Part shown: positions 1 to 64,000 of the stretch, in pieces
Position numbering within the stretch: the stretch's first letter is position 1
Layout: every line of letters begins with the position of its first letter
DNA from: Halorubrum salinum
GTDB taxonomy: Archaea > Halobacteriota > Halobacteria > Halobacteriales > Haloferacaceae
Assembly: GCF_024494575.1 (NCBI RefSeq)
Contig: NZ_JANHDO010000002.1
Span: 1-64,000 of the forward strand
Direction of reading: 5' to 3'
DNA length: 64,000 bases
Notes under the pieces: generated by a model
What the model was told of the DNA's origin: nothing
Databases searched by the model: none
The model's input: only the letters and a program-made list of their open reading frames with translations
Made by a program: the position numbers and the translations under genes

Positions 1-100
1 GAAGCCACAATCATACGGCACTGACACCACACTCGCATGAGTTCAGGCGGTAACTGGATCGCACGTACACACGGTCGGCCGATCGCGAGATCGGAACCAA
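1..100 (+). other. rRNA operon spacer (23S-5S internal transcribed spacer)
   Basis: This is the sequence in front of the tRNA-like element and 5S rRNA. No open frame or tRNA is visible. Haloarchaeal rRNA operons run 16S, tRNA-Ala, 23S, 5S, tRNA-Cys, so it is most likely the 23S-5S spacer or the very end of the 23S flank. I cannot place the 23S 3' end from these bases alone. Confidence 0.5.
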
Positions 101-156
101 CCGACACAGGGATCTCTCTATGGTAGAGAGTCTCGGTTCGAGTCCGAGAGTCGGCA
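101..156 (+). promoter_or_regulatory. tRNA-like processing element upstream of 5S rRNA
   Basis: A closing stem (CCGAC 101-105 with GTCGG 150-154) encloses two hairpins. The first is CTCTC/GAGAG at 114-130. The second is a textbook tRNA T-arm: stem CTCGG/CCGAG at 132-136 and 144-148 around the seven-base loop TTCGAGT, which fits the TTCRANY consensus. There is no room for a D-arm, so this is a reduced tRNA mimic. It ends one or two bases before the 5S sequence. In Haloferax volcanii tRNase Z has been reported to generate the 5S 5' end in vitro using a tRNA-like structure, so the same role is inferred here. Confidence 0.65.
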
Positions 157-279
157 TGAAGGCGGCCAGAGCGGTGGGGCCACACCCGTACCCATTCCGA
201 ACACGGAAGTTAAGCCCACCAGCGTACCGGGAAGTACTGGAGTGAGCGATCCTCTGGGAACCGCGGTTCGCCGCCTACC
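157..279 (+). rRNA. rrf: 5S ribosomal RNA
   Basis: The sequence matches archaeal 5S rRNA from AAGGCGGCC at the 5' side to GCCGCCTAC at the 3' side, which pair as helix I. The internal conserved blocks CCCGTACCCATTCCGAACAC and GAAGTTAAGCCCACCAGCG are present, as are the GTACTGGAGTG and CTCTGGGAA segments. The length of about 122 bases is normal. It follows the tRNA-like element directly and precedes a terminator and tRNA-Cys, the usual haloarchaeal rRNA operon end. Exact ends are estimated from the helix I pairing. Confidence 0.95.
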
Positions 280-308
280 CACTCATACGGGAGCACACTC
301 CCACCCAC

Positions 309-338
309 GCCCAGCGACACCACGTCGCTGGGCTTTTT
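309..338 (+). terminator. rRNA operon terminator hairpin with T-tract
   Basis: A 10-bp perfect inverted repeat (GCCCAGCGAC and GTCGCTGGGC) with a five-base loop is followed at once by five Ts at 334-338. It sits 30 bases after 5S rRNA. Archaeal termination mainly needs the T-tract; the strong hairpin may also protect the transcript end. tRNA-Cys beyond it has its own TATA-like box, consistent with separate transcription. Confidence 0.7.
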
Positions 339-387
339 GTCTATGTAGAAGAGCGGACGCGCTAGTCCGCCCTTCCCGACCGCTAGG

Positions 388-393
388 CTTAAA
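388..393 (+). promoter_or_regulatory. TATA-like box for tRNA-Cys
   Basis: CTTAAA lies about 27 bases in front of the mature tRNA-Cys 5' end, the normal haloarchaeal distance from TATA element to transcription start. Confidence 0.5.
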
Positions 394-419
394 CGCTCGA
401 CTGCGGTACGTTCGATAGC

Positions 420-495
420 GCCAAGGTGGCAGAGTCTGGTCAGACGCAGCGGCCTGCAGAGCCGCCCAACGCCGGTTCAAATCCGGCCCTTGGCT
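420..495 (+). tRNA. tRNA-Cys (GCA)
   Basis: Acceptor GCCAAGG pairs with CCTTGGC, followed by discriminator T. The anticodon stem GCGGC/GCCGC encloses CTGCAGA, giving anticodon GCA. The T-arm carries GGTTCAAATCC. CCA is not encoded, as is common in this group. Haloarchaeal rRNA operons typically end with tRNA-Cys, so the position supports the call. Confidence 0.95.
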
Positions 496-559
496 TGATT
501 TTCAGACGGACAGTCACGGCTGTGGTAGTACCGCGCCGGACCTAAGTCGCTCGTGTAGA

Positions 560-1363
560 TTACAGATCGGCGGCGTCGAGCACTTCGTGGGGGACGTTCG
601 TCTCTCGGAACTTGGTCGTGTGTTGTGACAGCTGGTCGGGGCCGACGACGAGGAGGAGGTCGACGCCGCGGACGGCGGCCTCCGTCGTGGCCTCGACCGT
701 ACCGAACCGGATGTCCGGCCGGATACCGGCACGCGTGACGAGAGCGTACGCCTCGGCTCCGGCGGTCGCGACGAGTTGGTCCCCCGAGTGCCACTCGTCG
801 ATGCGGCTTGGATCCACTGGAGTTCTGTCGGTGACTTGCGGCACGCGGACGACGGTGACGTATCCGGTCTCGTAGTCGACCACTCCCTCGAAGTCGGTGA
901 CTCCGACGGCTTCGCCGGGGTCTCCGCTCGTGACGGCCACGGCGCGTGCCGTGCCGCCGTCGGGGTCGGCGTGGAGGATTCCGTCGCGCATCACCAGTCC
1001 GACCTCTGTCCCCTCGTCGATGGAGTCGATCGCGATCGCGGCGTCGACCTCGACGCTTCCCAACACGTCGGAGGTGACACGCTCTAGGTACGCTTCGAGG
1101 TTGTCCGTTCGCGAGATGAGCCAGTCGACCCCTTCTTTCGTCACCTCGTATCGACCCCGACCGCGCTTGTCGACGTAGTCGTGTTCCACGAGGTCTCGGA
1201 CGTAATCGCTGACTGCCTGTGAGGTCACACCGATCGTGTCTGCGATCTCGTGCTGGCTCACTGCGGGTTGGCGTGCGGCGATTTCCACTAACACCTGATA
1301 GCGCGTCGCGTCGCGCTTGCTGTCGAGGACCTCTGGGGGTGTGTCCCTGTCGGGATCTGCCAT
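560..1363 (-). CDS. MarR-type winged-helix transcriptional regulator
   Basis: The product is a 267-residue protein with an N-terminal winged helix-turn-helix (about residues 18-80; EIADTIGVTSQAVSDYVRDL reads as a DNA-recognition helix) and a wing-like GRGRYEVTKEGVDWL segment. The remaining 180 residues form a domain I do not recognise; it resembles the C-terminal parts of haloarchaeal MarR/DUF7839 proteins and may bind a ligand. The start was set at MADPDRD because the upstream in-frame sequence is low-quality Arg-rich shadow. It is divergent from the next gene with about 190 bases between starts. No neighbour points to a specific regulon. Confidence 0.75.
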   Translation of the reverse strand: MADPDRDTPPEVLDSKRDATRYQVLVEIAARQPAVSQHEIADTIGVTSQAVSDYVRDLVEHDYVDKRGRGRYEVTKEGVDWLISRTDNLEAYLERVTSDVLGSVEVDAAIAIDSIDEGTEVGLVMRDGILHADPDGGTARAVAVTSGDPGEAVGVTDFEGVVDYETGYVTVVRVPQVTDRTPVDPSRIDEWHSGDQLVATAGAEAYALVTRAGIRPDIRFGTVEATTEAAVRGVDLLLVVGPDQLSQHTTKFRETNVPHEVLDAADL

Positions 1364-1555
1364 TGTCGGCCGTCGACGCTCTACAAGTAAAATTGTACTG
1401 TCCCGGCGCGGTGGTTTCGCGTCCGCTCTGTGCTGTGGGAGCGGCGTCGATCCACCGTGGGATCGGATCGGTTCGAGTGGGTGCGCCGTTCCCACGGTGT
1501 GGCGATCGCGCTCGGCTTAGTAACCGTTATACACCGGGTGACCCATGCTGCAACT

Positions 1556-2410
1556 ATGCAACGACGCGCTGTGGCCGTGTATGCCACGCTCTTCATTCTC
1601 ATCGCGGGGGTGGCCGGCGTCCTCACCGCGACGGCTGAGTCTCCGGAAATAGCGCTCGAAAACCCAGATTTCGAGGTATCTGAGGGAGATACGATCGACG
1701 TGGACGACCGGACGTACACGGTAGCTAGCATCTCCGAGACCGAGGAGGGCGGGGGTGGACACGGCGGTTCGGCCACGACTGTGATCTCCGGCACGCTCGA
1801 ACGCGAGTTCCAGACGCAGATGTCGGAGGCGTGGGCCAACGAGTCGACGGTGACGATCGACGACACCGAGTGGCGCGTCGAGATCTCGGGTGAGGACCCG
1901 AGCTCGTTCACGCTCGTCGAGGTTCTCGACCGGCAGGCGATCCTCGAGAGCGACGACGCGGCTGACAACGAGACGGTCACTCGCGACGACGGTGAGTACG
2001 TCGCGGTCACCGAGGACGGTGAGACGACGCTGGTTCCGGTCGAGGAGTACTTCCCGGCACCTGACGAGCGATCCCTTTCGACCGGCGATTCGATCGACTA
2101 TCAGGACCGGACCGTGACGGTGGACGAAGTCACGACCGGTCAGGCGGTCGTCGTCTGGGAGGGGACACAGACCGAGACGATAGACGTCGGACAGGAGTCG
2201 ATGGTCACGATCGGCGAGACCGAGTTCGTCGCACACTACCCGGACGCGTCGACGCTGACGCTCTCTACGGACATCGCCGCCTACGAGGCGCAGGTCGACC
2301 AGCAGGAGCAACACCAGCGGTACAACAACGGTCTCACGCGAGTGATCGTCCTCAGTATCCTCTCGACGCTGCTGCTCGCCGCCACGGCGTTCGTTCCGTC
2401 CCGATACTGA
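1556..2410 (+). CDS. membrane-anchored surface protein, unknown function
   Basis: The product has 284 residues. A hydrophobic N-terminal segment (about residues 5-25, after MQRRAVAV) and a C-terminal membrane helix (about 262-280, just before a short SRY tail) bracket a very acidic soluble region rich in Glu, Asp and Thr. This suggests an extracytoplasmic domain held in the membrane at one or both ends. The start at 1556 puts a TATA-like TTATAC about 25 bases upstream, so the message is probably leaderless. I do not recognise the family. The two internal GDTIDVDDRTYTV and GDSIDYQDRTVTV segments suggest a duplicated beta-rich module. Confidence 0.7.
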   Translation: MQRRAVAVYATLFILIAGVAGVLTATAESPEIALENPDFEVSEGDTIDVDDRTYTVASISETEEGGGGHGGSATTVISGTLEREFQTQMSEAWANESTVTIDDTEWRVEISGEDPSSFTLVEVLDRQAILESDDAADNETVTRDDGEYVAVTEDGETTLVPVEEYFPAPDERSLSTGDSIDYQDRTVTVDEVTTGQAVVVWEGTQTETIDVGQESMVTIGETEFVAHYPDASTLTLSTDIAAYEAQVDQQEQHQRYNNGLTRVIVLSILSTLLLAATAFVPSRY

Positions 2411-2420
2411 AACTCTCCCG

Positions 2421-2427
2421 TATTTTT
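2421..2427 (+). terminator. oligo-T terminator
   Basis: TATTTTT lies just after the stop codon of the preceding membrane protein. T-tracts of this size are the usual intrinsic terminators in haloarchaea. No strong hairpin accompanies it. Confidence 0.4.
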
Positions 2428-2526
2428 CCTTAACTGCGCGTCTGTGCTCGATGCGATAACACCGGCGTCAGCCGATCACCCCTCCGTCTCGTCCGTATTT
2501 TTATGTATCCGTCTCGTACCCTGCGT

Positions 2527-3141
2527 ATGAGCGACGACCACTCGACGCCGGTCACGACCGACCTCCCTGACGCACCGTTTCACACGACGGGCACCGACCA
2601 CGTCACCGTCTGGGGGAGCAACGAGGCCGACACGATCGCGTTCTACCGCGACCTGCTCGGTATGCCGCTCGTGTTGCGGCAGCCGAACCTCGATGATCCC
2701 TCGCAGACGCACCTGTTTTTCGACACGGGCGACGGGCGGATCTTGACGTTCTTTGTGAGCGACGACCGTCCGTCTGCTCGCGGTCAGCGAGCCGGAACCG
2801 GCGCGGTCCACCACCTCTGTTTCAGCGTCGATCCGGACGAGTACGAGGATATCATGGCTGCGCTCTCCGAGGCCGGAAAGGGGTACAACGTCTTTGACCG
2901 CGGGATATTCCATTCGATTTACACGCAGGACAACAACGGGCTCGTCATCGAGCTGTCGTCCGACAAGTACGAGATCCCGGACGACAGGAAGGGCGAGGTC
3001 CTCGCGACGGCACAGCGGATACGCGAGGAGGACGGTGCCGACTTCGCTCAGGATCGACACATGGAGGCTGCCTTGGAGGAGCTGGGGCTTCCCGTCAACA
3101 AGTACGACCTTCCGGACGCCGACGCGGGCGTCGGGGTCTGA
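2527..3141 (+). CDS. VOC family (glyoxalase/extradiol dioxygenase-like) protein
   Basis: The product has 204 residues with one vicinal-oxygen-chelate module. Likely metal ligands are H25 in the first strand (GTDHVTVWG), H95 or H96 in AVHHLCFSVD, and E142 in GLVIELSS, the usual H/H/E pattern. A helical 60-residue tail (AQRIREEDGADF onward) follows. The substrate cannot be told; VOC members include glyoxalases, ring-cleaving dioxygenases and resistance proteins. The ATG at 2527 was chosen because TTTTTATG sits about 27 bases before it (leaderless promoter). It is followed by a DUF1028 gene on the same strand, 62 bases away. Confidence 0.85.
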   Translation: MSDDHSTPVTTDLPDAPFHTTGTDHVTVWGSNEADTIAFYRDLLGMPLVLRQPNLDDPSQTHLFFDTGDGRILTFFVSDDRPSARGQRAGTGAVHHLCFSVDPDEYEDIMAALSEAGKGYNVFDRGIFHSIYTQDNNGLVIELSSDKYEIPDDRKGEVLATAQRIREEDGADFAQDRHMEAALEELGLPVNKYDLPDADAGVGV

Positions 3142-3203
3142 AAACGGGCCGATCGCTCGCGTCCGAGCCCCGTGCTTTTGTCGTCCGACGAGTCAACACG
3201 AAT

Positions 3204-3899
3204 GTGACGTTCAGCATCTGTGTTCGCGAGCGATACACCGACGACGGTGGAACCGGACAGATCAGGTACGGTGTGGCGGCGACGGCTCGACTCCCCGGCG
3301 TCGGCACGCTCTGTCCGTTCGCCTCGGCCGACGGTGCGGTGGCGACGCAGTCGTTCGCCAATCCGGATCTCGGTCGGAACGGAGTGGAGTACCTCGCAGA
3401 CGGTCTCGTAGTGGACGACGCGCTTCGGTCGCTGCTGAACGCTGACGACGGGCGAGAGAAGCGGCAGGTCCACGGCGTCGGTGCCGACGACGTCTTCGCG
3501 TTCACCGGAGAGGAGTGCCGAGACTGGAGCGGGCACGTCGTCGGTGAGAACTTCACCGTCGCGGGAAATCTGCTGACCGACCGAGACGTCGTCGAAGACG
3601 CCGCGGCTACCTACGAGTCGAGCGCACACGCCGACGCTCCTCTTGCGGGACGGCTGATCGACGCGCTCGCGGCCGGTCACGATGCGGGCGGAGACCGAAG
3701 AGAGGACCTCTCGGTCCAGTCTGCGGCGCTTTTGGTCACGACTACCGAGACGCTCGATATCTCTCCGTACTACAACGACCTCCGCGTCGACGCCACGGAG
3801 ACGCCGATCTCGACCCTTCGTGAGACCTACGAGACGGCGATGCGCGGCTACGAGGCGGTGACAGAGAAGTACGCCGTCGCGTCGGGGGACGCCGAGTGA
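3204..3899 (+). CDS. DUF1028 domain protein (Ntn-hydrolase-like)
   Basis: The 231-residue protein begins TFSICVRE and continues through YGVAATARLPGVGTLCPFA and GAVATQSFANPDLG, which is the DUF1028 signature region. DUF1028 proteins are distant N-terminal-nucleophile hydrolase relatives, with no settled substrate. The start codon is GTG at 3204 (an ATG two bases earlier is in another frame). It follows the VOC gene on the same strand and may share its transcript. Confidence 0.8.
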   Translation: MTFSICVRERYTDDGGTGQIRYGVAATARLPGVGTLCPFASADGAVATQSFANPDLGRNGVEYLADGLVVDDALRSLLNADDGREKRQVHGVGADDVFAFTGEECRDWSGHVVGENFTVAGNLLTDRDVVEDAAATYESSAHADAPLAGRLIDALAAGHDAGGDRREDLSVQSAALLVTTTETLDISPYYNDLRVDATETPISTLRETYETAMRGYEAVTEKYAVASGDAE

Positions 3900-3922
3900 A
3901 CGCCTTGCGGAAGCCCGTCTGA

Positions 3923-4852
3923 TCAGTGGCTCGTCGGAAGCGTCACTTTCGCGAACACCGGGAGGTGGTCCGACGGGTATCGCCCTCGATCGTCGCGATC
4001 GGTTAGCGTCGCGAACGACTCGACGCCGACGGTGGGCGACACGAGCACGTGGTCGATACGCCGGCCGTCGATCAGCCGTGCGAAGTCCGTCAGACTGGTC
4101 GCCGGTCCGTGCCGGAGGTCGGCCGCCACGGCGGCGTCACGAAAGGCGTTCACGCCGTCCCGTCCTTCGTTCTCGCCCCCCTCGGCTTCGCCGCCACCGT
4201 CCGTTTCGGTGAGTATCTGGTGCGGGGTTGACCCCGGAGTGCAGTTGAGGTCGCCGACGAGCACGAACGGACGTCGGTGGTCCGCCTCGCCACCGGTCGC
4301 CGTCTCGCTCGCGTCGCCGGCGATCTCGGGGAGTCGCCGCCGGAGTAACCGCGCGGACGCCCGGCGGGCCCGGCCGCTCACGTGGTCGAAGTGCGTGTTG
4401 GCGACGAGGAACGAGCGGTGTCTGCCGCCGTCACCCGCCTCTCGGTCTCCGTCGCCTCGCGTCTCGCCGGGGCGGTCGCCGGCCGGTTGCACGCGCGCCC
4501 ACGTTGCGATCCGCGGATGGGTTGCGCCCCAGTCTGTCGACGGCGAGCCGGGCGTTTCGGAGAGCCAGAAGGTCCCGTGGTCGGCGATCCGCCACCGGTC
4601 CGTGCGAACCCCGATCGGACATCCCTCGCCGTCGCCGCCGTCGTCGCGTCCGCGGCCGACGAGCGCGTACCCCGGAAGCCGCTCCCGGAGGTCGCGACGC
4701 TGCTCGGCGATCGGCTCCTGGAACGCAACGACGTCCGGCCGATGGAACCGAACGAGCCGTGCGACCGCGTCGCGCCGCTCGTGCCACGCGTCGTGGTGAT
4801 CGTTACGGTTCGCGTAGCGGACGTTGTAGCTCACGATCCGAATCCCGGTCAT
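3923..4852 (-). CDS. endonuclease/exonuclease/phosphatase family protein
   Basis: The product has 309 residues. All EEP motifs are visible: IVSYNVRYAN at the N-terminus, VVAFQEP (catalytic Glu), ANTHFDH, LVGDLNCTP and SDHLPVFAKV at the C-terminus (Asp-His pair). The fold cleaves phosphodiester or phosphate ester bonds in nucleic acids or phospholipid-like substrates; the real substrate is unknown. The ATG at 4852 directly precedes the first motif, and a TATA-like box (rc of GATTAAAAC near 4880) lies about 28 bases upstream. The Gly/Glu-rich loop before NAFRDAAV is a halophilic insertion. Confidence 0.9.
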   Translation of the reverse strand: MTGIRIVSYNVRYANRNDHHDAWHERRDAVARLVRFHRPDVVAFQEPIAEQRRDLRERLPGYALVGRGRDDGGDGEGCPIGVRTDRWRIADHGTFWLSETPGSPSTDWGATHPRIATWARVQPAGDRPGETRGDGDREAGDGGRHRSFLVANTHFDHVSGRARRASARLLRRRLPEIAGDASETATGGEADHRRPFVLVGDLNCTPGSTPHQILTETDGGGEAEGGENEGRDGVNAFRDAAVAADLRHGPATSLTDFARLIDGRRIDHVLVSPTVGVESFATLTDRDDRGRYPSDHLPVFAKVTLPTSH

Positions 4853-4946
4853 TGTCAGTGCGGTGGGGTGGTGGGCGATTAAAACGTCCGGCGCGTCGAC
4901 AGACGAAGTGCGCCCCTGCAGATCCGGGCGTACCTCCAGGTCGTGG

Positions 4947-5429
4947 CTACGCCGAGAACTCGTACAGCTCGTCGCCGACATGGTGGATCGAAGAGACGAC
5001 CTTGCCGCTCTCGCCGGCCATCTCGTCGCCGTCGACCAGTGCCCGACCGACCGCGAGCACCTTGCCGTGGGTCTCCTCGGCGATCACGACCAGATCTCCC
5101 TCGCGAATCGCGGGGTCCGCTTCGACGATCCCCGGTCGCATCACGTCGGCGCCGTCGGAGACGAACGAGATAGCACCGGCGTCGACCGTGACGACGCCCG
5201 TCTCCGGCTCGTAGTCGTTCGCGCCTCGAACGGTGAGGAAGGGCTCGTCGTCGTCCACGTAGAAGACGGCCGGTTCGCCGTCGACCAACACGAGCTCGTA
5301 GTCCGCGTCGACGAACTCGACGAACTCGAAGGTGTCCCCGTCGATGTCCACGCCGAGGTGGTCCGCGACCGCCTCGCGGATCGCGTCGATGTCGTCGCTC
5401 CGGAGGTGATGCCGCGATTTCACTTGCAT
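4947..5429 (-). CDS. PUA-domain RNA-binding protein
   Basis: The product has 160 residues. The N-terminal half (KSRHHLRSDDIDAIREAVADHLG) resembles the pre-PUA domain of archaeal MCT-1/eIF2D-like proteins, and the C-terminal half holds a PUA domain (about 78-155), with DVMRPGIVEADPAIREGDLV as the core. Such proteins bind RNA and are linked to translation or rRNA/tRNA modification. The ATG at 5429 is 107 bases from the divergent ferredoxin start; each gene has its own TATA-like box (rc of GATAAATGG near 5450 for this one). Confidence 0.85.
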   Translation of the reverse strand: MQVKSRHHLRSDDIDAIREAVADHLGVDIDGDTFEFVEFVDADYELVLVDGEPAVFYVDDDEPFLTVRGANDYEPETGVVTVDAGAISFVSDGADVMRPGIVEADPAIREGDLVVIAEETHGKVLAVGRALVDGDEMAGESGKVVSSIHHVGDELYEFSA

Positions 5430-5535
5430 GGACGCTCTGTCGACCGCTCGGCCGATAAATGGTCCGCTCCACGCCGACTCTCGCCTCGTTGGACCGATCA
5501 AAACGGCCTTAAGCAACCTGTTCGTATCGACTCGT

Positions 5536-6141
5536 ATGCTCAACCCACTGGCGATCACGTCGCTCGCGAACCCGCTCGCGATCGTTATCGCAGGGATCGC
5601 GACGCTGACCGTGGTCCTCGTCAGTTCGCTGAAGGGGACGGGGTGGGAACCGACGACGGACATCTCGGACACGGTCCTCGAACGGCGCGCATCCGCCGTA
5701 CCGGAGACCGACTTCCCCGAGCCGGGCAACCGGGCCATCGGCGGCGGTGGCGGCGGCGGTGCGATTCCCGCCGGCGCGGAGGGAGAAGAGGGTGAACTCG
5801 AAGACGGGAGCGCTGCGAGTTCCGGCCCCGGTGACATCCCCGAAGACGAAGTCAAGTACTTCGACGTCGAGTTCGTCAAACAGGGCGAGACGATCGAGCT
5901 CTCGAACGACCAGCCGATCCTCGAACAGGGCGAAGACCAGGGCTGGGATCTGCCGTACGCCTGTCGGCAGGGACAGTGTGTCTCCTGTGCCGGCCATATC
6001 ACGGACGGTCCGTCCGAGGACTTCGTCGAACACGACAACCAGCAGATGCTCGAAGACCCCGAGCTCGACGACGGATACACGCTGACGTGCGTCGCGTACC
6101 CCCGCGACTCCTTCAGCATCGAGACCGGCGAGGCACCCTAG
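5536..6141 (+). CDS. membrane-anchored [2Fe-2S] ferredoxin
   Basis: The product has 201 residues. A hydrophobic N-terminal helix (about residues 10-33) is followed by a Gly/Glu-rich linker and a plant-type ferredoxin domain from about residue 105. Cluster ligands are C143, C148 and C151 in [12 protein letters not shown] and C185 in YTLTCVAYP, the standard CX4CX2C plus distant Cys. It probably serves as a tethered one-electron carrier for a membrane oxidoreductase that is not in this window. A TTAAGC box lies about 25 bases before the ATG. The orientation of the soluble domain is not decided by the sequence. Confidence 0.9.
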
Positions 6142-6264
6142 CTCACCCGCCACCGCGGTGTCGAGCGCCTCTGGCTGGCCCACGTTTTCCGCCGGCTCGT
6201 CCCCTCAAACCGGTGTCTATCGTCCGGCGCGACACCCTTTTTTCGGCTCGCGTGAAGTACACGT

Positions 6265-6588
6265 ATGTCTCTCATTACCCTTCTCGGCGGCGGGGTCGTC
6301 GCCGCGGTCGTCGCGCTCGCGTCCGTTCTCGTCTACCGGGACGCGACGCGAATCGGCGTCGAGGTCGGCTCACCGTTTCTGTGGGCCGCGCTCGTGCTCC
6401 TCTCGTCCGGAGCGAGCGTCGTCACCGCGGTTCTCGTCCCCGACGCTCCCCTTCCGGGCGTGCTCGTGTTGGCCGTCATGGGGCCGCTCTTGTACCTGCT
6501 CGAACGCGACGACTCGACGCACGCCGACGGACCGCCGGACCCGACACACCTCCCCAGCGGATCGGACTCCGACGACCCCGACGAGTGA
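6265..6588 (+). CDS. small three-helix membrane protein
   Basis: The product has 107 residues with three predicted hydrophobic segments (about 4-23, 36-57 and 60-80) and an acidic, Pro-rich C-terminal tail. No catalytic motif is visible. CCCTTTTTT about 25 bases upstream may be its TATA-like element. Similar small proteins are common in haloarchaeal genomes and have no assigned role. Confidence 0.7.
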
Positions 6589-6704
6589 CCCCGCCAGCCG
6601 ACGTCGACGTAACCCGCCGAATCGACGATGACACAGTTCGTTTCGCCCGCTCGGTGTGCTCGCAAACCGCAAGCTTCCATACGGTCGGGCTCCAACACGG
6701 GGCA

Positions 6705-7031
6705 ATGAGCGACGAGAGCCTCGCCGAGCGAGTCGAGCAGTGGATGGTCGGTCAGATGCCGATCATTCAGATGCATGGCGGCACGAGCGTCGTCCGCGAG
6801 GCCGACCCCGAGACCGGCGAGGTCGTCGTCGAACTCGGCGGTACCTGCTCCGGCTGTGGAATCTCGAACATCACCGCGGACAACATCCGCCGCGACCTGA
6901 TCATGGACTTCGAAGAGGTCACGAACGTGACCGTTCGGACCGCTTCCTCGGGCGATCAGGGCGCGTCCACGGTCGAAGGCGGGCGCGGCGGCGAACTCAA
7001 ACACGAGACCGAATCCGCGAACCACTTCTGA
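6705..7031 (+). CDS. NifU C-terminal-domain Fe-S scaffold protein
   Basis: The product has 108 residues with a NifU C-terminal (Nfu) domain. The key CxxC is C48-C51 in [12 protein letters not shown], which would bridge a labile Fe-S cluster between two subunits. Nfu proteins deliver clusters to apo-proteins. A disordered Gly/Ser/His tail of about 25 residues follows. The ATG at 6705 gives the normal start [13 protein letters not shown]. It lies less than 600 bases from the membrane ferredoxin gene; a functional link is plausible but not shown. Confidence 0.88.
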
Positions 7032-7056
7032 CCGTCCATCGCCTCCTCGGTGGGAC

Positions 7057-8196
7057 TCAGTCGCCGATGAGCGGCCGTCGCCGGTAGACGTCTCGTTCGA
7101 GCCGGTCTGCACAGTCGAGACGCATCCGCCTCGCGTCCGTCTCGGTGAGCGATCCCCACTCACGCAGCTCCGCCGACAGCGGTTCGTACGCGTCCACGTC
7201 GAACCCCATCCGATCGAGGTACGAACGGACCGCGTTCGAGGCGAGCCCGTTCCGGACGCTGTCTTCGACGCGGTCGCGAACGGTGTCGAACGTCGGGAGG
7301 ACGACGGCCTCGTCTCCGACGCCGTAGGGATCGCCGCCGACGTGGAGATCAGCGTCCCCGAGGCGCTCGACGATACCGACGACGTCGTCTGCCAACCGGA
7401 CGATCTGACTCGGCAGCGCGGCGTCCGGCGAGCGCCACTCGACCGTTCCGAACTCCGCTCGGAGCTTGACCGGAGTCCAGACCGCGCTCTCGGGGGTAAA
7501 ACACGATTCGACGGTCTCTCGTTCACAGCCGGCGACGACCGCCTCGGTGACGAACGACTCGTACCGGCGCTCGAGCCGCCTCGCCCACTCTTCCGTGTCA
7601 TCGGTGTACGACCACAACTCCCCCTGCCGTGGGAGCTGATCGTAGGCCATCCACCGATACAGCATCGACCGTGCGCCCGTAGCCAACGACTCGTGCCCGA
7701 AGTGGGGAGAGGAGTTGACGAGCGCCAACGCCGGATCCAGGGCCGTGAGCGCGTTGAGCTGGTCGATCTCTCGTCCCGGGAGCTGCTCGACGTGGACGTG
7801 CGTACCGGCGCAGTGACGGACGTACTCGAACCGATCTCCGACGACGCGGTGCTGAATCCGCGTTCGTTCGCTCCCGAGGTCGGGTATCTCCCCGTCGTAG
7901 ATCGGCGTCGCCAGCGGAACCAGCCTCTTGCCGAGCGCGTCGGCTCGCTCTACGACCCGGCCGAGCCGCTCGAACAACTCCTCGCGGAGTTCTCCTGTCG
8001 ACTCACACGGCGTCGTCTTTACCTCCAAGAGCGGAACGACGAACTCCCGTTCGACCCCCGCCGACGCGTCGACGAGTTCGCCGGGGTCGGTTAGCCGTCC
8101 GTCCTCGTCTATCACCCAGTACTCGACCTCGACGCTGCGGAGTAGCTCTCCACCGCCGTCTCCTGTCGCCGATCCCCCGGTGGCGGTATCTGTCAC
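7057..8196 (-). CDS. GCS2-family carboxylate-amine ligase
   Basis: The product has 379 residues of the glutamate-cysteine ligase type 2 fold. Visible landmarks are SVEVEYWVIDEDGRL (strand with metal-binding Glu), FVVPLLEVKTTP, CAGTHVHVEQ, ALVNSSPHFGH and GTVEWRSPDAAL. Haloarchaea use gamma-glutamylcysteine as a major thiol, made by a GCS2-type GshA. This protein has VEVEYW where the GshA/YbdK set normally has GxEEEF, so it may be a paralogue with another amine substrate. It runs tail-to-tail with the NifU gene. Confidence 0.75.
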   Translation of the reverse strand: MTDTATGGSATGDGGGELLRSVEVEYWVIDEDGRLTDPGELVDASAGVEREFVVPLLEVKTTPCESTGELREELFERLGRVVERADALGKRLVPLATPIYDGEIPDLGSERTRIQHRVVGDRFEYVRHCAGTHVHVEQLPGREIDQLNALTALDPALALVNSSPHFGHESLATGARSMLYRWMAYDQLPRQGELWSYTDDTEEWARRLERRYESFVTEAVVAGCERETVESCFTPESAVWTPVKLRAEFGTVEWRSPDAALPSQIVRLADDVVGIVERLGDADLHVGGDPYGVGDEAVVLPTFDTVRDRVEDSVRNGLASNAVRSYLDRMGFDVDAYEPLSAELREWGSLTETDARRMRLDCADRLERDVYRRRPLIGD

Positions 8197-8426
8197 GGGT
8201 CGATGAAACGCGCGTCGGTTCGATCACGGACGCCGCCTCGGTCATGAGTGGTATTACCTAGCATGGCTGCGGATCGGGCAGATAGCGTAATAATGTTTGT
8301 GCAAGAATATCTGGTAGATCCGTATACTCGTCATACTAATACACTAATACGTGATCGATACGGCGTGTCTTCCGACCGGCTCGATCCGCGCGCTGAAAGT
8401 GTCCCGCGATCGGCGTGTCCGTTTCG
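8197..8426. other. intergenic region with an AT-rich patch
   Basis: No gene is seen. From about 8280 to 8352 the composition falls well below the surrounding GC level, with short direct repeats such as CATACTAATACACTAATACG. rc of GCGTAATAATG near 8286 could be an upstream promoter element for the GCS2 gene. The rest is featureless. Confidence 0.5.
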
Positions 8427-9905
8427 CTACAGGGCGTCTTCGAGCGCCGACGCGACGCTCCTGGCTTTCTCGGCCAACGGCTCCGGCGTGTCGCCGGCGG
8501 CGACCGACTCTCGGAGGACGTCGTCGTCCACCCGTTCGACGGCTCCGTTCGGACGTTTCACCACGTCCACGTGGAGGTCGACGTAGCGCGCGGCGTCGGG
8601 GAACACTTCGACCGGCGTACAGACGTTGACGTACGTCCCCCGAACCGTCCCGTCGCCGCCGCGGTACGTCGTCGGGTACCACCATCGGCCCTCCTTCAGG
8701 CTCGTCTCCGCGATGTCCCCGGCCTCGCGGTCGACGCCCAGTCCGTCGTAGGTGCCCCCGCCCGTCATCTCGCGCTCTACCGTGACCGACCCGTCGGCGT
8801 CGACCCCCGTCACCGTCGCCTCACCGAGCGTGACGACCCGCCCGTCGGGCTTGCCGTGGTCGATTCGAAGCGCGTCACCCTCCGTCGGGCCGAACGCGTC
8901 CGCCACGACTCCGAACGGGAACTCGGCGTCCGGCCCGGGCTCACAAAGCGCCTCCGCGAGGTCGACGCCCGCGGACGCGCTAGACGTTCCCGCCTTCACC
9001 CGGTGGTGTCCCGGCATCGTCGGGGTCACCTCGCGACGCGCGTCGTCGAGCGCGAACCGGCTCCCCCGTCCGAACCAGACCCACGTGCCGGCGTTCGGGA
9101 GGGCGCTCGGCTCGTCGCGGAGTCGGCTCGCGGCGTCGAGAACGCCGAGGCCCCCGGCCGCCTCGACGACCGAATCCACCCGTTCGGCCGCGTCGACGGC
9201 TCGGCGGAGGCCGGCCTCCAACTCGTCCGTCCCGGCGTCGACCGCGGACGGCTTCCACACGGCTCGCCAGCCCTCGGGCGGCTCCAGTCCGAGCAGGTCG
9301 ACCATTCCCGCGAGTTCGCGCGCGGCCTCGTCGTTTCGGACGTCGACGCGAGTTCCGGACCCCGGTTCGAGCGAGACGAGATCGCCGCCGACCCGAAGCG
9401 AGCCGTCGAGGGCCGGCCGCTGCTCCGTCCACGGCGCGGCGGACTCGCGCACCTGTACCCGGACCGGATCCCCGGCCTCGACGTGATCGTCGACGTTCCC
9501 GTACGGAAGGTACCCCTCCGCGGTCTTCGGACCCCCGCCTCCGTCGCGTTCCGGTTCGCCTGTCCCGACCCGGAGACGCACGACTGCGCCCCCGCCGAGC
9601 GTCTCCGCCACCTCGCCGTCGAGCACCGTTCCGGGCGGAGCCGGGTCGTCCCACGCGAGCGCGTCGAGTCCGATCTCCGCGAGGAGGGCGCGAAGGTCCT
9701 CGACTGCCTCCGGGTCGCCGTGCGCCCCGACGCCCTGTCTGTCCGCGGTCGTCTCCACCCGAACATCGGGAGGTGCGGTCGGGAACTCCGCCTCGAACCG
9801 TCGGCGTATCGGCCCGGACGCATCGACGACCTCGTGGCCTGCCTCCAACAGCAGGCGGGTGATTCCGGTCGTGTAAATGCCGCGAACGCGGGCGTTCACG
9901 GTCAC
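8427..9905 (-). CDS. FAU-1-type RNA-binding ribonuclease (RNase E/G-like), DUF402 domain
   Basis: The product has 492 residues. The N-terminal half begins TVNARVRGIYTTGITRLLLE, an S1/RNase E-like start; the C-terminal third has the DUF402 fold (DGLGVDREAGDIAETSLKEG, RWWYPTTYRGGDGTVRGTYV, TPVEVFPDAARYVDLHVDVV). FAU-1 from Pyrococcus binds AU-rich RNA and has RNase E/G-like activity. The start is a GTG overlapping the TGA of the preceding gene as GTGA, which implies translational coupling. The longer in-frame upstream extension is Arg-rich shadow and was excluded. Confidence 0.85.
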   Translation of the reverse strand: MTVNARVRGIYTTGITRLLLEAGHEVVDASGPIRRRFEAEFPTAPPDVRVETTADRQGVGAHGDPEAVEDLRALLAEIGLDALAWDDPAPPGTVLDGEVAETLGGGAVVRLRVGTGEPERDGGGGPKTAEGYLPYGNVDDHVEAGDPVRVQVRESAAPWTEQRPALDGSLRVGGDLVSLEPGSGTRVDVRNDEAARELAGMVDLLGLEPPEGWRAVWKPSAVDAGTDELEAGLRRAVDAAERVDSVVEAAGGLGVLDAASRLRDEPSALPNAGTWVWFGRGSRFALDDARREVTPTMPGHHRVKAGTSSASAGVDLAEALCEPGPDAEFPFGVVADAFGPTEGDALRIDHGKPDGRVVTLGEATVTGVDADGSVTVEREMTGGGTYDGLGVDREAGDIAETSLKEGRWWYPTTYRGGDGTVRGTYVNVCTPVEVFPDAARYVDLHVDVVKRPNGAVERVDDDVLRESVAAGDTPEPLAEKARSVASALEDAL

Positions 9906-10315
9906 AACACCTCGCGGCTGCGGGCGAACCGGACGCGGTCGTGGAGGGTCCCGCCGAGCGACAGTTCGATCAGAACGGGCCGGCCCCCGTGTTCTCCGTC
10001 CGTGCCTCCGCTCTCGCTCCGGAGCACCCGACCGCCTTCGACCGGGACGCCCCACCCGTCGAGCGAGAGGTATCCCCGGAGGTCGCCGCCGTGAGTGAAC
10101 AGGTCGACGGCGGCCGTCGGGTGTTCCTGGACCGACGCGGTGCTGTGTGACAGTTCCATATCCGAGTAGCACGGGCCGTCCTCGTCGAAGAACGCTCGCA
10201 GACGCTCGGCGTCCTCGGCGACAAGCTCGGCGACGCGGTCGGACGCCGCCGCGATCGCGTCGGTATCGAGCCCCGCCTCCCGGAGCGCCCGCTGGGTCCG
10301 GCTGTCGAAGTGCAT
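9902..10315 (-). CDS. DUF7532-like haloarchaeal protein
   Basis: The product has 137 residues starting MHFDSRTQRALREAGLD. It is soluble and mixed alpha/beta, with a C-terminal part (RPVLIELSLGGTLHDRVRFAR) that reads as beta strands. I know of no function. It overlaps the FAU-1-type gene by GTGA, so the two are almost certainly one transcript and perhaps act together on RNA. An in-frame ATG 15 codons upstream is possible, but MHFD is the more natural start. Its promoter region is shared divergently with the PrsW-like gene. Confidence 0.7.
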   Translation of the reverse strand: MHFDSRTQRALREAGLDTDAIAAASDRVAELVAEDAERLRAFFDEDGPCYSDMELSHSTASVQEHPTAAVDLFTHGGDLRGYLSLDGWGVPVEGGRVLRSESGGTDGEHGGRPVLIELSLGGTLHDRVRFARSREVL

Positions 10316-10392
10316 ACCCTCCGTTTCGGGCGCTCGCGTTTCAAGACTGTCGTCCGCCATCCGTTAAGTGCCTGTGGACGAAATCCGCGCGC

Positions 10393-11403
10393 ATGTCCTC
10401 CCAGTCGGACCCGATCGAGTCGCGTGCCGACGACGACCGCGACCTCTACGACATCGCCACGTGGGAAGAACGAACGTCTCTCGACGGGCTCTCGGTCGCG
10501 TTACACTGGTTCATTACCCGCTCGGCCAAGGCGTTCGTGGTCCTCGTCGCGCTCCTCGGGCTCCTCACCGTACTCGGGTCGATCGGTCTCGGACTCGTCT
10601 TCGATCCGGCGGTCGCGATGCTCGTCGGGCTGTCCGCGGTTCCGGCGCTCGGGCTCGCCGCGTACGTCTACGTCTCGGACGTCACGAGCGGTGAACCCCT
10701 CTCGCTTCTCGTCGCGACGTTCCTGTTGTCGATCCTGACCGCCACGTTCGCGGCGATCCTCAACAGCGTCGCACAGCCGTACTTCCAGCGGTTCGGGTTC
10801 CTCGGCATGGTCGCGTTCTTCTTCGTCATCGTCGGTCCGATAGAGGAGACGGTGAAGCTTCTCGCAGTCCGGCTGTACGCGTACACCGACGCTCGGTTCG
10901 ACGCGGTGATCGACGGGGCGGTGTACGGCGCGATCGCCGGGCTCGGATTCGCCGTCATCGAGAACCTCGTCTACATCGCGCAGTCGGTCGACCTCGGGGA
11001 ACTCACGCTCGGAATCGCGGCACTTGGCGCGGGCGACGGCATCGCCGCGCTCCGCGCGCTGGCGGGGCCGGGCCACGTCATCTACTCGGCGTTCGCGGGG
11101 TACTACCTCGGGCTCGCGAAGTTCAACCCCGGCAACCGCGGGCCGATCGTAGTGAAGGGGCTGATACTCGCCGCCGTCATTCACGCGCTGTACAACACGC
11201 TCGTCGGCCCCGTCACGACGGCGATATCCGGGATCACCGGCATCCCGTCCGTCGGCAGTCTCCTCGTGTTCGTCCTCGCCTTCCAAGGCGCGTTCGGCTA
11301 CGTGTTGTTACGAAAGGTGTGGCGGTACCGCGACGCGTACCTCGACACCCGAGACTCGGTCGATCCCGAGATGGAGCCGGAGCTCACCGAGTTCGAGAGC
11401 TGA
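10393..11403 (+). CDS. PrsW-family intramembrane metalloprotease
   Basis: The product has 336 residues with about eight membrane helices. Family motifs are all present: PIEETVKL (EExxK), GFAVIENLVY, GPGHVIYSAFAGYYLG (metal-ligand His) and IHALYNTLV. PrsW in Bacillus performs site-1 cleavage of the RsiW anti-sigma factor; archaeal targets are unknown. A CGTTAAGTG box sits about 27 bases before the ATG. The C-terminal tail after YRDAYLDTRD is acidic and cytosolic. Confidence 0.88.
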   Translation: MSSQSDPIESRADDDRDLYDIATWEERTSLDGLSVALHWFITRSAKAFVVLVALLGLLTVLGSIGLGLVFDPAVAMLVGLSAVPALGLAAYVYVSDVTSGEPLSLLVATFLLSILTATFAAILNSVAQPYFQRFGFLGMVAFFFVIVGPIEETVKLLAVRLYAYTDARFDAVIDGAVYGAIAGLGFAVIENLVYIAQSVDLGELTLGIAALGAGDGIAALRALAGPGHVIYSAFAGYYLGLAKFNPGNRGPIVVKGLILAAVIHALYNTLVGPVTTAISGITGIPSVGSLLVFVLAFQGAFGYVLLRKVWRYRDAYLDTRDSVDPEMEPELTEFES

Positions 11404-11414
11404 CCGGCCCGTTG

Positions 11415-12392
11415 TTACGGCGGGTTCTCGACTCGGGACCGGTCGCCAGTTCCGGCGGTGAGCGCGCTCGCGAGCGCGCCCTTGACGACGACCTCATCGC
11501 CGAGCGCGGTCAGCCTGATCTCGGGAACGTTGATGAACACCATGTCCGCGAGCTTCTCTCGGACGGGATCCAAGACGCGGTCGGGGTTGTTGAGCGCGAC
11601 TGCCCCCCCGACGCTCACGACGAGCGGCGCGTACGCGTGAATGACGTTGGCGATTCCCATCGCGTTCCAGTGTGCGACCTGGTCTATCACGTGGTCGGCG
11701 AACGTGTCCTCGCCCGCGGCCTCGAACACGTCGACCGCGGTGAAGTCGGGGTCTTCCACCGGGAGCACCGTCTCGACGGGGTCTTCCTCGTGTAGTTCGC
11801 GGGCGTACTCCGGGATGTTGTTGCCGGAGCAGTACCCCTCCCAGTGGCCGTCGAGCCCGCAGCCGCAGGTCATGAAGCCGTGGGGGTCGACGGTCATGTG
11901 GCCCACCTCGCCGGCGTTGCCGTCCCAGCCCGAGAGCACGTTGCCGTCGACGGCGACGCCCGCGCCGATCCCGGACGAGATAGTGAGGTACACCATGTCG
12001 TCCGGGTTGCGCTCGGAGTGGAACCGCTCCCCGATGACGCCCGCGATCGTGTCGTTGTGGAGGTACACCTCTTCGGTGTCTAAAAGCCGTGAGACCGGGC
12101 CGACGAGCGGGATGCGCTCGACCGTGTCCGGGAGGTTCGCCGGACCCTGAACCACGCCGGCGGCGAGGTCGAGCGGCCCGATCGACCCGATGCCGGCCGC
12201 GGTCACCGTCGACGGGTCGACGTCGGCGTTCGCGCACGCCCCGCGGACGACGCCCAAAACCGCCTCGGTCACGGCGATCCCGTTCGGTCCGCGGGGCGTT
12301 CCTCGCGAGTCGCTCCCGAGAACGGTCGCCGTTTCGTCGCCGACGACCGCCCGAACGTTCGTCGCCCCGAGGTCGACGCCCACGTAGTGCAT
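11415..12392 (-). CDS. ROK-family sugar kinase, probable glucokinase
   Basis: The product has 325 residues. The phosphate-binding motif VGVDLGATNVRAVVGD opens the protein. GNAGEVGHMTVDP carries the ROK substrate and zinc His, and CGCGLDGHWEGYCSG is the zinc-binding loop. It would phosphorylate glucose or a related hexose with ATP; in this group sugar degradation is mostly by the semi-phosphorylated Entner-Doudoroff route, so a feeder role is possible. A CTTAAG box (12418-12423) lies about 28 bases upstream of the ATG. It is convergent with the PrsW-like gene, 11 bases apart. Confidence 0.88.
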   Translation of the reverse strand: MHYVGVDLGATNVRAVVGDETATVLGSDSRGTPRGPNGIAVTEAVLGVVRGACANADVDPSTVTAAGIGSIGPLDLAAGVVQGPANLPDTVERIPLVGPVSRLLDTEEVYLHNDTIAGVIGERFHSERNPDDMVYLTISSGIGAGVAVDGNVLSGWDGNAGEVGHMTVDPHGFMTCGCGLDGHWEGYCSGNNIPEYARELHEEDPVETVLPVEDPDFTAVDVFEAAGEDTFADHVIDQVAHWNAMGIANVIHAYAPLVVSVGGAVALNNPDRVLDPVREKLADMVFINVPEIRLTALGDEVVVKGALASALTAGTGDRSRVENPP

Positions 12393-12464
12393 CGGGTAAA
12401 CGGGCGAACCGGTATCACTTAAGCAGGACGCTTCTGGGGACCCGCGGCGTGCCGACGCGGCGGG

Positions 12465-12923
12465 TTAGGCCGTGACGTCTCGAACGAACGTCACCGGACA
12501 GGGAGCAGAGAGCATGACCTCCTGTGCGACGCTGCCGAACACGGCCTTTCCGGTCGGCGAACGCCGACGGCCGCCCACGACGACTCGGTCTGCGCCGACG
12601 TCAGTCGCCGCCTCGGTGACCTCGTCGGCGAGGTCACCGACTGCCCCCCGGACGGAGTAGCGCACGTCGGCGGCCGAGAGGGCGTCCCCGAGCGCGCGCG
12701 TCGTGGTGTGCCGTTCCGCGACGGCGTCCGGTATCGAGCCCTCGCCACCTCCGTCGACCCCGAGCTTCGCTCGGATGCGCTCGAACTCCGACCCGTCGAA
12801 CACGTGGACTAACACCACCTCCGCGCTCGCCGGTTCGGCCACGGCGATAGCCTCCTTCGCGAGCTGTGCTGTCTGTGCCTCACCTTCGGTCCCGACCGCC
12901 AAGACGACCGTATCGATGCTCAT
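12465..12923 (-). CDS. universal stress protein, UspA family
   Basis: The product has 152 residues with one Usp domain. The ATP-binding signature GGRRRSPTGKAVFGS (GxxG plus G-x9-GS/T) is present near the C-terminus, so it is likely the nucleotide-binding type. Two regulatory-looking elements lie upstream: a TATA-like GATTAAAATG about 27 bases before the start and a 16-bp AT palindrome about 55 bases upstream. The substrate or stress response is not shown. Confidence 0.9.
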   Translation of the reverse strand: MSIDTVVLAVGTEGEAQTAQLAKEAIAVAEPASAEVVLVHVFDGSEFERIRAKLGVDGGGEGSIPDAVAERHTTTRALGDALSAADVRYSVRGAVGDLADEVTEAATDVGADRVVVGGRRRSPTGKAVFGSVAQEVMLSAPCPVTFVRDVTA

Positions 12924-12975
12924 AGGTTCCGTTAGTGCCCGATCAGATTAAAATGTGCAGTTTTTAACTCAGTTC

Positions 12976-12991
12976 TGAATAAATTTATTCA
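12976..12991. promoter_or_regulatory. 16-bp AT palindrome upstream of uspA, putative operator
   Basis: TGAATAAATTTATTCA is a perfect palindrome, with no G or C outside the end TG/CA. It stands in DNA that is otherwise mostly over 60% GC, about 25 bases upstream of the uspA TATA-like box. Dimeric archaeal regulators of the Lrp/AsnC and TrmB types commonly bind such sites. The bound factor is unknown. Confidence 0.5.
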
Positions 12992-13062
12992 ATCAATCCT
13001 GACAGTCTCGGCGGCCCGCGTCGCCGCCGATGTGGCGTGTCGCCTGAGCGGGCGTCCGTCCC

Positions 13063-13126
13063 GGCTCGCGTCCGGATGCCCGCCTCGGCTCGCGTCCGGA
13101 TGTCCGCCTCGGCTCGCGTTCTGACG
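13063..13126. repeat. 24-bp tandem repeat, three copies
   Basis: The unit beginning CTCGCGTCCGGATG recurs with period 24 at 13065, 13089 and 13113; the first two copies are near-identical and the third diverges after CTCGCGTT. It lies in the 300-base gap between uspA and the DUF5611 gene, where I see no gene. Confidence 0.75.
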
Positions 13127-13226
13127 CCTGTCCGTCGAGATCGCTCGGCACACGCTTCGCTCGGTGCGGTTGCTGCGGCGAGAGAACAGATCCGACCGCC
13201 GAGACACCGGCCGACGTGAGTTCGTC

Positions 13227-13610
13227 TTAGTAGTCCGGCGCGTCGTCCTCGACTTCGCGCTTCAACGAGTCGCGCCGCGATTTCGCATCGCGGCCGGTGG
13301 CTTCGAGTAAGAAGTCGTTTTTGGCGTCGACGGCGTCGGCCGCGGCGTCGGCGTTGCCCTCCGCGATGACGTCTTCGGCTGGCCGCTCCTCGAAGTGGAC
13401 CGCGAGTTTGTCCTTCTTACTTCCGTACTCGGCCGCACCGGCCACGATGCGCTCGAACACGGGGTTGTCGGGGTCCTCGACGACGTACAGTTCGTGGCCC
13501 TCCCACTCCTCGGTATCGCTGACTTCGCCGAAGTACTCCTCGATCGAGCCCTTCAGATCGGGCATTCGGTCTCCGAGATGCTCGCCGCGTCGCATCTTGT
13601 ACTCCTTCAT
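13227..13610 (-). CDS. DUF5611-like conserved archaeal protein
   Basis: The product has 127 residues, beginning MKEYKMRRGEHLGDRMPDLK. It is soluble and compact with a strongly charged C-terminal helix region. It matches what I recall of DUF5611, a small family found in haloarchaea and methanogens with no known function. A GTTTAGG box lies about 27 bases upstream (rc, near 13637). It is on the same strand as the zinc-ribbon gene upstream but has its own promoter. Confidence 0.7.
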   Translation of the reverse strand: MKEYKMRRGEHLGDRMPDLKGSIEEYFGEVSDTEEWEGHELYVVEDPDNPVFERIVAGAAEYGSKKDKLAVHFEERPAEDVIAEGNADAAADAVDAKNDFLLEATGRDAKSRRDSLKREVEDDAPDY

Positions 13611-13697
13611 ATCGGCACCGTTCGATTGGGGTGCCTAAACCAGTTTCGTCACGGGGTTCGCCGCCGCTGAGCGGTGTCTCGGCGCGATTCCGAGCCG

Positions 13698-14738
13698 TCA
13701 GATCGGTCGCTCGTCGATGTATCCGCGCTTGCACTCGGGACAGATGTCCCCCGCTCGCATGGAGTTTCCGTCGGCAGACCGCGTCATCTCGCACTCGGGA
13801 CAGTAGTACTCCGTCGTCACGTCGTCGCTCGCCGTTCCGAGATCCGGACTCGAACCGTGGGTGATCGGTGCTCCGTCGTCCACCGCGGACCGGTCCGCAC
13901 CGCCCGCCGCGCTCGCATCGCTCGATTCCGGTGCGGTCACGTACTCGACGTCCTCGTCTGCCGCCGCCTCGGCCGCCTCCGGAGTGAGGCCGCCGCCGAA
14001 CTCGACGTTCCCGTCCGCGTCGCCGTCGTCGATCTCCGCGCTGAACCCCTCGTCTTCTCCCCGTTGCTCGGGCCACGGCGTCGGGTCCTCGCCCGCCGAT
14101 TCCGCTTCCTCGACGTCCGGCCACGCGCCTCGCTCTCGCTCACCGGCTTCCGCCTCAGTCTCCTCGTCGAGGATAACGCCGTCGTCGCCGTCCGCGGCCT
14201 CGCCGGTCGCCGGTTCCTCCTCGGCGTCCGTCTCTGGGGACCCGGCCTGCTCCCGCGCTCCGTCGCCATCGTCGGCCCCCTCGTCGAGAAGTTCCGCATC
14301 CTCCTCGCTGCGTGCAGTTCCCCCGCTCTCGGTCGCGGCCGGCGCGTCGGCCGTCGGCTCCTCGCCGGATACGGCGTCGGTCGGCCCCTCGTCGATGATC
14401 ACCGCGTCCTCTTCCGCCGCGTCGGCGTCTCCGAGATCGACAGCGCTGCTCGACGCGGCGGCGCTCGGTTCGTCGGCCGCTCCGCCAGCGGAATCGGTTG
14501 CTTCGGGCTCGCCCGTGCCCGCCGTCCCATCGCCCGTTTCGGTTCCGACGGCGGCCTCCTCGGCCAACTGCTCCATCGTCGTGACCTCGGTGTTTTCGCT
14601 GACGATCTGCGTCTCGCCGCAGCGAGCGCAGGTCTTCACCTCGGTGACGGTCGTGACGACCTCGTTCCCGTCTTCCTCCCGTTCGCGCTGTAGTTCGGGT
14701 TCGTCGAAGTCGTGTCCGAGCAGACACCTGAGTCCCAT
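13698..14738 (-). CDS. acidic protein with zinc ribbons at both ends (DUF7093-like)
   Basis: The product has 346 residues. The N-terminal 50 hold MGLRCLLGHDF and TCARCGETQ, half-sites of a treble-clef or ribbon. The last 60 hold YYCPECEMTRSADGNSMRAG and ICPECKRGYI, a second zinc ribbon. Between them are about 230 residues of low-complexity Glu/Asp/Ala/Gly sequence, presumably disordered. The layout suggests an adaptor binding nucleic acid or protein at both ends. A TTTTTACG box (rc, near 14765) is about 28 bases upstream. No function is known. Confidence 0.75.
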   Translation of the reverse strand: MGLRCLLGHDFDEPELQREREEDGNEVVTTVTEVKTCARCGETQIVSENTEVTTMEQLAEEAAVGTETGDGTAGTGEPEATDSAGGAADEPSAAASSSAVDLGDADAAEEDAVIIDEGPTDAVSGEEPTADAPAATESGGTARSEEDAELLDEGADDGDGAREQAGSPETDAEEEPATGEAADGDDGVILDEETEAEAGERERGAWPDVEEAESAGEDPTPWPEQRGEDEGFSAEIDDGDADGNVEFGGGLTPEAAEAAADEDVEYVTAPESSDASAAGGADRSAVDDGAPITHGSSPDLGTASDDVTTEYYCPECEMTRSADGNSMRAGDICPECKRGYIDERPI

Positions 14739-14880
14739 TATGCCACCTCTGCGGTGCCGAAGCGTAAAAAACGCCCCGTCCGGCGTCTGACGATCGGCAC
14801 ACGGTCTCTCACTTCGTTCCCCTCGTCGACACGACGTGACACAGACTCTTTGTGGGTCGCCCTCGTATCAGTGACCGTCT

Positions 14881-15195
14881 ATGCCGACCGTATCCTATCA
14901 GGGCGAGGAGATCGAGTGCGAGAAAGGCGATATCTTACGCGACGTGCTCGCGGAGGCCGGCCTCTCCGTGTACAACGGGAAATCCGAGGCGCTCAACTGC
15001 CGCGGAATGGGGTCGTGTGGCACGTGCGCGGTCAAGATCGAGGGCGACGTCAGCGAGCCCGATAAGAAGGAAAAAGCCCGGCTCTGGCTTCCCCCGCACC
15101 ACCCGAGCCACGACGTGCGCCTCGCGTGTCAGGCCCGCGTCGAAGGCGACGTCGAGGTGACGAAGGGCCGCGGGCTGTGGGGCCAACACGTCTGA
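14881..15195 (+). CDS. soluble [2Fe-2S] ferredoxin
   Basis: The product has 104 residues of the plant/vertebrate ferredoxin fold. Ligands are C40, C46 and C49 in NCRGMGSCGTCA and C83 in RLACQAR. The CX5CX2C spacing differs from the CX4CX2C of the main halophilic ferredoxin and of the membrane-bound one in this window. It has no N-terminal halophilic insertion, so it is probably a specialised partner rather than the bulk electron carrier. No partner enzyme is adjacent. Confidence 0.9.
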   Translation: MPTVSYQGEEIECEKGDILRDVLAEAGLSVYNGKSEALNCRGMGSCGTCAVKIEGDVSEPDKKEKARLWLPPHHPSHDVRLACQARVEGDVEVTKGRGLWGQHV

Positions 15196-15344
15196 TCGCC
15201 CCGCCCGATCGCTGTGGCCGCCGCTCGGTGCGCGGATAACAACCCGCAACGGACGAGGTCCGCAGCGCGGGCAGAATGGTTCAGTATCGCGTGTCAGAGC
15301 CGTGTTCGGCGTCAGCCGGACCGACCCGCCTAATCGGTATCGGC

Positions 15345-15539
15345 TTACTGCCGAACGACGTTGGACGCGCGCGGGCCCTTGTCGGAGGACTCGATTTCGA
15401 ACTCGAGCTCCTGTCCCTCTTCGAGGTCGGGGCCGCCGACGTCTTCCATGTGGAAGAACACGTCGTCGTCTGCGTCGTCAGTCTCGATGAATCCGTAGCC
15501 GCCAGTGTCGTTGAAGAAATCAACCTTTCCGGTCGCCAT
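15345..15539 (-). CDS. cspA: cold shock domain protein
   Basis: The product has 64 residues and is a single cold-shock domain. RNP1 appears as GGYGFIET and RNP2 as DVFFHMED, with the usual ATGKVDFFND start. It would bind single-stranded nucleic acid and act as an RNA chaperone. A TATA-like CCTTATCC (rc, near 15568) lies about 30 bases upstream, consistent with a leaderless message. Confidence 0.95.
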   Translation of the reverse strand: MATGKVDFFNDTGGYGFIETDDADDDVFFHMEDVGGPDLEEGQELEFEIESSDKGPRASNVVRQ

Positions 15540-15783
15540 TGCAACTCAACGAACGCCCGCTTGGGGGATAAGGATTGCGAGTGTACAGTTACCACGACAG
15601 CTGCCGGACATTCGTGTTCCGTATTGGAACCTGAAGCGGCGGACAGTGAGTATTTATCGGACGAGGGATTCACAGACCGACCGTTCCCTCGATTCGATCG
15701 CTGAGACGAACCGAACCGACTATTCGCCACCGGCCCCTCAATCCGATCCAAACGCGTATCCTCGCTCGGCGTGAACCGATCCC

Positions 15784-16290
15784 ATGTTCCGGTCCCTCCG
15801 CGAGAACGGTCCGGCGCTGCTCGTTCCCGCCGCGTGGCTCGTCGTCGCCGCGACGGTCCTTGAGATCGTCTCGACACACGCCCTGTTCGTCGCCCACGTC
15901 GTCATGAGCGTCCTCCTCGTCGCGTTCCTCGCGGCCTCTTGGCGGGACATGGACGCCGACGTGCTCCGTGCGTGGCGGCTCGTGGTTCTCGTCGGCACGC
16001 CGGTCACCCTCGCCGGCGTCGCGGGCTTCCTCGCGCTCTGGGGCGTCCCCCCGCGTGCGCTGTTCGCCCTCTCCGTTTTCGGGTGGATGCTGCTTCCCGC
16101 GGCCGGGTTCTTGTACACGGCTCGGCGGGTCGAAGTCGGCGCCCGGATCTACGAGGTCGGGGCCGCCTGCTGTGTCGCCGGTGCGGTCGCCGTCGTCGCC
16201 GCCTCGTCTCCGCCGGGAATCGTCGCCGGTCTCGCGCTCGTCGGCCTCGGCCAGACCGCCGGCATCCTCGACGCCACGCTTCGGTACTGA
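15784..16290 (+). CDS. five-helix membrane protein, unknown function
   Basis: The product has 168 residues with about five hydrophobic helices (roughly 12-30, 34-52, 62-86, 90-110 and 120-160) and short loops. No known motif is seen. Its codon bias and Ala/Val/Leu composition match the neighbours, so it is a real gene. The ATG was chosen because it directly precedes a positively charged then hydrophobic start (FRSLRENGPALLVPAAWL). Confidence 0.7.
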   Translation: MFRSLRENGPALLVPAAWLVVAATVLEIVSTHALFVAHVVMSVLLVAFLAASWRDMDADVLRAWRLVVLVGTPVTLAGVAGFLALWGVPPRALFALSVFGWMLLPAAGFLYTARRVEVGARIYEVGAACCVAGAVAVVAASSPPGIVAGLALVGLGQTAGILDATLRY

Positions 16291-16336
16291 ATGCCTCCCC
16301 CAAGCATATCTACCGTTCCGGGCCGTAGACGTTCGC

Positions 16337-16669
16337 ATGGTCGAGGTCGGAACGGTCTACCTCGCAGTCATCGGCGTGCTGTTGCTCGCCGTGCTCGCAC
16401 TGGGACTCCGCGTCCTCGGCGATATCTTCAACGAAGCGAGGGAGCGTCACCGCCGGCGAAAATCTGGCGATCTGGAGTCGCACACCGAGGATGAGACGTC
16501 AGTCCCCGGTCCGTCAACATCGCCAGACGAAGCCGCGGACACCGAGAGGGAAACCGGGGAGCGCGACCGAGATGGTGCGTCGGTCCCGTGTCCCCGATGT
16601 GGCGCGATCAACGACCCGGCGTTCAGCTACTGTCGTCAGTGCGCGTCGCGGCTTCGACCTACGGGATGA
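16337..16669 (+). CDS. membrane-anchored zinc-ribbon protein (DUF7577-like)
   Basis: The product has 110 residues. One N-terminal helix (about 5-27) is followed by a charged linker of about 50 residues and a C-terminal zinc ribbon, CPRCGAIND then YCRQCASRL (CxxC twice). A GCATATCTA box lies about 27 bases before the ATG. It ends seven bases before the distal attachment repeat of the tRNA-Phe element, so it marks the outside border of that element. Confidence 0.8.
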   Translation: MVEVGTVYLAVIGVLLLAVLALGLRVLGDIFNEARERHRRRKSGDLESHTEDETSVPGPSTSPDEAADTERETGERDRDGASVPCPRCGAINDPAFSYCRQCASRLRPTG

Positions 16670-16676
16670 GTCACGT

Positions 16677-16699
16677 CCGCCTCCCCGATTTGAACGGGG
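16677..16699 (+). repeat. distal attachment-site copy of the tRNA-Phe 3' end
   Basis: These 23 bases, beginning CCGCCTCCCCGATTTGAACG, are identical to 18441-18463, which is the 3' acceptor and T-arm part of tRNA-Phe. It is a direct repeat in the same orientation as the tRNA copy. Such 3'-end duplications are left when a tyrosine-integrase element inserts in a tRNA gene. The sequence between the copies is treated as the element. Confidence 0.8.
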
Positions 16700-16739
16700 A
16701 ATAACCCAGAGAGCACACATCCTCACTCCGGCTGGTGTT

Positions 16740-16957
16740 CGGAGAAACACGAGCGAAACTGAACTCGAACACATTTCCCCGGCTGAAGCCAAAGACATGT
16801 ACCTGAACGATAGAAAAAACGGGGTATCGGAAACCACACTCGGCGGCTACCGTTATCGGCTCACAGTACCCATTCGCTGGAGCGAGAACGTCGCTCGACG
16901 ATATGAACGACCTCTCGGGGCGAAAGCTACACTCGGAAGAGCGACGACGGAACCCTA
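16740..16957 (+). pseudogene. degenerate tyrosine integrase (N-terminal SAM-like domain only)
   Basis: From 16752 one frame reads SETELEHISPAEAKDMYLND then RKNGVSETTLGGYRYRLT, very like the N-terminal SAM-like domain of haloarchaeal phage-type integrases. Around 16884-16888 the match moves to another frame (TSLDDMNDLSGRKLHSEERR), so at least one frameshift has occurred. The match stops where the histidine kinase 3' end begins, so the catalytic domain is missing. It lies immediately inside the distal attachment repeat, the normal place for an integrase. Not functional as read. Confidence 0.7.
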
Positions 16958-16977
16958 AGCCGATAACGACTCTCGGA

Positions 16978-18117
16978 CTACTCGACGCCTCTGAACTCGA
17001 AGCGCGCGCCGCCGGCCGCACTCTCGACGATCTCGACGTCCCAGCCGTGTATGGCAACGATGTCGGCCACGATCGCGAGGCCGTACCCGCTTCCAGTCCT
17101 CGAGTTGGTGTAGCCGGACTCGAACACGCGCTCTCGGTCGGCGACGTCGATGCCGGGGCCGTCGTCCTCCACGTAGAACCCGTCCTCGAGCGGGCCGACC
17201 CAGACGTGGACGTCCGCTCCTCCGTGTTCGATCGCGTTCCGGTACAGGTTCTCGAACACCTGCCCGAGGCGACTCGCGTCGGCGCGGACGGTCTGCTCGA
17301 CATCGACGTGTAGGGTCGCGTCGCCGACGTCGACGTTCTGCCAAGACGATTCGGCGAACGCCCCGAGCTCGATCGACGCGAGTTCGGTCGGCCGGTCGGT
17401 GTTGCGCGCCAGCGTCAGAAGGTCGTCGATCAGGACGTGGATCCGCTCGTGGGCCCGCTCAACGGCCCTAAGGTGCTCGTTGGTGTACTCCTGTTGTGCG
17501 AGTTCGAGCTGCCCCTCAGCGACGTTCAGGGGATTCCGGAGGTCGTGGCTAACGATGGTGGCGAACTCCTGGAGCCGATCGTTCTTCGCTTCGAGCTCCT
17601 GCTGTCGGACGATCATCTCGAGGTCCACTTCGACCATTCGCTTGAACTGCTGGAGGAGGTCGCGGTAGATTCCCTCGAACTCCCGCTCCTCATCGTCGAG
17701 GACGCAGATCGTCCCGAACACCGCGCCGCCGGGCCACTCGATGGGGTACCCGAGGTAGGACACCAGGCCAAACTCCTCTACATCCATGTTGTCCCGCCAG
17801 CGGTCGCTCTGCTGGGCGTCCGGGACGTGTAGCGGCTCCTGAGAGAGCACCACCTCTTCACAGTAGAGGCCGAGCATGTCCTCCGTCCCGCCGATCTCGT
17901 AGGGGTTCTCTGGGTTCCCGCTCGCCTCGAACACCTCGATGTACGGCGGGTCGATACGCATGATGAGCCCCGCCGGCACCTCGAAAATCTCGGCCGTGAT
18001 GTCGAGCAGTTGTTGCCACTTCTGTACGATGTCCTCCGGGATCTCGAGATCCTTTACCTCGGGGTACGGCCGGTCTGACGCCGTCCCACTCGATTCGCCG
18101 TCCGTTCCCTGAGGCAT
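16978..18117 (-). CDS. GAF-domain sensor histidine kinase
   Basis: The product has 379 residues. A GAF domain spans about residues 30-150 (YCEEVVLSQEPLHVPDA and YLGYPIEWPGGAVFGTICVL). A helix leads to HisKA with phospho-acceptor H191 in VSHDLRNPL, then the ATPase domain with ENLYRNAIEHGG (N box), EDDGPGID (G1) and RTGSGYGLAIV (G2). There are no membrane helices, so it senses a cytosolic signal. The ATG at 18117 follows a strong TATA (rc of TATATATTAAG, near 18139). No response regulator is adjacent. It is the only intact gene inside the tRNA-Phe element remnant. Confidence 0.88.
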   Translation of the reverse strand: MPQGTDGESSGTASDRPYPEVKDLEIPEDIVQKWQQLLDITAEIFEVPAGLIMRIDPPYIEVFEASGNPENPYEIGGTEDMLGLYCEEVVLSQEPLHVPDAQQSDRWRDNMDVEEFGLVSYLGYPIEWPGGAVFGTICVLDDEEREFEGIYRDLLQQFKRMVEVDLEMIVRQQELEAKNDRLQEFATIVSHDLRNPLNVAEGQLELAQQEYTNEHLRAVERAHERIHVLIDDLLTLARNTDRPTELASIELGAFAESSWQNVDVGDATLHVDVEQTVRADASRLGQVFENLYRNAIEHGGADVHVWVGPLEDGFYVEDDGPGIDVADRERVFESGYTNSRTGSGYGLAIVADIVAIHGWDVEIVESAAGGARFEFRGVE

Positions 18118-18302
18118 CCTACATAAGCGAGGTGAAGCGTATATATTAAGATGCGGCACCGTTCTCTTCGTCTGACTCCCCTGTGATACGCTAAATGTGA
18201 AGTACGAGACGGACGACGGCTCGACCGGAACACGCGTGGAACTGGGAGCATTTTCACTGCTCACGACTCGGTCGCTGCGCTCCCTCGTAGGTTCGCAGGA
18301 AA

Positions 18303-18405
18303 ATGCCGCCTCCCCGATTTAAAACGCGTGAGGCTCTCTCCGGTCGTCTCACTGTTCCCCGCTCGCTTCGCTCGCGGGGACGGGGGACAGCTCGATCTTC
18401 AATCG
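18303..18405 (-). pseudogene. broken second copy of the tRNA-Phe 3' half
   Basis: Bases 18303-18320 repeat 18 bases of the tRNA-Phe 3' end with its flanking A. Bases 18381-18401 repeat 21 bases of its T-arm/anticodon side (CGGGGGACAGCTCGATCTTC), followed by one mismatch. A 60-base foreign insert separates the parts, including the hairpin CCCCGCTCGCTTCGCTCGCGGGG. It cannot fold as a tRNA. It looks like an earlier or nested attachment duplication that was later interrupted. Confidence 0.7.
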
Positions 18406-18438
18406 GGACTAACAAATGCGGATCGCGCCGAAAAACTA

Positions 18439-18512
18439 TGCCGCCTCCCCGATTTGAACGGGGGACAGCTCGATCTTCAGTCGAGTGCTCTCCCAGTCTG
18501 AGCTAAGGCGGC
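18439..18512 (-). tRNA. tRNA-Phe (GAA)
   Basis: Read on the minus strand it begins GCCGCCTTAGCTCAG and ends GGGGAGGCGGC plus discriminator A. The anticodon stem CTCGA/TCGAG encloses CTGAAGA, anticodon GAA. The T-arm reads GTTCAAATC. It is intact. Its 3' end is the insertion point of the element lying to the left (attachment copies at 16677 and in 18303-18405). A CCTTTTGTC box (rc near 18539) may be its promoter. Confidence 0.95.
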
Positions 18513-18652
18513 TCGCACTCGGACCAACGCCGATTCGAGACAAAAGGATTTCGAAAGGCGGCAGGCGGATCGGGGGAACCGTACCGTCGACTCGCTTCAC
18601 CGTCTTCCGATCCGTTTCGCTGCTGCTCGCGGAGTTGCTCGCGCCGCAGAAG

Positions 18653-18723
18653 TGGGACCGCCCGGATTCGAACCGGGGTCACGGGCACCCAAGGCCCGGA
18701 GTATACCACTAACCCACGGTCCC
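18653..18723 (-). tRNA. tRNA-Pro (TGG)
   Basis: The minus-strand sequence begins GGGACCGTGGGTTAGTGG and ends CGGTCCC plus discriminator A. The anticodon stem CGGGC/GCCCG encloses CTTGGGT, anticodon TGG. The T-arm reads GGTTCGAATCC. A TATA-like GCTTTAGC (rc, near 18750) lies about 28 bases upstream of the mature 5' end. Confidence 0.95.
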
Positions 18724-18818
18724 GTGCCCTTATCTACCCGCATCGGCCGCTAAAGCGTTTCGTTGCGTCTCGACCCGCGCGGACAGTTCGCACGCACCCC
18801 TGCCGGTTCGCCGCGGGC

Positions 18819-20873
18819 TCACTCCTCGTCGTCGCGAAGTTCGAGATCGGCGACGATCTGATAGGGATCGGTCCCCTTCCGGATCGAATCGAGCATGAAG
18901 AAGGCCTCGTCGGGCGCGAGAAAGTGCCTCGTGATCCCCCGACCGAGCGGCGTCGGCTCGAACCCGTCGATGAACTCCCATTCGAGCAGCTTCCCGACCG
19001 CGTGTTTCGTCGGCACGTCGCCGATCATTCGGTCGTTGAGCCGCTTCGCCTTCTTGCCCGCGACGACCACGTTTGCGAGCGTCTCCTCGACCGCCGCCGT
19101 CTCGTCGTAGTGGGTCGCCACGTCTTCCATCTCGCCTTTGAGCAGGGTGAAGGCGACCTCGTCTTCGGTGCGTTCCATCGAGTTGTGGTAGACCCCGTCA
19201 GGCTCGACGAGGAGGTACACCCGCCCGCGGTCGTGGTAGTCCGGGCGTCCCGCCCGCCCGAGCATCTGGGAGAACTCCTGTACCGAGAGCCATTCGATCC
19301 CCATCGCCAACGAATCGAAGATCACCTGCGAGGCGGGGAAGTCGACGCCGGCGGCGAGCGCCGCGGTAGTGACGACCGCCGACAGGTCCTGGTTCCCGAA
19401 CTGGCGTTCCACCTGCTTGCGCCGCTTGTAGTCGAGACCGGCGTGATACGGCGCGGAGTCGTACCTGAGCTTCCGGCTGATCTCGTGGCATCGCCGGCGG
19501 GAGTTCGTGAAGATGATCGTCTGTCCCCGGTACCCCTTCGAGGACTTCGTGTCGAACTCCCGCTTGACGAGCTTGTCGGCGATGTCGGCTTTCTCGCGGC
19601 TGTCGGCGAAGGTGACGTGGCGCTCGATCGGGACGGGCCGCTCCTCGAACTCGATCAGCGTCGCCCGCAGCTTCTCGGCGAGCCACTCGGGATTCCCGAC
19701 CGTCGCCGAGAGGTAGACGAACTGCGTGCCGTCGTACCCCGAGTGCGTCTCCATCCGGTCTTCGCTGTAGTACTTCAGCCGCGAGATGAGCCCGTCGAGC
19801 CGGTGGCCGCGCTCGCCTTCCTTCAGCGTATGGACCTCGTCGATGACGACCGTCCCCACGTCGCCGAGGTCCTTGCCGGTCCGGAGCGCGTGGTCTATCC
19901 CCTCGTAGGTGCCGACGATCACGTCGGCGTTCGGGTCGAATCGGTTGCCGTCATCGTTCACCCGGGAGGATCCGACGCGGATCGAGACGTCGAGCAAGTG
20001 GCCGTAGCGGTCCTCGAAGTCCTCGTGCTTCTGGTTGGCGAGCGCGACGAGCGGGACTAAAAAGAGGAGCTTCCCGTTTCCCTTCAGCGCGCGGTCGATC
20101 CCGGTCAGCTCGCCGACGAGCGTCTTCCCCGTCGCGGTCGCGCTCACGACGAGCTGGTCGTCGCCGTCGAGCAGACCGTTCCGCACCGAGAGGCTCTGTA
20201 CCGGGAGCAGTTCGTCGAACCGTCCCTGGACGTGGTCCGCGAGATCGGGGTGGAGATCCAAATCGGCGGTCGACACCGGCGAGACGTCGTCGACGTTCGC
20301 AGACACCTCGTCGTACTTCGTGAGATCCGGGTCGAGACCGCCCTGTAACAGATTGACGATCCGATCTAAATCACCGGACTCGTACAGTAGCTCTTCGAGA
20401 CGCTCCTCGGCCGCGCCCGTGAACTCGCCTTTGTACGACAGCTCCCGCTCCAGTTCCCGCCGAGCACAGTCTTGACAGATCAGCTCGTCGTTGTGCTCGA
20501 TCGCGGTATCCGCCGTTATCGGTCCGTACCGTCCGTCGTTCGCACACCGTCGGCAGGTTCGCACGGTGAGCGCCTCCAGCTGGTAGCCGTCCAACATCGC
20601 TTCGAGGCGCTCGCGGTTCTCGGGGGCAGTCTGCTCTGATATCCGAATCCTATCGGCCGCACGCGCGAGGTCGACGAACTCGTCCGGTCGTCGGGGTTCG
20701 TCCTCCCCGTCGCGAACGACACGGAACTTCCCCGGTCGAGGTCCCGCGGACGTCTCCTTGAGTTCGAGCCGCCCGCGGAGCACCCGGTTACCGTCGCGGA
20801 CGGCGACGACGGTGTAATCGCTCCGCGCCTCGTGGAGAAAGAGCGTCTCGACCTCGGCCAACTGCTGTGACAC
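18819..20873 (-). CDS. Ski2-type DEVH-box helicase with N-terminal DUF5814-like domain
   Basis: The product has 684 residues. An N-terminal 200-residue region includes a four-Cys zinc site (CRRC and CQDC, near residues 105-140). The helicase core follows: SATATGKT (Walker A), GTYEGIDHALR, VIDEVHTL (DEVH box), FVYLSATVGN (motif III), QTIIFTNSRRR, AALAAGVDFPASQVI and QMLGRAGRPDYHDRG (motif VI). It is related to Hel308/Ski2 but has its own N-terminal domain. Substrates (structured RNA or branched DNA) are unknown. A TATA-like box (rc of GGTATTTC, near 20900) precedes it. Confidence 0.88.
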   Translation of the reverse strand: MSQQLAEVETLFLHEARSDYTVVAVRDGNRVLRGRLELKETSAGPRPGKFRVVRDGEDEPRRPDEFVDLARAADRIRISEQTAPENRERLEAMLDGYQLEALTVRTCRRCANDGRYGPITADTAIEHNDELICQDCARRELERELSYKGEFTGAAEERLEELLYESGDLDRIVNLLQGGLDPDLTKYDEVSANVDDVSPVSTADLDLHPDLADHVQGRFDELLPVQSLSVRNGLLDGDDQLVVSATATGKTLVGELTGIDRALKGNGKLLFLVPLVALANQKHEDFEDRYGHLLDVSIRVGSSRVNDDGNRFDPNADVIVGTYEGIDHALRTGKDLGDVGTVVIDEVHTLKEGERGHRLDGLISRLKYYSEDRMETHSGYDGTQFVYLSATVGNPEWLAEKLRATLIEFEERPVPIERHVTFADSREKADIADKLVKREFDTKSSKGYRGQTIIFTNSRRRCHEISRKLRYDSAPYHAGLDYKRRKQVERQFGNQDLSAVVTTAALAAGVDFPASQVIFDSLAMGIEWLSVQEFSQMLGRAGRPDYHDRGRVYLLVEPDGVYHNSMERTEDEVAFTLLKGEMEDVATHYDETAAVEETLANVVVAGKKAKRLNDRMIGDVPTKHAVGKLLEWEFIDGFEPTPLGRGITRHFLAPDEAFFMLDSIRKGTDPYQIVADLELRDDEE

Positions 20874-21013
20874 TGCCCGTCGATACGCGAGCGAGGTATT
20901 TCAGGAGTTCGGCTCGACGTCTCTCCGTCTCGCCGTCTTCCGAGTAGCCGTCGAGCGTGGCGAAAGCGCCGCTGTTCGGACGCGACCCGTGCTCGAAAAG
21001 TCCGAGCGGTCGT

Positions 21014-21544
21014 CTACGAGACGAGCAGCTTCTCGCCGCGCTCGACCGTGATGCGACACGGCGGCGAGAGCTTGTTGTACGCGCGGCGGAACGCCTCCTT
21101 CACCACGGGTGCCTGGTCGACGTCGCAGTAGGCGGTGAAGACGATGTCGTCTTTGTTGAGTCGCGCGGCGGTCCCGACCGGCTTACCGAACGCCTGCCGC
21201 ATTCCGTCGGAGACACGGTCCGCGCCAGCGCCGGTCGCCTGCTTGTTCTCCCGGATGACCTGGTGGGGGAACTTTCGCAGCGTCATCTTGTAGTTCCCCT
21301 CGCCGAGTTCTTTGATGAGGTGGCGGTTCGCAGAGAGGCGCGCGCTCTCTAAGGAGCCGTGACGGATCTGGAGCTCCTCTTCGACGCGGAGGCTGATCTG
21401 GACGGGGTAGTCGTCCGGCTCCGCGGACAGGTCGCCCATGTTGTGCTGTGCGATCTTCGAGCCGGGGATACCCGTGATGTATTCGCGGCGGGTGTAGGAC
21501 GGCTTATCGATCGTCCGATACATAGAGGCGGGTTTATCAGACAT
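21014..21544 (-). CDS. rpl10e: 50S ribosomal protein L10e (uL16)
   Basis: The product has 176 residues. The N-terminus ([20 protein letters not shown]) and [13 protein letters not shown] are typical of archaeal L10e, and [19 protein letters not shown] is the conserved loop near the peptidyl transferase centre. It belongs to the large subunit at the base of the central protuberance. The start SDKPAS is normal for the group. A TATA-like box (rc of GATAAAGCC, near 21575) is about 30 bases upstream. It stands alone, not in a ribosomal protein operon. Confidence 0.97.
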
Positions 21545-21644
21545 GGCTACTTGTCCGATGTAGCCTCCGCTGCGTCGATAAAGCCTTCGATACGGCGGCG
21601 TCGCACCGTCAGACCGGTCGGTCGCGGATACCGCCGTGCTGGCG

Positions 21645-22403
21645 TCACTCCGGCGACGGATCGAGCGCGACGTGGTCGAACCCTCTCTCCGCCAGCCGCT
21701 CTGCGGCCCGGTCCGTTACCGACGGTGCGACGAGGACCCCGCGAACCGCGAGACCGCGCTCTTCGGCTTCCACCTCTTCCTCTAGCGCCCGCACGTACCG
21801 CGCCAGCTGTCCGACGGCGTCCGGCCCCACCCGCCGCCGTTTCAGTTCGACGACGACCGGAGTGCCGTCGGCGTCGACGCCGAACACGTCCATCGGGCCG
21901 GCGCTGGAGGGTCGTTCGGTCGCTTTCGGCTCGAACCCCTCCTCGACGAGGTCGGGGCGTTCTAAGATTCGCGTTCGAAGGTCCTCCTCGCTGCCATGGA
22001 GGGTGAGGTCGCGCCCCCCGGTGACGGCCATCGCCGAGAGCTGTTGTACGTCCTCGAAAGCGACGGTGAGCGTCTCGGCTGGATTGGTTCTCGCAGAGAC
22101 CACGCGGAGCCGCCCCTCGCGCACCGCGGCGCGGTGCTCGGATCCCGGCGGCTGCCAGTTGACCGGCTGGCGTCCCTCGTCGGTGTGGACCAAGGCGGCC
22201 CCGTCGGGTTTCAACACGAGAAGTCGGTCGCCCGCACCGAGGTCGGACGCGGCGCGTCCCTCGTAGGTGACCGAACAGCGCCCGAACAGGCTTATCAGGT
22301 CGCCGCGCTCGAAGGCGTCCTCCAGTTCCCACAGCGCCTCGCGGTGGCTCGGGTCGTGGACGCTGGTGACTGTCACTGCTCTCCGTACGCGTCTGTCGTT
22401 CAA
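21645..22403 (-). CDS. nucS: endonuclease NucS (EndoMS)
   Basis: The product has up to 252 residues. The N-terminal beta-sandwich domain ([20 protein letters not shown]) is followed by a RecB-like nuclease domain with [20 protein letters not shown], carrying the catalytic D, E and K. NucS cuts mismatched or branched DNA and is the mismatch-repair nuclease in several archaea and actinobacteria, working with the sliding clamp. The start is either ATG 22403 or the in-frame GTG nine codons later ([10 protein letters not shown]). The upstream TATA-like GGTATAAAC (rc, 22449-22457) suits either. Confidence 0.93.
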
Positions 22404-22755
22404 AAAGGGAGCGCGTGAACGCCGGTCGCGTCGGTCGGGCGGTCGGCTGTTTATACCTAGCCGGGAGCGGATCGGCGGAGAACGTCTCCAAAGCCCCAGT
22501 CTTGAGCCCCAGTCTTGAGTCCCGTCCGCGCAGCACCGCCCCGAACCTCACGCCTCCCCAGCCTCGTCAGTCGCCTCCGCTTCGCTCCGTCGACCGACTC
22601 CAGCGAGAATCTTCGATTCTCTGGCAGCCAGCGCTACGCGCGGCGACCTCGCGGGCTCCTCGCGGCCGCCGGTGGCGGCCGCTCGGAAGCGCCCCACTGC
22701 GTCTGTCGAATAGATACTCCTGTTCAATAAATGCACAAAACGCCCGATCGACCGC
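22404..22755. other. 350-base intergenic region with short repeats and hairpins
   Basis: No gene is supported. It holds the probable nucS promoter (rc of TTTATACC, 22450-22457), a perfect 13-bp tandem duplication GCCCCAGTCTTGA (22493-22505 and 22506-22518), a 7-bp hairpin GAGAATC/GATTCTC near 22612-22628, and a GC-rich inverted repeat GCGGCCGCC/GGCGGCCGC near 22662-22682. An AT-rich run near 22715-22742 follows the ahcY stop codon and may help termination. Confidence 0.5.
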
Positions 22756-24045
22756 TTAGGTCCCGTGCTCCCAGCTGTCCATATACTCGCGCTGTTCGTC
22801 GGAGAGCGCGTCGTGTTCGACGCCCTCCGCGGCGAGTTTGATCTCGGCGACCTCTCGGTCGAGTTCGTCGGGCACGTCGTGGACGCCCGGCTCGTACGCC
22901 TCGCCGTTCTCGGCCAGTTCGCGCACGACGACCGCCTGCACGCCGAAGCTCTGATCCATCACTTCGACCGGGTGGCCGAGGGCGATGGGCGCGGCGAGGT
23001 TGACGAGTCGGCCCTCCGCGATGACGTTCAGGACGCGCCCGTCCTCCATCTCGAACCCCTCGACGCCGTCCCGGACCTCGTAGCGGTCGACCGCGAGGTC
23101 GGCGAGGTCCTCCAAGTTCACCTCCACGTCGAAGTGACCGGCGTTGGCGAGCAGCACACCGTCTTGCATCTGTTCGAAGTGCTCGCGGGTGATCACGTCG
23201 CGGTTGCCGGTGGTGGTGATGAACACGTCGCCCGACTTGGCAGCCTCTCGCATGGGCATGACCTCGTACCCCTCCATGTGGGCCTCCAAGGCCTTCCGCG
23301 GGTCGACCTCGCAGACGATGACGTTCGCGTTCTGGCCGGACGCCTTCTTCGCGACACCCTTCCCACACTGGCCGTAGCCGCCGACGACGACGTCCTTGCC
23401 GGCCCACGAGAGGTTCGTCGTCATCGCGATGGTCGCGAGCGACGACTCGCCCGTGCCGTGGACGTTGTCGAAGAGCTGTTTCATCGGCGTGTCGTTGACG
23501 GCGAAGACGGGGTAGTGTAACTCTCCGTCGGCGTCCATCGCGCGCAGGCGATCGACGCCGGTGGTCGTCTCCTCGGCCCCGCCGACGATCGAGTCGATCA
23601 GATCCGGGTACTCCTCGTGAACGAGCTTCACCATGTCCATCCCGTCGTCGACGGTGATCGTCGGCTCGTGGGCCAGACAGGCGTGCATCGCGTCGTAGTA
23701 CGCCTCGTCGTCGACGCCGCGGACCGCGTACGAGGTGATCGACTCGTGGGTGTCGAGCGCGGCCGACACGTCGTCGTGCGTCGAGAGCGGGTTACAGCCG
23801 GTGATCGCCACCTCGGCTCCGCCGTCCGCGAGGAGTTCGACGAGGTTCGCCGTCTTCGCCTCGACGTGCATCGCCATCGCGATCGTCTCGCCCGCCAGCG
23901 GCTGCGTCTCCTCGAACTCCTCGCGGAGCGCGTTCAAGATCGGCATGTGCTGGAGCGCCCAGTCCATCTTCCGGCGGCCCTCCTCCCGAGCCGCCTCCAC
24001 GTCTGAGAGGTGCTGTGATACCGGCGCGTACGCGGTTTCGCTCAT
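22756..24045 (-). CDS. ahcY: adenosylhomocysteinase
   Basis: The product has 429 residues. It hydrolyses S-adenosylhomocysteine to adenosine and homocysteine, keeping methyl-transfer reactions going. Key parts are ITGCNPLSTHDDVSAAL, the VFAVNDTPMKQLFDNVHGTG substrate region, the NAD-binding VVVGGYGQCGKGVA and the C-terminal LAAPIALGHPVEVMDQSF. The start at SETAYAPVSQH removes eight track-extension residues and puts a GTTTAGT box (rc, near 24068) about 26 bases upstream. Length and all signature motifs are normal. Confidence 0.97.
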   Translation of the reverse strand: MSETAYAPVSQHLSDVEAAREEGRRKMDWALQHMPILNALREEFEETQPLAGETIAMAMHVEAKTANLVELLADGGAEVAITGCNPLSTHDDVSAALDTHESITSYAVRGVDDEAYYDAMHACLAHEPTITVDDGMDMVKLVHEEYPDLIDSIVGGAEETTTGVDRLRAMDADGELHYPVFAVNDTPMKQLFDNVHGTGESSLATIAMTTNLSWAGKDVVVGGYGQCGKGVAKKASGQNANVIVCEVDPRKALEAHMEGYEVMPMREAAKSGDVFITTTGNRDVITREHFEQMQDGVLLANAGHFDVEVNLEDLADLAVDRYEVRDGVEGFEMEDGRVLNVIAEGRLVNLAAPIALGHPVEVMDQSFGVQAVVVRELAENGEAYEPGVHDVPDELDREVAEIKLAAEGVEHDALSDEQREYMDSWEHGT

Positions 24046-24154
24046 ACTCGCAGTTCGCTCACGCCGCACTAAACCCTGCCGACAGGGACCCGACGAAAAG
24101 AATCTGTATCGTCCGCGATCCGGTCACATCTCGCAGGCCGCTCCGAACGCCGGT

Positions 24155-25444
24155 CTACGGCGGCCCGTTTCCGTTTCCGGGGCCGTTCCCGTTGCCGGCT
24201 CCGTTTCCGCTACTGGAGTCGTCGTCATCGTCCGCGTCGCTGTCGTCATCGTCTGTGTCATCGTCGTCCGCGTCGTTCTCATCCGCGTCGTCCGCATCAT
24301 TTTCCTCGGCCTCGTCGTCATCCGCATCATCTTCCTCGGCCTCGTCGTCATCCGCGTCGTCCTCCTCAGCGTCATCTTCCTCAGCCTCATCGTCGTCCGC
24401 GTCGTCCTCCTCGGCCTCGTCGTCGTCCGCGTCGTCGTCACGATCGGGGCCGGCGTGGTCCGGGGGCCCGCGCCTGTCGTCTGCGTCATCGCCGTCGTCC
24501 GCGTCGTCGTCACTGTCCGGGCCGACGTTCTCGGGCGGCCCCTGCTCGCCGCCGTTTCCGTTTGCGTTCCCGTTGCCGTTGCCCGCGCGGTCCGGCGCGT
24601 TGCCGGGGCCGTCGCTCGCGTTCTCGTCCCCGTTGCCCGGGTCGTCAGGAGCGCCGGCGTCATCCGGCGCGTTGCCGGGGTTGTTCTCTCTCACGAAGTC
24701 CGAGACTGCGGCACCGATGCCGCCCTCGCGGTCGCCGATACGGTCGATGAAGTCACGGACCAGCTGTCCGAACGGGCCTCCCGAGGACGGCTCCTCCGCA
24801 ACCGGTTCCTCGGCCTCCTCGACGGTCAGGTCAACCGTCGCCGCGATCGAGTCGTTCCCGACGGTCGCGGTCACGTCGACCGTGACGTTCTCCTCGGGCG
24901 CGGGCAGAGTCACCGTTCCGTTCTCGTCCGTCTCGTAGTCTCCCTCGCCGACGTACGTGACGTTCTGTCCGTCGGCCGTGGTGACGTTGACCGAGGCGTT
25001 CTCGACTCCGTCGCCGCCGTCGGTCACCGTGACTACCGGCTCGCCGTCGTCGATCGCCACGTCGAGCCCGAGTTCGGATTCGGGCTCGGCCGTCGCTTCG
25101 AGGTCGACCGTCGTCGACGCGCTCCGGTTGTCAGCGGTCGCTGTCACGTCGACCGTGACGTTCTCCTCGGGCGCGGGGAGCCCGACCGTTCCGTTCTCGT
25201 CGGTCGCGTACTCGCCCGCTCCGGCGTACGACTCGTTGGTCTCGTCGACGACGGTGACGTTGACCGTCGCGTTCTCGACTGCGGTACCGTTCTCAGTCAC
25301 TGTCACTGTCGGTTCGCCGTCCGTGTCCTCGACGCTTACGCCGAGCTCGCCGTCGGCGGCCGCGACGCCGGCCATCGCGCCGAGCGCGACGACCGCGACC
25401 ACGAGCAGCGCAACCGGTTTCGTCCCAATCGTTCTGTCGCTCAT
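24155..25444 (-). CDS. secreted acidic surface protein with duplicated beta-sandwich modules
   Basis: The product has 429 residues. A signal peptide (KPVALLVVAVVALGAMAGVAAAD) is followed by two homologous modules of about 85 residues, each with ENVTVDVTAT and a GEGDYETDENGTV-type loop and many N-x-T/S sequons, so N-glycosylation is likely. The last 180 residues are low complexity: Asn/Gly/Pro-rich then repeats of the type DDDEAEEDDA, ending SSSGNGAGNGNGPG. No membrane anchor or PGF-CTERM motif is seen, so it is released or held by charge. The DNA repeats in the acid-rich part could allow length variation. Confidence 0.8.
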   Translation of the reverse strand: MSDRTIGTKPVALLVVAVVALGAMAGVAAADGELGVSVEDTDGEPTVTVTENGTAVENATVNVTVVDETNESYAGAGEYATDENGTVGLPAPEENVTVDVTATADNRSASTTVDLEATAEPESELGLDVAIDDGEPVVTVTDGGDGVENASVNVTTADGQNVTYVGEGDYETDENGTVTLPAPEENVTVDVTATVGNDSIAATVDLTVEEAEEPVAEEPSSGGPFGQLVRDFIDRIGDREGGIGAAVSDFVRENNPGNAPDDAGAPDDPGNGDENASDGPGNAPDRAGNGNGNANGNGGEQGPPENVGPDSDDDADDGDDADDRRGPPDHAGPDRDDDADDDEAEEDDADDDEAEEDDAEEDDADDDEAEEDDADDDEAEENDADDADENDADDDDTDDDDSDADDDDDSSSGNGAGNGNGPGNGNGPP

Positions 25445-25489
25445 GTCCACTCGGGTCGTGCCGCCGGTATCACATAAAAAGGAAACTCC

Positions 25490-25566
25490 GTTAACGCGGT
25501 TTAATTCGGTTTGTGTCCCGGTTAACGCGGCTGTACCGGTGTTTTCAGCTAGCGGCGGTTAAACCG
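25490..25566. promoter_or_regulatory. repeated GTTAACGCGG sites upstream of the surface protein gene
   Basis: GTTAACGCGG occurs at 25490-25499 and 25521-25530, exactly 31 bases (about three DNA turns) apart. A related palindromic segment, CGGTTAAACCG, lies at 25555-25565. A TATA-like box (rc of CATAAAAAGG, near 25473) is between these sites and the gene start. The even spacing on one helix face suggests cooperative binding of a regulator. Confidence 0.45.
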
Positions 25567-25712
25567 GAAGATCCTCCGGACTCGGCCACGGTCCCCCCCC
25601 CTCGATCGGCGACGGGTCACTCTGGCGCGCGAACCGGTCGGGCGTCCCGCGCGCCGTCGGCGGCGGCTTCGCGCCGCGGATCTGTGCTACCGCTGTGTTT
25701 TCCCGACGGTCG

Positions 25713-26321
25713 TCACACGCCCTCTTCGAGACGCCGGTATCGGTCGCGGAACCGGGACAGACAGGAGGAACAACAGAAGTGGTACACCTCGCCGTCGATC
25801 CGGGCCGTCTCGCCTTCGCTGTCCACCGTGTTCGAACACTCCGCACAGGTCAGCGCGAACTCGACCCCGTCGATCGAGGGCGTCCACTCGACCTCGTCGA
25901 CGAGCGTGACCGTCCAGTCGTCGACCGCGAGCCCCTCGAAGATCCCTCCGAGCCACTCCCGGACGGCCTGCCCCCCGACGCGGGCGTAAAACCGGAGGTC
26001 GCCCTCGGCGGTGACGAACACGTGCTCGACGGCGTCGGCCTCGCGGAGGCGCTCCCGAGCCGACTTCCGCGTCTCAGAGTCCGAACCGGCCGCGACCGCG
26101 AGATCGACGTCGACCATGACGGGGACGCCGCCCCGGAGCTTCGTCCGATCGACGTCGACGGTGAACCCCTCGATGACGCCGGTCTCCTCCAGCCGGGTAA
26201 CCCGATCGGAAACCGCCGGACCGGACAGCCCCACTCGCTCGCCGATCTCGCTGAACGGCCGGCGGGCGTCCGCGGCCAGAAGCGAGAGGATCTCCACGTC
26301 TGTCTCGTCTAAATCGCGCAT
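25713..26321 (-). CDS. AsnC/Lrp-type regulator with C-terminal TRASH metal-binding domain
   Basis: The product has 202 residues. The N-terminal HTH (ETDVEILSLLAADARRPFSEI then GLSGPAVSDRVTRLEE) is typical of Lrp/AsnC. The C-terminal 50 residues hold LTCAECSNTVDSE and YHFCCSSCLSRFRDRYRRLE, a TRASH metal-binding motif. In Halobacterium salinarum a TRASH-type Lrp regulator controls copper efflux and a small HMA chaperone. The divergent neighbour here is an HMA-domain chaperone, so copper sensing is the best inference. The ATG at 26321 precedes the HTH; upstream extension is shadow. Confidence 0.87.
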   Translation of the reverse strand: MRDLDETDVEILSLLAADARRPFSEIGERVGLSGPAVSDRVTRLEETGVIEGFTVDVDRTKLRGGVPVMVDVDLAVAAGSDSETRKSARERLREADAVEHVFVTAEGDLRFYARVGGQAVREWLGGIFEGLAVDDWTVTLVDEVEWTPSIDGVEFALTCAECSNTVDSEGETARIDGEVYHFCCSSCLSRFRDRYRRLEEGV

Positions 26322-26452
26322 ATCGAAACCGAGACACGGCTTCCACAAGAATGTTGTCCGCGATACTTTCGAACCGAAACTCGAACGCCAGATAGAGCGG
26401 TGATATCGAAGCGACAACCCACAAAGCCCTCGCTCCCCTACCGAACGGCGTC

Positions 26453-26650
26453 ATGGAACTGACTATCGCCGTCCGAGGAATGTCGTGTGAACACTGCGAA
26501 CAGAGCGTCGAGGAGGCGCTGTCGGGCGTCGCCGGCGTCACGACCGCGCGCGCGGACCGCGAGCGCGACGCCGCGACCGTCGAGGGGGACGCCGATCCCG
26601 ACGCGCTCGTGCGTGCGGTCGAGGACGCGGGATACGAGGCGTCGGCGTAG
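26453..26650 (+). CDS. HMA-domain copper chaperone
   Basis: The product has 65 residues, a single heavy-metal-associated ferredoxin-like domain. The metal site is MSCEHC (GMSCEHCEQSVEEAL). It would carry Cu(I) to a P-type ATPase or to a regulator. It is divergent from the AsnC/TRASH gene with 131 bases between starts. That spacer contains TTCGAACCGAAACTCGAA, a possible operator. No P-type ATPase is in the window. Confidence 0.92.
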   Translation: MELTIAVRGMSCEHCEQSVEEALSGVAGVTTARADRERDAATVEGDADPDALVRAVEDAGYEASA

Positions 26651-26722
26651 GTCACTCCGGTTGCCGGCTCGGCGGATGCCGGCCCGCGGACTAGCGGCCC
26701 GGATGGCTCACGGCCCGACCGC

Positions 26723-28150
26723 CTAGCGGTTCAGGGTGTGTATCGCCTGTCCGCGGGCGTTCTCCGCGGCTTCCATCACCGCCTCCGCGAGCGTCGGGTG
26801 AGTGTGAACCGTCGCCGCGACGTCTTCCAGCGTCGCGCCCATCTCGACCGCGAGCGCGACTTCCGCGATCAGCTCCGAGGCCTCCGGGCCGACGATCTGC
26901 CCGCCGAGCACGAAGCCGGTCTCCTCGTCCGCGACGATCCGAACGAACCCTTCGGTGTGGCCGGTCGTCATCGCACGGCCGGAGGCGTTGAAGGGCATCT
27001 CGCCGACGACGGGGGTGAACCCGGCCTCTGCGGCCTCGGCCTCGGTCATTCCCACGGTTCCGACCTCGGGATCGGTGAAGACGGCCGCGGGGACGGCCTG
27101 CCGGTCGAGCGCGGCCGGCTCGCCGGCGATCACCTCGGCGGCGACGATCCCCTCGTTCGAGGCCGCGTGGGCGAGCATCGGATCGCCCGCGACGTCGCCG
27201 ACCGCGTGGATGTGTTCGACCTCAGTGCGCGTCCGGTCGTCCGTCTCGATGAACCCGCGGTCGTCCGTCTCGACGCCCGCGTCTTCGAGGTCGAGTCCGT
27301 CGGTCACGGGCTGGCGGCCGACCGCGACCAATATCTTGTCGACCGGATACGACGACGCCTCGCCGTCCTCCGTCTCGGTGTGGAGCAGGTACCCCCCGTC
27401 GCCGCCCTCCGACCACTCGCTCGCGCCCTCGCCGAAGTGGAAGGTCACGCCGAGCTCCTCCGCGCGCTTCCGGACGAGTCGCTTCACGTCGTCCTCGTAG
27501 GGGTCGAGGATGTCGTCGAGCATCTCCACGACGGTCACGTCGGCTCCGAGCTTCGCGAACGTCGTCGCGAGCTCCATGCCGATGTAGCCGCCCCCGACGA
27601 TCCCGAGGCGGTCGGGCACCGCGTCGGCGTCGAGCGCGTCGGCCGAGCTCCAGACGTGGTCGTCCGAAAACTCGAAGCCGGGAATCTGGATCGGCCGCGA
27701 GCCGGTCGCGACGACCGCGTGCTCGAAGGCGATCGACTCCGACCCCTGTCCATCGCCGCCGTGTGCGACCCGGACGGTCGTCTCGTCGACGAACGACACC
27801 GTTCCCTCGACCAAGTTCACGCCGTTGGCCTTACAGAGCTTCTCGACGCCCCCGGTGAGCCGGTCGACCACGCCGTCTTTCCACTCGATCATCTTGCCGA
27901 GGTCGACTGCGGGGTCCGCGTGAACGCCCATGAACTCCGCGTTCCCGGCCTCGTGGGCCAGTCCAGCGCCCGTGATGAGCGCCTTCGAGGGGATACAGCC
28001 GCGGTTGAGACAGGCTCCGCCGTAGGCGTCCTTCTCGACCAAGGTCGTGTCGAGTCCCTCCTGTGCGGCGCGGATGGCGGCGACGTAGCCGCCAGGCCCA
28101 GCGCCGATGACCAGTACCTCCGTTCCCGTCGTGACGTCTCCGACTACCAT
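26723..28150 (-). CDS. lpdA: dihydrolipoyl dehydrogenase (E3)
   Basis: The product has 475 residues. The FAD-binding VLVIGAGPGGYVAAIRAAQ, the redox disulfide ACLNRGCIPSK, the NAD-binding LGIVGGGYIGMELAT and the dimer-interface EVALAVEMGATLEDVA with HTHPTLAE (active-site His) are all present. It reoxidises dihydrolipoamide with NAD+. It is the last gene of the E1alpha-E1beta-E2-E3 operon; its ATG overlaps the E2 stop by seven bases, which implies tight coupling. Confidence 0.96.
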   Translation of the reverse strand: MVVGDVTTGTEVLVIGAGPGGYVAAIRAAQEGLDTTLVEKDAYGGACLNRGCIPSKALITGAGLAHEAGNAEFMGVHADPAVDLGKMIEWKDGVVDRLTGGVEKLCKANGVNLVEGTVSFVDETTVRVAHGGDGQGSESIAFEHAVVATGSRPIQIPGFEFSDDHVWSSADALDADAVPDRLGIVGGGYIGMELATTFAKLGADVTVVEMLDDILDPYEDDVKRLVRKRAEELGVTFHFGEGASEWSEGGDGGYLLHTETEDGEASSYPVDKILVAVGRQPVTDGLDLEDAGVETDDRGFIETDDRTRTEVEHIHAVGDVAGDPMLAHAASNEGIVAAEVIAGEPAALDRQAVPAAVFTDPEVGTVGMTEAEAAEAGFTPVVGEMPFNASGRAMTTGHTEGFVRIVADEETGFVLGGQIVGPEASELIAEVALAVEMGATLEDVAATVHTHPTLAEAVMEAAENARGQAIHTLNR

Positions 28151-29913
28151 TGTTCGTTGAGTAACAGCAGGGGTTCTTCTAGGTGTTCCATGACGGTGTT
28201 GACGAACTCGGCCGCGACCGCGCCGTCGACGACCCGGTGGTCTATCGACAGCGACAGCGGGAGTGTCGGGGCCGCGACGACCTCACTGCCGTCTCCGCGG
28301 CCGACCGCGTCGCCGCCCGCGACCCCCGCACCGCCCACACCGCCGCGGTCGCCCGTTCCGTCGCCGTCGCGCTCGCGCACGACGGGCCGCTTCTCGATGG
28401 CCCCGAGGCCCAAGATCGCGGTTTCGGGGTAGTTGATGATCGGCGTGGCGTACTCGCCGCCGATAGCGCCGAAGTTCGTGATGGAGAACGTACCGCCCTT
28501 CATCTCGCCGGGCTTCAGGGTCCGGTCCCGAGCGCGCGCGGCGAGGTCGGAAATCTCCCCGGCCAGCTCGAAGAGCCCCTTCTCGTCGACGTCCTCGACG
28601 ACGGGGACCATCAGTCCCGCGTCGGTCGCGACGGCGACCCCGAGGTTGTACTCGTCTTTCAACACGATCTCCTCGTCGTCCTCGCGCAGCTCGCTGTTGA
28701 GGACGGGATACTCCCTGAGCCCCGCCACGATCGCCTTCATCACGAACGGCATGTAGGTGAGCTTCACCCCGCGCTCCTCGGCGACGGGTTTCAGCCGCTC
28801 GCGGGCCTCGACGAGCCGGTCGACCGCGACGGTGTCATGGTGGGAGACGTGCGGCGCGGTGTACTTCGACCGCTCCATCTGCTTGCCGATCGTGCGCCGC
28901 ACGCCGCGGTAGGGGATCGTCTCCGCGCTCTCGACGGAGCCGGCAGTGTCGACGGGGTCGGCCGAACCGCCGGACGCCCCGCCCGTCTCGTTCGCCGCCC
29001 CGTCGGCCGGAGCGGTCGCCGAATCGGTCGCGTCGAGGTCGACCACGCGGGGCGACGGCCGAGCGGACTCGTCGCTCGTTTCGGCTCCGTCCGCCCCTTC
29101 CAACTCCAGCGCGTCGGCGTACGCCCGCACGTCGGCCTCGGTGACGAACGCCTCACCGTCTCGGGTCTCCTCCGTGGGCACGTCGTCGACGTCGACGCCC
29201 AGTTCGCGGGCGACCTTGCGGGTCGCCGGCGTCGCCAGCGTGGTCTCGCGACCGGCCGGCTCCGGCGCGGCCTGCGCGGTCCCGGCGGTTTCCGTCCCGC
29301 CTCGTTTCGTGACCGCGGTCTTCCTCTCGTCTGCGCCGCCGGGGGACCGGGGCGTCGGCGCGTCGTCGGGGTCGCCGACGACCACGTCACCGTCGTCTGC
29401 TCCTAGACCCTCCTCGGCGTGCGCCCGCACGTCGGCCTCGGTCACCCGGCCGCCGGGGCCGCTCCCGTCGACCGCGCCGATCGCCACGCCCAGTTCGCGG
29501 GCGAGCCGTCTGGCCGACGGCGGGGCGAACGCTCGGCCGGCGGTGACGGCGGGCTCCGTTTCGCCGTCGGAAACGGGCTCCGGCTCGTCATCGGACGCGG
29601 GCTCCGGCTCGTCGTCTGACGCCGCTTCTGTCCCCTCGTCTGCCGAAGATTCCTCGTCGGTCCCCTCCTCCTCGCCGACGCGGAACGAGATGATCACGTC
29701 GCCCACGGGGACGACGTCGCCCTCCTCGACGAACAGCTCCTCGACGACGCCGTCGTACCGCGACGGCACCTCCACGAGCGCCTTGTCTGTCTCCACCTCC
29801 GCCACCGGCTGGTCTTCCTCGACCCGGTCGCCGGGCGAGACGAGCCAATTGACGAGTTCGCCCTCCGCGACACCCTCGCCGACGTCTGGTAGCGTGAACT
29901 CTTTGACTGACAT
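28144..29913 (-). CDS. pdhC: 2-oxoacid dehydrogenase acyltransferase (E2) with two peripheral-subunit-binding domains
   Basis: The product has 589 residues. One lipoyl domain (about 1-80, lipoyl lysine K44 in VETDKALVEVPS) is followed by an acidic linker. Two E3/E1-binding domains come next (PPSARRLARELG with RVTEADVRAHA, then TPATRKVARELG with FVTEADVRAYA). The catalytic domain begins near IPYRGVRRTIGKQM and ends with DHRVVDG (H559). A Gly-rich insert of about 35 residues precedes that motif. Two binding domains and the insert are unusual. The ATG at 29913 is two bases after the E1beta stop. Substrate (pyruvate, branched-chain or other oxoacid) is not fixed by sequence. Confidence 0.9.
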   Translation of the reverse strand: MSVKEFTLPDVGEGVAEGELVNWLVSPGDRVEEDQPVAEVETDKALVEVPSRYDGVVEELFVEEGDVVPVGDVIISFRVGEEEGTDEESSADEGTEAASDDEPEPASDDEPEPVSDGETEPAVTAGRAFAPPSARRLARELGVAIGAVDGSGPGGRVTEADVRAHAEEGLGADDGDVVVGDPDDAPTPRSPGGADERKTAVTKRGGTETAGTAQAAPEPAGRETTLATPATRKVARELGVDVDDVPTEETRDGEAFVTEADVRAYADALELEGADGAETSDESARPSPRVVDLDATDSATAPADGAANETGGASGGSADPVDTAGSVESAETIPYRGVRRTIGKQMERSKYTAPHVSHHDTVAVDRLVEARERLKPVAEERGVKLTYMPFVMKAIVAGLREYPVLNSELREDDEEIVLKDEYNLGVAVATDAGLMVPVVEDVDEKGLFELAGEISDLAARARDRTLKPGEMKGGTFSITNFGAIGGEYATPIINYPETAILGLGAIEKRPVVRERDGDGTGDRGGVGGAGVAGGDAVGRGDGSEVVAAPTLPLSLSIDHRVVDGAVAAEFVNTVMEHLEEPLLLLNEQW

Positions 29914-29915
29914 AT

Positions 29916-30902
29916 TCAGAACTCCACCGCCTCCCTGATACCGTCCTCGATGCGCGCCGCAGTCGGGAGGTAGTAGTCCTCGAGCGCGTACAGCGGGTAC
30001 GGCACGTCGAACCCCGTCACGCGTCCGACCGGCGCTTCCTGATACAGCAGCGACTCCTCTTGGATGAGCGCGGTTATCTCGCCGGCGAGCCCGCCCGTCT
30101 TCGGAGCCTCGTGGACGACGACCGCGCGGCCGGTCGCCTCGAACGCCTCCACGATCGCCTCCCGGTCGAGCGGGGAGACGGTCCGGAGGTCGACGACCGC
30201 ACAGTCGATCCCCTCCTCGGCGAGCGTCTCGGCCGCCTCCAGGGTCGGCCGGGTCATCGCGCCGTAGGTGAACACGGCGACGTCGTCGCCCTCGCGCCGC
30301 GTGACCGCCTCGCCGATCGGGACGGTGTACGGCTCTTCGGGCACCTGCTCGCGGAACGCCCGGTAGATGAGCTTCGGTTCGAGGAAGACCACGGGGTCGG
30401 GGTCGCGGATCGACGCCGCCAAGAGCCCCTTCGCGTCGTGCGGCGTCGAGGGGATCACGACCTTGAGCCCCGCCTCGTGGGCGTACAAGGCCTCCTTCGA
30501 CTCGGAGTGGTGTTCCGGCGCGCGGATGCCGCCGCCGTAGGGGGCCCGCAGCGTCAGCGGGACCGTGAACTGCCCGCGAGTGCGCGCGCGAAACCGGGCC
30601 ACGTGCGAGACGATCTGGTCGAATCCGGGATACATGAACCCCGAGAACTGGATCTCGGGGACCGGCCGCAGCCCCATCGCGGCCATCCCGACCGCGCAGC
30701 CGACGATGCCCGACTCCGCGAGCGGCGTGTCGACGACGCGGTCGCCGCCGAACTCGTCGAACAGGCCCTCGGTCGCCCGGAAGACGCCGCCGTTCTTCCC
30801 GACGTCTTGGCCCAACACGAGCACGTCGTCGTCCTCGCGCATCTCGGTGTACAGTCCGTCTCGAACCGCCTGCACCAGGGTGAGGTTTTGTGTCTCGGTC
30901 AT
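29916..30902 (-). CDS. pdhB: 2-oxoacid dehydrogenase E1 component, beta subunit
   Basis: The product has 328 residues. The thiamine-diphosphate transketolase-type domain includes RVVDTPLAESGIVGCAVGMA, PVPEIQFSGFMYPGFDQI, TRGQFTVPLTLRAPYGGG and PEHHSESKEAL. The C-terminal domain has VVDLRTVSPLDREAI and VVVHEAPKTGG. It forms the alpha2beta2 decarboxylase with the next upstream gene. The ATG directly abuts the E1alpha TGA, and its stop is two bases from the E2 start. Confidence 0.94.
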   Translation of the reverse strand: MTETQNLTLVQAVRDGLYTEMREDDDVLVLGQDVGKNGGVFRATEGLFDEFGGDRVVDTPLAESGIVGCAVGMAAMGLRPVPEIQFSGFMYPGFDQIVSHVARFRARTRGQFTVPLTLRAPYGGGIRAPEHHSESKEALYAHEAGLKVVIPSTPHDAKGLLAASIRDPDPVVFLEPKLIYRAFREQVPEEPYTVPIGEAVTRREGDDVAVFTYGAMTRPTLEAAETLAEEGIDCAVVDLRTVSPLDREAIVEAFEATGRAVVVHEAPKTGGLAGEITALIQEESLLYQEAPVGRVTGFDVPYPLYALEDYYLPTAARIEDGIREAVEF

Positions 30903-32018
30903 TCACTCCTCCAAGAAGGCCGCGTCGCCGCGCGACTCGCGGACCGCGGCGAGGTCTTCGTGCTGTCGTTCGAGTTCGGATGGGACCTCCGCGTACGCGT
31001 GCTCGAACAGCTCTCGCGGCTCCGGTCGCGCCGTCGACTCCGCCGCCGCGATAGCGTCTGCGACCCGCGATTCGACCGCGGACTCGACCTCGGCGACGCG
31101 CTCCTCGTCGAGCACCCCCTCCGAACGGAGGTACGCCTCCAGCCGCGGGATCGGGTCCTTCTCCCGCCACCGCTCGACCTCGTCGTCGTCGCGGTAGACG
31201 GTCGGATCGTCGGCGGTCGTGTGCGCGCCGAACCGGTACTGTATCGCCTCGATGAGCGTCGGTCGCGGGCGGTCCGCCTCGGGGTCGCGCGCCTTCTCGA
31301 CCGCGGCCTCAGTGACTCGATACACCGCGAGCGGGTCCATCCCGTCGACCTGCACGCCGTCTATCCCGTACGCCTCCGCCTTCTGTGCCAGCGTCGCGCT
31401 CCGCGTCTGCCGTGCCCGCGGAACCGAGATGGCCCACTGGTTGTTGTTACAGAAGAACACCGTGGGAGTGTCGAACACGCCGGCGAAGTTGACGCCCTCG
31501 TGGAAGTCCCCCTCGCTCGTCGCCCCGTCGCCGAAGTAACAGCAGAACACCTCGTCGGTCCCCCGCAGCGAAGCCGCCCACGACGCCCCCGTGGCGTGGG
31601 GGACCTGCGAGGCGATGGGGACGGCGACGGGAAAGACGTTGACCCCGTCTTCGACCCGGTTCCCGTCCGGGTGGCCCATCCAGTAGAGCAGGGTCCGCTT
31701 CAGCGAGCGCCCCCGAACGAAGCCGGCGGCGTGCTCCCGGTAGGACGGAACGATCCAGTCGTCGTCTCCGAGCGCCGCGGCGGAGCCGACCTGCGCCCCC
31801 TCCTGTCCCGACAGCGGCGGGTACGTCCCCATCCGGCCCTGTCGCTGGAGGCTCACCGCCCGCGCGTCGAAGTGCCGGGCGAGCCGCATCTGGCGATAGA
31901 TGTCGACGAGCGTCTCGTCGTCGACGTCGGGAACCTCGCCGACGACCGCGCCGTCCTCGTCGAGCACGCGGACCGGATCGTCGTACGGCCTGTCGAACAC
32001 GCTCACGGTCGGACCCAC
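30903..32018 (-). CDS. pdhA: 2-oxoacid dehydrogenase E1 component, alpha subunit
   Basis: The product has up to 371 residues. The thiamine-diphosphate motif GDGATSEGDFHEGVNFAG ... FFCNNNQWAIS is complete. The PYRE-like RMGTYPPLSGQEGAQVGSA and the phosphorylation-loop region YRFGAHTTADDPT are normal. The start is a GTG: either 32018 or the in-frame GTG at 32006 (SVFDRPYDD). A TATA-like GGTATTATTGG lies at about 32048-32058. It is the first gene of the operon. The complex is chiefly described in haloarchaea alongside pyruvate:ferredoxin oxidoreductase, so its in vivo substrate is uncertain. Confidence 0.93.
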   Translation of the reverse strand: MGPTVSVFDRPYDDPVRVLDEDGAVVGEVPDVDDETLVDIYRQMRLARHFDARAVSLQRQGRMGTYPPLSGQEGAQVGSAAALGDDDWIVPSYREHAAGFVRGRSLKRTLLYWMGHPDGNRVEDGVNVFPVAVPIASQVPHATGASWAASLRGTDEVFCCYFGDGATSEGDFHEGVNFAGVFDTPTVFFCNNNQWAISVPRARQTRSATLAQKAEAYGIDGVQVDGMDPLAVYRVTEAAVEKARDPEADRPRPTLIEAIQYRFGAHTTADDPTVYRDDDEVERWREKDPIPRLEAYLRSEGVLDEERVAEVESAVESRVADAIAAAESTARPEPRELFEHAYAEVPSELERQHEDLAAVRESRGDAAFLEE

Positions 32019-32299
32019 CTGTTCATACGTAAACCCTCCACCGCCCGGGTATTATTGGTTTCGCACCGGGTTTGAGACGGACAGAAATAGCCCAGTGAAG
32101 TGCAAAAACGTCCAGCGAATGATGGAATAATCAGACCAACTCGAATGGTTTGAAGTGCGATCAGAGAGATTTCTGCCGACATCGGTGCGTACGGAGATAC
32201 CCCGTCCGAACGCGACCGATGTAGACGAGTCTCAGACGGCGTGCGACTGCGCGCCGGCCCGCCGCCGCCGATACCGACGACACCGGCGGCGGACCCCGC
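32019..32299. other. intergenic region holding the E1alpha promoter
   Basis: The only element I can point to is the TATA-like CCAATAATACC on the minus strand (near 32048). From about 32060 to 32170 the composition is unusually AT-rich, without an open frame. I see nothing else. Confidence 0.5.
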
Positions 32300-32704
32300 T
32301 CATCCGAGCCGGAAGGAGGGCTCGTCCGGCTCGCCGTCGAGGTCCTCCAGTTGGATCACTTCCTCGTCGCCGTCTTCCAACTGCTCGCGGAGGTAGTTGA
32401 CGTAGCGTTTGTGCTCTTCTAACTGCTCACGGAGGTGGTCCGCCTCCAGCTCCAGCCGCTCGTGCTCGCGGACGAAGCTCTTCGGGACCTCGATCTTCGG
32501 GGGGAACGACTCCCCGCTTTCGCCCATGCTATCCAGTTCCGCCTCCGGAACGACCCGGACCTGTCCGTCGTGGGCAACCAGCGTATCCACGTAGTCCCGG
32601 AAGACCGCCGAAAGCGAGATGTCCCGCTCTTCGGCGATATCGCGGAGGGTCTCGAACGCGTCCTCGTTGACGCGGAACGAGATCGTCTTGTTCTTGTTGC
32701 CCAT
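32300..32704 (-). CDS. ribbon-helix-helix protein with C-terminal coiled coil
   Basis: The product has 134 residues. The N-terminal 45 (NKTISFRVNEDAFETLRDIA then ISLSAVFRDYVDTLV) form a CopG/MetJ-type ribbon-helix-helix. A charged heptad-like stretch (FVREHERLELEADHLREQ onward) predicts a coiled coil of about 45 residues. It should bind DNA as a dimer or higher assembly, with the coil for oligomerisation. A TATA-like TTTAAGTATTC (rc, near 32728) lies about 27 bases upstream. Its target is unknown. Confidence 0.85.
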   Translation of the reverse strand: MGNKNKTISFRVNEDAFETLRDIAEERDISLSAVFRDYVDTLVAHDGQVRVVPEAELDSMGESGESFPPKIEVPKSFVREHERLELEADHLREQLEEHKRYVNYLREQLEDGDEEVIQLEDLDGEPDEPSFRLG

Positions 32705-32867
32705 TACCGGACCATTCGTCGCGCAGAATACTTAAACGTTTGTCAGACGGTCGCAGGATTCGCGTCGCGACCGACCCGAGAGCGGGCCAAACCTTCGATC
32801 TGGCCGCGAGGGGATTCGACCGGCCGACCGTTCACAGACCGTACGGCCGACGCGACACGCTTCCGCG

Positions 32868-33530
32868 CTACAGATCCGGCGTCTCTGCCGGTTCGTCGGC
32901 CGCGGAACCGCCGGATCCGTCTTCGCCCGCGGAACCGTCTCCGGCCAGCTCGTCGCCGTCGCTCTCGTCTAAGTCTTCGAGCGCAGACAGCGCCGCGGCC
33001 TTGTACGTCTCGGGGTCGAAGTCGTACTCCTCGCGGGCCATCCGCGCGTACTCGTTCCCGTCGTCGTCGAAGGCGGCGACGCGCTCGATGGTCCGGTTCG
33101 CGGTCTCTACGACCCACCGATCGCGGGTCGCGGCGTCGACTTCGGTGATCGACTCGGGGCGGACCGACACCCGGACGGTGCCGTCGTCGGTCTCGTACGT
33201 CCGCGGTTTCCCCACGACTGCGACGTAGGCGGGGGCGTCGAGCTCACGGAGCTTCGAGGCGGCCTCGGGCTGGTACTGGCCGGCGTACACGAAGAACGTG
33301 CCCGTCGGGTCGACGATGCGACCGCGCCAGTACTCCGAGTCCTCGCCGACGTCTTCCTTCTCGGTCAGCGTGCCGACGAAGAACACGCGGTTCGCCGACT
33401 CGCCCGTCGGTAACAGCGCGTACACGGGTGCGCGCTCGTCGTCGGACTCGGTGAACGTGAAGCCGGCGTCGTTGAACTCGGTCGCGAACACGCGGCGGGC
33501 GACCTCTCGGCTGGGTGCTGATTGGCTCAT
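32868..33530 (-). CDS. rpap3: RPA-associated protein
   Basis: The product has 220 residues. It begins with a COG3390-type OB-like domain (REVARRVFATEFNDAGFTFT, VFFVGTLTEKEDVG, GTFFVYAGQYQPEAASKLRE) and ends in an acidic tail. In Haloferax, rpa1 and rpa3 each precede an rpap gene in an operon, and Rpa3/Rpap3 bind each other. The same order is seen here: the ATG directly follows the rpa3 stop codon. It would help single-stranded DNA binding in replication or repair. Confidence 0.88.
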   Translation of the reverse strand: MSQSAPSREVARRVFATEFNDAGFTFTESDDERAPVYALLPTGESANRVFFVGTLTEKEDVGEDSEYWRGRIVDPTGTFFVYAGQYQPEAASKLRELDAPAYVAVVGKPRTYETDDGTVRVSVRPESITEVDAATRDRWVVETANRTIERVAAFDDDGNEYARMAREEYDFDPETYKAAALSALEDLDESDGDELAGDGSAGEDGSGGSAADEPAETPDL

Positions 33531-34457
33531 TCAGATCGACCTCGCTTCGATCAGCGCGCTCTCCGCGTCCACTTTCCCGGGCTCTTCCATCTCGTCGACC
33601 AGGACGTATCGGCGGAACGTGGGTCCGGTGACGCGGTAATACCGGCCCAACACGTCGTCGGCCATCTCCTCTGCGACGACCGTGGTGTCGAGCGCGTCCA
33701 TCGCCATGTCTTTGGCTTCTTCGAGGGTCATGCCCGTGAGGTCCTCGGTCGCCTCGCGGTCGAAGATGACCTCGGTGACCGTCTCGCCGTCGTCTAACAC
33801 GCCCTTGATCCGGAGGTCGAACTCCCCGTCGACCTGGCCGTGTTCGGAACACCGTCCGTTCTGAAGGACGCGAGTGCAGTCGTCCTCGGGACAGCGCTTG
33901 ATCAGCCCGGACCCGGACTGGATGTCGACCAGTGCGCCTTCGACGGTGTCGGCGTTGTCACCGACCTCGATCGCCTCGTCGATCTCGGTGATCTGGGTCG
34001 TCCGGTTGAGCTTCACCGAGTAGCTCCCCTCGTACTCGTCCGTGACGACGTTCGAGAGCTCGTAGCACGCGTCCTCCTCCAGTTCGGGGAGGTCGGAGGT
34101 CTCGAAGGCGACGAACTTGATCGTGCCCGACTCGTCGCCGAGGAGCCCGACCTGCGAGATCGAGTCGCTGCGGGGCTCCCAGAGGTCGACCAGCTTCACG
34201 CGTACGTCGACCCACTGTTCGTCCTCGTCGATCTCGTTGACGAGGACCGACTCGCTGCTCCCCCGGCCGAGTTCGTCGCGCTCCATGCCGGCGTCTTCGA
34301 GGTAGCTGTTGGTGACGCTCCTGCTCGCCTCGTCGAGCGGCACGCGGTACTCGTCGACGAGCGTCTCAAGCCGTTCTTCGACGTCGTCGGGGGCCACGTC
34401 GAGGTGGTCCGAGAACTGTTCCGCTATCGCTTCCGCTTCCTGTCGCAGTTCGCTCAT
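33531..34457 (-). CDS. rpa3: replication protein A, Rpa3 type (OB-fold plus zinc finger)
   Basis: The product has 308 residues. An N-terminal helical region is followed by an OB fold (DVRVKLVDLWEPRSDSISQV then GLLGDESGTIKFVAFETSD), and a zinc-finger segment CPEDDCTRVLQNGRCSEH interrupts the second OB-like domain. It binds single-stranded DNA. The ATG at 34457 is before SELRQEAEA; the upstream track extension is shadow. A TATA-like box (rc of GGTATTAAAACG, near 34517) precedes it. It is coupled to rpap3. Confidence 0.9.
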   Translation of the reverse strand: MSELRQEAEAIAEQFSDHLDVAPDDVEERLETLVDEYRVPLDEASRSVTNSYLEDAGMERDELGRGSSESVLVNEIDEDEQWVDVRVKLVDLWEPRSDSISQVGLLGDESGTIKFVAFETSDLPELEEDACYELSNVVTDEYEGSYSVKLNRTTQITEIDEAIEVGDNADTVEGALVDIQSGSGLIKRCPEDDCTRVLQNGRCSEHGQVDGEFDLRIKGVLDDGETVTEVIFDREATEDLTGMTLEEAKDMAMDALDTTVVAEEMADDVLGRYYRVTGPTFRRYVLVDEMEEPGKVDAESALIEARSI

Positions 34458-34705
34458 GGGTGTCTCCGCCTCCGGTCTGGTTTCACTGGGAGGCGTACGT
34501 CGGTTGGGTCCTCTTGGTATTAAAACGCCCGCCACCGCGGTGAAAGTGAATAGAACGGTGCGTTTCCGGCGTCTCACGGTTGTTTCGCGATCGGCCTCGA
34601 AGCCTCTTCGCCGTTCCCCGCGCCCGCGTCAGACGCCCGTCAGCCAGACGCGGGCTCCGTTTCGAGTGGAACGGTCCCACGCGAGACGGTCACAAGGTGG
34701 GCCGA

Positions 34706-35383
34706 TCACAGGTACCCGTCGCGCTCGGCTAAAAGCAGTCCTTCGAGCGTCGCGTCGTTCGTCGGAGGCGAGCGCGCGAGTGACAGCGCCTCGTCGATCG
34801 GCACGGCTCGCGGTTCGAGGAACTCGTTGCTGTCGGCCTCGACGTCGACCGGTTCGAGCCCCTCGGCGACTACGTAGCCGCGCTTGTGGCGGAGCACGCC
34901 CGTCGAACACCACACCTCCTGTAAGAGCGCGGTCGAGTCGGGTGCGAACCCCGTCTCCTCGGCGAGTTCGCGCGCTCCCGCCTCGGTGTACGTCTCACCG
35001 GGCTCGACGATCCCCGCCGGCAGCTCCGACTGGGTGTTTCGCACGGTCGGACGGTACTGATCGACGAACAACACGTCGCCGTCGGCGACCGCGATCACGA
35101 CGGTCGCGGGTGACAGCTCCGCCCAGTAGTACTTCTTCTCCGACCCGTCCGGCTGCTCGACGCGGTCGTATCCGCCGACGAACCACCCTTCGTCGTACTC
35201 GACGACGACCTCTCTCACCGGCCACTCCGGCTCGCCGGGCAGCGAGTGCGTGCGGCCGTCCGCGAACGCCGGGAGGTCCCGGAGGTCAGAAGCGGGCTCG
35301 CGGCGGTCGCGTGCGGGCGCGTCGCTCCCGCCGTCGTCGACGCTGTTCCCGCCTCCGATCGCTCCGTCGTCGCCACCGGTCAC
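34706..35383 (-). CDS. Nudix hydrolase, ADP-ribose-pyrophosphatase-like
   Basis: The product has 225 residues. The Nudix box is complete (GIVEPGETYTEAGARELAEE followed by TG), in a domain from about residue 45 (PVREVVVEYDEGWFVGGYDR). The overall layout, with YDR and a leading beta domain, is like ADP-ribose pyrophosphatases, but the substrate is not certain. The start is a GTG overlapping the preceding TGA as GTGA. The first 40 residues are low complexity. It is co-transcribed with the small membrane protein upstream. Confidence 0.85.
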   Translation of the reverse strand: MTGGDDGAIGGGNSVDDGGSDAPARDRREPASDLRDLPAFADGRTHSLPGEPEWPVREVVVEYDEGWFVGGYDRVEQPDGSEKKYYWAELSPATVVIAVADGDVLFVDQYRPTVRNTQSELPAGIVEPGETYTEAGARELAEETGFAPDSTALLQEVWCSTGVLRHKRGYVVAEGLEPVDVEADSNEFLEPRAVPIDEALSLARSPPTNDATLEGLLLAERDGYL

Positions 35384-35763
35384 GGTCGAACCACCTCCAC
35401 GCGGTAGGTCTCCCCCTCGTACCGGACCCGCGCCATCTCCGTCGTCGCGGCTTCCGGACGCTGTTGGACGAGCGATCCCATCTCGTCGAAGGGGCTGTGC
35501 GTGAACGGCTCTTTGATCCCGTACGGGCCGGTCTGGTACTCCGGAGAACGACCGTCGTCGCTCGTGAGCGCGCCCACGAGGTACGGATACCGGCGCTCGG
35601 AGACGTTTGTCACGTCGATCGCCGGCTCGTCGGTCTCGATCGGCTCGGCGGTGAGGTAGTAGGGGTCGCCGGTGCCGAGATAGCTCGGGAGCGCGCCCAG
35701 CGCGAGCAGCGCGACGACGACCAGCGCGATTGCGACGACGAGGTTCCGGGTGACCCGGCGCAT
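35380..35763 (-). CDS. small membrane-anchored protein, unknown function
   Basis: The product has 127 residues. One N-terminal helix (RNLVVAIALVVVALLALGAL) is followed by a soluble domain with SERRYPYLVGALTSDD and a C-terminal TEMARVRYEGETYRVEVVRP. I do not recognise it. Its stop overlaps the Nudix start (GTGA), so the two are coupled. The gene begins next to the 35-bp tandem repeat, which takes the place of a normal promoter. Confidence 0.75.
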   Translation of the reverse strand: MRRVTRNLVVAIALVVVALLALGALPSYLGTGDPYYLTAEPIETDEPAIDVTNVSERRYPYLVGALTSDDGRSPEYQTGPYGIKEPFTHSPFDEMGSLVQQRPEAATTEMARVRYEGETYRVEVVRP

Positions 35764-35773
35764 ACCCACCGTT

Positions 35774-35878
35774 GGCACCGCCGCGGAATACCGGTTTCGC
35801 CGTCGGCTGGCACCGCCGCGGAACACCGGTTTCGCCGTCGGCTGGCACCGCCGCGGAACACCGGTTTCGCCGTCGGCT
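35774..35878. repeat. 35-bp tandem repeat, three copies
   Basis: The unit GGCACCGCCGCGGAACACCG plus GTTTCGCCGTCGGCT recurs at 35774, 35809 and 35844 without spacers. Copies two and three are identical; copy one differs at one base (AATACC for AACACC). Each unit contains the palindromes CCGCGG and ACCGGT. It lies between divergent genes, immediately upstream of the small membrane protein and 59 bases from the DUF5787 start. Confidence 0.9.
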
Positions 35879-35937
35879 CGTCGTCGTTCGCCCCAGTTCC
35901 CGATGCGTTTTAGCCGCCGGCGCTCCTTCCGGTGGGC

Positions 35938-36894
35938 ATGGAGTACCGGTTCGAGCTGGCGCTCTGTGCCGCGCTCGAATCGCCCGACTCGGTCGTCGCG
36001 AGACAGCTCGGTGCCGGCGTCACGAACCCCGGCGGTCGGATCGTCGACGTCTGCGTGCTCACGCCCGGTCCCGGATTCGACCGCCGCGCGTCGATCACCG
36101 CCGACCGCATTCCCGACCCCGCGATCGAGGCGGCCGTCGGGCCGGGGGAGGCGGTCCCCGTCTCGGCGGCGTTCGACCTCCCGGCCGACCGCGCCGCCGC
36201 GGTAATCGACCGGGCGGTCGGCGTCGGCTACCTCGAACGCGATCGCCGCGACGGCCGGGCGGTCGTCCGCGCGACCGCACGGTACCCCGACGACTGGATC
36301 GGCTCGCTGACGGCGATCGAGAACAAGCCGGACCTGTCGACGCCCGGCGACCTGGCCGCGCAACTGCGCTACGACGTCGCGCTCGGATTATTCGACGAGG
36401 TCGTGCTCGCGACCGGCTCGTACGTCACGCGCGCGCATCTCAATCGAATTCCGGAGACCGTCGGAGTCTGGCGGTTCGATCCGGAGAGCGGCGACCGCGA
36501 GGTGGTTCGAGAACCGACCCGCCTCGACCCCGGCGCGTCGGGCGTCGAGATCCGCGACGAACGCGCGCTCCGAACGGACGTCGCGCTCGTCGATCCGGCC
36601 GAGAAGGCCCGCAAGCGACGCCGGATCGCCGAGCGCGCCTACGGGAAGGGGTGGCGACCGGACCCGCCACGGTGCGTGTACGCGCGGGCGACCGACGACG
36701 GCCGCCCCCACTGCGACCGCTTCGACCAAATCGTCGACCCCGGCCGCGACTGCGGCACGACCTGCGCCGCGTTCGAACCGGCCGACCCGCCGGCGCTCGA
36801 TCGCGACCGGCTGCGCGACGCGCGAACCGCGTGGGTCGCAGATCCCGACGGAGCGGAGCCACGCCGACAGGCGAGCCTCTCGCGGTTCCGGTAG
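35938..36894 (+). CDS. DUF5787-like protein, putative PD-(D/E)XK Fe-S nuclease
   Basis: The product has 318 residues. D37 (GGRIVDVCVL), E128-N-K130 (AIENKPDL) and QLRYD at 142-146 resemble the D, E-x-K and Q-x-x-Y motifs of RecB/Cas4-type nucleases. The C-terminal part has four Cys in a CX12CX12CX3C pattern (CVYARAT, HCDRF, DCGTTC), plus C10 near the start. One N-terminal and several C-terminal cysteines are the Cas4/AddB Fe-S layout. A helical region lies between. No Cas or Rec partner is adjacent. The family is to my knowledge haloarchaeal. Nuclease function is inference. Confidence 0.65.
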   Translation: MEYRFELALCAALESPDSVVARQLGAGVTNPGGRIVDVCVLTPGPGFDRRASITADRIPDPAIEAAVGPGEAVPVSAAFDLPADRAAAVIDRAVGVGYLERDRRDGRAVVRATARYPDDWIGSLTAIENKPDLSTPGDLAAQLRYDVALGLFDEVVLATGSYVTRAHLNRIPETVGVWRFDPESGDREVVREPTRLDPGASGVEIRDERALRTDVALVDPAEKARKRRRIAERAYGKGWRPDPPRCVYARATDDGRPHCDRFDQIVDPGRDCGTTCAAFEPADPPALDRDRLRDARTAWVADPDGAEPRRQASLSRFR

Positions 36895-36994
36895 CGGTCC
36901 GCGGCCGCGCTCCGGTTCGCCCCACCGTCCGAACCGATACCGCGGTACCGTGTGACGTGAGAACTCTTATACGTCGACGGCGGAATCCTCTGGT

Positions 36995-37399
36995 ATGGAC
37001 GATATCGACGACGTGTTCGTCGCGCGACTGATGACGAGCGACCTCCACACCGTGACCCCGGACACACTCGTGGAAGACGCGGCCGCGGTGCTTCTCGACA
37101 ACGACGTCAGCTCGGCGCTCGTCGTCGACGACGGGACGCTCGTGGGGATCCTCACGACGACCGACTTCGTCGACATCGTGGCCAAGAGCCAGCCGAAAGC
37201 CGAGACGACGGTCGAGCGGTACATGAGTCCCGACCCGATCACGGCGGGCGCACAGGACTCCGTCGCGGCCGTCGCGGCGACGATGATCGAACACGGCATC
37301 CACCACGTGCCCGTCGTCGACGGCGGTACCCCGATCGGTATCATCACCACCTCTGATTTCGCCGCGTACGTCTCTTCTCCGGAGGCCCCGTCGCCATAG
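36995..37399 (+). CDS. CBS-domain pair protein
   Basis: The product has 134 residues, two CBS domains and little else (LMTSDLHTVTPDTLVEDAA and YMSPDPITAGAQDSVAAVA starts; VGILTTTDFVDIV and IGIITTSDFAAYV ends). Such pairs bind adenine nucleotides or S-adenosyl compounds and signal energy state. The CTTATACG box at 36965 lies about 27 bases before the ATG, so the message is leaderless. No partner enzyme is adjacent. Confidence 0.9.
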   Translation: MDDIDDVFVARLMTSDLHTVTPDTLVEDAAAVLLDNDVSSALVVDDGTLVGILTTTDFVDIVAKSQPKAETTVERYMSPDPITAGAQDSVAAVAATMIEHGIHHVPVVDGGTPIGIITTSDFAAYVSSPEAPSP

Positions 37400-37456
37400 T
37401 CCCCGAACTCCCGTCTATATTGCCGATATCTCTGACGCTAAGACTGCCGCCCCCGG

Positions 37457-37575
37457 CATATTTAAGTACACTCACCCGCTTTCGTCAAATGACGCTTCGC
37501 TTGGAGGGCCGAAGCGTCAGCGGGGACCTACTGAACGACGCGGCCGTGCCACTTTTTCCGGCACGGCCGCGCCGT
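37457..37575 (+). ncRNA. candidate structured small RNA with two strong hairpins
   Basis: A good TATA (CATATTTAAG, 37458-37467) predicts a start near 37488-37492. The first transcribed bases fold into a perfect 10-bp hairpin (TGACGCTTCG / CGAAGCGTCA, 37490-37519). After a 20-base single-stranded link comes a perfect 11-bp hairpin (GCGGCCGTGCC / GGCACGGCCGC, 37540-37570) with TTTTT in its loop. An ORF opens at the same place but codon use is poor and it runs antisense through dut, so RNA is the better reading. An attenuator or CBS terminator is the alternative. Confidence 0.45.
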
Positions 37576-37645
37576 TCGTTCCTTTCGACCGCCGAGCGAT
37601 GCGGCCGTGTTCCGGCGTTTTCTCGATCAACCGGCTCCCGTCTCC

Positions 37646-38119
37646 TCAGAGGTTCTCTCTCTGATACGCGCCCGCGTACGTCTCTTCGTGGTCCGCCTCG
37701 GCCAACACCAACTGCGCGATCCGCGCTCCCGGCTCGATCTCGATCTCGTGTCCCACATCGAGGCGTCCTTCGCCGATTCCCTCGTAGCCCGCGTCCCACA
37801 CCGCCGTGTCGAGCGTACACGAGTTCCGAAGCAGCGTCGACCGGGGGAGAACGAACCCGACCCGCTCCTCGGGTATCCGCACCGGCTCGCCGTACCGCAC
37901 CACGTACGTCCCCGCGTCCAGGCGGTAGGCCCCGCCGTCGCCGCTCAGTTCCTCGCGTTCGCCGACGCGCTTCCCGTCGCGGCCGACGACTCCCGGCTCG
38001 GTTTGCTCGAAGACCGCGCCCAGCGTGAGGTCGACGCCGTTCGGCTGCCGCTGTGTGTCGTCGAGGTCGGCGTCGCCCGCTTCGAGCGCCGCTGCCACCG
38101 CCGCGCCTGAGTCGAACAT
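37646..38119 (-). CDS. dut: dUTPase / dCTP-deaminase-superfamily protein
   Basis: The product has 157 residues. The trimeric dUTPase/DCD fold motifs are visible: PNGVDLTLG, VGFVLPRSTLLRN, TLDTAVWDAGYEGIGEG and EPGARIAQLVLAEA. The DAGYEG motif with no DCD-specific insert favours dUTP hydrolysis, which keeps uracil out of DNA and supplies dUMP. Length and start are normal for haloarchaeal enzymes. The next gene upstream is aconitase in the opposite direction, with 265 bases between. Confidence 0.88.
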   Translation of the reverse strand: MFDSGAAVAAALEAGDADLDDTQRQPNGVDLTLGAVFEQTEPGVVGRDGKRVGEREELSGDGGAYRLDAGTYVVRYGEPVRIPEERVGFVLPRSTLLRNSCTLDTAVWDAGYEGIGEGRLDVGHEIEIEPGARIAQLVLAEADHEETYAGAYQRENL

Positions 38120-38347
38120 ACCCGCCCGGACCCGCGGGCGAGACTAAACCGTGTCGACCGCTCGATCCGTCGAACGCGGCACCGATCGTCGCCGCCCAGT
38201 TGCGGGCTGAGACAGCGATATTAGCCTTTATGGGCCTTAAACACTCGTTACGCCTATCTCTCTCGTGGTGTGTGATACCACACGCATTTCGGGTCGAAAA
38301 TTGCTGGACCAGTCGATCTAACACGGTCGATCTCCCGGAAAACTCGC

Positions 38348-38360
38348 GGGTTTTATATCC
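38348..38360 (+). promoter_or_regulatory. TATA box of the aconitase gene
   Basis: GGTTTTATATCC stands about 27-30 bases before the aconitase ATG. The inverted repeat GTGGTGTGTGATACCACAC at 38264-38282 lies farther upstream and could be an operator. Confidence 0.6.
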
Positions 38361-38384
38361 ACGGGAAAGCCAACTCCGGATGAT

Positions 38385-40367
38385 ATGGGACAAACGATTA
38401 CGGAGAAGATCCTCGATGAGCATCTCGTCGAGGGCGAGCTGACGCCCGGCGAGGAGATCGGCATCGACATCGACCAAGTGCTTACCCAGGACACCACGGG
38501 TACGATGGTGTGGCTCCAGTTCGAGGCGCTGGAGATGGACGAGGTCCAGACGGAGCTCGCCGCGCAGTACTGCGACCACCAGACGTACCAGTTCGACTTC
38601 AAAAACACCGACGACCACCGCTTCCTCCGCTCTGCGGCCGGCACCTACGGCGCGTACTTCTCTCGGCCCGGCAACGGTATCTGTCATCAGGTTCACAAGG
38701 AGAACTTCGCCGCCCCCGGAAAGACGCTCCTCGGCTCCGACTCGCACACCCCGACGCCGGGCGGGCTCGGCCAGCTCGCGATCGGCGCGGGCGGCCTCGA
38801 CATCGCCGTCGCGATGGGCGGCGGCCCGTACTACGTCGAGATGCCCGAGGTCGTCAACGTTCACCTCGAAGGCGAGCTTCCCGAGTGGGCGACCGCCAAG
38901 GACGTCGCGCTTCACCTGCTCGGCGAGCTGACCGTCAAAGGCGGCGTCGGCAAGATCTTCGAGTACACCGGCCCCGGTGCCGAGAACCTCACCATCCCCG
39001 AGCGGACGACGATCACGAACCTCGGGACGGAGCTCGGTGCCACCTCCTCGATCTTCGGTACCGACGAGAAGACGAAAGACTGGCTGGCGCGCCAGGACCG
39101 CGAAGACGAATTCGTCGAGCTCTCGCCCGACGAGGACGCGGAGTACGCGGAGACGATCGAGGTCGACTTAGACGAGCTCGAACCGCTCGTGGCCGCCCCG
39201 TCGATGCCCGACAACGTCGCCCCCGTCAGCGAGTACGAGGGAACCGACGTCGAGCAGGTCATCGTCGGCTCCTGTACCAACGGTGCCTACGAGGACATCC
39301 TCCCCAGCGCGAAGATGCTGGAGGGCCGCGAGGTCGCGAAACAGACCGAGATGATCGTCGCGCCCGGATCCAAGCAGGCCTCCGAGATGCTGGCCCGCGA
39401 GGGCTGGACCGCGGAGATGATGGCGGCCGGCGTCAACTTCTCCGAGGCGACCTGCGGTGCGTGTATCGGCATCGGTCACGTGCCCGCCTCCGACTCCGTC
39501 TCGCTGCGTACCTTCAACCGCAACTTCGAGGGCCGCTCGGGCATCGAAGACGACTCCGTGTTCCTCTGTTCGCCCGAGGTCGCAACCGCGGCTGCCATCA
39601 CGGGCGAGATCGTCGACCCGCGAGACCTGGCCGACGACCTCGGCGACCTCGAAGCGCCCGGCCTGGAGATGGGAACGAAGTACGGTCCCGGAATGGGGCA
39701 GGACGACTCCGACATCATCTCGCCCGACGAGGCGATCGACGACGGACTCGTCAAGGGCCCGAACATCGGCGACGTGCCGCTGAAAGACGGGATCGACGTG
39801 GACGGCGGCGAAGCGCTCCTCAAGATGGAGGACAACATCACCACCGACCACATCATCCCGGCGACCGCGGACATCCTGAAGTTCCGCTCGAACATCGAGA
39901 AGCTCTCCGAGTTCACGCTCTCGCGCGTCGACGACACGTTCGCACAGCGCGCGCTCGACGCCGACGGCGGCGTCCTCGTGGCCGGCGAGAACTACGGGCA
40001 GGGCTCCTCGCGTGAACACGCCGCCCTCTGTCCGATGTACCTCGGTATCGAGGCCGTGTTCGCCCAGAGCTTCGCCCGCATTCACAAGGCGAACCTGTTC
40101 AACTTCGGTATCGTCCCGCTCGCGATCGACGCGGAGACGTACGAACAGATCGACCAGGGCGACGACATCGAGATCGTCGACGACGTGCCCGCCGGCGTCA
40201 ACTCCGGCCAGACGGAGTTCACCGCGCGCGTGAACGACGACTGGGAGTTCACCGCCGAACTCGACGCCTCCGAACGCGAGCGCGAGATCCTCGCCGCCGG
40301 CGGCAAGCTCTCGTGGGTCAAACAGCAGCACCAGGGCGGTTCCGGCGCTGCCCCGGCCGACGACTGA
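38385..40367 (+). CDS. acn: aconitate hydratase
   Basis: The product has 660 residues. Cluster ligands are in GSCTNGAYEDI and CGACIGIGH; the substrate loops GSDSHTPTPGGLG and YGQGSSREHAALCP are intact. This short form (about 660, not 900) is the archaeal-type aconitase. It interconverts citrate and isocitrate in the TCA cycle. The start GQTITEKILDEHL is normal for the family. It ends in a T-tract and converges on rps7. Confidence 0.97.
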   Translation: MGQTITEKILDEHLVEGELTPGEEIGIDIDQVLTQDTTGTMVWLQFEALEMDEVQTELAAQYCDHQTYQFDFKNTDDHRFLRSAAGTYGAYFSRPGNGICHQVHKENFAAPGKTLLGSDSHTPTPGGLGQLAIGAGGLDIAVAMGGGPYYVEMPEVVNVHLEGELPEWATAKDVALHLLGELTVKGGVGKIFEYTGPGAENLTIPERTTITNLGTELGATSSIFGTDEKTKDWLARQDREDEFVELSPDEDAEYAETIEVDLDELEPLVAAPSMPDNVAPVSEYEGTDVEQVIVGSCTNGAYEDILPSAKMLEGREVAKQTEMIVAPGSKQASEMLAREGWTAEMMAAGVNFSEATCGACIGIGHVPASDSVSLRTFNRNFEGRSGIEDDSVFLCSPEVATAAAITGEIVDPRDLADDLGDLEAPGLEMGTKYGPGMGQDDSDIISPDEAIDDGLVKGPNIGDVPLKDGIDVDGGEALLKMEDNITTDHIIPATADILKFRSNIEKLSEFTLSRVDDTFAQRALDADGGVLVAGENYGQGSSREHAALCPMYLGIEAVFAQSFARIHKANLFNFGIVPLAIDAETYEQIDQGDDIEIVDDVPAGVNSGQTEFTARVNDDWEFTAELDASEREREILAAGGKLSWVKQQHQGGSGAAPADD

Positions 40368-40394
40368 GCACGCGCAGACCCGCGGTCCTCGCTA

Positions 40395-40400
40395 TTTTTT
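40395..40400 (+). terminator. T-tract terminator after aconitase
   Basis: TTTTTT lies 28 bases after the aconitase stop codon. No hairpin is evident, as usual for archaeal termination. Confidence 0.5.
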
Positions 40401-40531
40401 AGTCACGCAGAGCGCCTCGCTCTCCTCGACGGTTGACTCTCAGTTCGCGTCGTCGCTTCCGAGAGCCGCTGCTCACGAAGCGGGTCAGCAAAAACGAAAA
40501 CCACGACTTCGCCGGTACGCGGGAGCCGGCC

Positions 40532-41185
40532 TCAGCGGGCGGCGGCGGCGACGCGCTCGCGCTCCTCCTTCTGTGAGATGGAGTACGAACGTTCCGCGTC
40601 GTAGTCGGCGGCGGCGACCAGCTCGTTCGCGAGCGCGTCGGCGGCGGACGTGCTCGACTTGTACGTCGCGCTGGCGACGCCGTCGGAAATGAACAGCAGC
40701 GCCTGGTCGACGCGGCGCTGCGGTGCGACGTCGACCGCTTTCGGGACGGAGATGCCGCCGTACTTCAGGCGGACGGTCTCCTCGCGAGGCGCGGCGTTCT
40801 CCACGGCGCTGACGAGGATCTGGACCGGGTTCTCCTCGGTGCGCTCGTGGACGATGTCGAAGGCGTCGCGGACGATCCGCGTCGCCTGCTGTTTCTTGCC
40901 CGTGTTCTCCTCGGTCTGCATCAGGCGGTTGATCAGCCGCTCGACTAAGGAGATCTCCGACTTCTTGAACTGCTTTGACGCGTGGCGGCCCATCGTGTGC
41001 GCGATGGGCGTCACGGTCATATAGCGCTTCGTCGAGGGGTCGTCGTAGGCGATCTCGGTGACGTCCCACACGCCGAACAGCTTGGCGTTCTCGTTCGCGG
41101 CCTCGCTCGATGCGGGCGCGTCCGGGTCCGGCTCGTCGGCGGCGACGTCCTCTGTAGACGCCGCCTCGGACTCCTCCCCGCTCAT
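40532..41185 (-). CDS. rps7: 30S ribosomal protein S7
   Basis: The product has 217 residues. A haloarchaeal acidic N-terminal extension of about 35 residues precedes the S7 domain ([54 protein letters not shown]). It binds the 3' domain of 16S rRNA. Its ATG overlaps the rps12 stop as ATGA. In most haloarchaea EF-2 follows; here the next gene is aconitase on the other strand. Confidence 0.97.
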
Positions 41186-41610
41186 CGGACGGGCTTCTCC
41201 GCGTTGCCGCGCACCAGTTCGATCATGGAGACGCCGTTGACCTTTTCGACCTTGTAGTTGACACCGGAGAGGTCGCCCATCGCGCGACCCTTGGCCCCAC
41301 CGATCCCGGCGATCGTGACCTCGTCGTGCTCGTCGATGAACGAGATAGCGCCGTCACCGGGACAGAACGCGGTGACCTGCTTCCCGTTCTTGATGAGCTG
41401 GACGCGGACGCACTTTCGGATCGCCGAGTTCGGCTGCTTTGCCTCGATGCCGACCTTCTCCAGTACGATCCCGCGCGCCTGCGGGGCACCTTCGAGGGGG
41501 TCGGACTTCTTTTTGAGCCCGCGCTCGCGCCGAGCGTACTCGGAGTCGGACCAGCGGCGCTTCTGCCGGTCCTGCTTGAGCTTACGGGCCGCGTACTTGC
41601 CGTTCGCCAT
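41182..41610 (-). CDS. rps12: 30S ribosomal protein S12
   Basis: The product has 142 residues. It carries [20 protein letters not shown] at the start and [19 protein letters not shown], the classic decoding-site loop. It is coupled to rps7. A separate TATA-like GCTTAAGTACC (rc, near 41635) lies about 28 bases upstream, so rps12-rps7 can also be transcribed apart from the polymerase operon. Confidence 0.97.
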
Positions 41611-41805
41611 CGTACATCCACTTCCAAACGAAGGTACTTAAGCGTCGTCTTTCGACTCGGAGAAACGCCCGCAGATCGCTCGAACGGTACCTCTCGCCGG
41701 ATCTGAGGCTGTTTCGTGGCCGAAAGACGGTCGCACAGAATCGATGAGCCGATAAGCGGCTGCGAGAGCGCGTCGTTTCCGTCTCGTCGATAGTCGGGCC
41801 GCTCG

Positions 41806-42225
41806 TCAGGTCAACTGGATGTCGTCGATGTCGTGGTGACGCTCCGCCAGCCGTCGCGCCGTCTCGATGTTCGTCCCGTCCGCGCCGATTGCCACGCCGC
41901 GGTCGGCGTCTTGCACCTCGACGTACGCGACCCGATCGTTCTGTTCGGAGATCGTCACCGCGTTCACCGCAGCCGGCGCGAGCGCGTTCGCGACGAACGC
42001 CTCCGGCGTGTCGGCGTCTTCGACTAACTCGATCGACGCGTCGAGCCGTCGCTCGGCTTCCTCGACCGTCTCGCCAGCCTGTCCGACCGCCGAAGCCATC
42101 TCGCCGGCCGGCACGAGGAACACGAGCCGGTCGCTCTCCACGAGGCAGTCGGTCGGAGCGACCCCCGTCAGCTCGTCGAACCGACCGATGTAGCGTCGCG
42201 CCTCGTCGGAGAGCTCGACGCGCAT
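41806..42225 (-). CDS. nusA: NusA-like transcription factor
   Basis: The product has 139 residues made only of the two KH-type RNA-binding domains (GQAGETVEEAERRLD and IGADGTNIETARRLAERH); the N- and S1 domains of bacterial NusA are absent, as in archaea. It binds nascent RNA and may assist termination or pausing. Its ATG overlaps the rpoA2 TGA as TGATG. Confidence 0.94.
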   Translation of the reverse strand: MRVELSDEARRYIGRFDELTGVAPTDCLVESDRLVFLVPAGEMASAVGQAGETVEEAERRLDASIELVEDADTPEAFVANALAPAAVNAVTISEQNDRVAYVEVQDADRGVAIGADGTNIETARRLAERHHDIDDIQLT

Positions 42226-43439
42226 CAGTCGTCGCCGACGACCCGCGAGCCCATCCGGAGGTCGACGTCGCCGGTCCCGAGCGAGATCGGCTTGCCGGCG
42301 ATGACGTTCTCTATGACCCCGTCGAGCTCGTCGTACTCGCCGTGGACCGCGGCGTCGAGCAGGTGGTTGACCGTCACCTCGAACGCCGCGCGCGCGAGCA
42401 CCGAGTCCTTCGACCCGGATATACCGTGGCGACCGATCGACTCGATCTCGCCGTTGTTCGTCATGATGTCGGCGACGAGCATGAGGTGTCGAACGTTCAC
42501 GTCGTCGAGCCCCTGCTCTTCGAGCGTGTTTTTCGTCTCGTCGATGATCGTCTCGCGAGCCGCCTCGACGCCGAGGTTGCGGTACACCTCGTGGATGTTG
42601 TTACACGTGGTTCGCGACGCGTCGACGCCCTCGATGGAGAGCGTGTCGCCGAACGCCGATCCCTCGGTGTAGAGGACGAACTCCTCTCGGCCGTCGATCT
42701 CCTCTTTGCGGATGACGACGCGCTCGATCTCTTCGATACCCTTGAAGACGATGTCGCGGAGCCGCTCGACGAGCTGCAGCAGCTCTCGGTAGCTCGGCTC
42801 GTTCGGGCCGAACTCGATCACCGTTCCCGACTGCCGGGCGTCGACGCCGAGTGAGTCCTCGATCGTCTCCGCGATGATCTCCGCGACTTCGGAGGGGTCC
42901 GAGTGCGTCGGCCACCGCTCCAAGAGGGTGTCGTCGTTGAGGTCGATCCGCACGAGCATGTCGGCGACGTTGGTCGACACGTCTCCGAGCGCGAGGATCC
43001 TGGTCGCCTCGATCGACCAGACGACCTCGTGGGCCTTCTCGCGATTCGTCGCGTACTCGCCTTCGAGGTGGACCGTCATCATCGGCGTGTCCGGCGTCTT
43101 CCGGGCGTCCACCAGCTCGATGAGCCGGGGGAGACCCTGCGTGACGTCGATCTCCGCGACGCCGGCGTAGTGGAACGTGTTCATCGTCATCTGCGTTCCG
43201 GGCTCGCCGATCGACTGCGCCGAGACGGTTCCGACTGGGTCGAGGGGGTCGACTCGCGTGTCGAGATAGCGGTTCTCGACGCCGGTCGCGATGTCTGTGG
43301 CCTGTTCGATGGTGACCTCGCCGGTTTCTGTTGCCTTCCGGTCTATCGCCTCGTACACCTCGCTTTTGAGACGCGGCGGAAGCTCGGTCGCCTCCACGAC
43401 CGCTTCCATGTCGTCGGTGACGTGGTCGTATTCAGTCAT
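42225..43439 (-). CDS. rpoA2: DNA-directed RNA polymerase subunit A'' (Rpo1C)
   Basis: The product has 404 residues. It carries the C-terminal part of the largest subunit ([58 protein letters not shown]). It completes the active centre and trigger loop with subunit A'. It overlaps rpoA1 by eight bases. The split into A' and A'' is standard for archaea. Confidence 0.97.
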
Positions 43440-46365
43440 CGGACTCCACCCCCGTGCCCGCGGCCTTGTTCAGGCCCGGGCCCGCGTGCTCCGAGAGGTT
43501 CGTCGGCGGTGCGCGCTCGCCGAGGAACCGGTCTTTCTCGTCGTCGGATTCGAACTCCGCGTCGACGACGCGGTCGACGATCTCGTCGACGTCGATTCCG
43601 TCGCCCTCGCCGGACGAGACCTTCACCGGCGACGTGCCGTCCTCGCCGAACTCGAACTGGACGATCCGGCCCGAGGTGTCCCGTACCGTTCCGTCGTACT
43701 GCGCCTCGAGTTCGGAGAGCGCGTTGATGAGCCGCCGCTGCAGGTAGCCGGACTTCGAGGTCCGGACCGCCGTGTCGACGAGCCCCTCGCGGCCGCCCAT
43801 CGCGTGGAAGAAGAACTCCTCCGGCGTGAGACCGCCTCGATAGGAGTTCTCCACGAAGCCGTGCGCCTCCGCGGAGAGGTCGTTCTCCTTGTAGTGTGAG
43901 AGCGTCCGGTCCTCGTAGCCGCGGTTGATCCGCTCGCCGCGGACCGCCTGCTGGCCGACGGAACCGGCCATCTGCGTCAGGTTCAGCATCGACCCACGCG
44001 CGCCGGAGCGGGCCATCACGACCGCCGGGTTGTCGTCGCCGAAGTGCTGGTCCGCGATCTCGCCGGCCGAGTCGCGGGCCTTCCCGAGCGTCTGCATGAT
44101 CTTCATCTCCAGCGTCTCGTCGACGCCGCGGCCGGGCAGCGACTCCAACTCGCCCGCCTCGTACGTCGCGATCAGTTCCTGAACGCGGTCGTACGCGCTG
44201 CCGATCGCGTCGTCGACCTGCTCTTCGGCCTCCGGCGGGATCGACTCGTCGTCGATCCCGATCGAGAAGCCGAAGTGCATGATCGCGCGCATCGCGAGCG
44301 ACGCGATCTCGTTGATGAACACGCGAGAGCGCGTCTCGCCGTACTCCTTCGTGAGGGTGTCGACGACTTCGCCGCCGAACGCGCCCACCGCGTCCTCGTC
44401 TATCGTCCCCTCTATCAGCTGGCCGTTCTCGATGACGACCTCGTCGCCGGTCGACGACGTGAAGTGAAGCGACAGGTCCTCAGGGAGCAGTTCCGAGAAC
44501 AGCGTTCGGCCCGTCCAGAACTCGTTGCCGTCGTCGTCGACGCCGTCGGCGTCCGGCAGCTCGTCGACCCGCGTCGCCCGGAGCAGGTCGAGCGCCTGCG
44601 TCTCCGTGAACTCGGGGTTCGTGTGGGTGAGCAGGTACGTCCCCGAGATGTGGTCCTGAATCGCGCCGATGATGTTCCCGCCGAACCGCGGCGAGAGGAT
44701 CTGCTCTTGGACGCGCATCAACACGCGCGCCTCGGCGCGGGCCTCCTCGTTCTGGAGGGCGTGCATGTTCATCTCGTCGCCGTCGAAGTCGGCGTTGTAC
44801 GGCGGACAGACGACGGTGTTGAGCCGGAACGTCTTGTACGGCATCACCACGACCTCGTGGGCCATGATGGACATCCGGTGCAGCGAGGGCTGGCGGTTGA
44901 AGATCACGATGTCGCCGTCGACGAGGTGGCGGTTGACCTCCCAGTCGGCTTCGACCTTCTCCGCGAGCTCCTCGCAGTTCTTCTCTGTCACCTTCAAGCG
45001 GCGGCCGTCGGGCCGACGCACGTAGTTCGCGCCGGGGTGCGCCTCCGGTCCGTTCCGGACGTACTGGCGCGCCTCCTCGACGTTGCGCTCGGTGACGTTG
45101 AGCGTCTGCGTCATCTCTTTTGCGACCCGGTCCGGAACCCCGACCTCGTTGAGCGAGAGCGTCGGGTCCGGCGAGATGACGGTCCGGGCGGAGAAGTTGA
45201 CGCGCTTCCCGGAAAGCGAGCCGCGGAAGCGGCCCTCTTTCCCCTTCAGCCGCTGGCTGAGGGTCTTCAGGGGGCGGCCGGAGCGGTGACGCGCCGGCGG
45301 CGTCCCGCTGATCTCGTTGTCCACGAACGTGGTGACGTGGTACTGGAGGAGTTCCCAGAGGTCCTCGATAATGAGCTGTGGCGCGCCCGCCTCCCGGTTC
45401 TCCATGAACCGCTGGTTGATCCGGATGATGTCGACGAGCTTGTGGGTGAGGTCGTCCTCGGAGCGCTGACCGTTGTCGAGCGTGATCGACGGGCGGGTGG
45501 TGACCGGCGGGACGGGGAGCACCGTCAGGATCATCCACTCCGGTCGGGAGTCCTCGGCGTCGATGCCGAGCACCTCGAGGTCTTCGTCCGGGATGTCCTC
45601 GAACCAGTCGCGGATGTCCGAGGGCATCAGCTTGTTCATGTCCTCCTCGGTGAGGTCGATGTCGAGCGCCTTCTCGATGGCGCGTCGGTCCTCCTTGCGG
45701 GGGCGGAACTCGCCGGCCATGATCTCGTTGATCCGGTCGACGGCGATGTCCGTCTTCTCGGCGAGCTCCTGCGGTGAGGTTCCCGGGTCGTCCTCCTCCT
45801 CGTCGGGCTGCATCGCGGCCGCGATGCGCTCCGAGTACTCACCGGAGAGCACGTCTTGGACCTCGTAGTACGTGGTCGGCTTCTCGTGTTTGATGTCCGC
45901 CTGCGGCTCGCCGCAGAACGGACAGGTGCTCGCCTTCCGCGCCTGCCGGACCGCGGCCTTCAACACGTCGTGCTCGTCGTCGCCGAGCTCTTTCGCCCGC
46001 TCGTAGCGGTCGCGGAACTCGTCGCGCTGCGCCTCGTCTAGGGCGAGCCGTCCGCACTCGCGGCACGTCGAGCGGAGCAGCCGCCGGATGAGCTTCGTGA
46101 ACCCGACGTGGATCACGGGGGCCGCCAGTTCGATGTGGCCGAAGTGGCCGTTACAGGAGCCGGAGTGCGAGCCGCAGGTCCGACACTCCAAGCCGGGGTC
46201 GATGACGCCGAGCCGCGGGTCCATGAGCCCCATGTCGATCGGATAGCCGTCGTCGTCGTACGTGTCGGCCGTGATCACCTTCGTTGCGGACATGTCCCGG
46301 TACGTCTCCGGGTCCATGAGGCCGAAGTCGATGCCGCCGAGCACTTTCGGTGTTTGCATTGACAT
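43432..46365 (-). CDS. rpoA1: DNA-directed RNA polymerase subunit A' (Rpo1N)
   Basis: The product has 977 residues. [12 protein letters not shown] is the catalytic Mg-binding motif. Zinc sites include [20 protein letters not shown] and [27 protein letters not shown] marks the core. The N-terminal [11 protein letters not shown] can start at the first or second Met. It overlaps rpoA2 and begins directly after rpoB1. Confidence 0.98.
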
Positions 46366-48195
46366 TTAAATCGCGTCCTCCAGTTCGAGTTTCGGTCGGA
46401 TGCCGAGGGCGATCATCTCGTCGAGCAGCAGCTTGAACGCGTAGCTGACCTCGAGCTCGTGGATGTCGTCCTCGTCGCCGGTCACCGGGTCGTACACGCG
46501 GCGCTGTTCGCGGTCCTCGACCGCGACGAGGCCGGTCTCGGCCGAGACGTGTACCGTCTCGGCGTCCGACGACTCCAGCAGCCGCTCGTTGAGCACCATC
46601 GACGCGCCGTGGCCGATGATCGTGTCGCGCTCCATCTCCCCGACGCGCAGCCCGCCCTCGCGGGCGCGCCCCTCGGTCGGCTGGCGCGTGAGCACCTGGA
46701 CCGGCCCGCGCGAGCGGGCGTGGAGCTTGTTCGACACCATGTGGTACAGCTTGTGATAGAAGATCGTCCCGACGAAGATCTCCGCCTCGATCTTCTCGCC
46801 GGTGACGCCGGAGTACATGACCTCCTTGCCGGAGGACTTGAAGCCGTGCTCTTCGAGCCCGCCGCGGAGTTCCTCCTCGTCTTCGCCCTGGAACGGCGTC
46901 CCGTCGACGCGCGAGCCGCGCAGCGATCCGACCTTCCCGCCGAGCATCTCCAGCACGTGGCCGACCGTCATCCGCGACGGCAGCGCGTGCGGGTTCATCA
47001 CGAGGTCGGGGACGACTCCCTCCTCCGTGAAGGGCATGTCCTCCTGCGGTGCGAGGTGGCCCACGACGCCCTTCTGGCCGTGACGGGACGCGAACTTGTC
47101 GCCCAGTTCGGGGACGCGCTGGTCGCGTACCTTCACCTTCGAGAGCTTCGATCCGTCTTCGCCCTCCATCAGCGTCACCGTGTCGACGACGCCGTCTTCG
47201 CCCGACCGCATCGTCACGCTCGTCTCCCGCCGCTTCTGCGGCGAGAGGCCGCCCATGTCGTCGGGCTCTTCGAGGAATCGCGGCGGGCTCGTCTTGCCCA
47301 AGAGCACGGACGACTCGTCCACCTTCGTCTCCGGGTTGACGAGGCCGTCCTCGTCGAGGTGCGTGTACGCGTCCTCACCGCGCGCTCCGCGGACGTCCTG
47401 ATCGGGGATCTCGAATCGGTCTTCCTGACCGCCGGGGTACCGGCGCTCTTCGCCCTCGTACGTCCGGAAGAAGTGCGACCGCATCAGCGCGCGGTCCACG
47501 GAGCCCTGGTTCATCACCAGCGCGTCCTCGATGTTGAACCCCTCGTAGCTCATCACGGCGACGACGAAGTTCTGTGCCGCCGGCCGCTTGTCGAAGCTGA
47601 TCTGGTCGGAGGTCTGCGTCTTCACCATCGCCAGCTGCGGATAGTGCAGCAGGTGCTGGCGGGTATCCGGGCGGATCCGGTAGTTGGCCGAGGGAAGTCC
47701 GAGCGACTGCTTCATCATCCCCGCTCCCATGGTGATGCGGGGGCTCGCGTTGTGCTCGGGGTACGGGATCATCCCCGCGCCGATACCGAAGACGAGCTGC
47801 GGGTCGATCTCGAGGTGGGTGTGGTCGTCGGTCACGTCCTCCTCGTCGACCGCGACGAGGATGTCCTCCTCCTCTTCCGCGTCGATGAACTCGACGTACC
47901 CGCGGTCGACGAGGTCCTCGAACTCGACGTCGCCGCGTTCCAGCGCGTCGATCTCCTCGTCGCCCAAGAGCGGCTCGCCGTTCTCGACGACGATCAGCGG
48001 GCGTCGTGCGCGTCCCGCGTCCGCGTTGACGATCACCTCCTGCGTTCGGTCTTTGACCGAGACGTTCACCATCTCCGAGACGTCGCCGCGTCGACGCGCC
48101 TCGCGGATCTGTTCGGCGAGAGCCTCCGGGTCCGCGTGCGTACCCACGAGACTCCCGTTGACGTACACTTTCGCTTCGCGTTCTGCCTGAGCCAT
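46366..48195 (-). CDS. rpoB1: DNA-directed RNA polymerase subunit B' (Rpo2C)
   Basis: The product has 609 residues. [20 protein letters not shown] then [15 protein letters not shown] is the hybrid-binding region, and [19 protein letters not shown] lies in the catalytic domain. The ATG at 48195 ([17 protein letters not shown]) is one base from the rpoB2 stop; the upstream track extension overlaps rpoB2 and was cut. B is split into B'' and B' in haloarchaea. Confidence 0.98.
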
Positions 48196-48196
48196 G

Positions 48197-49762
48197 TTAG
48201 TCGTCCGCCGTCTGTCGTTCGACGCCCTCGATGCCGGGGATCCCCTCGACACCCATCGACGCCAGTTCTCGTTTCAGCCCCTGTTCGTCCTCGACGGTCT
48301 GTGAGAGCTCCATCGCCTGCGCGAAGTTCTTCACGAGACCGCAGTTCGGTCCCTCCGGCGTCTCGGAGGGACAGATGCGACCCCACTGGGTCGCGTGAAG
48401 GTCTCGCGCCTCGAAGTGCGGCTGCGACCGCGACAGCGGCGATCGCAGACGGCGAAGGTGCGAGAGCACGCCCATGTAGTCGGTCCGGTCGACGAGCTGA
48501 GAGACGCCGGACCGGCCGCCGACCCAGTTGCCAGTCGCGATCGGGTGTTCGAGCCGCTCTGTCAACACGTCCGAGCGGACGACCGTGTTCACCGTGAGCT
48601 GCCGGTTCCGCATGTTCGCGCGTTCGAGCTGGTACTTCACGTCGCGCGCCAGCTTGTTCAACGCGGTGCGGAACAGATCGCGCATCAGGTCGCCGGAGAC
48701 CTTCAGCCGCTTGTTCGAGTAGTGGTCCTTGTCGTCGGCCTCCCGGCGGTCCAAGGCGAGTTCGAAACACGCCTCGGCCATCCGGCAGAGGTAGTACGCC
48801 TTGTTGATCCGCACGTCCTCCTCGTCGACGCCCTCCTCGTGGAGGTGCGGGAGGAGGTACCGGTCGATGACGTAGTTCGCCCGCTTGAGCTGGTAGTTCT
48901 TCCCCTGGCCCGAGGCGACCCGTTCGCCGAGCGTCTCGATGGCCTCCTCGGTCGTCTGAACCGAGGCCTCCTCCAGATTCTCCAGCATGAACTTCACGAT
49001 CTCCGGGTCGTCAGAGACGCGGTGGACGATCTCTTCGTCCGATTCGAGTCCGAGCGCGCGGACGAGCGTGACGAAGTCGATCGAGCCGGAGACGGACGGG
49101 AACGACACTTCGAGCAGCCCTTCGCGGTTGCGTTCACAGAGCACCAGCGCGCGGTATCCACGGCGCTGCGAGAACGTCTTCGCGACCTGGATCTCGTCGC
49201 CGTACTTGGAGTCGTACTCGGCGAGGATCTTGTTCGGTGCCAGGTCCTCCGAGGTCATCAGCACGCGCTCGGAGCCGTTGACGATGAAGTAGCCGCCGGG
49301 GTCGACCGGGTCCTCGCCGATGTCGATGAGCTCCTCGTCGGAGAAGCCCGCCATGTTACACTTCTCGGAACCGACCATGATCGGCATCCGACCGACCTTG
49401 GTCTCCGTCGTGTCGACGACCTGCTCCGGTTCCTCTTCGCCCCCGCGCACAATGGACATCTCCATGAAGACGGGCGCGGAGTAGGTGATGTTTCGCAGCC
49501 GCGCCTCCTGGGGGTACAGCAGTTCCTCGGAGCCGTCGGCCTCTCGGACGCGCGGGGTGACCATCCGAACGTCGCCGAGTTCGACGTACACGGGCTCTTG
49601 GCCCTCCTTGTCGCCGATGTCGGTCTCGATCCGCTCTTTCTCGTCGACGACTTCCTGCATGCCGCGGTCGAGGAAGTTGTTGAACGATCGGAAGTGGTGT
49701 TCGGCCAGCCGTTCGTCGGAGAAATACTCGCGTGACACCACGCGTCGGTCTTGCCTGTTCAT
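48197..49762 (-). CDS. rpoB2: DNA-directed RNA polymerase subunit B'' (Rpo2N)
   Basis: The product has 521 residues. [13 protein letters not shown]-like [40 protein letters not shown] and [19 protein letters not shown] (near the C-terminus) are diagnostic. It forms the N-terminal half of the second largest subunit. Its ATG overlaps the rpoH stop as ATGA. Confidence 0.98.
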
Positions 49763-49986
49763 GAGACGACTAATCGGTATACTACGGCCTCCTCAGTCGT
49801 TCGGGAGTTCCGTGTGATCTTCACCACGTCGCCGACCTCGGCCTCGTCGGGGAGCGCGGGATCCGTGCGTTTGATTTTCGGGAGTTCCGTTCTCTTCACA
49901 TCGTACTCCGCCAGGACCTCGTCGATCTCGTCTGCGTCGAGAAGGACGTGGTCCGGGACGAGTTCGTGTTGGCTTACGTCTACCAT
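49759..49986 (-). CDS. rpoH: DNA-directed RNA polymerase subunit H (Rpo5)
   Basis: The product has 75 residues and is the archaeal homologue of the C-terminal domain of eukaryotic RPB5: [40 protein letters not shown] and VVKITRNS. It is the first gene of the polymerase operon. It lies just downstream of a CGTATATACG TATA-type element. Confidence 0.97.
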
Positions 49987-50030
49987 GGGTGGTGGTTATT
50001 GAGAGAAGCTATCACGAGATACTACAGTTT

Positions 50031-50040
50031 CGTATATACG
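50031..50040 (-). promoter_or_regulatory. TATA element of the RNA polymerase operon
   Basis: CGTATATACG is palindromic and lies 45-54 bases upstream of the rpoH ATG, predicting a leader of about 20 bases. The AT-rich surroundings (50000-50060) contrast with nearby GC-rich DNA. No other candidate is as good. Confidence 0.6.
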
Positions 50041-50292
50041 CCAGCGCAATAAGGCTTGCCAAGCAGACGCCGTGCGCGGCTCACGACGACGGGGCGTGCG
50101 ATACCTCAACACATGCGGGACGCACACAAAAGGGTACCGCCGATGTGGTCGTTTCGTTCCCCGCCGACTCGGCCGGCTCTCGTCGGCTGCGCCGCCGGGT
50201 GTGAACCTCGCTAGGACCCTGTCACCCGTCCCCACCGTCGCCGCCGATGACAAGCCTTATTTGCCAGACAGGGATACGAGTGAGTGCGACAA
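50041..50292. other. intergenic region between rpoH and the tRNA-Asp pair
   Basis: No gene is supported. The only clear element is a TATA-like CCTTATTTG near 50256-50264, about 30 bases before the first tRNA-Asp. The rest is GC-rich DNA with no conserved motif that I can see. Confidence 0.5.
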
Positions 50293-50365
50293 GCCCGGAT
50301 GGTGTAGTGGCCCATCATACGACCCTGTCACGGTCGTGACGCGGGTTCAAATCCCGCTCCGGGCG
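50293..50365 (+). tRNA. tRNA-Asp (GTC), copy 1
   Basis: Acceptor GCCCGGA pairs with TCCGGGC; discriminator G. The anticodon stem CGACC/GGTCG encloses CTGTCAC, anticodon GTC. The T-arm reads GGGTTCAAATCCC. A TATA-like CTTATT lies about 30 bases upstream. The second copy is identical over all 73 bases. Confidence 0.96.
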
Positions 50366-50395
50366 TCCCCCACTTCGGGGCGCTGTCGCTTGTTT

Positions 50396-50468
50396 GCCCG
50401 GATGGTGTAGTGGCCCATCATACGACCCTGTCACGGTCGTGACGCGGGTTCAAATCCCGCTCCGGGCG
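50396..50468 (+). tRNA. tRNA-Asp (GTC), copy 2
   Basis: All 73 bases are the same as copy 1, separated from it by 30 bases. No TATA element is apparent between them, so the pair is likely one primary transcript. A recent tandem duplication or gene conversion explains the identity. Confidence 0.96.
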
Positions 50469-50641
50469 TATTCTGTCGCCGCCAATCGACGAGCGAGGAG
50501 CAACGCCGACGAGCGAGTCGACCGGCGGCGACGAACGACTCGGTGAGCGTAGCGAGCCGTTCAGAACCGCTCGCAGGGGTTCGAACTAGCGAGTGAAACG
50601 AGCGGAACCGTTTCCACATCCCGTCCCGGCGGTGAATGCTA

Positions 50642-51646
50642 CTACAGCCCCAAAAGCGACCGCGACTCCGCGACGATCGACTCCGTTTTCTCGTCGGGCT
50701 CGTCGTCGCCGCCGACGGGAGTTCGCCCGTCGTACGTCTCGTGGACCATCGAGACGCCCTCTGCCAGCGTGTCGAGACCGTAGCCGCCTTCTAACACGTA
50801 GGCGTCGGCGGCCCCGACGTCGTCGGTGATCGACCGAATACGGTCGGTCATCAGTGCGTACCCCTCAGAGGAGACGCGCATCCGCGAGATCGGGTCGTGT
50901 CGGTGCGCGTCGAACCCGGCCGAGACGATCACGAGATCCGGGTCGAACCATTCGAGTGCCGGCGCGATCGCTTCGTCGATGGCGTAACAGTAGTCAGCGT
51001 CGCCGGCACCCGCGGCGAGCGGGAGGTTCACCGTCGTGGCCTCACCGTCTCCCTCGCCGGTCTCTTCGAGCGCTCCCGTGTCCGGGTAGAGCCCGTCTTC
51101 GTGTATCGACGCGTAGAGGACGTCGCTTCGGTCGTAGAAGATGTCCTGTGTGCCGTTGCCGTGGTGGACGTCCCAGTCGAAGATCGCGACGCGGTCCGCG
51201 ACGCCCGCATCGAGGACGGTCTGGGCCGCGACGGCGGCGTTGTTGAAAAAGCAAAACCCCATCGCGTCGTCGGTGACCGCGTGGTGTCCCGGCGGCCGGC
51301 CGATCGCGAACGGCGTGTTTCGGTCTCGCACGCCGTCCAGCGCCGTCTGCGCCGCCCACTGTGCCAGTCCGGCCGCGGTGAGCGCGGCGTCCCACGTCCC
51401 CTCGCTCGCGACGGTATCGGGGTCCCAGCTCCCTCCGCCGTCGTCGAGAAACGCCTCAAGCTCGTCGACGTACTCCTCGTCGTGGACGGCGACCACGTCC
51501 TCGCGCGCGGCGGGCTCGGCGTCGACGTACTCGACGCCGTGTCGTTTCGCCAGTCCGCGGCGGATCGCGCGGAGTCGGTCCGGGTTCTCGGGGTGTCTCT
51601 CGCCCGTGTCGTGTTCGAGACACCGCTCACTGTAGCCGAACCGCAT
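50642..51646 (-). CDS. histone deacetylase family (acetoin utilisation/class II type) protein
   Basis: The product has 334 residues. RPPGHHAVTDDAMGFCFFNN, DWDVHHGNGTQDIFY and VSAGFDAHRHDPI hold the tandem His, Asp and zinc ligands of arginase/deacetylase-fold enzymes. VLEGGYGLDTLAEGV closes the domain. It would remove acetyl groups from lysines (or polyamines). The ATG adjoins the stop of the histone gene, so the two are on one transcript. It is likely the counterpart of the Haloferax HdaI enzyme. Confidence 0.92.
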   Translation of the reverse strand: MRFGYSERCLEHDTGERHPENPDRLRAIRRGLAKRHGVEYVDAEPAAREDVVAVHDEEYVDELEAFLDDGGGSWDPDTVASEGTWDAALTAAGLAQWAAQTALDGVRDRNTPFAIGRPPGHHAVTDDAMGFCFFNNAAVAAQTVLDAGVADRVAIFDWDVHHGNGTQDIFYDRSDVLYASIHEDGLYPDTGALEETGEGDGEATTVNLPLAAGAGDADYCYAIDEAIAPALEWFDPDLVIVSAGFDAHRHDPISRMRVSSEGYALMTDRIRSITDDVGAADAYVLEGGYGLDTLAEGVSMVHETYDGRTPVGGDDEPDEKTESIVAESRSLLGL

Positions 51647-52078
51647 CTACTCGAACAGTGCGAAGTACGTCTCGATGTCCTCGGCCTGTACGGTTCGCCG
51701 GTCGGCGTGGCGCGCGAGCGTGGCGGCCGCGCTCGCGACGTTGTCGGCGTAGTCCTCTAGGATATCCGCCAACGCGATCCGCGCGTCGACGCCGACGCGA
51801 TATCGCTCGTCGATCCGCAGCCGCGCGATCCGATCGATTGGCGCGACCGGCAGCGTGAGATCTTCGCGGTCGATAACCTGTTCGACCCCGAAGTCCGACG
51901 CCATCAGCGTCTTTCGTCCATCCTCGGTTGCGCGTTCGGCCGCATCGATCGCCAGATCCGCGCCGTGTGACTGGATCCGACGGGCCAACTCTTCGGCGGC
52001 ATCCGCGCTGACGCGGAGCTCCCCCGCGTTCCGCCGGATGATGCCGTCGATCGGCGCGAACGGCAACTCGACACTCAT
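51647..52078 (-). CDS. fused double archaeal histone
   Basis: The product has 143 residues with two histone folds in one chain: residues about 1-68 (ELPFAPIDGIIRRNAGELRV) and 72-143 (LPVAPIDRIARLRIDERYRV). Most archaeal histones are single 65-70-residue folds; the haloarchaeal doublet is standard for this group. In Halobacterium such a histone acts more like a transcription regulator than a packaging protein. The start at ATG 52078 (SVELPF) is two codons inside a possible GTG. It precedes the deacetylase and lies 100 bases after rpa2. Confidence 0.93.
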   Translation of the reverse strand: MSVELPFAPIDGIIRRNAGELRVSADAAEELARRIQSHGADLAIDAAERATEDGRKTLMASDFGVEQVIDREDLTLPVAPIDRIARLRIDERYRVGVDARIALADILEDYADNVASAAATLARHADRRTVQAEDIETYFALFE

Positions 52079-52177
52079 ACACACAGTCGCGTCCGTGGAC
52101 CGTATAACGCTTTCCGTTAGCCGTGTCTCCCGCGATCGGCGTCGATCCGTTTCACACCGATTCGCCTCACCGACCGA

Positions 52178-53650
52178 TCAGAACACGTCCTCGCTTTGGA
52201 TCGTCCCCTCTCGCTCCGTCCCGCGGACGGTGACCTCCTCGCCGAGCCGGAGGTTCGCGTCCGTCTCGATGCGTTTGGTCCGTTGACCGTCGTCTAACAC
52301 GACCGGATCGCCCGTCTGGACGACCGTCCCGGTGAACTCGACCTCGTCCCCCTCCGCGCGCTCCGTCGTTGCGGCCGCTGCGCCGCCGTCGGCGGCTCCA
52401 CCATCTGCGACGCTGTCAGCTGCCGTTCCGGCGTCCCCCTCGTCGGCAGCGCCGCCGAACGCGTCGAGGCCGGTTTCGCTCTCGCTCGAACTCCCGCCGC
52501 CCTCCGACCCGTTCGACGCCGCGCCGTCCGTCGTCGCGCTCGCCTCTCCGTCGAGCACGGCGACCGTCGACCGCCAGTTCGCCGACGCTTCGAGGTCGTC
52601 TTGCCACCCGTCTTGGATCTCCACGTCGGTGAAGACGACGCGGTCGGCCAGATCGATGTCGCGGTCGGCCTTGTCGCCCCAGAGTGCGACGCGGATCTCG
52701 CCCGTCTCGTCTTTGATACGGACGTTCCGGACCTGTCCCTCGCTGCCGTCGTCGCGGTCGAACGTCCGCTTCGGGTCCGTCTCGATGACCCCGCCGCCGA
52801 TGTCGACGGTCTCGCCGATCTCCAGGCCGGCGATCTCCGTCGTCTCCGGGACGTACTCCACGTCCTCGTCGACGCGATCGACGGTCCCGCGATCGCCGAC
52901 GTGTAGCTCCAAGTCCCCGTCGCGCTCGCGGACGTAGCCGTCGCCGATCTCGACGACCTCGCCGGCTCCGAACTCGTCTGCGAGGTCGGCCTTGTCGTCC
53001 CACAGGGTGACCCGGACTCGGCCGGTCTCGTCGCCGACGGTGAGGTTGGCGACCCGGCCCTCGCTGCCGTCGTCGCGGTCGAACGTCCGGACCGCGTCCG
53101 TGTCGAGAACCTGCCCGACGAGGTCGACGTCGGAGGCTCCGAGCGAGAGGTCCTCGACGCGGTAGGTGTCGAGCACCTGCACGTCGACCTCGGCGTCCTC
53201 GTCGGGCTCGACCTTGTCGGCGCTCACTTCGAGCCCGCTGTACCCCTCCTTCGGTCGGCCCATCACGCGGAGGACCTGCCCGACTTCGAGTTCGTCTTGG
53301 GCCGCCGCCGCCATGTCGTCCCAGAGCGCCACCCGGACCGAACCGGAGGCGTCGGCCACGTCGATGTTGCAGACGCGCCCCTCCTCGGCGTCTTCGTCGT
53401 CGCGGTCGAACGTCCGGACGTCGCCGATGGACGTCACCTTCCCGAGGAACTTCACGTCGTTCATGCCGGGTTCGATGTCGGCTATCGTGTCGGCCTCCTC
53501 GTCGCGGAGCTCGTGGGCGATGAGCATCGCGGCGGTCTCGTCGTCTGCGAGCCCGCCCATCTGCTCGACTTTGTCCTCCACGGCCGCCTCGAACTCCTCG
53601 AACTCGACGTCGGTGTCGAGATCCTCGTAGACGTCCTCTATCACTCCCAT
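52178..53650 (-). CDS. rpa2: single-stranded-DNA-binding protein, Rpa2 type (three OB folds)
   Basis: The product has 490 residues. Three homologous OB folds are visible, each with an RTFDRDD loop: VKFLGKVTSIGDVRTFDRDD, VDLVGQVLDTDAVRTFDRDD and VDIGGGVIETDPKRTFDRDD. An acidic Gly/Ser/Ala linker follows, then a short C-terminal OB-like segment (DEVEFTGTVVQTGDPVVLDD). It is the essential replicative RPA of Haloferax-type systems. The ATG at 53650 was chosen; the upstream extension is shadow. A TATA-like GATAAGCG (rc, 53682-53689) is about 32 bases upstream. Confidence 0.92.
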   Translation of the reverse strand: MGVIEDVYEDLDTDVEFEEFEAAVEDKVEQMGGLADDETAAMLIAHELRDEEADTIADIEPGMNDVKFLGKVTSIGDVRTFDRDDEDAEEGRVCNIDVADASGSVRVALWDDMAAAAQDELEVGQVLRVMGRPKEGYSGLEVSADKVEPDEDAEVDVQVLDTYRVEDLSLGASDVDLVGQVLDTDAVRTFDRDDGSEGRVANLTVGDETGRVRVTLWDDKADLADEFGAGEVVEIGDGYVRERDGDLELHVGDRGTVDRVDEDVEYVPETTEIAGLEIGETVDIGGGVIETDPKRTFDRDDGSEGQVRNVRIKDETGEIRVALWGDKADRDIDLADRVVFTDVEIQDGWQDDLEASANWRSTVAVLDGEASATTDGAASNGSEGGGSSSESETGLDAFGGAADEGDAGTAADSVADGGAADGGAAAATTERAEGDEVEFTGTVVQTGDPVVLDDGQRTKRIETDANLRLGEEVTVRGTEREGTIQSEDVF

Positions 53651-53956
53651 ACGCGTACCCCCTCGGTTGTCGAGCCCGCCGATAAGCGTTGTCCTTGCCG
53701 GGGTCTCGCGGCCGAACGACTCTCCGGTCTCGGTCCCCTCCGCGGCGTCGTTCTCGCGGATCGAAGCCTCGTCATACCCGTTCGTGGTTCCCGCCGATAC
53801 AAAAGGTGTGCAGTCCGGCTCCGACGACTCGTGCCCGCCGGCTGCCGCACCGGTCTCCGTCTCTGACAGCGCCCCGACCCACGGCGCGTGCGACCGTTCG
53901 CCACAGGACACACGGACCGTAACCGTCTTAAGTTCCACCGCGATACGTCGTATTGA
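53651..53956. other. intergenic region between rpa2 and tRNA-Arg
   Basis: It holds the rpa2 TATA-like box (rc, near 53685) and a CTTAAG box at about 53929-53934 for tRNA-Arg. I see no gene or repeat in the remainder. Confidence 0.5.
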
Positions 53957-54029
53957 GTCCTGGTAGGGTAGTGGACTATCCTCTTGGCTTGCGGAGCCAG
54001 GGACCGGAGTTCAAATCTCCGTCAGGACG
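53957..54029 (+). tRNA. tRNA-Arg (GCG)
   Basis: Acceptor GTCCTGG pairs with TCAGGAC (one G-U pair); discriminator G. The anticodon stem TTGGC/GCCAG encloses TTGCGGA, anticodon GCG. The T-arm reads GGAGTTCAAATCTCC. It is intact. A 15-base copy of its 3' end recurs 149 bases downstream. Confidence 0.94.
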
Positions 54030-54165
54030 TTCACCTTGCGGCTGTCTCACTTCGTTCGACAGCCGCTGCGTTCACGCCCTAACGTGCCCTGCGCTCGCTC
54101 GTTCGCGGCTTCGCCGCTCACCTTCGGGGGCTCCCTTCGGTCGCCCTCGCACCGCTCGCGCAGGA

Positions 54166-54180
54166 CTCCGTCAGGACGTT
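54166..54180 (+). repeat. duplicated tRNA-Arg 3' end, putative attachment-site scar
   Basis: CTCCGTCAGGACGTT is identical to 54017-54031, the end of tRNA-Arg. The 134 bases between contain a perfect 8-bp hairpin (CGGCTGTC/GACAGCCG, 54039-54065) and no gene. Followed by TTTC, it may also be a terminator remnant. A deleted integrative element is the simplest explanation. Confidence 0.6.
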
Positions 54181-54219
54181 TTTCGAGGCACCAAACGGCG
54201 AGCGTAGCGAGTCGCGATG

Positions 54220-56076
54220 TTAATCGTGCGGATGGAACCGGTTCATCGCCCGCTTGACCGCGCCGGCGTCGCCGACGAACGTGACGCGGTCGCCGCGTTC
54301 GATCACGCGGTCGGCCGACGGGACGTGGTTCTCCCCGTCTCGGCTGACGACGGCGACGAACGCCCCGTCGGGGATCTCCGAGTTGAGGTCTCGGATCGTC
54401 TTGCCGGCGATACCCCCGGCGGTCACGGCGACTTCCTGGACGTCGTGGTCGTCGCCGAGTTCGTTCATCCAGTGAGCCAGCGCCGGCCGCTCGATCTCGT
54501 CGTCGATCGCCACCGCCGTCGCCGTCGCCGAGTCGATCGGCGTCACGCCGACGCTCTCGAAGGCGTCGACGTTCGTCGGGTCGTTCACCCGGGCGTACAC
54601 GGCGTCGACGCCGAACTTCGTCTTCGCGAGCTGGCAGGCGAGCAGGTTGATGTCGTCGTCCGCCGTCGTCGCGACGAACCGCTTCGCCTCGTCGACGCGC
54701 GCGCCGCGCAGCGTCTCCGCGTCGCTGCCGTCGCCCTCGTACACGGTGAACCCCTCCGCCCGCGTTCGTTCGAGTTCGTCGTCGTCGTGTTCGACGATGA
54801 CGACGTACTCGCCGCGATTCTCCAGTCGTGTGGCGAGCGCTCGGCCGACCCGACCGCCGCCGACGATTATCGTGCGCATTGGTGTCACTCCGAGAACGTC
54901 GCCGATCTGTCGCGCGAGCCCGGCCTCGATCGCGACCGTCGCGAAGATGACGGCGAACACCGTCCCGACGAGAAGCTGCCCGGCCGCGAGGTTCCCCGCC
55001 AGCTCCAACTCGATCGCGAACAGCGTGGCCACGCTCGCCGGGATGATTCCGCGGGGACCGACGCTCGCGATGAACAGCCGCTCGGCCCGGGTGAACCGTT
55101 CGACGCCGGCGGTCGCGATGAACGCGCCGAGCGGCCGGAGCACCAGCATGATGACGGCCACGAGCGCGACCGCGCCGAGGCCGAGGCTGCGGATCGCGGC
55201 CACGTCGATGAGCGCGGCGAGCGAGATGAAGACGAACGACAGCACGATGAGCGTCGTGTTCTGTGCGAACCGCTCGATCTCCTCGCGGTTGTCGATATCG
55301 AGGTTCCCGAGCAGCATTCCGCTCGTCGCCGCGGCCGCGATCCCGGCCTCGGCGGCGACGACTTCCGCGGCCGCGAACGACCCGACCGCAGCCGCCAACA
55401 CGAGGAACTGCGAGGCCTGCACGTCCCGCTCCGGGACGAAGTCGCTCTCCAAGAGGAGGTAGATTGTCGCCGTCGCCAGCACGCCCGCCGCCACGCCGAC
55501 GCCGAACCGCTGGAGGAAGGCACCGACCGTCGCTTGGACGCCGAGGTCGTCGAGAAGCAGCGTCTCGAAGATGACCACCGCGACGATCGCGGCGGTCACG
55601 TCGTTGATTATGCCCTCCGTTTCGAGGGCGGTCGCGACGTGGTCTCTGACGCGGACGACGCCGAGTATCGGCGTGATGACGGTCGGTCCGGTCGCCACGA
55701 GCAGCGCGCCGACGAGCAGCGCGATCTCCCAACTCGCCCCCTCGAAGGTCCGGACCGCGACCGCCGTCCCGAGGAACATCACGAGGGCGCTGACCGTCAC
55801 GAGCCGGAGCGACACCGTGGACGCGCGCCGGATTCGATCGAGCTCCAGGGCGAACGCCCCCTCGAAGACGATGATCGCGACGCTGAGGCCGACGATGATC
55901 TCCAGGCCGCTCCCGAACGTTTCGAGCGTCACGACCCCCAGCACTTCCGGTCCCAACACCACGCCGATAGCGAGATAAAAGATGACACTCGGGACCCGAA
56001 GGCGGTGCGCGAGCAGTTGCACCGCGAGCCCCGAGACCAGTATCGTCGCGATAACCGGCAGTAGGCTGCTCGACAC
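54220..56076 (-). CDS. CPA-type cation:proton antiporter with RCK (TrkA-N and TrkA-C) domains
   Basis: The product has 618 residues. About twelve helices make the antiporter core (LRVPSVIFYLAIGVVLGPEV, VATGPTVITPIL, ETEGIINDVTAAIVAVVI); NDVTAA resembles the ND transport motif. RTIIVGGGRVGRALATRLEN starts the NAD-binding TrkA-N domain, and TVYEGDGSDAETLRGARVDE is its core; TrkA-C follows (KTIRDLNSEIPDGAFVAVV). It probably exports Na+ or moves K+ in exchange for protons, gated by nucleotides. The start is taken at GTG 56076 (SSSLLPVIATI); earlier GTGs are possible. Confidence 0.88.
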   Translation of the reverse strand: MSSSLLPVIATILVSGLAVQLLAHRLRVPSVIFYLAIGVVLGPEVLGVVTLETFGSGLEIIVGLSVAIIVFEGAFALELDRIRRASTVSLRLVTVSALVMFLGTAVAVRTFEGASWEIALLVGALLVATGPTVITPILGVVRVRDHVATALETEGIINDVTAAIVAVVIFETLLLDDLGVQATVGAFLQRFGVGVAAGVLATATIYLLLESDFVPERDVQASQFLVLAAAVGSFAAAEVVAAEAGIAAAATSGMLLGNLDIDNREEIERFAQNTTLIVLSFVFISLAALIDVAAIRSLGLGAVALVAVIMLVLRPLGAFIATAGVERFTRAERLFIASVGPRGIIPASVATLFAIELELAGNLAAGQLLVGTVFAVIFATVAIEAGLARQIGDVLGVTPMRTIIVGGGRVGRALATRLENRGEYVVIVEHDDDELERTRAEGFTVYEGDGSDAETLRGARVDEAKRFVATTADDDINLLACQLAKTKFGVDAVYARVNDPTNVDAFESVGVTPIDSATATAVAIDDEIERPALAHWMNELGDDHDVQEVAVTAGGIAGKTIRDLNSEIPDGAFVAVVSRDGENHVPSADRVIERGDRVTFVGDAGAVKRAMNRFHPHD

Positions 56077-56474
56077 GTCTACTTCGGTTACGTCGCTCCC
56101 GCTGGATAGGTGTACTGGTTGCTCACACGAACCGACGGCACGAATCCGTCCGGAGTCGCCTCCCACTCTCGTCCGTGCTCGACGCCCCCGTCAGCGCAGA
56201 TCGGCGAACAGCCAGTTTGCAACCGTTTTATCTCAGATGTCTGTGTTACTTCCTCGTGTCTGCTCTATAATTCGACTACTATTCAATATATAATCTAATA
56301 TTACCACGATGTGTGTCCTCTAAGTATATTCCCTCTGATGAAGACATTCGAGGAAGGTCTTTTATAATTCCATTATCACCGGATGAGTGTCGATATGAGC
56401 GGACAATCGCTTTGGAAACTCGCCAATCGCGTTGTATCTATTCAAAAATCTTCGGCCGTTCGGGGGATGCTCGA
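56077..56474. other. AT-rich intergenic region upstream of the urea/amide transporter
   Basis: No gene is supported. From about 56220 to 56370 the AT content is very high, with TATA-like CTTTTATAAT near 56358-56367 and AATATATAATCTAATATT near 56284-56301. TTTTATCTC near 56227 may serve the antiporter. A nitrogen-responsive promoter for urtA is plausible, but no known operator motif is visible. Confidence 0.55.
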
Positions 56475-57749
56475 ATGACGCACGAATCGCTGTCGCGGCG
56501 TTCGGTGTTGGCGTCCGGCGCGACCGCGCTCGGCGTCTCGCTCGCGGGCTGTTCTGGCGGCGGTGGCGGCGGTGGCGGCGGTGGCGGACCGACCGTGGGC
56601 ATCCTCGAAGACCGGTCCGGGAACTTCCAGCTCAACGGGACCTCGAAGTGGCAGGCGACCCGGCTCGCGATCGAGGAGATAAACGAGAACGGCGGGCTCC
56701 TCGGCGAGCAGATCGAGATCGTCGACCCCGACCCGCAGTCAGACAACTCGCGGTACCAGGAGCTCACGGAGCGGCTCATCTTACAGGACGAGGTCGACGC
56801 GCTCTGGGCCGGCTACTCCTCTGCGACTCGCGAGGCCATCCGCCCGATCATAAACGAGAACGAGCAGCTGTACTTCTACACGACCCAGTACGAGGGCGGC
56901 GTCTGCGACAACACGATCTTCCCGGTCGGCGCGACCGCGCGCCAGCAGCTCGGGATCGTGACGCCGTACCTCGCCGAGGAGTTCGGCGAGGACATCTACA
57001 TCATCGCGGCCGACTACAACTTCGGCCAGCTGTCGGGCGACTGGGTGAACGTCCTCGCACAGGAGAACGACTACAACATCGTCGGCGAGGAGTACATCCC
57101 GCTCGACGAGACCGACTTCTCGTCCGTCATCAACCGCATTCAGGACGAGGAGCCGGACTTCATCATGTCGATGCTCGTGGGAGCGAACCACGAGAACTTC
57201 TACGCCCAGCGGGCGACCAACAACCTCGAATCGATCCCGATCGGCACCTCGACCGCGATGGCGCAGGGCCACGAGCACATCCGGTACGACCCGCCGGCGC
57301 TCACGAACGTCTACGCCGGCGTGAGCTACATGGAGGAGCTGGGCGACCTCCGCGAGGGCGAGAACTTCGTCGAGGACTTCTACGAGCGGTGGCCGGACGC
57401 GAACTACCTCAACCAGGAGGCCCAGAACAACTACTTCTCGGTGTACCTGTGGGCGCAGGCCGTCGAGGAGGCCGGCACCTTCGACCAACAGGAGGTCATC
57501 AGCGTGCTCGAAGAGGGCCGCGACATCAGCGCCCCCTCGGGCGATCTCACGCTGGACGGTGCGACGCACCACATGGAACACGAGATGCGGGTCGCCCGCG
57601 CCGACGAGAACCACGACATCTCGTTCGCCAACAACGAGCGCATCGGGCCGAGCTTCCTCCGCGAGGAGGTCGAAGGCGGCGACGGCTGTGACCTCCGCGA
57701 GGAAGACAAAACGACCCAGTACGTTCCGAGCGATGTTTACGATGTCTGA
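56475..57749 (+). CDS. urtA: urea/short-chain-amide ABC transporter substrate-binding lipoprotein (UrtA-like)
   Basis: The product has 424 residues. A Tat signal with lipobox opens it (SRRSVLASGATALGVSLAGC), then a poly-Gly spacer. The ligand-binding domain has TVGILEDRSGNFQLNGTS, the YFYTTQYEGGVCDNTIFPVG cleft region and AYGQ-like ADYNFGQLSGDW. These match the Urt/Fmd (urea and amide) branch of branched-chain-type binding proteins. The ATG is set by the Tat motif. It leads a five-gene operon. Confidence 0.85.
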   Translation: MTHESLSRRSVLASGATALGVSLAGCSGGGGGGGGGGGPTVGILEDRSGNFQLNGTSKWQATRLAIEEINENGGLLGEQIEIVDPDPQSDNSRYQELTERLILQDEVDALWAGYSSATREAIRPIINENEQLYFYTTQYEGGVCDNTIFPVGATARQQLGIVTPYLAEEFGEDIYIIAADYNFGQLSGDWVNVLAQENDYNIVGEEYIPLDETDFSSVINRIQDEEPDFIMSMLVGANHENFYAQRATNNLESIPIGTSTAMAQGHEHIRYDPPALTNVYAGVSYMEELGDLREGENFVEDFYERWPDANYLNQEAQNNYFSVYLWAQAVEEAGTFDQQEVISVLEEGRDISAPSGDLTLDGATHHMEHEMRVARADENHDISFANNERIGPSFLREEVEGGDGCDLREEDKTTQYVPSDVYDV

Positions 57750-57821
57750 GCGCGTCGCGAACACCGGCGACTCGAACCGTCGGCACGGAACTAGCGTGGG
57801 CCCACGCCCCGGAGGGACGCC

Positions 57822-58745
57822 GTGATCGCGGCGACGGCCGCCCCGCTGACGTTCTCGGCGTACAGCCTGATCGCGCTGCTGTTCCAGTTTCTGAACAGCT
57901 TCGGATTCATCGTCCTCGCGACCGTCGGGCTGGCGATCATCTTCGGGATGATGGGCGTGATCAACCTCGCGCACGGCGAGTTCATCCTGATCGGCGTCTA
58001 CGGCACCGCGCTGCCGTTCCACGCGGGCGTGCCGCTCCCGGTCGCGATGATCGGCGGCGTCGTCGCCGCGACGGTGTTCGGCGTCCTCGTCGAGCGCACG
58101 ATAGTCAACCGGTTTTACGACAGACTGCTCGACTCCATGGTCGCGACTTGGGGGCTTGCGCTCGTCGTCTCACAGCTGCTGTTGATCGTGTTCGGGTCGA
58201 GTCTCGACAGCATCTCGGCCCCGATGGGCAGCGTGGCGTACGGGCCGTTCTCGTCGTCGATCTACCGGAGCGTCTTCCTGCCGCTCGTCGCGGTCGCGGT
58301 CCTCGTCGGGCTCTACGCGCTGTTCACTCGAACCGAGTTCGGGATCAAAGCGCGGGCCACGATCGAGGACCCCGAGACCGCCCGAGCGATGGGGATCGAC
58401 ACGGACCGGATGTACACGGTCACGTTCGCCATCGGCTCCGCGCTCGCCGGGCTAACCGGCGCGCTCTACGCGCCCGCGCTGGGATCGATCACGCCGAACC
58501 GGGGGAGCACGTTCCTGGTCGAGGCGTTCGTCGCGGTCGTCGTCGGCGGGCCGTCGGTCATCGTCGGCACCCTGTCGGCCGCCGGCGTCCTCAGCGTCTT
58601 CAACGCGACCGGGAGCTTCCTGTTCGGGACGTTCATCGGACAGATGCTGCTGTTACTCGTCGCCATCGTCGCCCTGCGCGCGCTTCCGAACGGGATCTCC
58701 GGATACCTCGATGACTGGCAACAGCGCCGGAGGGCCGAGGAATGA
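57822..58745 (+). CDS. urtB: urea/amide ABC transporter permease 1 (LivH/UrtB type)
   Basis: The product has 307 residues and about eight helices. GLAIIFGMMGVINLAHGEFI is the LivH-family signature; EDPETARAMGIDTDRMYTVT is the EAA-like coupling loop. The start is a GTG, with GGAGGG about six bases upstream, a real Shine-Dalgarno sequence. Its TGA overlaps the next ATG as ATGA. Confidence 0.92.
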   Translation: MIAATAAPLTFSAYSLIALLFQFLNSFGFIVLATVGLAIIFGMMGVINLAHGEFILIGVYGTALPFHAGVPLPVAMIGGVVAATVFGVLVERTIVNRFYDRLLDSMVATWGLALVVSQLLLIVFGSSLDSISAPMGSVAYGPFSSSIYRSVFLPLVAVAVLVGLYALFTRTEFGIKARATIEDPETARAMGIDTDRMYTVTFAIGSALAGLTGALYAPALGSITPNRGSTFLVEAFVAVVVGGPSVIVGTLSAAGVLSVFNATGSFLFGTFIGQMLLLLVAIVALRALPNGISGYLDDWQQRRRAEE

Positions 58746-59869
58746 GCGGCTCCCTCGACGGCGGCTCGACGTCGCTGCTCGGACGCGTTCGCGACCGGCT
58801 CGAAGGGCCGAACACGATCGGCGACTCGCCCGCGTTCTGGGTCGGCTTCGCGGTCGCGGTCGCGGCGCTCGCCGTCTACCCGTTCACGACCGATCCGTAC
58901 ACGATCATCCAGAGCTCGCGCTACCTCGCGCTCTCGTTTCTCGCCTTAAGCCTCTGTTTCATCTGGGGGTACGCGGGCGTGTTGAGCTTCGGGCAGGTCG
59001 CCTTCTTCGGCATCGCGGCCTACGCGTTCGGCATCATCGGGATCAACCTCTCGTCGACCGTGGGCGTCGGAGTCGCCATCGTCGGGGCGGTGCTCGCCGG
59101 GACGCTGAGCGCGGCGCTGCTCGGCTACTTCATGTTCTACGGCGGCGTGCGGGAGACGTACGTCACGATCATGACGCTCGTCGTCGCGCTGGTGTTGAAC
59201 ACGTTCATGGCCCAGACCGCGGGCAGCGAGTGGGCCGTCGGCGCGGCGCAGCTCGGCGGGTTCAACGGCATGACGGACATTCCGAGCCTCACGCTCGGCG
59301 TCGGCGAGACCGCGCTGGTGTTGGAGGGCGTCGGGCTCTACTACGCGCTGCTCGTCGCGCTCGTCGCGTCGTACCTCGGGCTCCGCGTCCTCGTCAACGG
59401 GCAGTTCGGGATGACGATGGTCGCCGTCCGCGAGGACGAGGCGCGGACCACGACGTTCGGTTACGACGTGCCGTTCGTGAAGCTCGTCGTGTTCACGATC
59501 GGCGGCGCGCTGGCCGCCGTCGGCGGCGTCTTCTACGCCAGTTGGGGCAACTACATCGACCCGAGCGTCTTCGGGATCGCCTTCGCCGCCCTTCCCGTCG
59601 TCTGGGTCAGCGTCGGCGGCCGGGAGTCGCTGCTCGGGGCGATCGGCGCGACGCTCGCGATAGAGCGCATGCGGACCGGGCTGTCGAGCGGGATCGGCCC
59701 GATCGGCTCCGAGTGGGCGCTCGTGATCGTCGGCGGGCTCCTGCTCGGCGTCATCCTCTTCTTACCGGCCGGCGTCGTGCCGAGGCTCGCCGACCTCACG
59801 GACGAACTGCGCGAGAAACGCTCCGAGCGGTCGCAGTCGACCGCGGCGACGGAGGAACCAACCGAATGA
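58742..59869 (+). CDS. urtC: urea/amide ABC transporter permease 2 (LivM/UrtC type)
   Basis: The product has 375 residues with about ten helices. WGYAGVLSFGQVAFFGIAAY is the LivM signature, and the coupling loop is REDEARTTTFGYDVPFVKLV. The C-terminus is cytosolic and acidic. It overlaps its neighbours by four bases at each end (ATGA), so all five genes are a tight translational series. Confidence 0.92.
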   Translation: MSGSLDGGSTSLLGRVRDRLEGPNTIGDSPAFWVGFAVAVAALAVYPFTTDPYTIIQSSRYLALSFLALSLCFIWGYAGVLSFGQVAFFGIAAYAFGIIGINLSSTVGVGVAIVGAVLAGTLSAALLGYFMFYGGVRETYVTIMTLVVALVLNTFMAQTAGSEWAVGAAQLGGFNGMTDIPSLTLGVGETALVLEGVGLYYALLVALVASYLGLRVLVNGQFGMTMVAVREDEARTTTFGYDVPFVKLVVFTIGGALAAVGGVFYASWGNYIDPSVFGIAFAALPVVWVSVGGRESLLGAIGATLAIERMRTGLSSGIGPIGSEWALVIVGGLLLGVILFLPAGVVPRLADLTDELREKRSERSQSTAATEEPTE

Positions 59870-60639
59870 GCACACCACAGGACATCAACGTCAGACAGAA
59901 GCCGGCGGTCGCCGCGACCGGCGGCGCGACGAGCACGGTACTGGCCACCAAGCGACTCACCAAGAACTTCGGCGGACTGACCGCGGTCGACAGCGTCGAC
60001 TTCTCGGTCGAGGAAGGTGAGGTGCGGTGTCTGATCGGACCGAACGGCGCGGGCAAGAGCACCCTGCTCGAACTGATCACGGGCCAGCTCTCGCCCAGCG
60101 GGGGGGACATCTACTTCGACGGGACGGACCTCACCGACATGGACACGCACAACCGGATCGACACCGGGATCAGCGTCAAGTTCCAGTCGCCGCACGTCTA
60201 CGAGAACCTCTCCGTCGAAGAGAACCTCCAGGTGCCGCTCCAGCGGACGGACCGCGACACCGCGCAGGTGTTGGCCGAGACCCTCGACCGGATCGCGCTC
60301 GCGGACAAGCGAGGGGAACCGGCGAGCGACCTCTCTCACGGCGAGAAACAGCGGCTGGAGATCGGCATGGCGGTGACGCTCGACCCGACGCTCATGCTCC
60401 TCGACGAGCCCGTCGCGGGCATGTCGGTCGACGAGACGGCCGACATCGCCTCGCTGATCCGCTCGCTGCACGACGACGGGATGACCTTCCTCGTCGTCGA
60501 ACACGACATGGACTTCGTCCGTCAGATCTCGGACCGCGTCACGGTGTTGAATCAGGGCGAGATCTTCCGGGAGGGACCGATAGAGGAGATCGAAGCCGAC
60601 GAGGACGTCCGCCGGATCTACCTGGGTGAGAACGCGTGA
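59866..60639 (+). CDS. urtD: urea/amide ABC transporter ATPase 1 (LivG/UrtD type)
   Basis: The product has 257 residues. Walker A is GPNGAGKST; the signature is DLSHGEKQRLEIGMAV; Walker B is MLLDEPVAGMS; H-loop in VVEHDMDFVRQI. The first 28 residues are an extra low-complexity extension. It powers transport with the following ATPase. Confidence 0.93.
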   Translation: MSTPQDINVRQKPAVAATGGATSTVLATKRLTKNFGGLTAVDSVDFSVEEGEVRCLIGPNGAGKSTLLELITGQLSPSGGDIYFDGTDLTDMDTHNRIDTGISVKFQSPHVYENLSVEENLQVPLQRTDRDTAQVLAETLDRIALADKRGEPASDLSHGEKQRLEIGMAVTLDPTLMLLDEPVAGMSVDETADIASLIRSLHDDGMTFLVVEHDMDFVRQISDRVTVLNQGEIFREGPIEEIEADEDVRRIYLGENA

Positions 60640-61334
60640 CGCTCGAGGTGGCCGGCCTCGACGCCGGATACGGCGGCACGCCGATCCTCCGGGACGTCGA
60701 CCTCACCGTGAACGACGGCGAGATCGTCGGTATCGTCGGTCGGAACGGCGTCGGTAAGACGACGCTGCTGAAGGCGATCATGGGGCTTCTCGACCCCGAG
60801 GCCGGGACCGTCCGCGTCGACGGGACCGACCTCACCCACGAGCCCGCGGACGTCCACGCCCGCAGCGGCATCGGCTACGTGCCGCAGGGCCGCGACGTGT
60901 TCCCGGGGCTGACCGTGGAGCAGAATCTCACGATCGGCGAGGGGATCGGCGACAGCGACGAGACTCGCTACGAGCAGGTGTACGACTACTTCCCGATCCT
61001 CGAAGAGCGCGCGGACCAGGACGCCGGGACGATGAGCGGCGGACAACAGCAGATGCTCGCCATCGGGCGCGCGCTCGTCGGCGACCCCGACCTGCTGGTC
61101 GTCGACGAGCCCTCCGAAGGGGTCCAGCCGTCGATCGTCCAGTCGATCACGTCGGACCTCGAACGGATAAACGAGGAGTTCGGGACGACGATACTGTTCG
61201 TCGAACAGAACCTCTCCGTGATCCAGGGTCTCTCGGAGCGGTGTTACGCGATCGACCACGGGACGATCGTCGACGAGATCGACGCCGACGGCGTCCGCGA
61301 CCGCGAGCGGCTCGAAGAGTACCTCGTCGTTTGA
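60636..61334 (+). CDS. urtE: urea/amide ABC transporter ATPase 2 (LivF/UrtE type)
   Basis: The product has 232 residues. Walker A GRNGVGKTT; signature TMSGGQQQMLAIGRAL; Walker B LLVVDEPSEGVQPSIV, in which EGVQPSI is typical of UrtE. The start is a GTG overlapping the previous TGA (GTGA). No urease genes follow within the window. Confidence 0.93.
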   Translation: MTLEVAGLDAGYGGTPILRDVDLTVNDGEIVGIVGRNGVGKTTLLKAIMGLLDPEAGTVRVDGTDLTHEPADVHARSGIGYVPQGRDVFPGLTVEQNLTIGEGIGDSDETRYEQVYDYFPILEERADQDAGTMSGGQQQMLAIGRALVGDPDLLVVDEPSEGVQPSIVQSITSDLERINEEFGTTILFVEQNLSVIQGLSERCYAIDHGTIVDEIDADGVRDRERLEEYLVV

Positions 61335-61432
61335 CTCCCGTCGGTTCGCGACCGGTGCTCGCCGTTCGAACGCGTGACGAGCCGAACTGCGGTCCTCCCG
61401 CCGACGCGACCGCCGAGCCCGCGACCCGATCG

Positions 61433-61441
61433 ATTAAAGTC
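61433..61441 (+). promoter_or_regulatory. TATA-like box of the cobalamin gene cluster
   Basis: GATTAAAGT lies about 28 bases before an ATG at 61469 that opens a 31-codon frame, and 112 bases before the cobT-like GTG. It is the only good promoter element in the 218-base gap after urtE. Confidence 0.45.
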
Positions 61442-61468
61442 CGCTTGTGCTAACCAACCGCTAGTGGA

Positions 61469-61565
61469 TATGTTCGACCCGACCGCAGGCGACGGCCGCC
61501 GACACCGGACATGCGACCGCGGCCGCCCCGAGGGGCGAGGCGGAGGTGCGGCGTGTCCGACGTGA
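61469..61565 (+). CDS. possible 31-residue leader peptide upstream of cobT
   Basis: A short frame from [20 protein letters not shown] to AACPT starts at the distance expected for a leaderless message and ends 10 bases inside the cobT-like start (GTG 61553). It is Arg/Gly-rich. It could be a translated leader coupling the next gene, or chance. The coding case is weak. Confidence 0.3.
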
Positions 61566-62608
61566 CGCTCGTCGTCGTCGCCGGGACCACTGAGACGGCC
61601 GCGATCGACGGGATAAGCGCCGCCGGCGCCGACCCGGAACTGCGGACGCACACGCCGAGCGCCGACCTCGAGATCGTCGCCGACGGTCGTCCCGCGCCCG
61701 ACTCGCCGGTCCCCGTCAGCCCGTCCGGCTGCCCGACCCCGGCGGTGATAACCCGGGCGGTCAGAGAGCGCGTCGGGTTCGACGTCGTCGGCGTCGACGC
61801 CGGACTCGCGGTCCCGACCGACGCGCCGGTCCGCGGCGTCGGTGCTTCTCCCGGCGGCGACGTGCGCGACCCCGAGCCGGTTCCGGACGCCGCCGCAGTC
61901 TTCGAGAACGCACGAGAAACGGCTCCCGAGATCGTCGCCGACGAGGACGGCCCGGGAGCGTCCGACGAGCTCCTCGTCGCCGAGACGATCCCGGGCGGCA
62001 CGACCACCGCGCTCGGCGTGTTGACCGCGCTCGGCGAGCGTCCGGTCGTCTCCTCGTCGCTCGCGGCCAACCCGCTCGAACGGAAGCGCGCGGTCGTCGA
62101 GGAGGGGCTCGCGGCGAGCGGTCTCGCCCCCGGCGACGCCGCCGGCGATCCCCTCGACGCGGTGCGGCTGATGGGTGATCCGGTGCTCGCCGCCGCCGCC
62201 GGACTGGTCGTCGGCGCGCTCGACGCCGGGAGGGACGTGACGCTCGCGGGCGGCACCCAGCTGGCCGCGGTCGCGGCGCTGGCGCGCCACGCCGGCGTCG
62301 ACCGCCGGCTACCGCTCGCGACGACGGCGTTCGTCGCGGACGATCCGACCGCGGACGTGGCGGAACTCGCCGGCGACCTCGATCTCTCCGTTACCGCCAC
62401 CGACCCCGAGTTCGGGTCGAGCGACCATCCAGCGATGGCGGCGTACGCCCGCGGAGAGGCGAAGGAGGGCGTCGGCATGGGCGGCGCGCTGGCGCTCGCC
62501 GACCGCGCGGACGTCTCGACTGCGGCCGTGCGAGACCGCGTCGCGGCGATCACCGACCGGCTGCTGGCCGAGCGCGAGGCCGCGGACGCGGTCGGGGGCA
62601 CGCGATGA
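61553..62608 (+). CDS. cobT: archaeal CobT-like nicotinate-nucleotide phosphoribosyltransferase (UPF0284)
   Basis: The product has 351 residues. [20 protein letters not shown] opens it; the fold motif [19 protein letters not shown] and the C-terminal [17 protein letters not shown] are family marks. It activates lower-ligand bases for cobamides (nucleotide loop assembly). The start is a GTG preceded by GGAGG at 61541-61545, favoured over the ATG 14 codons upstream. Its TGA overlaps the cbiA ATG. Confidence 0.88.
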
Positions 62609-63930
62609 GGGGAGTCGTCCTCGGCGGCGTCAGCTCGGGCGTGGGCAAGACCGTCGCCGCGCTCGCGGCGATCCGCGCGCTCTCCGACGCCGGCCACGCG
62701 GTCCAGCCGGCGAAGGCGGGGCCGGACTTCATCGACCCGAGCCACCACGCGCAGGTGACGGGGCGGCCCTCGCGCACGCTCGACCTGTGGCTGCAGGGCG
62801 AGGCGGGGCTCCGCCGGAACTACGCCCGCGGTGAGGGAGACATCTGCGTCGTCGAGGGCGTCATGGGACTGTACGACGGCGACAAGTCGAGCACGGCCGC
62901 CGTCGCCGAGGCGCTCGACCTCCCGGTGGTGCTCGTCGTCGACGCGAGCGCGGGCATGGAGAGCGTCGCCGCGACCGCGCTCGGCTTTCGGACGTACGCG
63001 GAGCGCGCCGGCCGCGACGTCGACGTCGTCGGCGTGATCGCCCAGCGCGCCCACGGCGGCCGGCACGCCCGGGGGATTCGCGAGGCGCTCCCGGACGAGA
63101 TGACGTACTTCGGCCGGATACCGCCGCGCGACGACCTGGAGATCCCGGAGCGACACCTCGGGCTCCACATGGGCGAGGAGTCGCCCCTCTCAGAGGACGC
63201 GCTCGACGCGGCCGCCGAGGGGATCCGGACCGAGCGGCTCGTCGAAGCCGCCCGGGAACCGACGCCGGTCGCCGACTCCCCCGACGCGGCTGCGACCTCC
63301 GACGCGCAGGCGGCCGCCGGCGACCGCCCGCGCGTCGCGCTCGCCCGCGACGACGCCTTCCGGTTCGTCTACCCGGCTACCGTCGAACGGCTGCGCGAGC
63401 GCGCGACCGTGATCACCTTCGAGCCGACCGCGGGCGACCCGCTTCCCGCCTGCGACGGCGTCTACCTCCCCGGCGGCTACCCGGAGAACCACGCCGCGGC
63501 GCTGGCTGAGGCCCCGGGGCTCTCCGACGTCGCCGACGCGGCCGCGGACGGGACGCCGGTACTCGGCGAGTGCGGCGGGCTGATGACGCTCGCCGAGTCG
63601 CTGACGACCGTCGACGGCGACACGCACCGAATGGCGGGCGCGCTCCCGGCCGACGTGACGATGCGCGAGCGGTATCAGGCGCTCGACCACGTCGACCTGC
63701 TCGCGACCCGGGACGCGCCGACCGCCGCGTCGGGCGAGACGCGCCGCGGCCACGAGTTCCACTACTCGTCGGCCGAGGTCGACTCCGATGCGCGGTTCGC
63801 CTTCGACGTCGAGCGCGGGACCGGCATCGACGGCGAACACGACGGGCTGATCGAAGGCCGAACGCTCGGGACGTACTGCCACCTCCACCCCGAGAGCGGG
63901 GCGTTCGACGCGTTCCTCGACGGGCTGTGA
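62605..63930 (+). CDS. cbiA: cobyrinate a,c-diamide synthase
   Basis: The product has 441 residues. An ATP-binding DTBS-like domain ([42 protein letters not shown]) precedes a glutaminase-like domain with [16 protein letters not shown] and [13 protein letters not shown] (nucleophile Cys). It amidates the a and c side chains of cobyrinate using glutamine and ATP. The His near GTYCHLHPE completes the triad. ATGA overlap with cobT-like implies one operon. Confidence 0.93.
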
Positions 63931-63932
63931 CG

Positions 63933-64000
63933 ATGTCGCCCGCCTCCGATCTCGGCCCCGCGCTCGCCCCTCCCGCCTCTGCCCTCGCTTCGGTCGCCCC
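63933..64000 (+). CDS. start of a further gene in the cobalamin operon (truncated by window)
   Basis: An ATG two bases after the cbiA stop opens a frame (SPASDLGPALAPPASALASV) that stays open to the window end. The spacing fits another operon member. Only about 22 codons are visible, so no product can be named and even the reading frame is uncertain. Confidence 0.35.
   Translation, partial: MSPASDLGPALAPPASALASVA

Follow-up and report, generated by a model that had tools for sequence, protein, structure and literature searches.

The window analysed here, a 64,000-nt stretch of Halorubrum salinum DNA, contains an intact tRNA-Phe gene embedded in a conserved gene order that runs from ferredoxin through cold-shock protein, membrane protein, zinc ribbon, a variable part, tRNA-Phe and tRNA-Pro to a helicase. 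This order is kept in about 40 congeners, which lack the kinase and the integrase fragment found in the window (Table 1), and in most congeners the DUF7577 zinc-ribbon gene sits between the membrane-protein gene and tRNA-Phe. The variable part measures between about 0.5 and 17 kb in different congeners, and its cargo differs widely between species, with a DoxX-like membrane gene, TAT-signal proteins and regulators among its genes, all names that were read from the sequences rather than taken from database hits. An Rfam scan of the region returned tRNAs as the sole matches.

Table 1. Features of the tRNA-Phe locus, in coordinates of the window.
Feature	Position	Strand	Basis or remark
Zinc-ribbon (DUF7577) gene, conserved left flank outside the element	16337..16669	+	Pfam; position kept in most congeners
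Distal attachment repeat (attL), exact 23-nt copy of the tRNA-Phe 3' end	16677..16699	.	Repeat search
Pseudogene, N-terminal quarter of an SNJ2-type integrase	16743..16977	+	Start codon lost, one frameshift, truncated
GAF-HisKA-HATPase_c histidine kinase, intact, 379 aa	16978..18117	-	Pfam
Outer (left) hairpin half of tRNA-tail unit	18244..18303	.	93% identical region in G065; near-identical module in L092
Rest of tRNA-tail unit (B type)	18304..18438	-	tRNA-Phe 3' half, T-loop hairpin insertion, spacer
tRNA-Phe (GAA), intact, original attachment site	18439..18512	-	ARAGORN, Rfam

The first-pass annotation had read the 1.8-kb interval at tRNA-Phe as a likely relic of an integrated plasmid or virus, delimited by an exact 23-base repeat of the tRNA 3' end and carrying a frameshifted N-terminal integrase fragment just inside the distal copy. 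Both of these observations were borne out. The other member of the repeat pair lies at 18441-18463, within a tRNA gene that is itself intact, as in a tRNA-targeted integrative element, and an exact 23-mer repeat inside 2 kb is far beyond chance. In the congener G019, the counterpart of the attL copy is 33 nt long and occupies the same place, ahead of an intact integrase.

The integrase fragment can be followed in two frames, namely SETELEHISPAEAKDMYLNDRKNGVSETTLGGYRYRLTVPIRWSENVA from 16743 and then DDMNDLSGRKLH...NPKPITTL, running to about 16977. Translated positions 16743-16895 share 63% identity with an intact integrase over 51 aa (66 bits), while the top score among 40 codon-shuffled control windows was 32 bits. 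A comparison with haloarchaeal integrases, which the annotation had proposed as a check, revealed SNJ2-type similarity: among 20 integrases compared, the nearest to the relic are the intact ones of G007 and G019 (63-64%, E 2e-18), the 18 others reaching at most 54%. These two carry SAM-like and Phage_integrase domains, and match the HHPV4, SNJ2 and HRPV9 integrases at 43-46% over at least 94% of their length; with Humcor2 included, the intact relatives match over most of their length at 38-46%. An integrase search of viral contigs gave no match, while phage records did match. The relic keeps only about the first 95 codons; the remaining three quarters or so of the gene are absent throughout the whole window, and no catalytic Phage_integrase domain was found in the relic or elsewhere in the window. 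The fragment is thus a pseudogene of an SNJ2-type integrase and not a working member, and with the catalytic half lost, the relic is unable to excise. Into the kinase region the integrase similarity extends only weakly (30%, 34.7 bits), and this stretch was disregarded, as it runs antisense to the conserved kinase C-terminus.

Related genomes present this tRNA-Phe site in intact, decayed and empty states. G007 and G019 harbor intact elements of 7.2 and 9.9 kb with tRNA-Phe 3' copies at their ends, and their geometry matches the window: an att copy, about 50-60 bp, and then an integrase pointing toward the tRNA. In G007, a minus-strand gene follows the integrase tail-to-tail, the arrangement also seen in the window. 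An empty-site variant, which the annotation had suggested looking for, was found in G012 (L071), where tRNA-Phe stands between the same conserved flanks with no repeat, integrase or kinase beside it; several further congeners are nearly or fully empty, and other sites are differently occupied. The intact elements (L073 5612-12732; L083 8762-18633) encode an integrase and a phage-type primase, and one of them also shows a weak match to a terminase small subunit, while the second has an HNH protein and a weak AbiJ-like match, a layout that recalls phage satellites. The right end common to G007 and G019 also lies at tRNA-Phe in G033, where a second relic of 2 kb and 45% GC (L062 2880-4925) contains no integrase and no convincing gene. 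In G011 (L084 8929-9254), the same right end terminates not at tRNA-Phe itself but at a spare copy of the tRNA-Phe 3' end; an A-type hairpin unit lies in between. Decayed forms thus recur at this site. The right end seen in these four genomes is missing in the window, so that no element DNA reaches the intact tRNA, and a tRNA-tail unit sits where it would be expected.

That the interval holds an intact GAF histidine kinase was likewise confirmed, since the GAF, HisKA and HATPase_c domains are complete by Pfam, the latter two placing the protein among the sensor histidine kinases; its longest open reading frame begins further upstream, at 18264. A search of 52 congeners gave best full-length matches of 40-44%, with about 20-45 paralogous kinase matches in each genome, and one of 392 genomes across the order reached at most 46%; neither search found an ortholog, and genome contigs gave no close relative. 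Viral contigs contained nothing similar, and plasmids yielded distant matches only. The kinase is missing at the tRNA-Phe locus in all relatives, and blastn of 40 relative loci gave essentially no kinase coverage apart from one 57-nt match. In composition the gene is host-like, with 64.5% GC overall and 86% at third positions, against 54% for the integrase relic and 47-50% for the intact elements. Its codon score (log2 host/element per codon) of +0.46 lies close to the host median of 0.59, whereas the integrase relic (-0.36), the intact integrase (-0.38) and all element genes score negative. A pan-genome study of Halorubrum ezzemoulense reports a comparable split, most integrase islands having 40-55% GC and transporter islands the GC of the core (PMC11078007).

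The description of the whole interval as one element relic stands for 16677-16977 and fails for 18244-18438. The latter stretch, which includes a third, imperfect copy of the tRNA-Phe 3' end (18306-18328 plus 18380-18405), is common to relatives without the element and without the kinase, and is a tRNA-tail hairpin unit, not element DNA. Such units, consisting of tRNA 3'-end copies and covarying hairpins at a spacing of mostly 105-165 bp, occur behind tRNA-Phe, on its left side, at 34 of the 40 loci. Fewer than 220 bp separate 57 pairs of neighbouring tRNA-Phe 3' copies, most of them 120-141 bp apart, and most of the loci have no adjoining integrase. The pattern is also present for tRNA-Pro and, according to an exact pattern search whose reversed control gave none, in other families of the order.

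In A-type units, the spacer folds as two hairpins, and an inverted T-arm copy pairs with the tRNA T-arm. When 26 hairpins were aligned, 24 of them from behind tRNA-Phe and two from behind tRNA-Pro, 95% of the cells paired and the covariation score was 0.409, compared with 0.164 after shuffling (0.409 was reached in 0 of 500 shuffles); sliding the partner strand destroyed the covariation. A T-T mismatch, read from the alignments, is conserved in the stem. A covariance model found the hairpin in 18 of 20 genomes, and 24 of 30 fetched loci lie directly 3' of a tRNA (Phe, Tyr, Ile, Leu, Ser, Gly, Arg, Lys, Met or Val), all except one of these repeating that tRNA's own 3' end. A second set, of 72 tRNA genes, is a biased sample in that nearly all are Phe and Pro; a 3'-end copy was present within 400 bp downstream in 41 of them and upstream in one. 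Tandem units (L061-L100; L146-L191) cover at least 11 tRNA types order-wide, and their T-arm sequence matches the adjoining tRNA. Some hairpins are situated, by coordinates, 130-144 bp from SNJ2-type integrase genes, a proximity that proves nothing alone because both sit at tRNA genes. Nothing significant emerged from the integrase and attP-side stretches of five free viruses with such integrases (best E 0.23), which leaves the idea that the hairpins represent the attP region of these viruses without support.

The exact repeat, the integrase fragment, the intact elements in G007 and G019 and the empty congeners together identify 16677-16977 as the left terminus of a decayed integrative element. 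For the locus as a whole, we consider it probable (roughly 80%) that an SNJ2-type element decayed at tRNA-Phe, that the kinase is separate, and that an older tRNA-tail unit lies between the kinase and the tRNA. An element of 7-10 kb, carrying an integrase and a phage-type primase to judge from its intact relatives, would have recombined with the tRNA-Phe 3' end or, alternatively, with a spare 3'-end copy behind the gene, either of which would have left the copy at 16677-16699. Subsequent deletions would have cost the element its catalytic integrase domain, its replication genes and its right end, and would also have taken the DoxX-like neighbour gene that relatives keep here. An ORF search detected no DoxX-like gene in the genome itself, with clear matches in the positive controls G012, G002 and G008, and the gene is also missing in G033, likewise a relic locus. 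We infer the deletion boundaries, since the window's own element was not found intact in any close strain. A point against this reading is the length of the attL copy, which at 23 nt falls short of the 33 nt in G019. Separate acquisition at this recombination hotspot is the probable origin of the kinase, which would have been retained as a working sensor kinase, and the stretch from kinase to tRNA would be the older tRNA-tail hairpin unit.

According to the first-pass annotation, the kinase would instead be cargo of the element that stayed when the other genes disappeared; in this reading, selection would have retained it. Its position between the attL copy and the tRNA fits such an origin, as do its placement a few bases from the integrase relic, tail-to-tail like another gene in G007, its absence at the locus in all relatives and the lack of an ortholog in 52 congeners. 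However, the kinase resembles the host in GC and codon usage and differs in both from the AT-rich elements and the relic, no kinase was recognised in the two intact elements, and the viral and plasmid searches turned up nothing beyond distant plasmid matches. The claim that the kinase is the surviving gene of the element is therefore not supported, and we regard a cargo origin as unlikely. Composition makes a separate entry the more likely history, by roughly two to one, but does not prove it, since elements can carry host-like cargo.

Less probable still is that array-to-array homologous recombination imported an already degenerate block, comprising att, integrase stub and kinase, from another haloarchaeon: array modules are alike between genera and could act as homology arms, and the widely varying cargo of the slot would agree with such exchange, yet no donor with such a block was found. 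We give very little credence to the notion that the 16677 copy is an ordinary member of a tRNA-tail array, next to an integrase fragment that arrived by chance or in another event. The abundance of tRNA-Phe 3' copies without an adjoining integrase would allow for it, but the 16677 copy has neither the hairpin spacer nor the AT that precedes array copies, and the integrase sequence following it is nearest to the integrases of this very tRNA-Phe site.

SNJ2-type elements sit at the 3' end of tRNA genes (PMC8371274, PMC7911831), and so do the intact relatives described here. In contrast to those elements, the window retains no more than a dead N-terminal stub of the integrase, and the intact relatives encode a primase; their scanned proteins included this primase, HNH and others and no recognised pleolipovirus Rep or spike. 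The window relic likewise has no Rep or spike/membrane gene and does not qualify as a pleolipovirus provirus. The elements of Haloferax gibbonsii LR2-5 (PMC7921747) share the tRNA 3' terminal repeats and an integrase near one end; unlike the window relic, they still carry their genes, and their integrase lies at the end with the complete tRNA. An element relic of this type is a known and ordinary kind. It nevertheless provides a clean decay case of a tRNA-targeted element, in which the intact and empty stages in sister species let the steps be followed.

The tRNA-tail unit class is more surprising. We tentatively suggest, at a little short of an even chance, that 18244-18438 belongs to an undescribed Halobacteriales repeat class, characterized by the 3' end of the adjoining tRNA, an inverted copy of its T-arm, a covarying hairpin with a conserved T-T mismatch and tandem arrays behind many tRNA genes, and perhaps serving as spare attachment sites where elements integrate instead of at the tRNA. 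The element end in G011, a single locus, suggests that tRNA 3' copies can serve as attachment sites. If so, they would be relevant to host tolerance of integration at tRNA genes, which are essential, and to the recurrent reports of partial tRNAs beside full ones in haloarchaea. In the non-subscription literature searched, we found no description of tRNA-tail arrays, only mentions of partial tRNAs (PMC7921747, PMC3119063, PMC3623002), so that the novelty of the arrays is unproven. The LR2-5 study also counts partial tRNAs directly adjoining full tRNAs and contains no analysis of them as repeats (PMC7921747). Like the SMR and PATE of Haloquadratum (PMC3119063), the units are small, gene-less palindromic DNA of about 100 bp, but unlike these they lie 3' of tRNAs, contain the T-arm of the adjoining tRNA and repeat its 3' end.

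Besides, many congeners contain 0.5-7 kb of inserted DNA between tRNA-Phe and tRNA-Pro, where the window has no insert (18652-18723), and tRNA-Pro is thus a second insertion hotspot.
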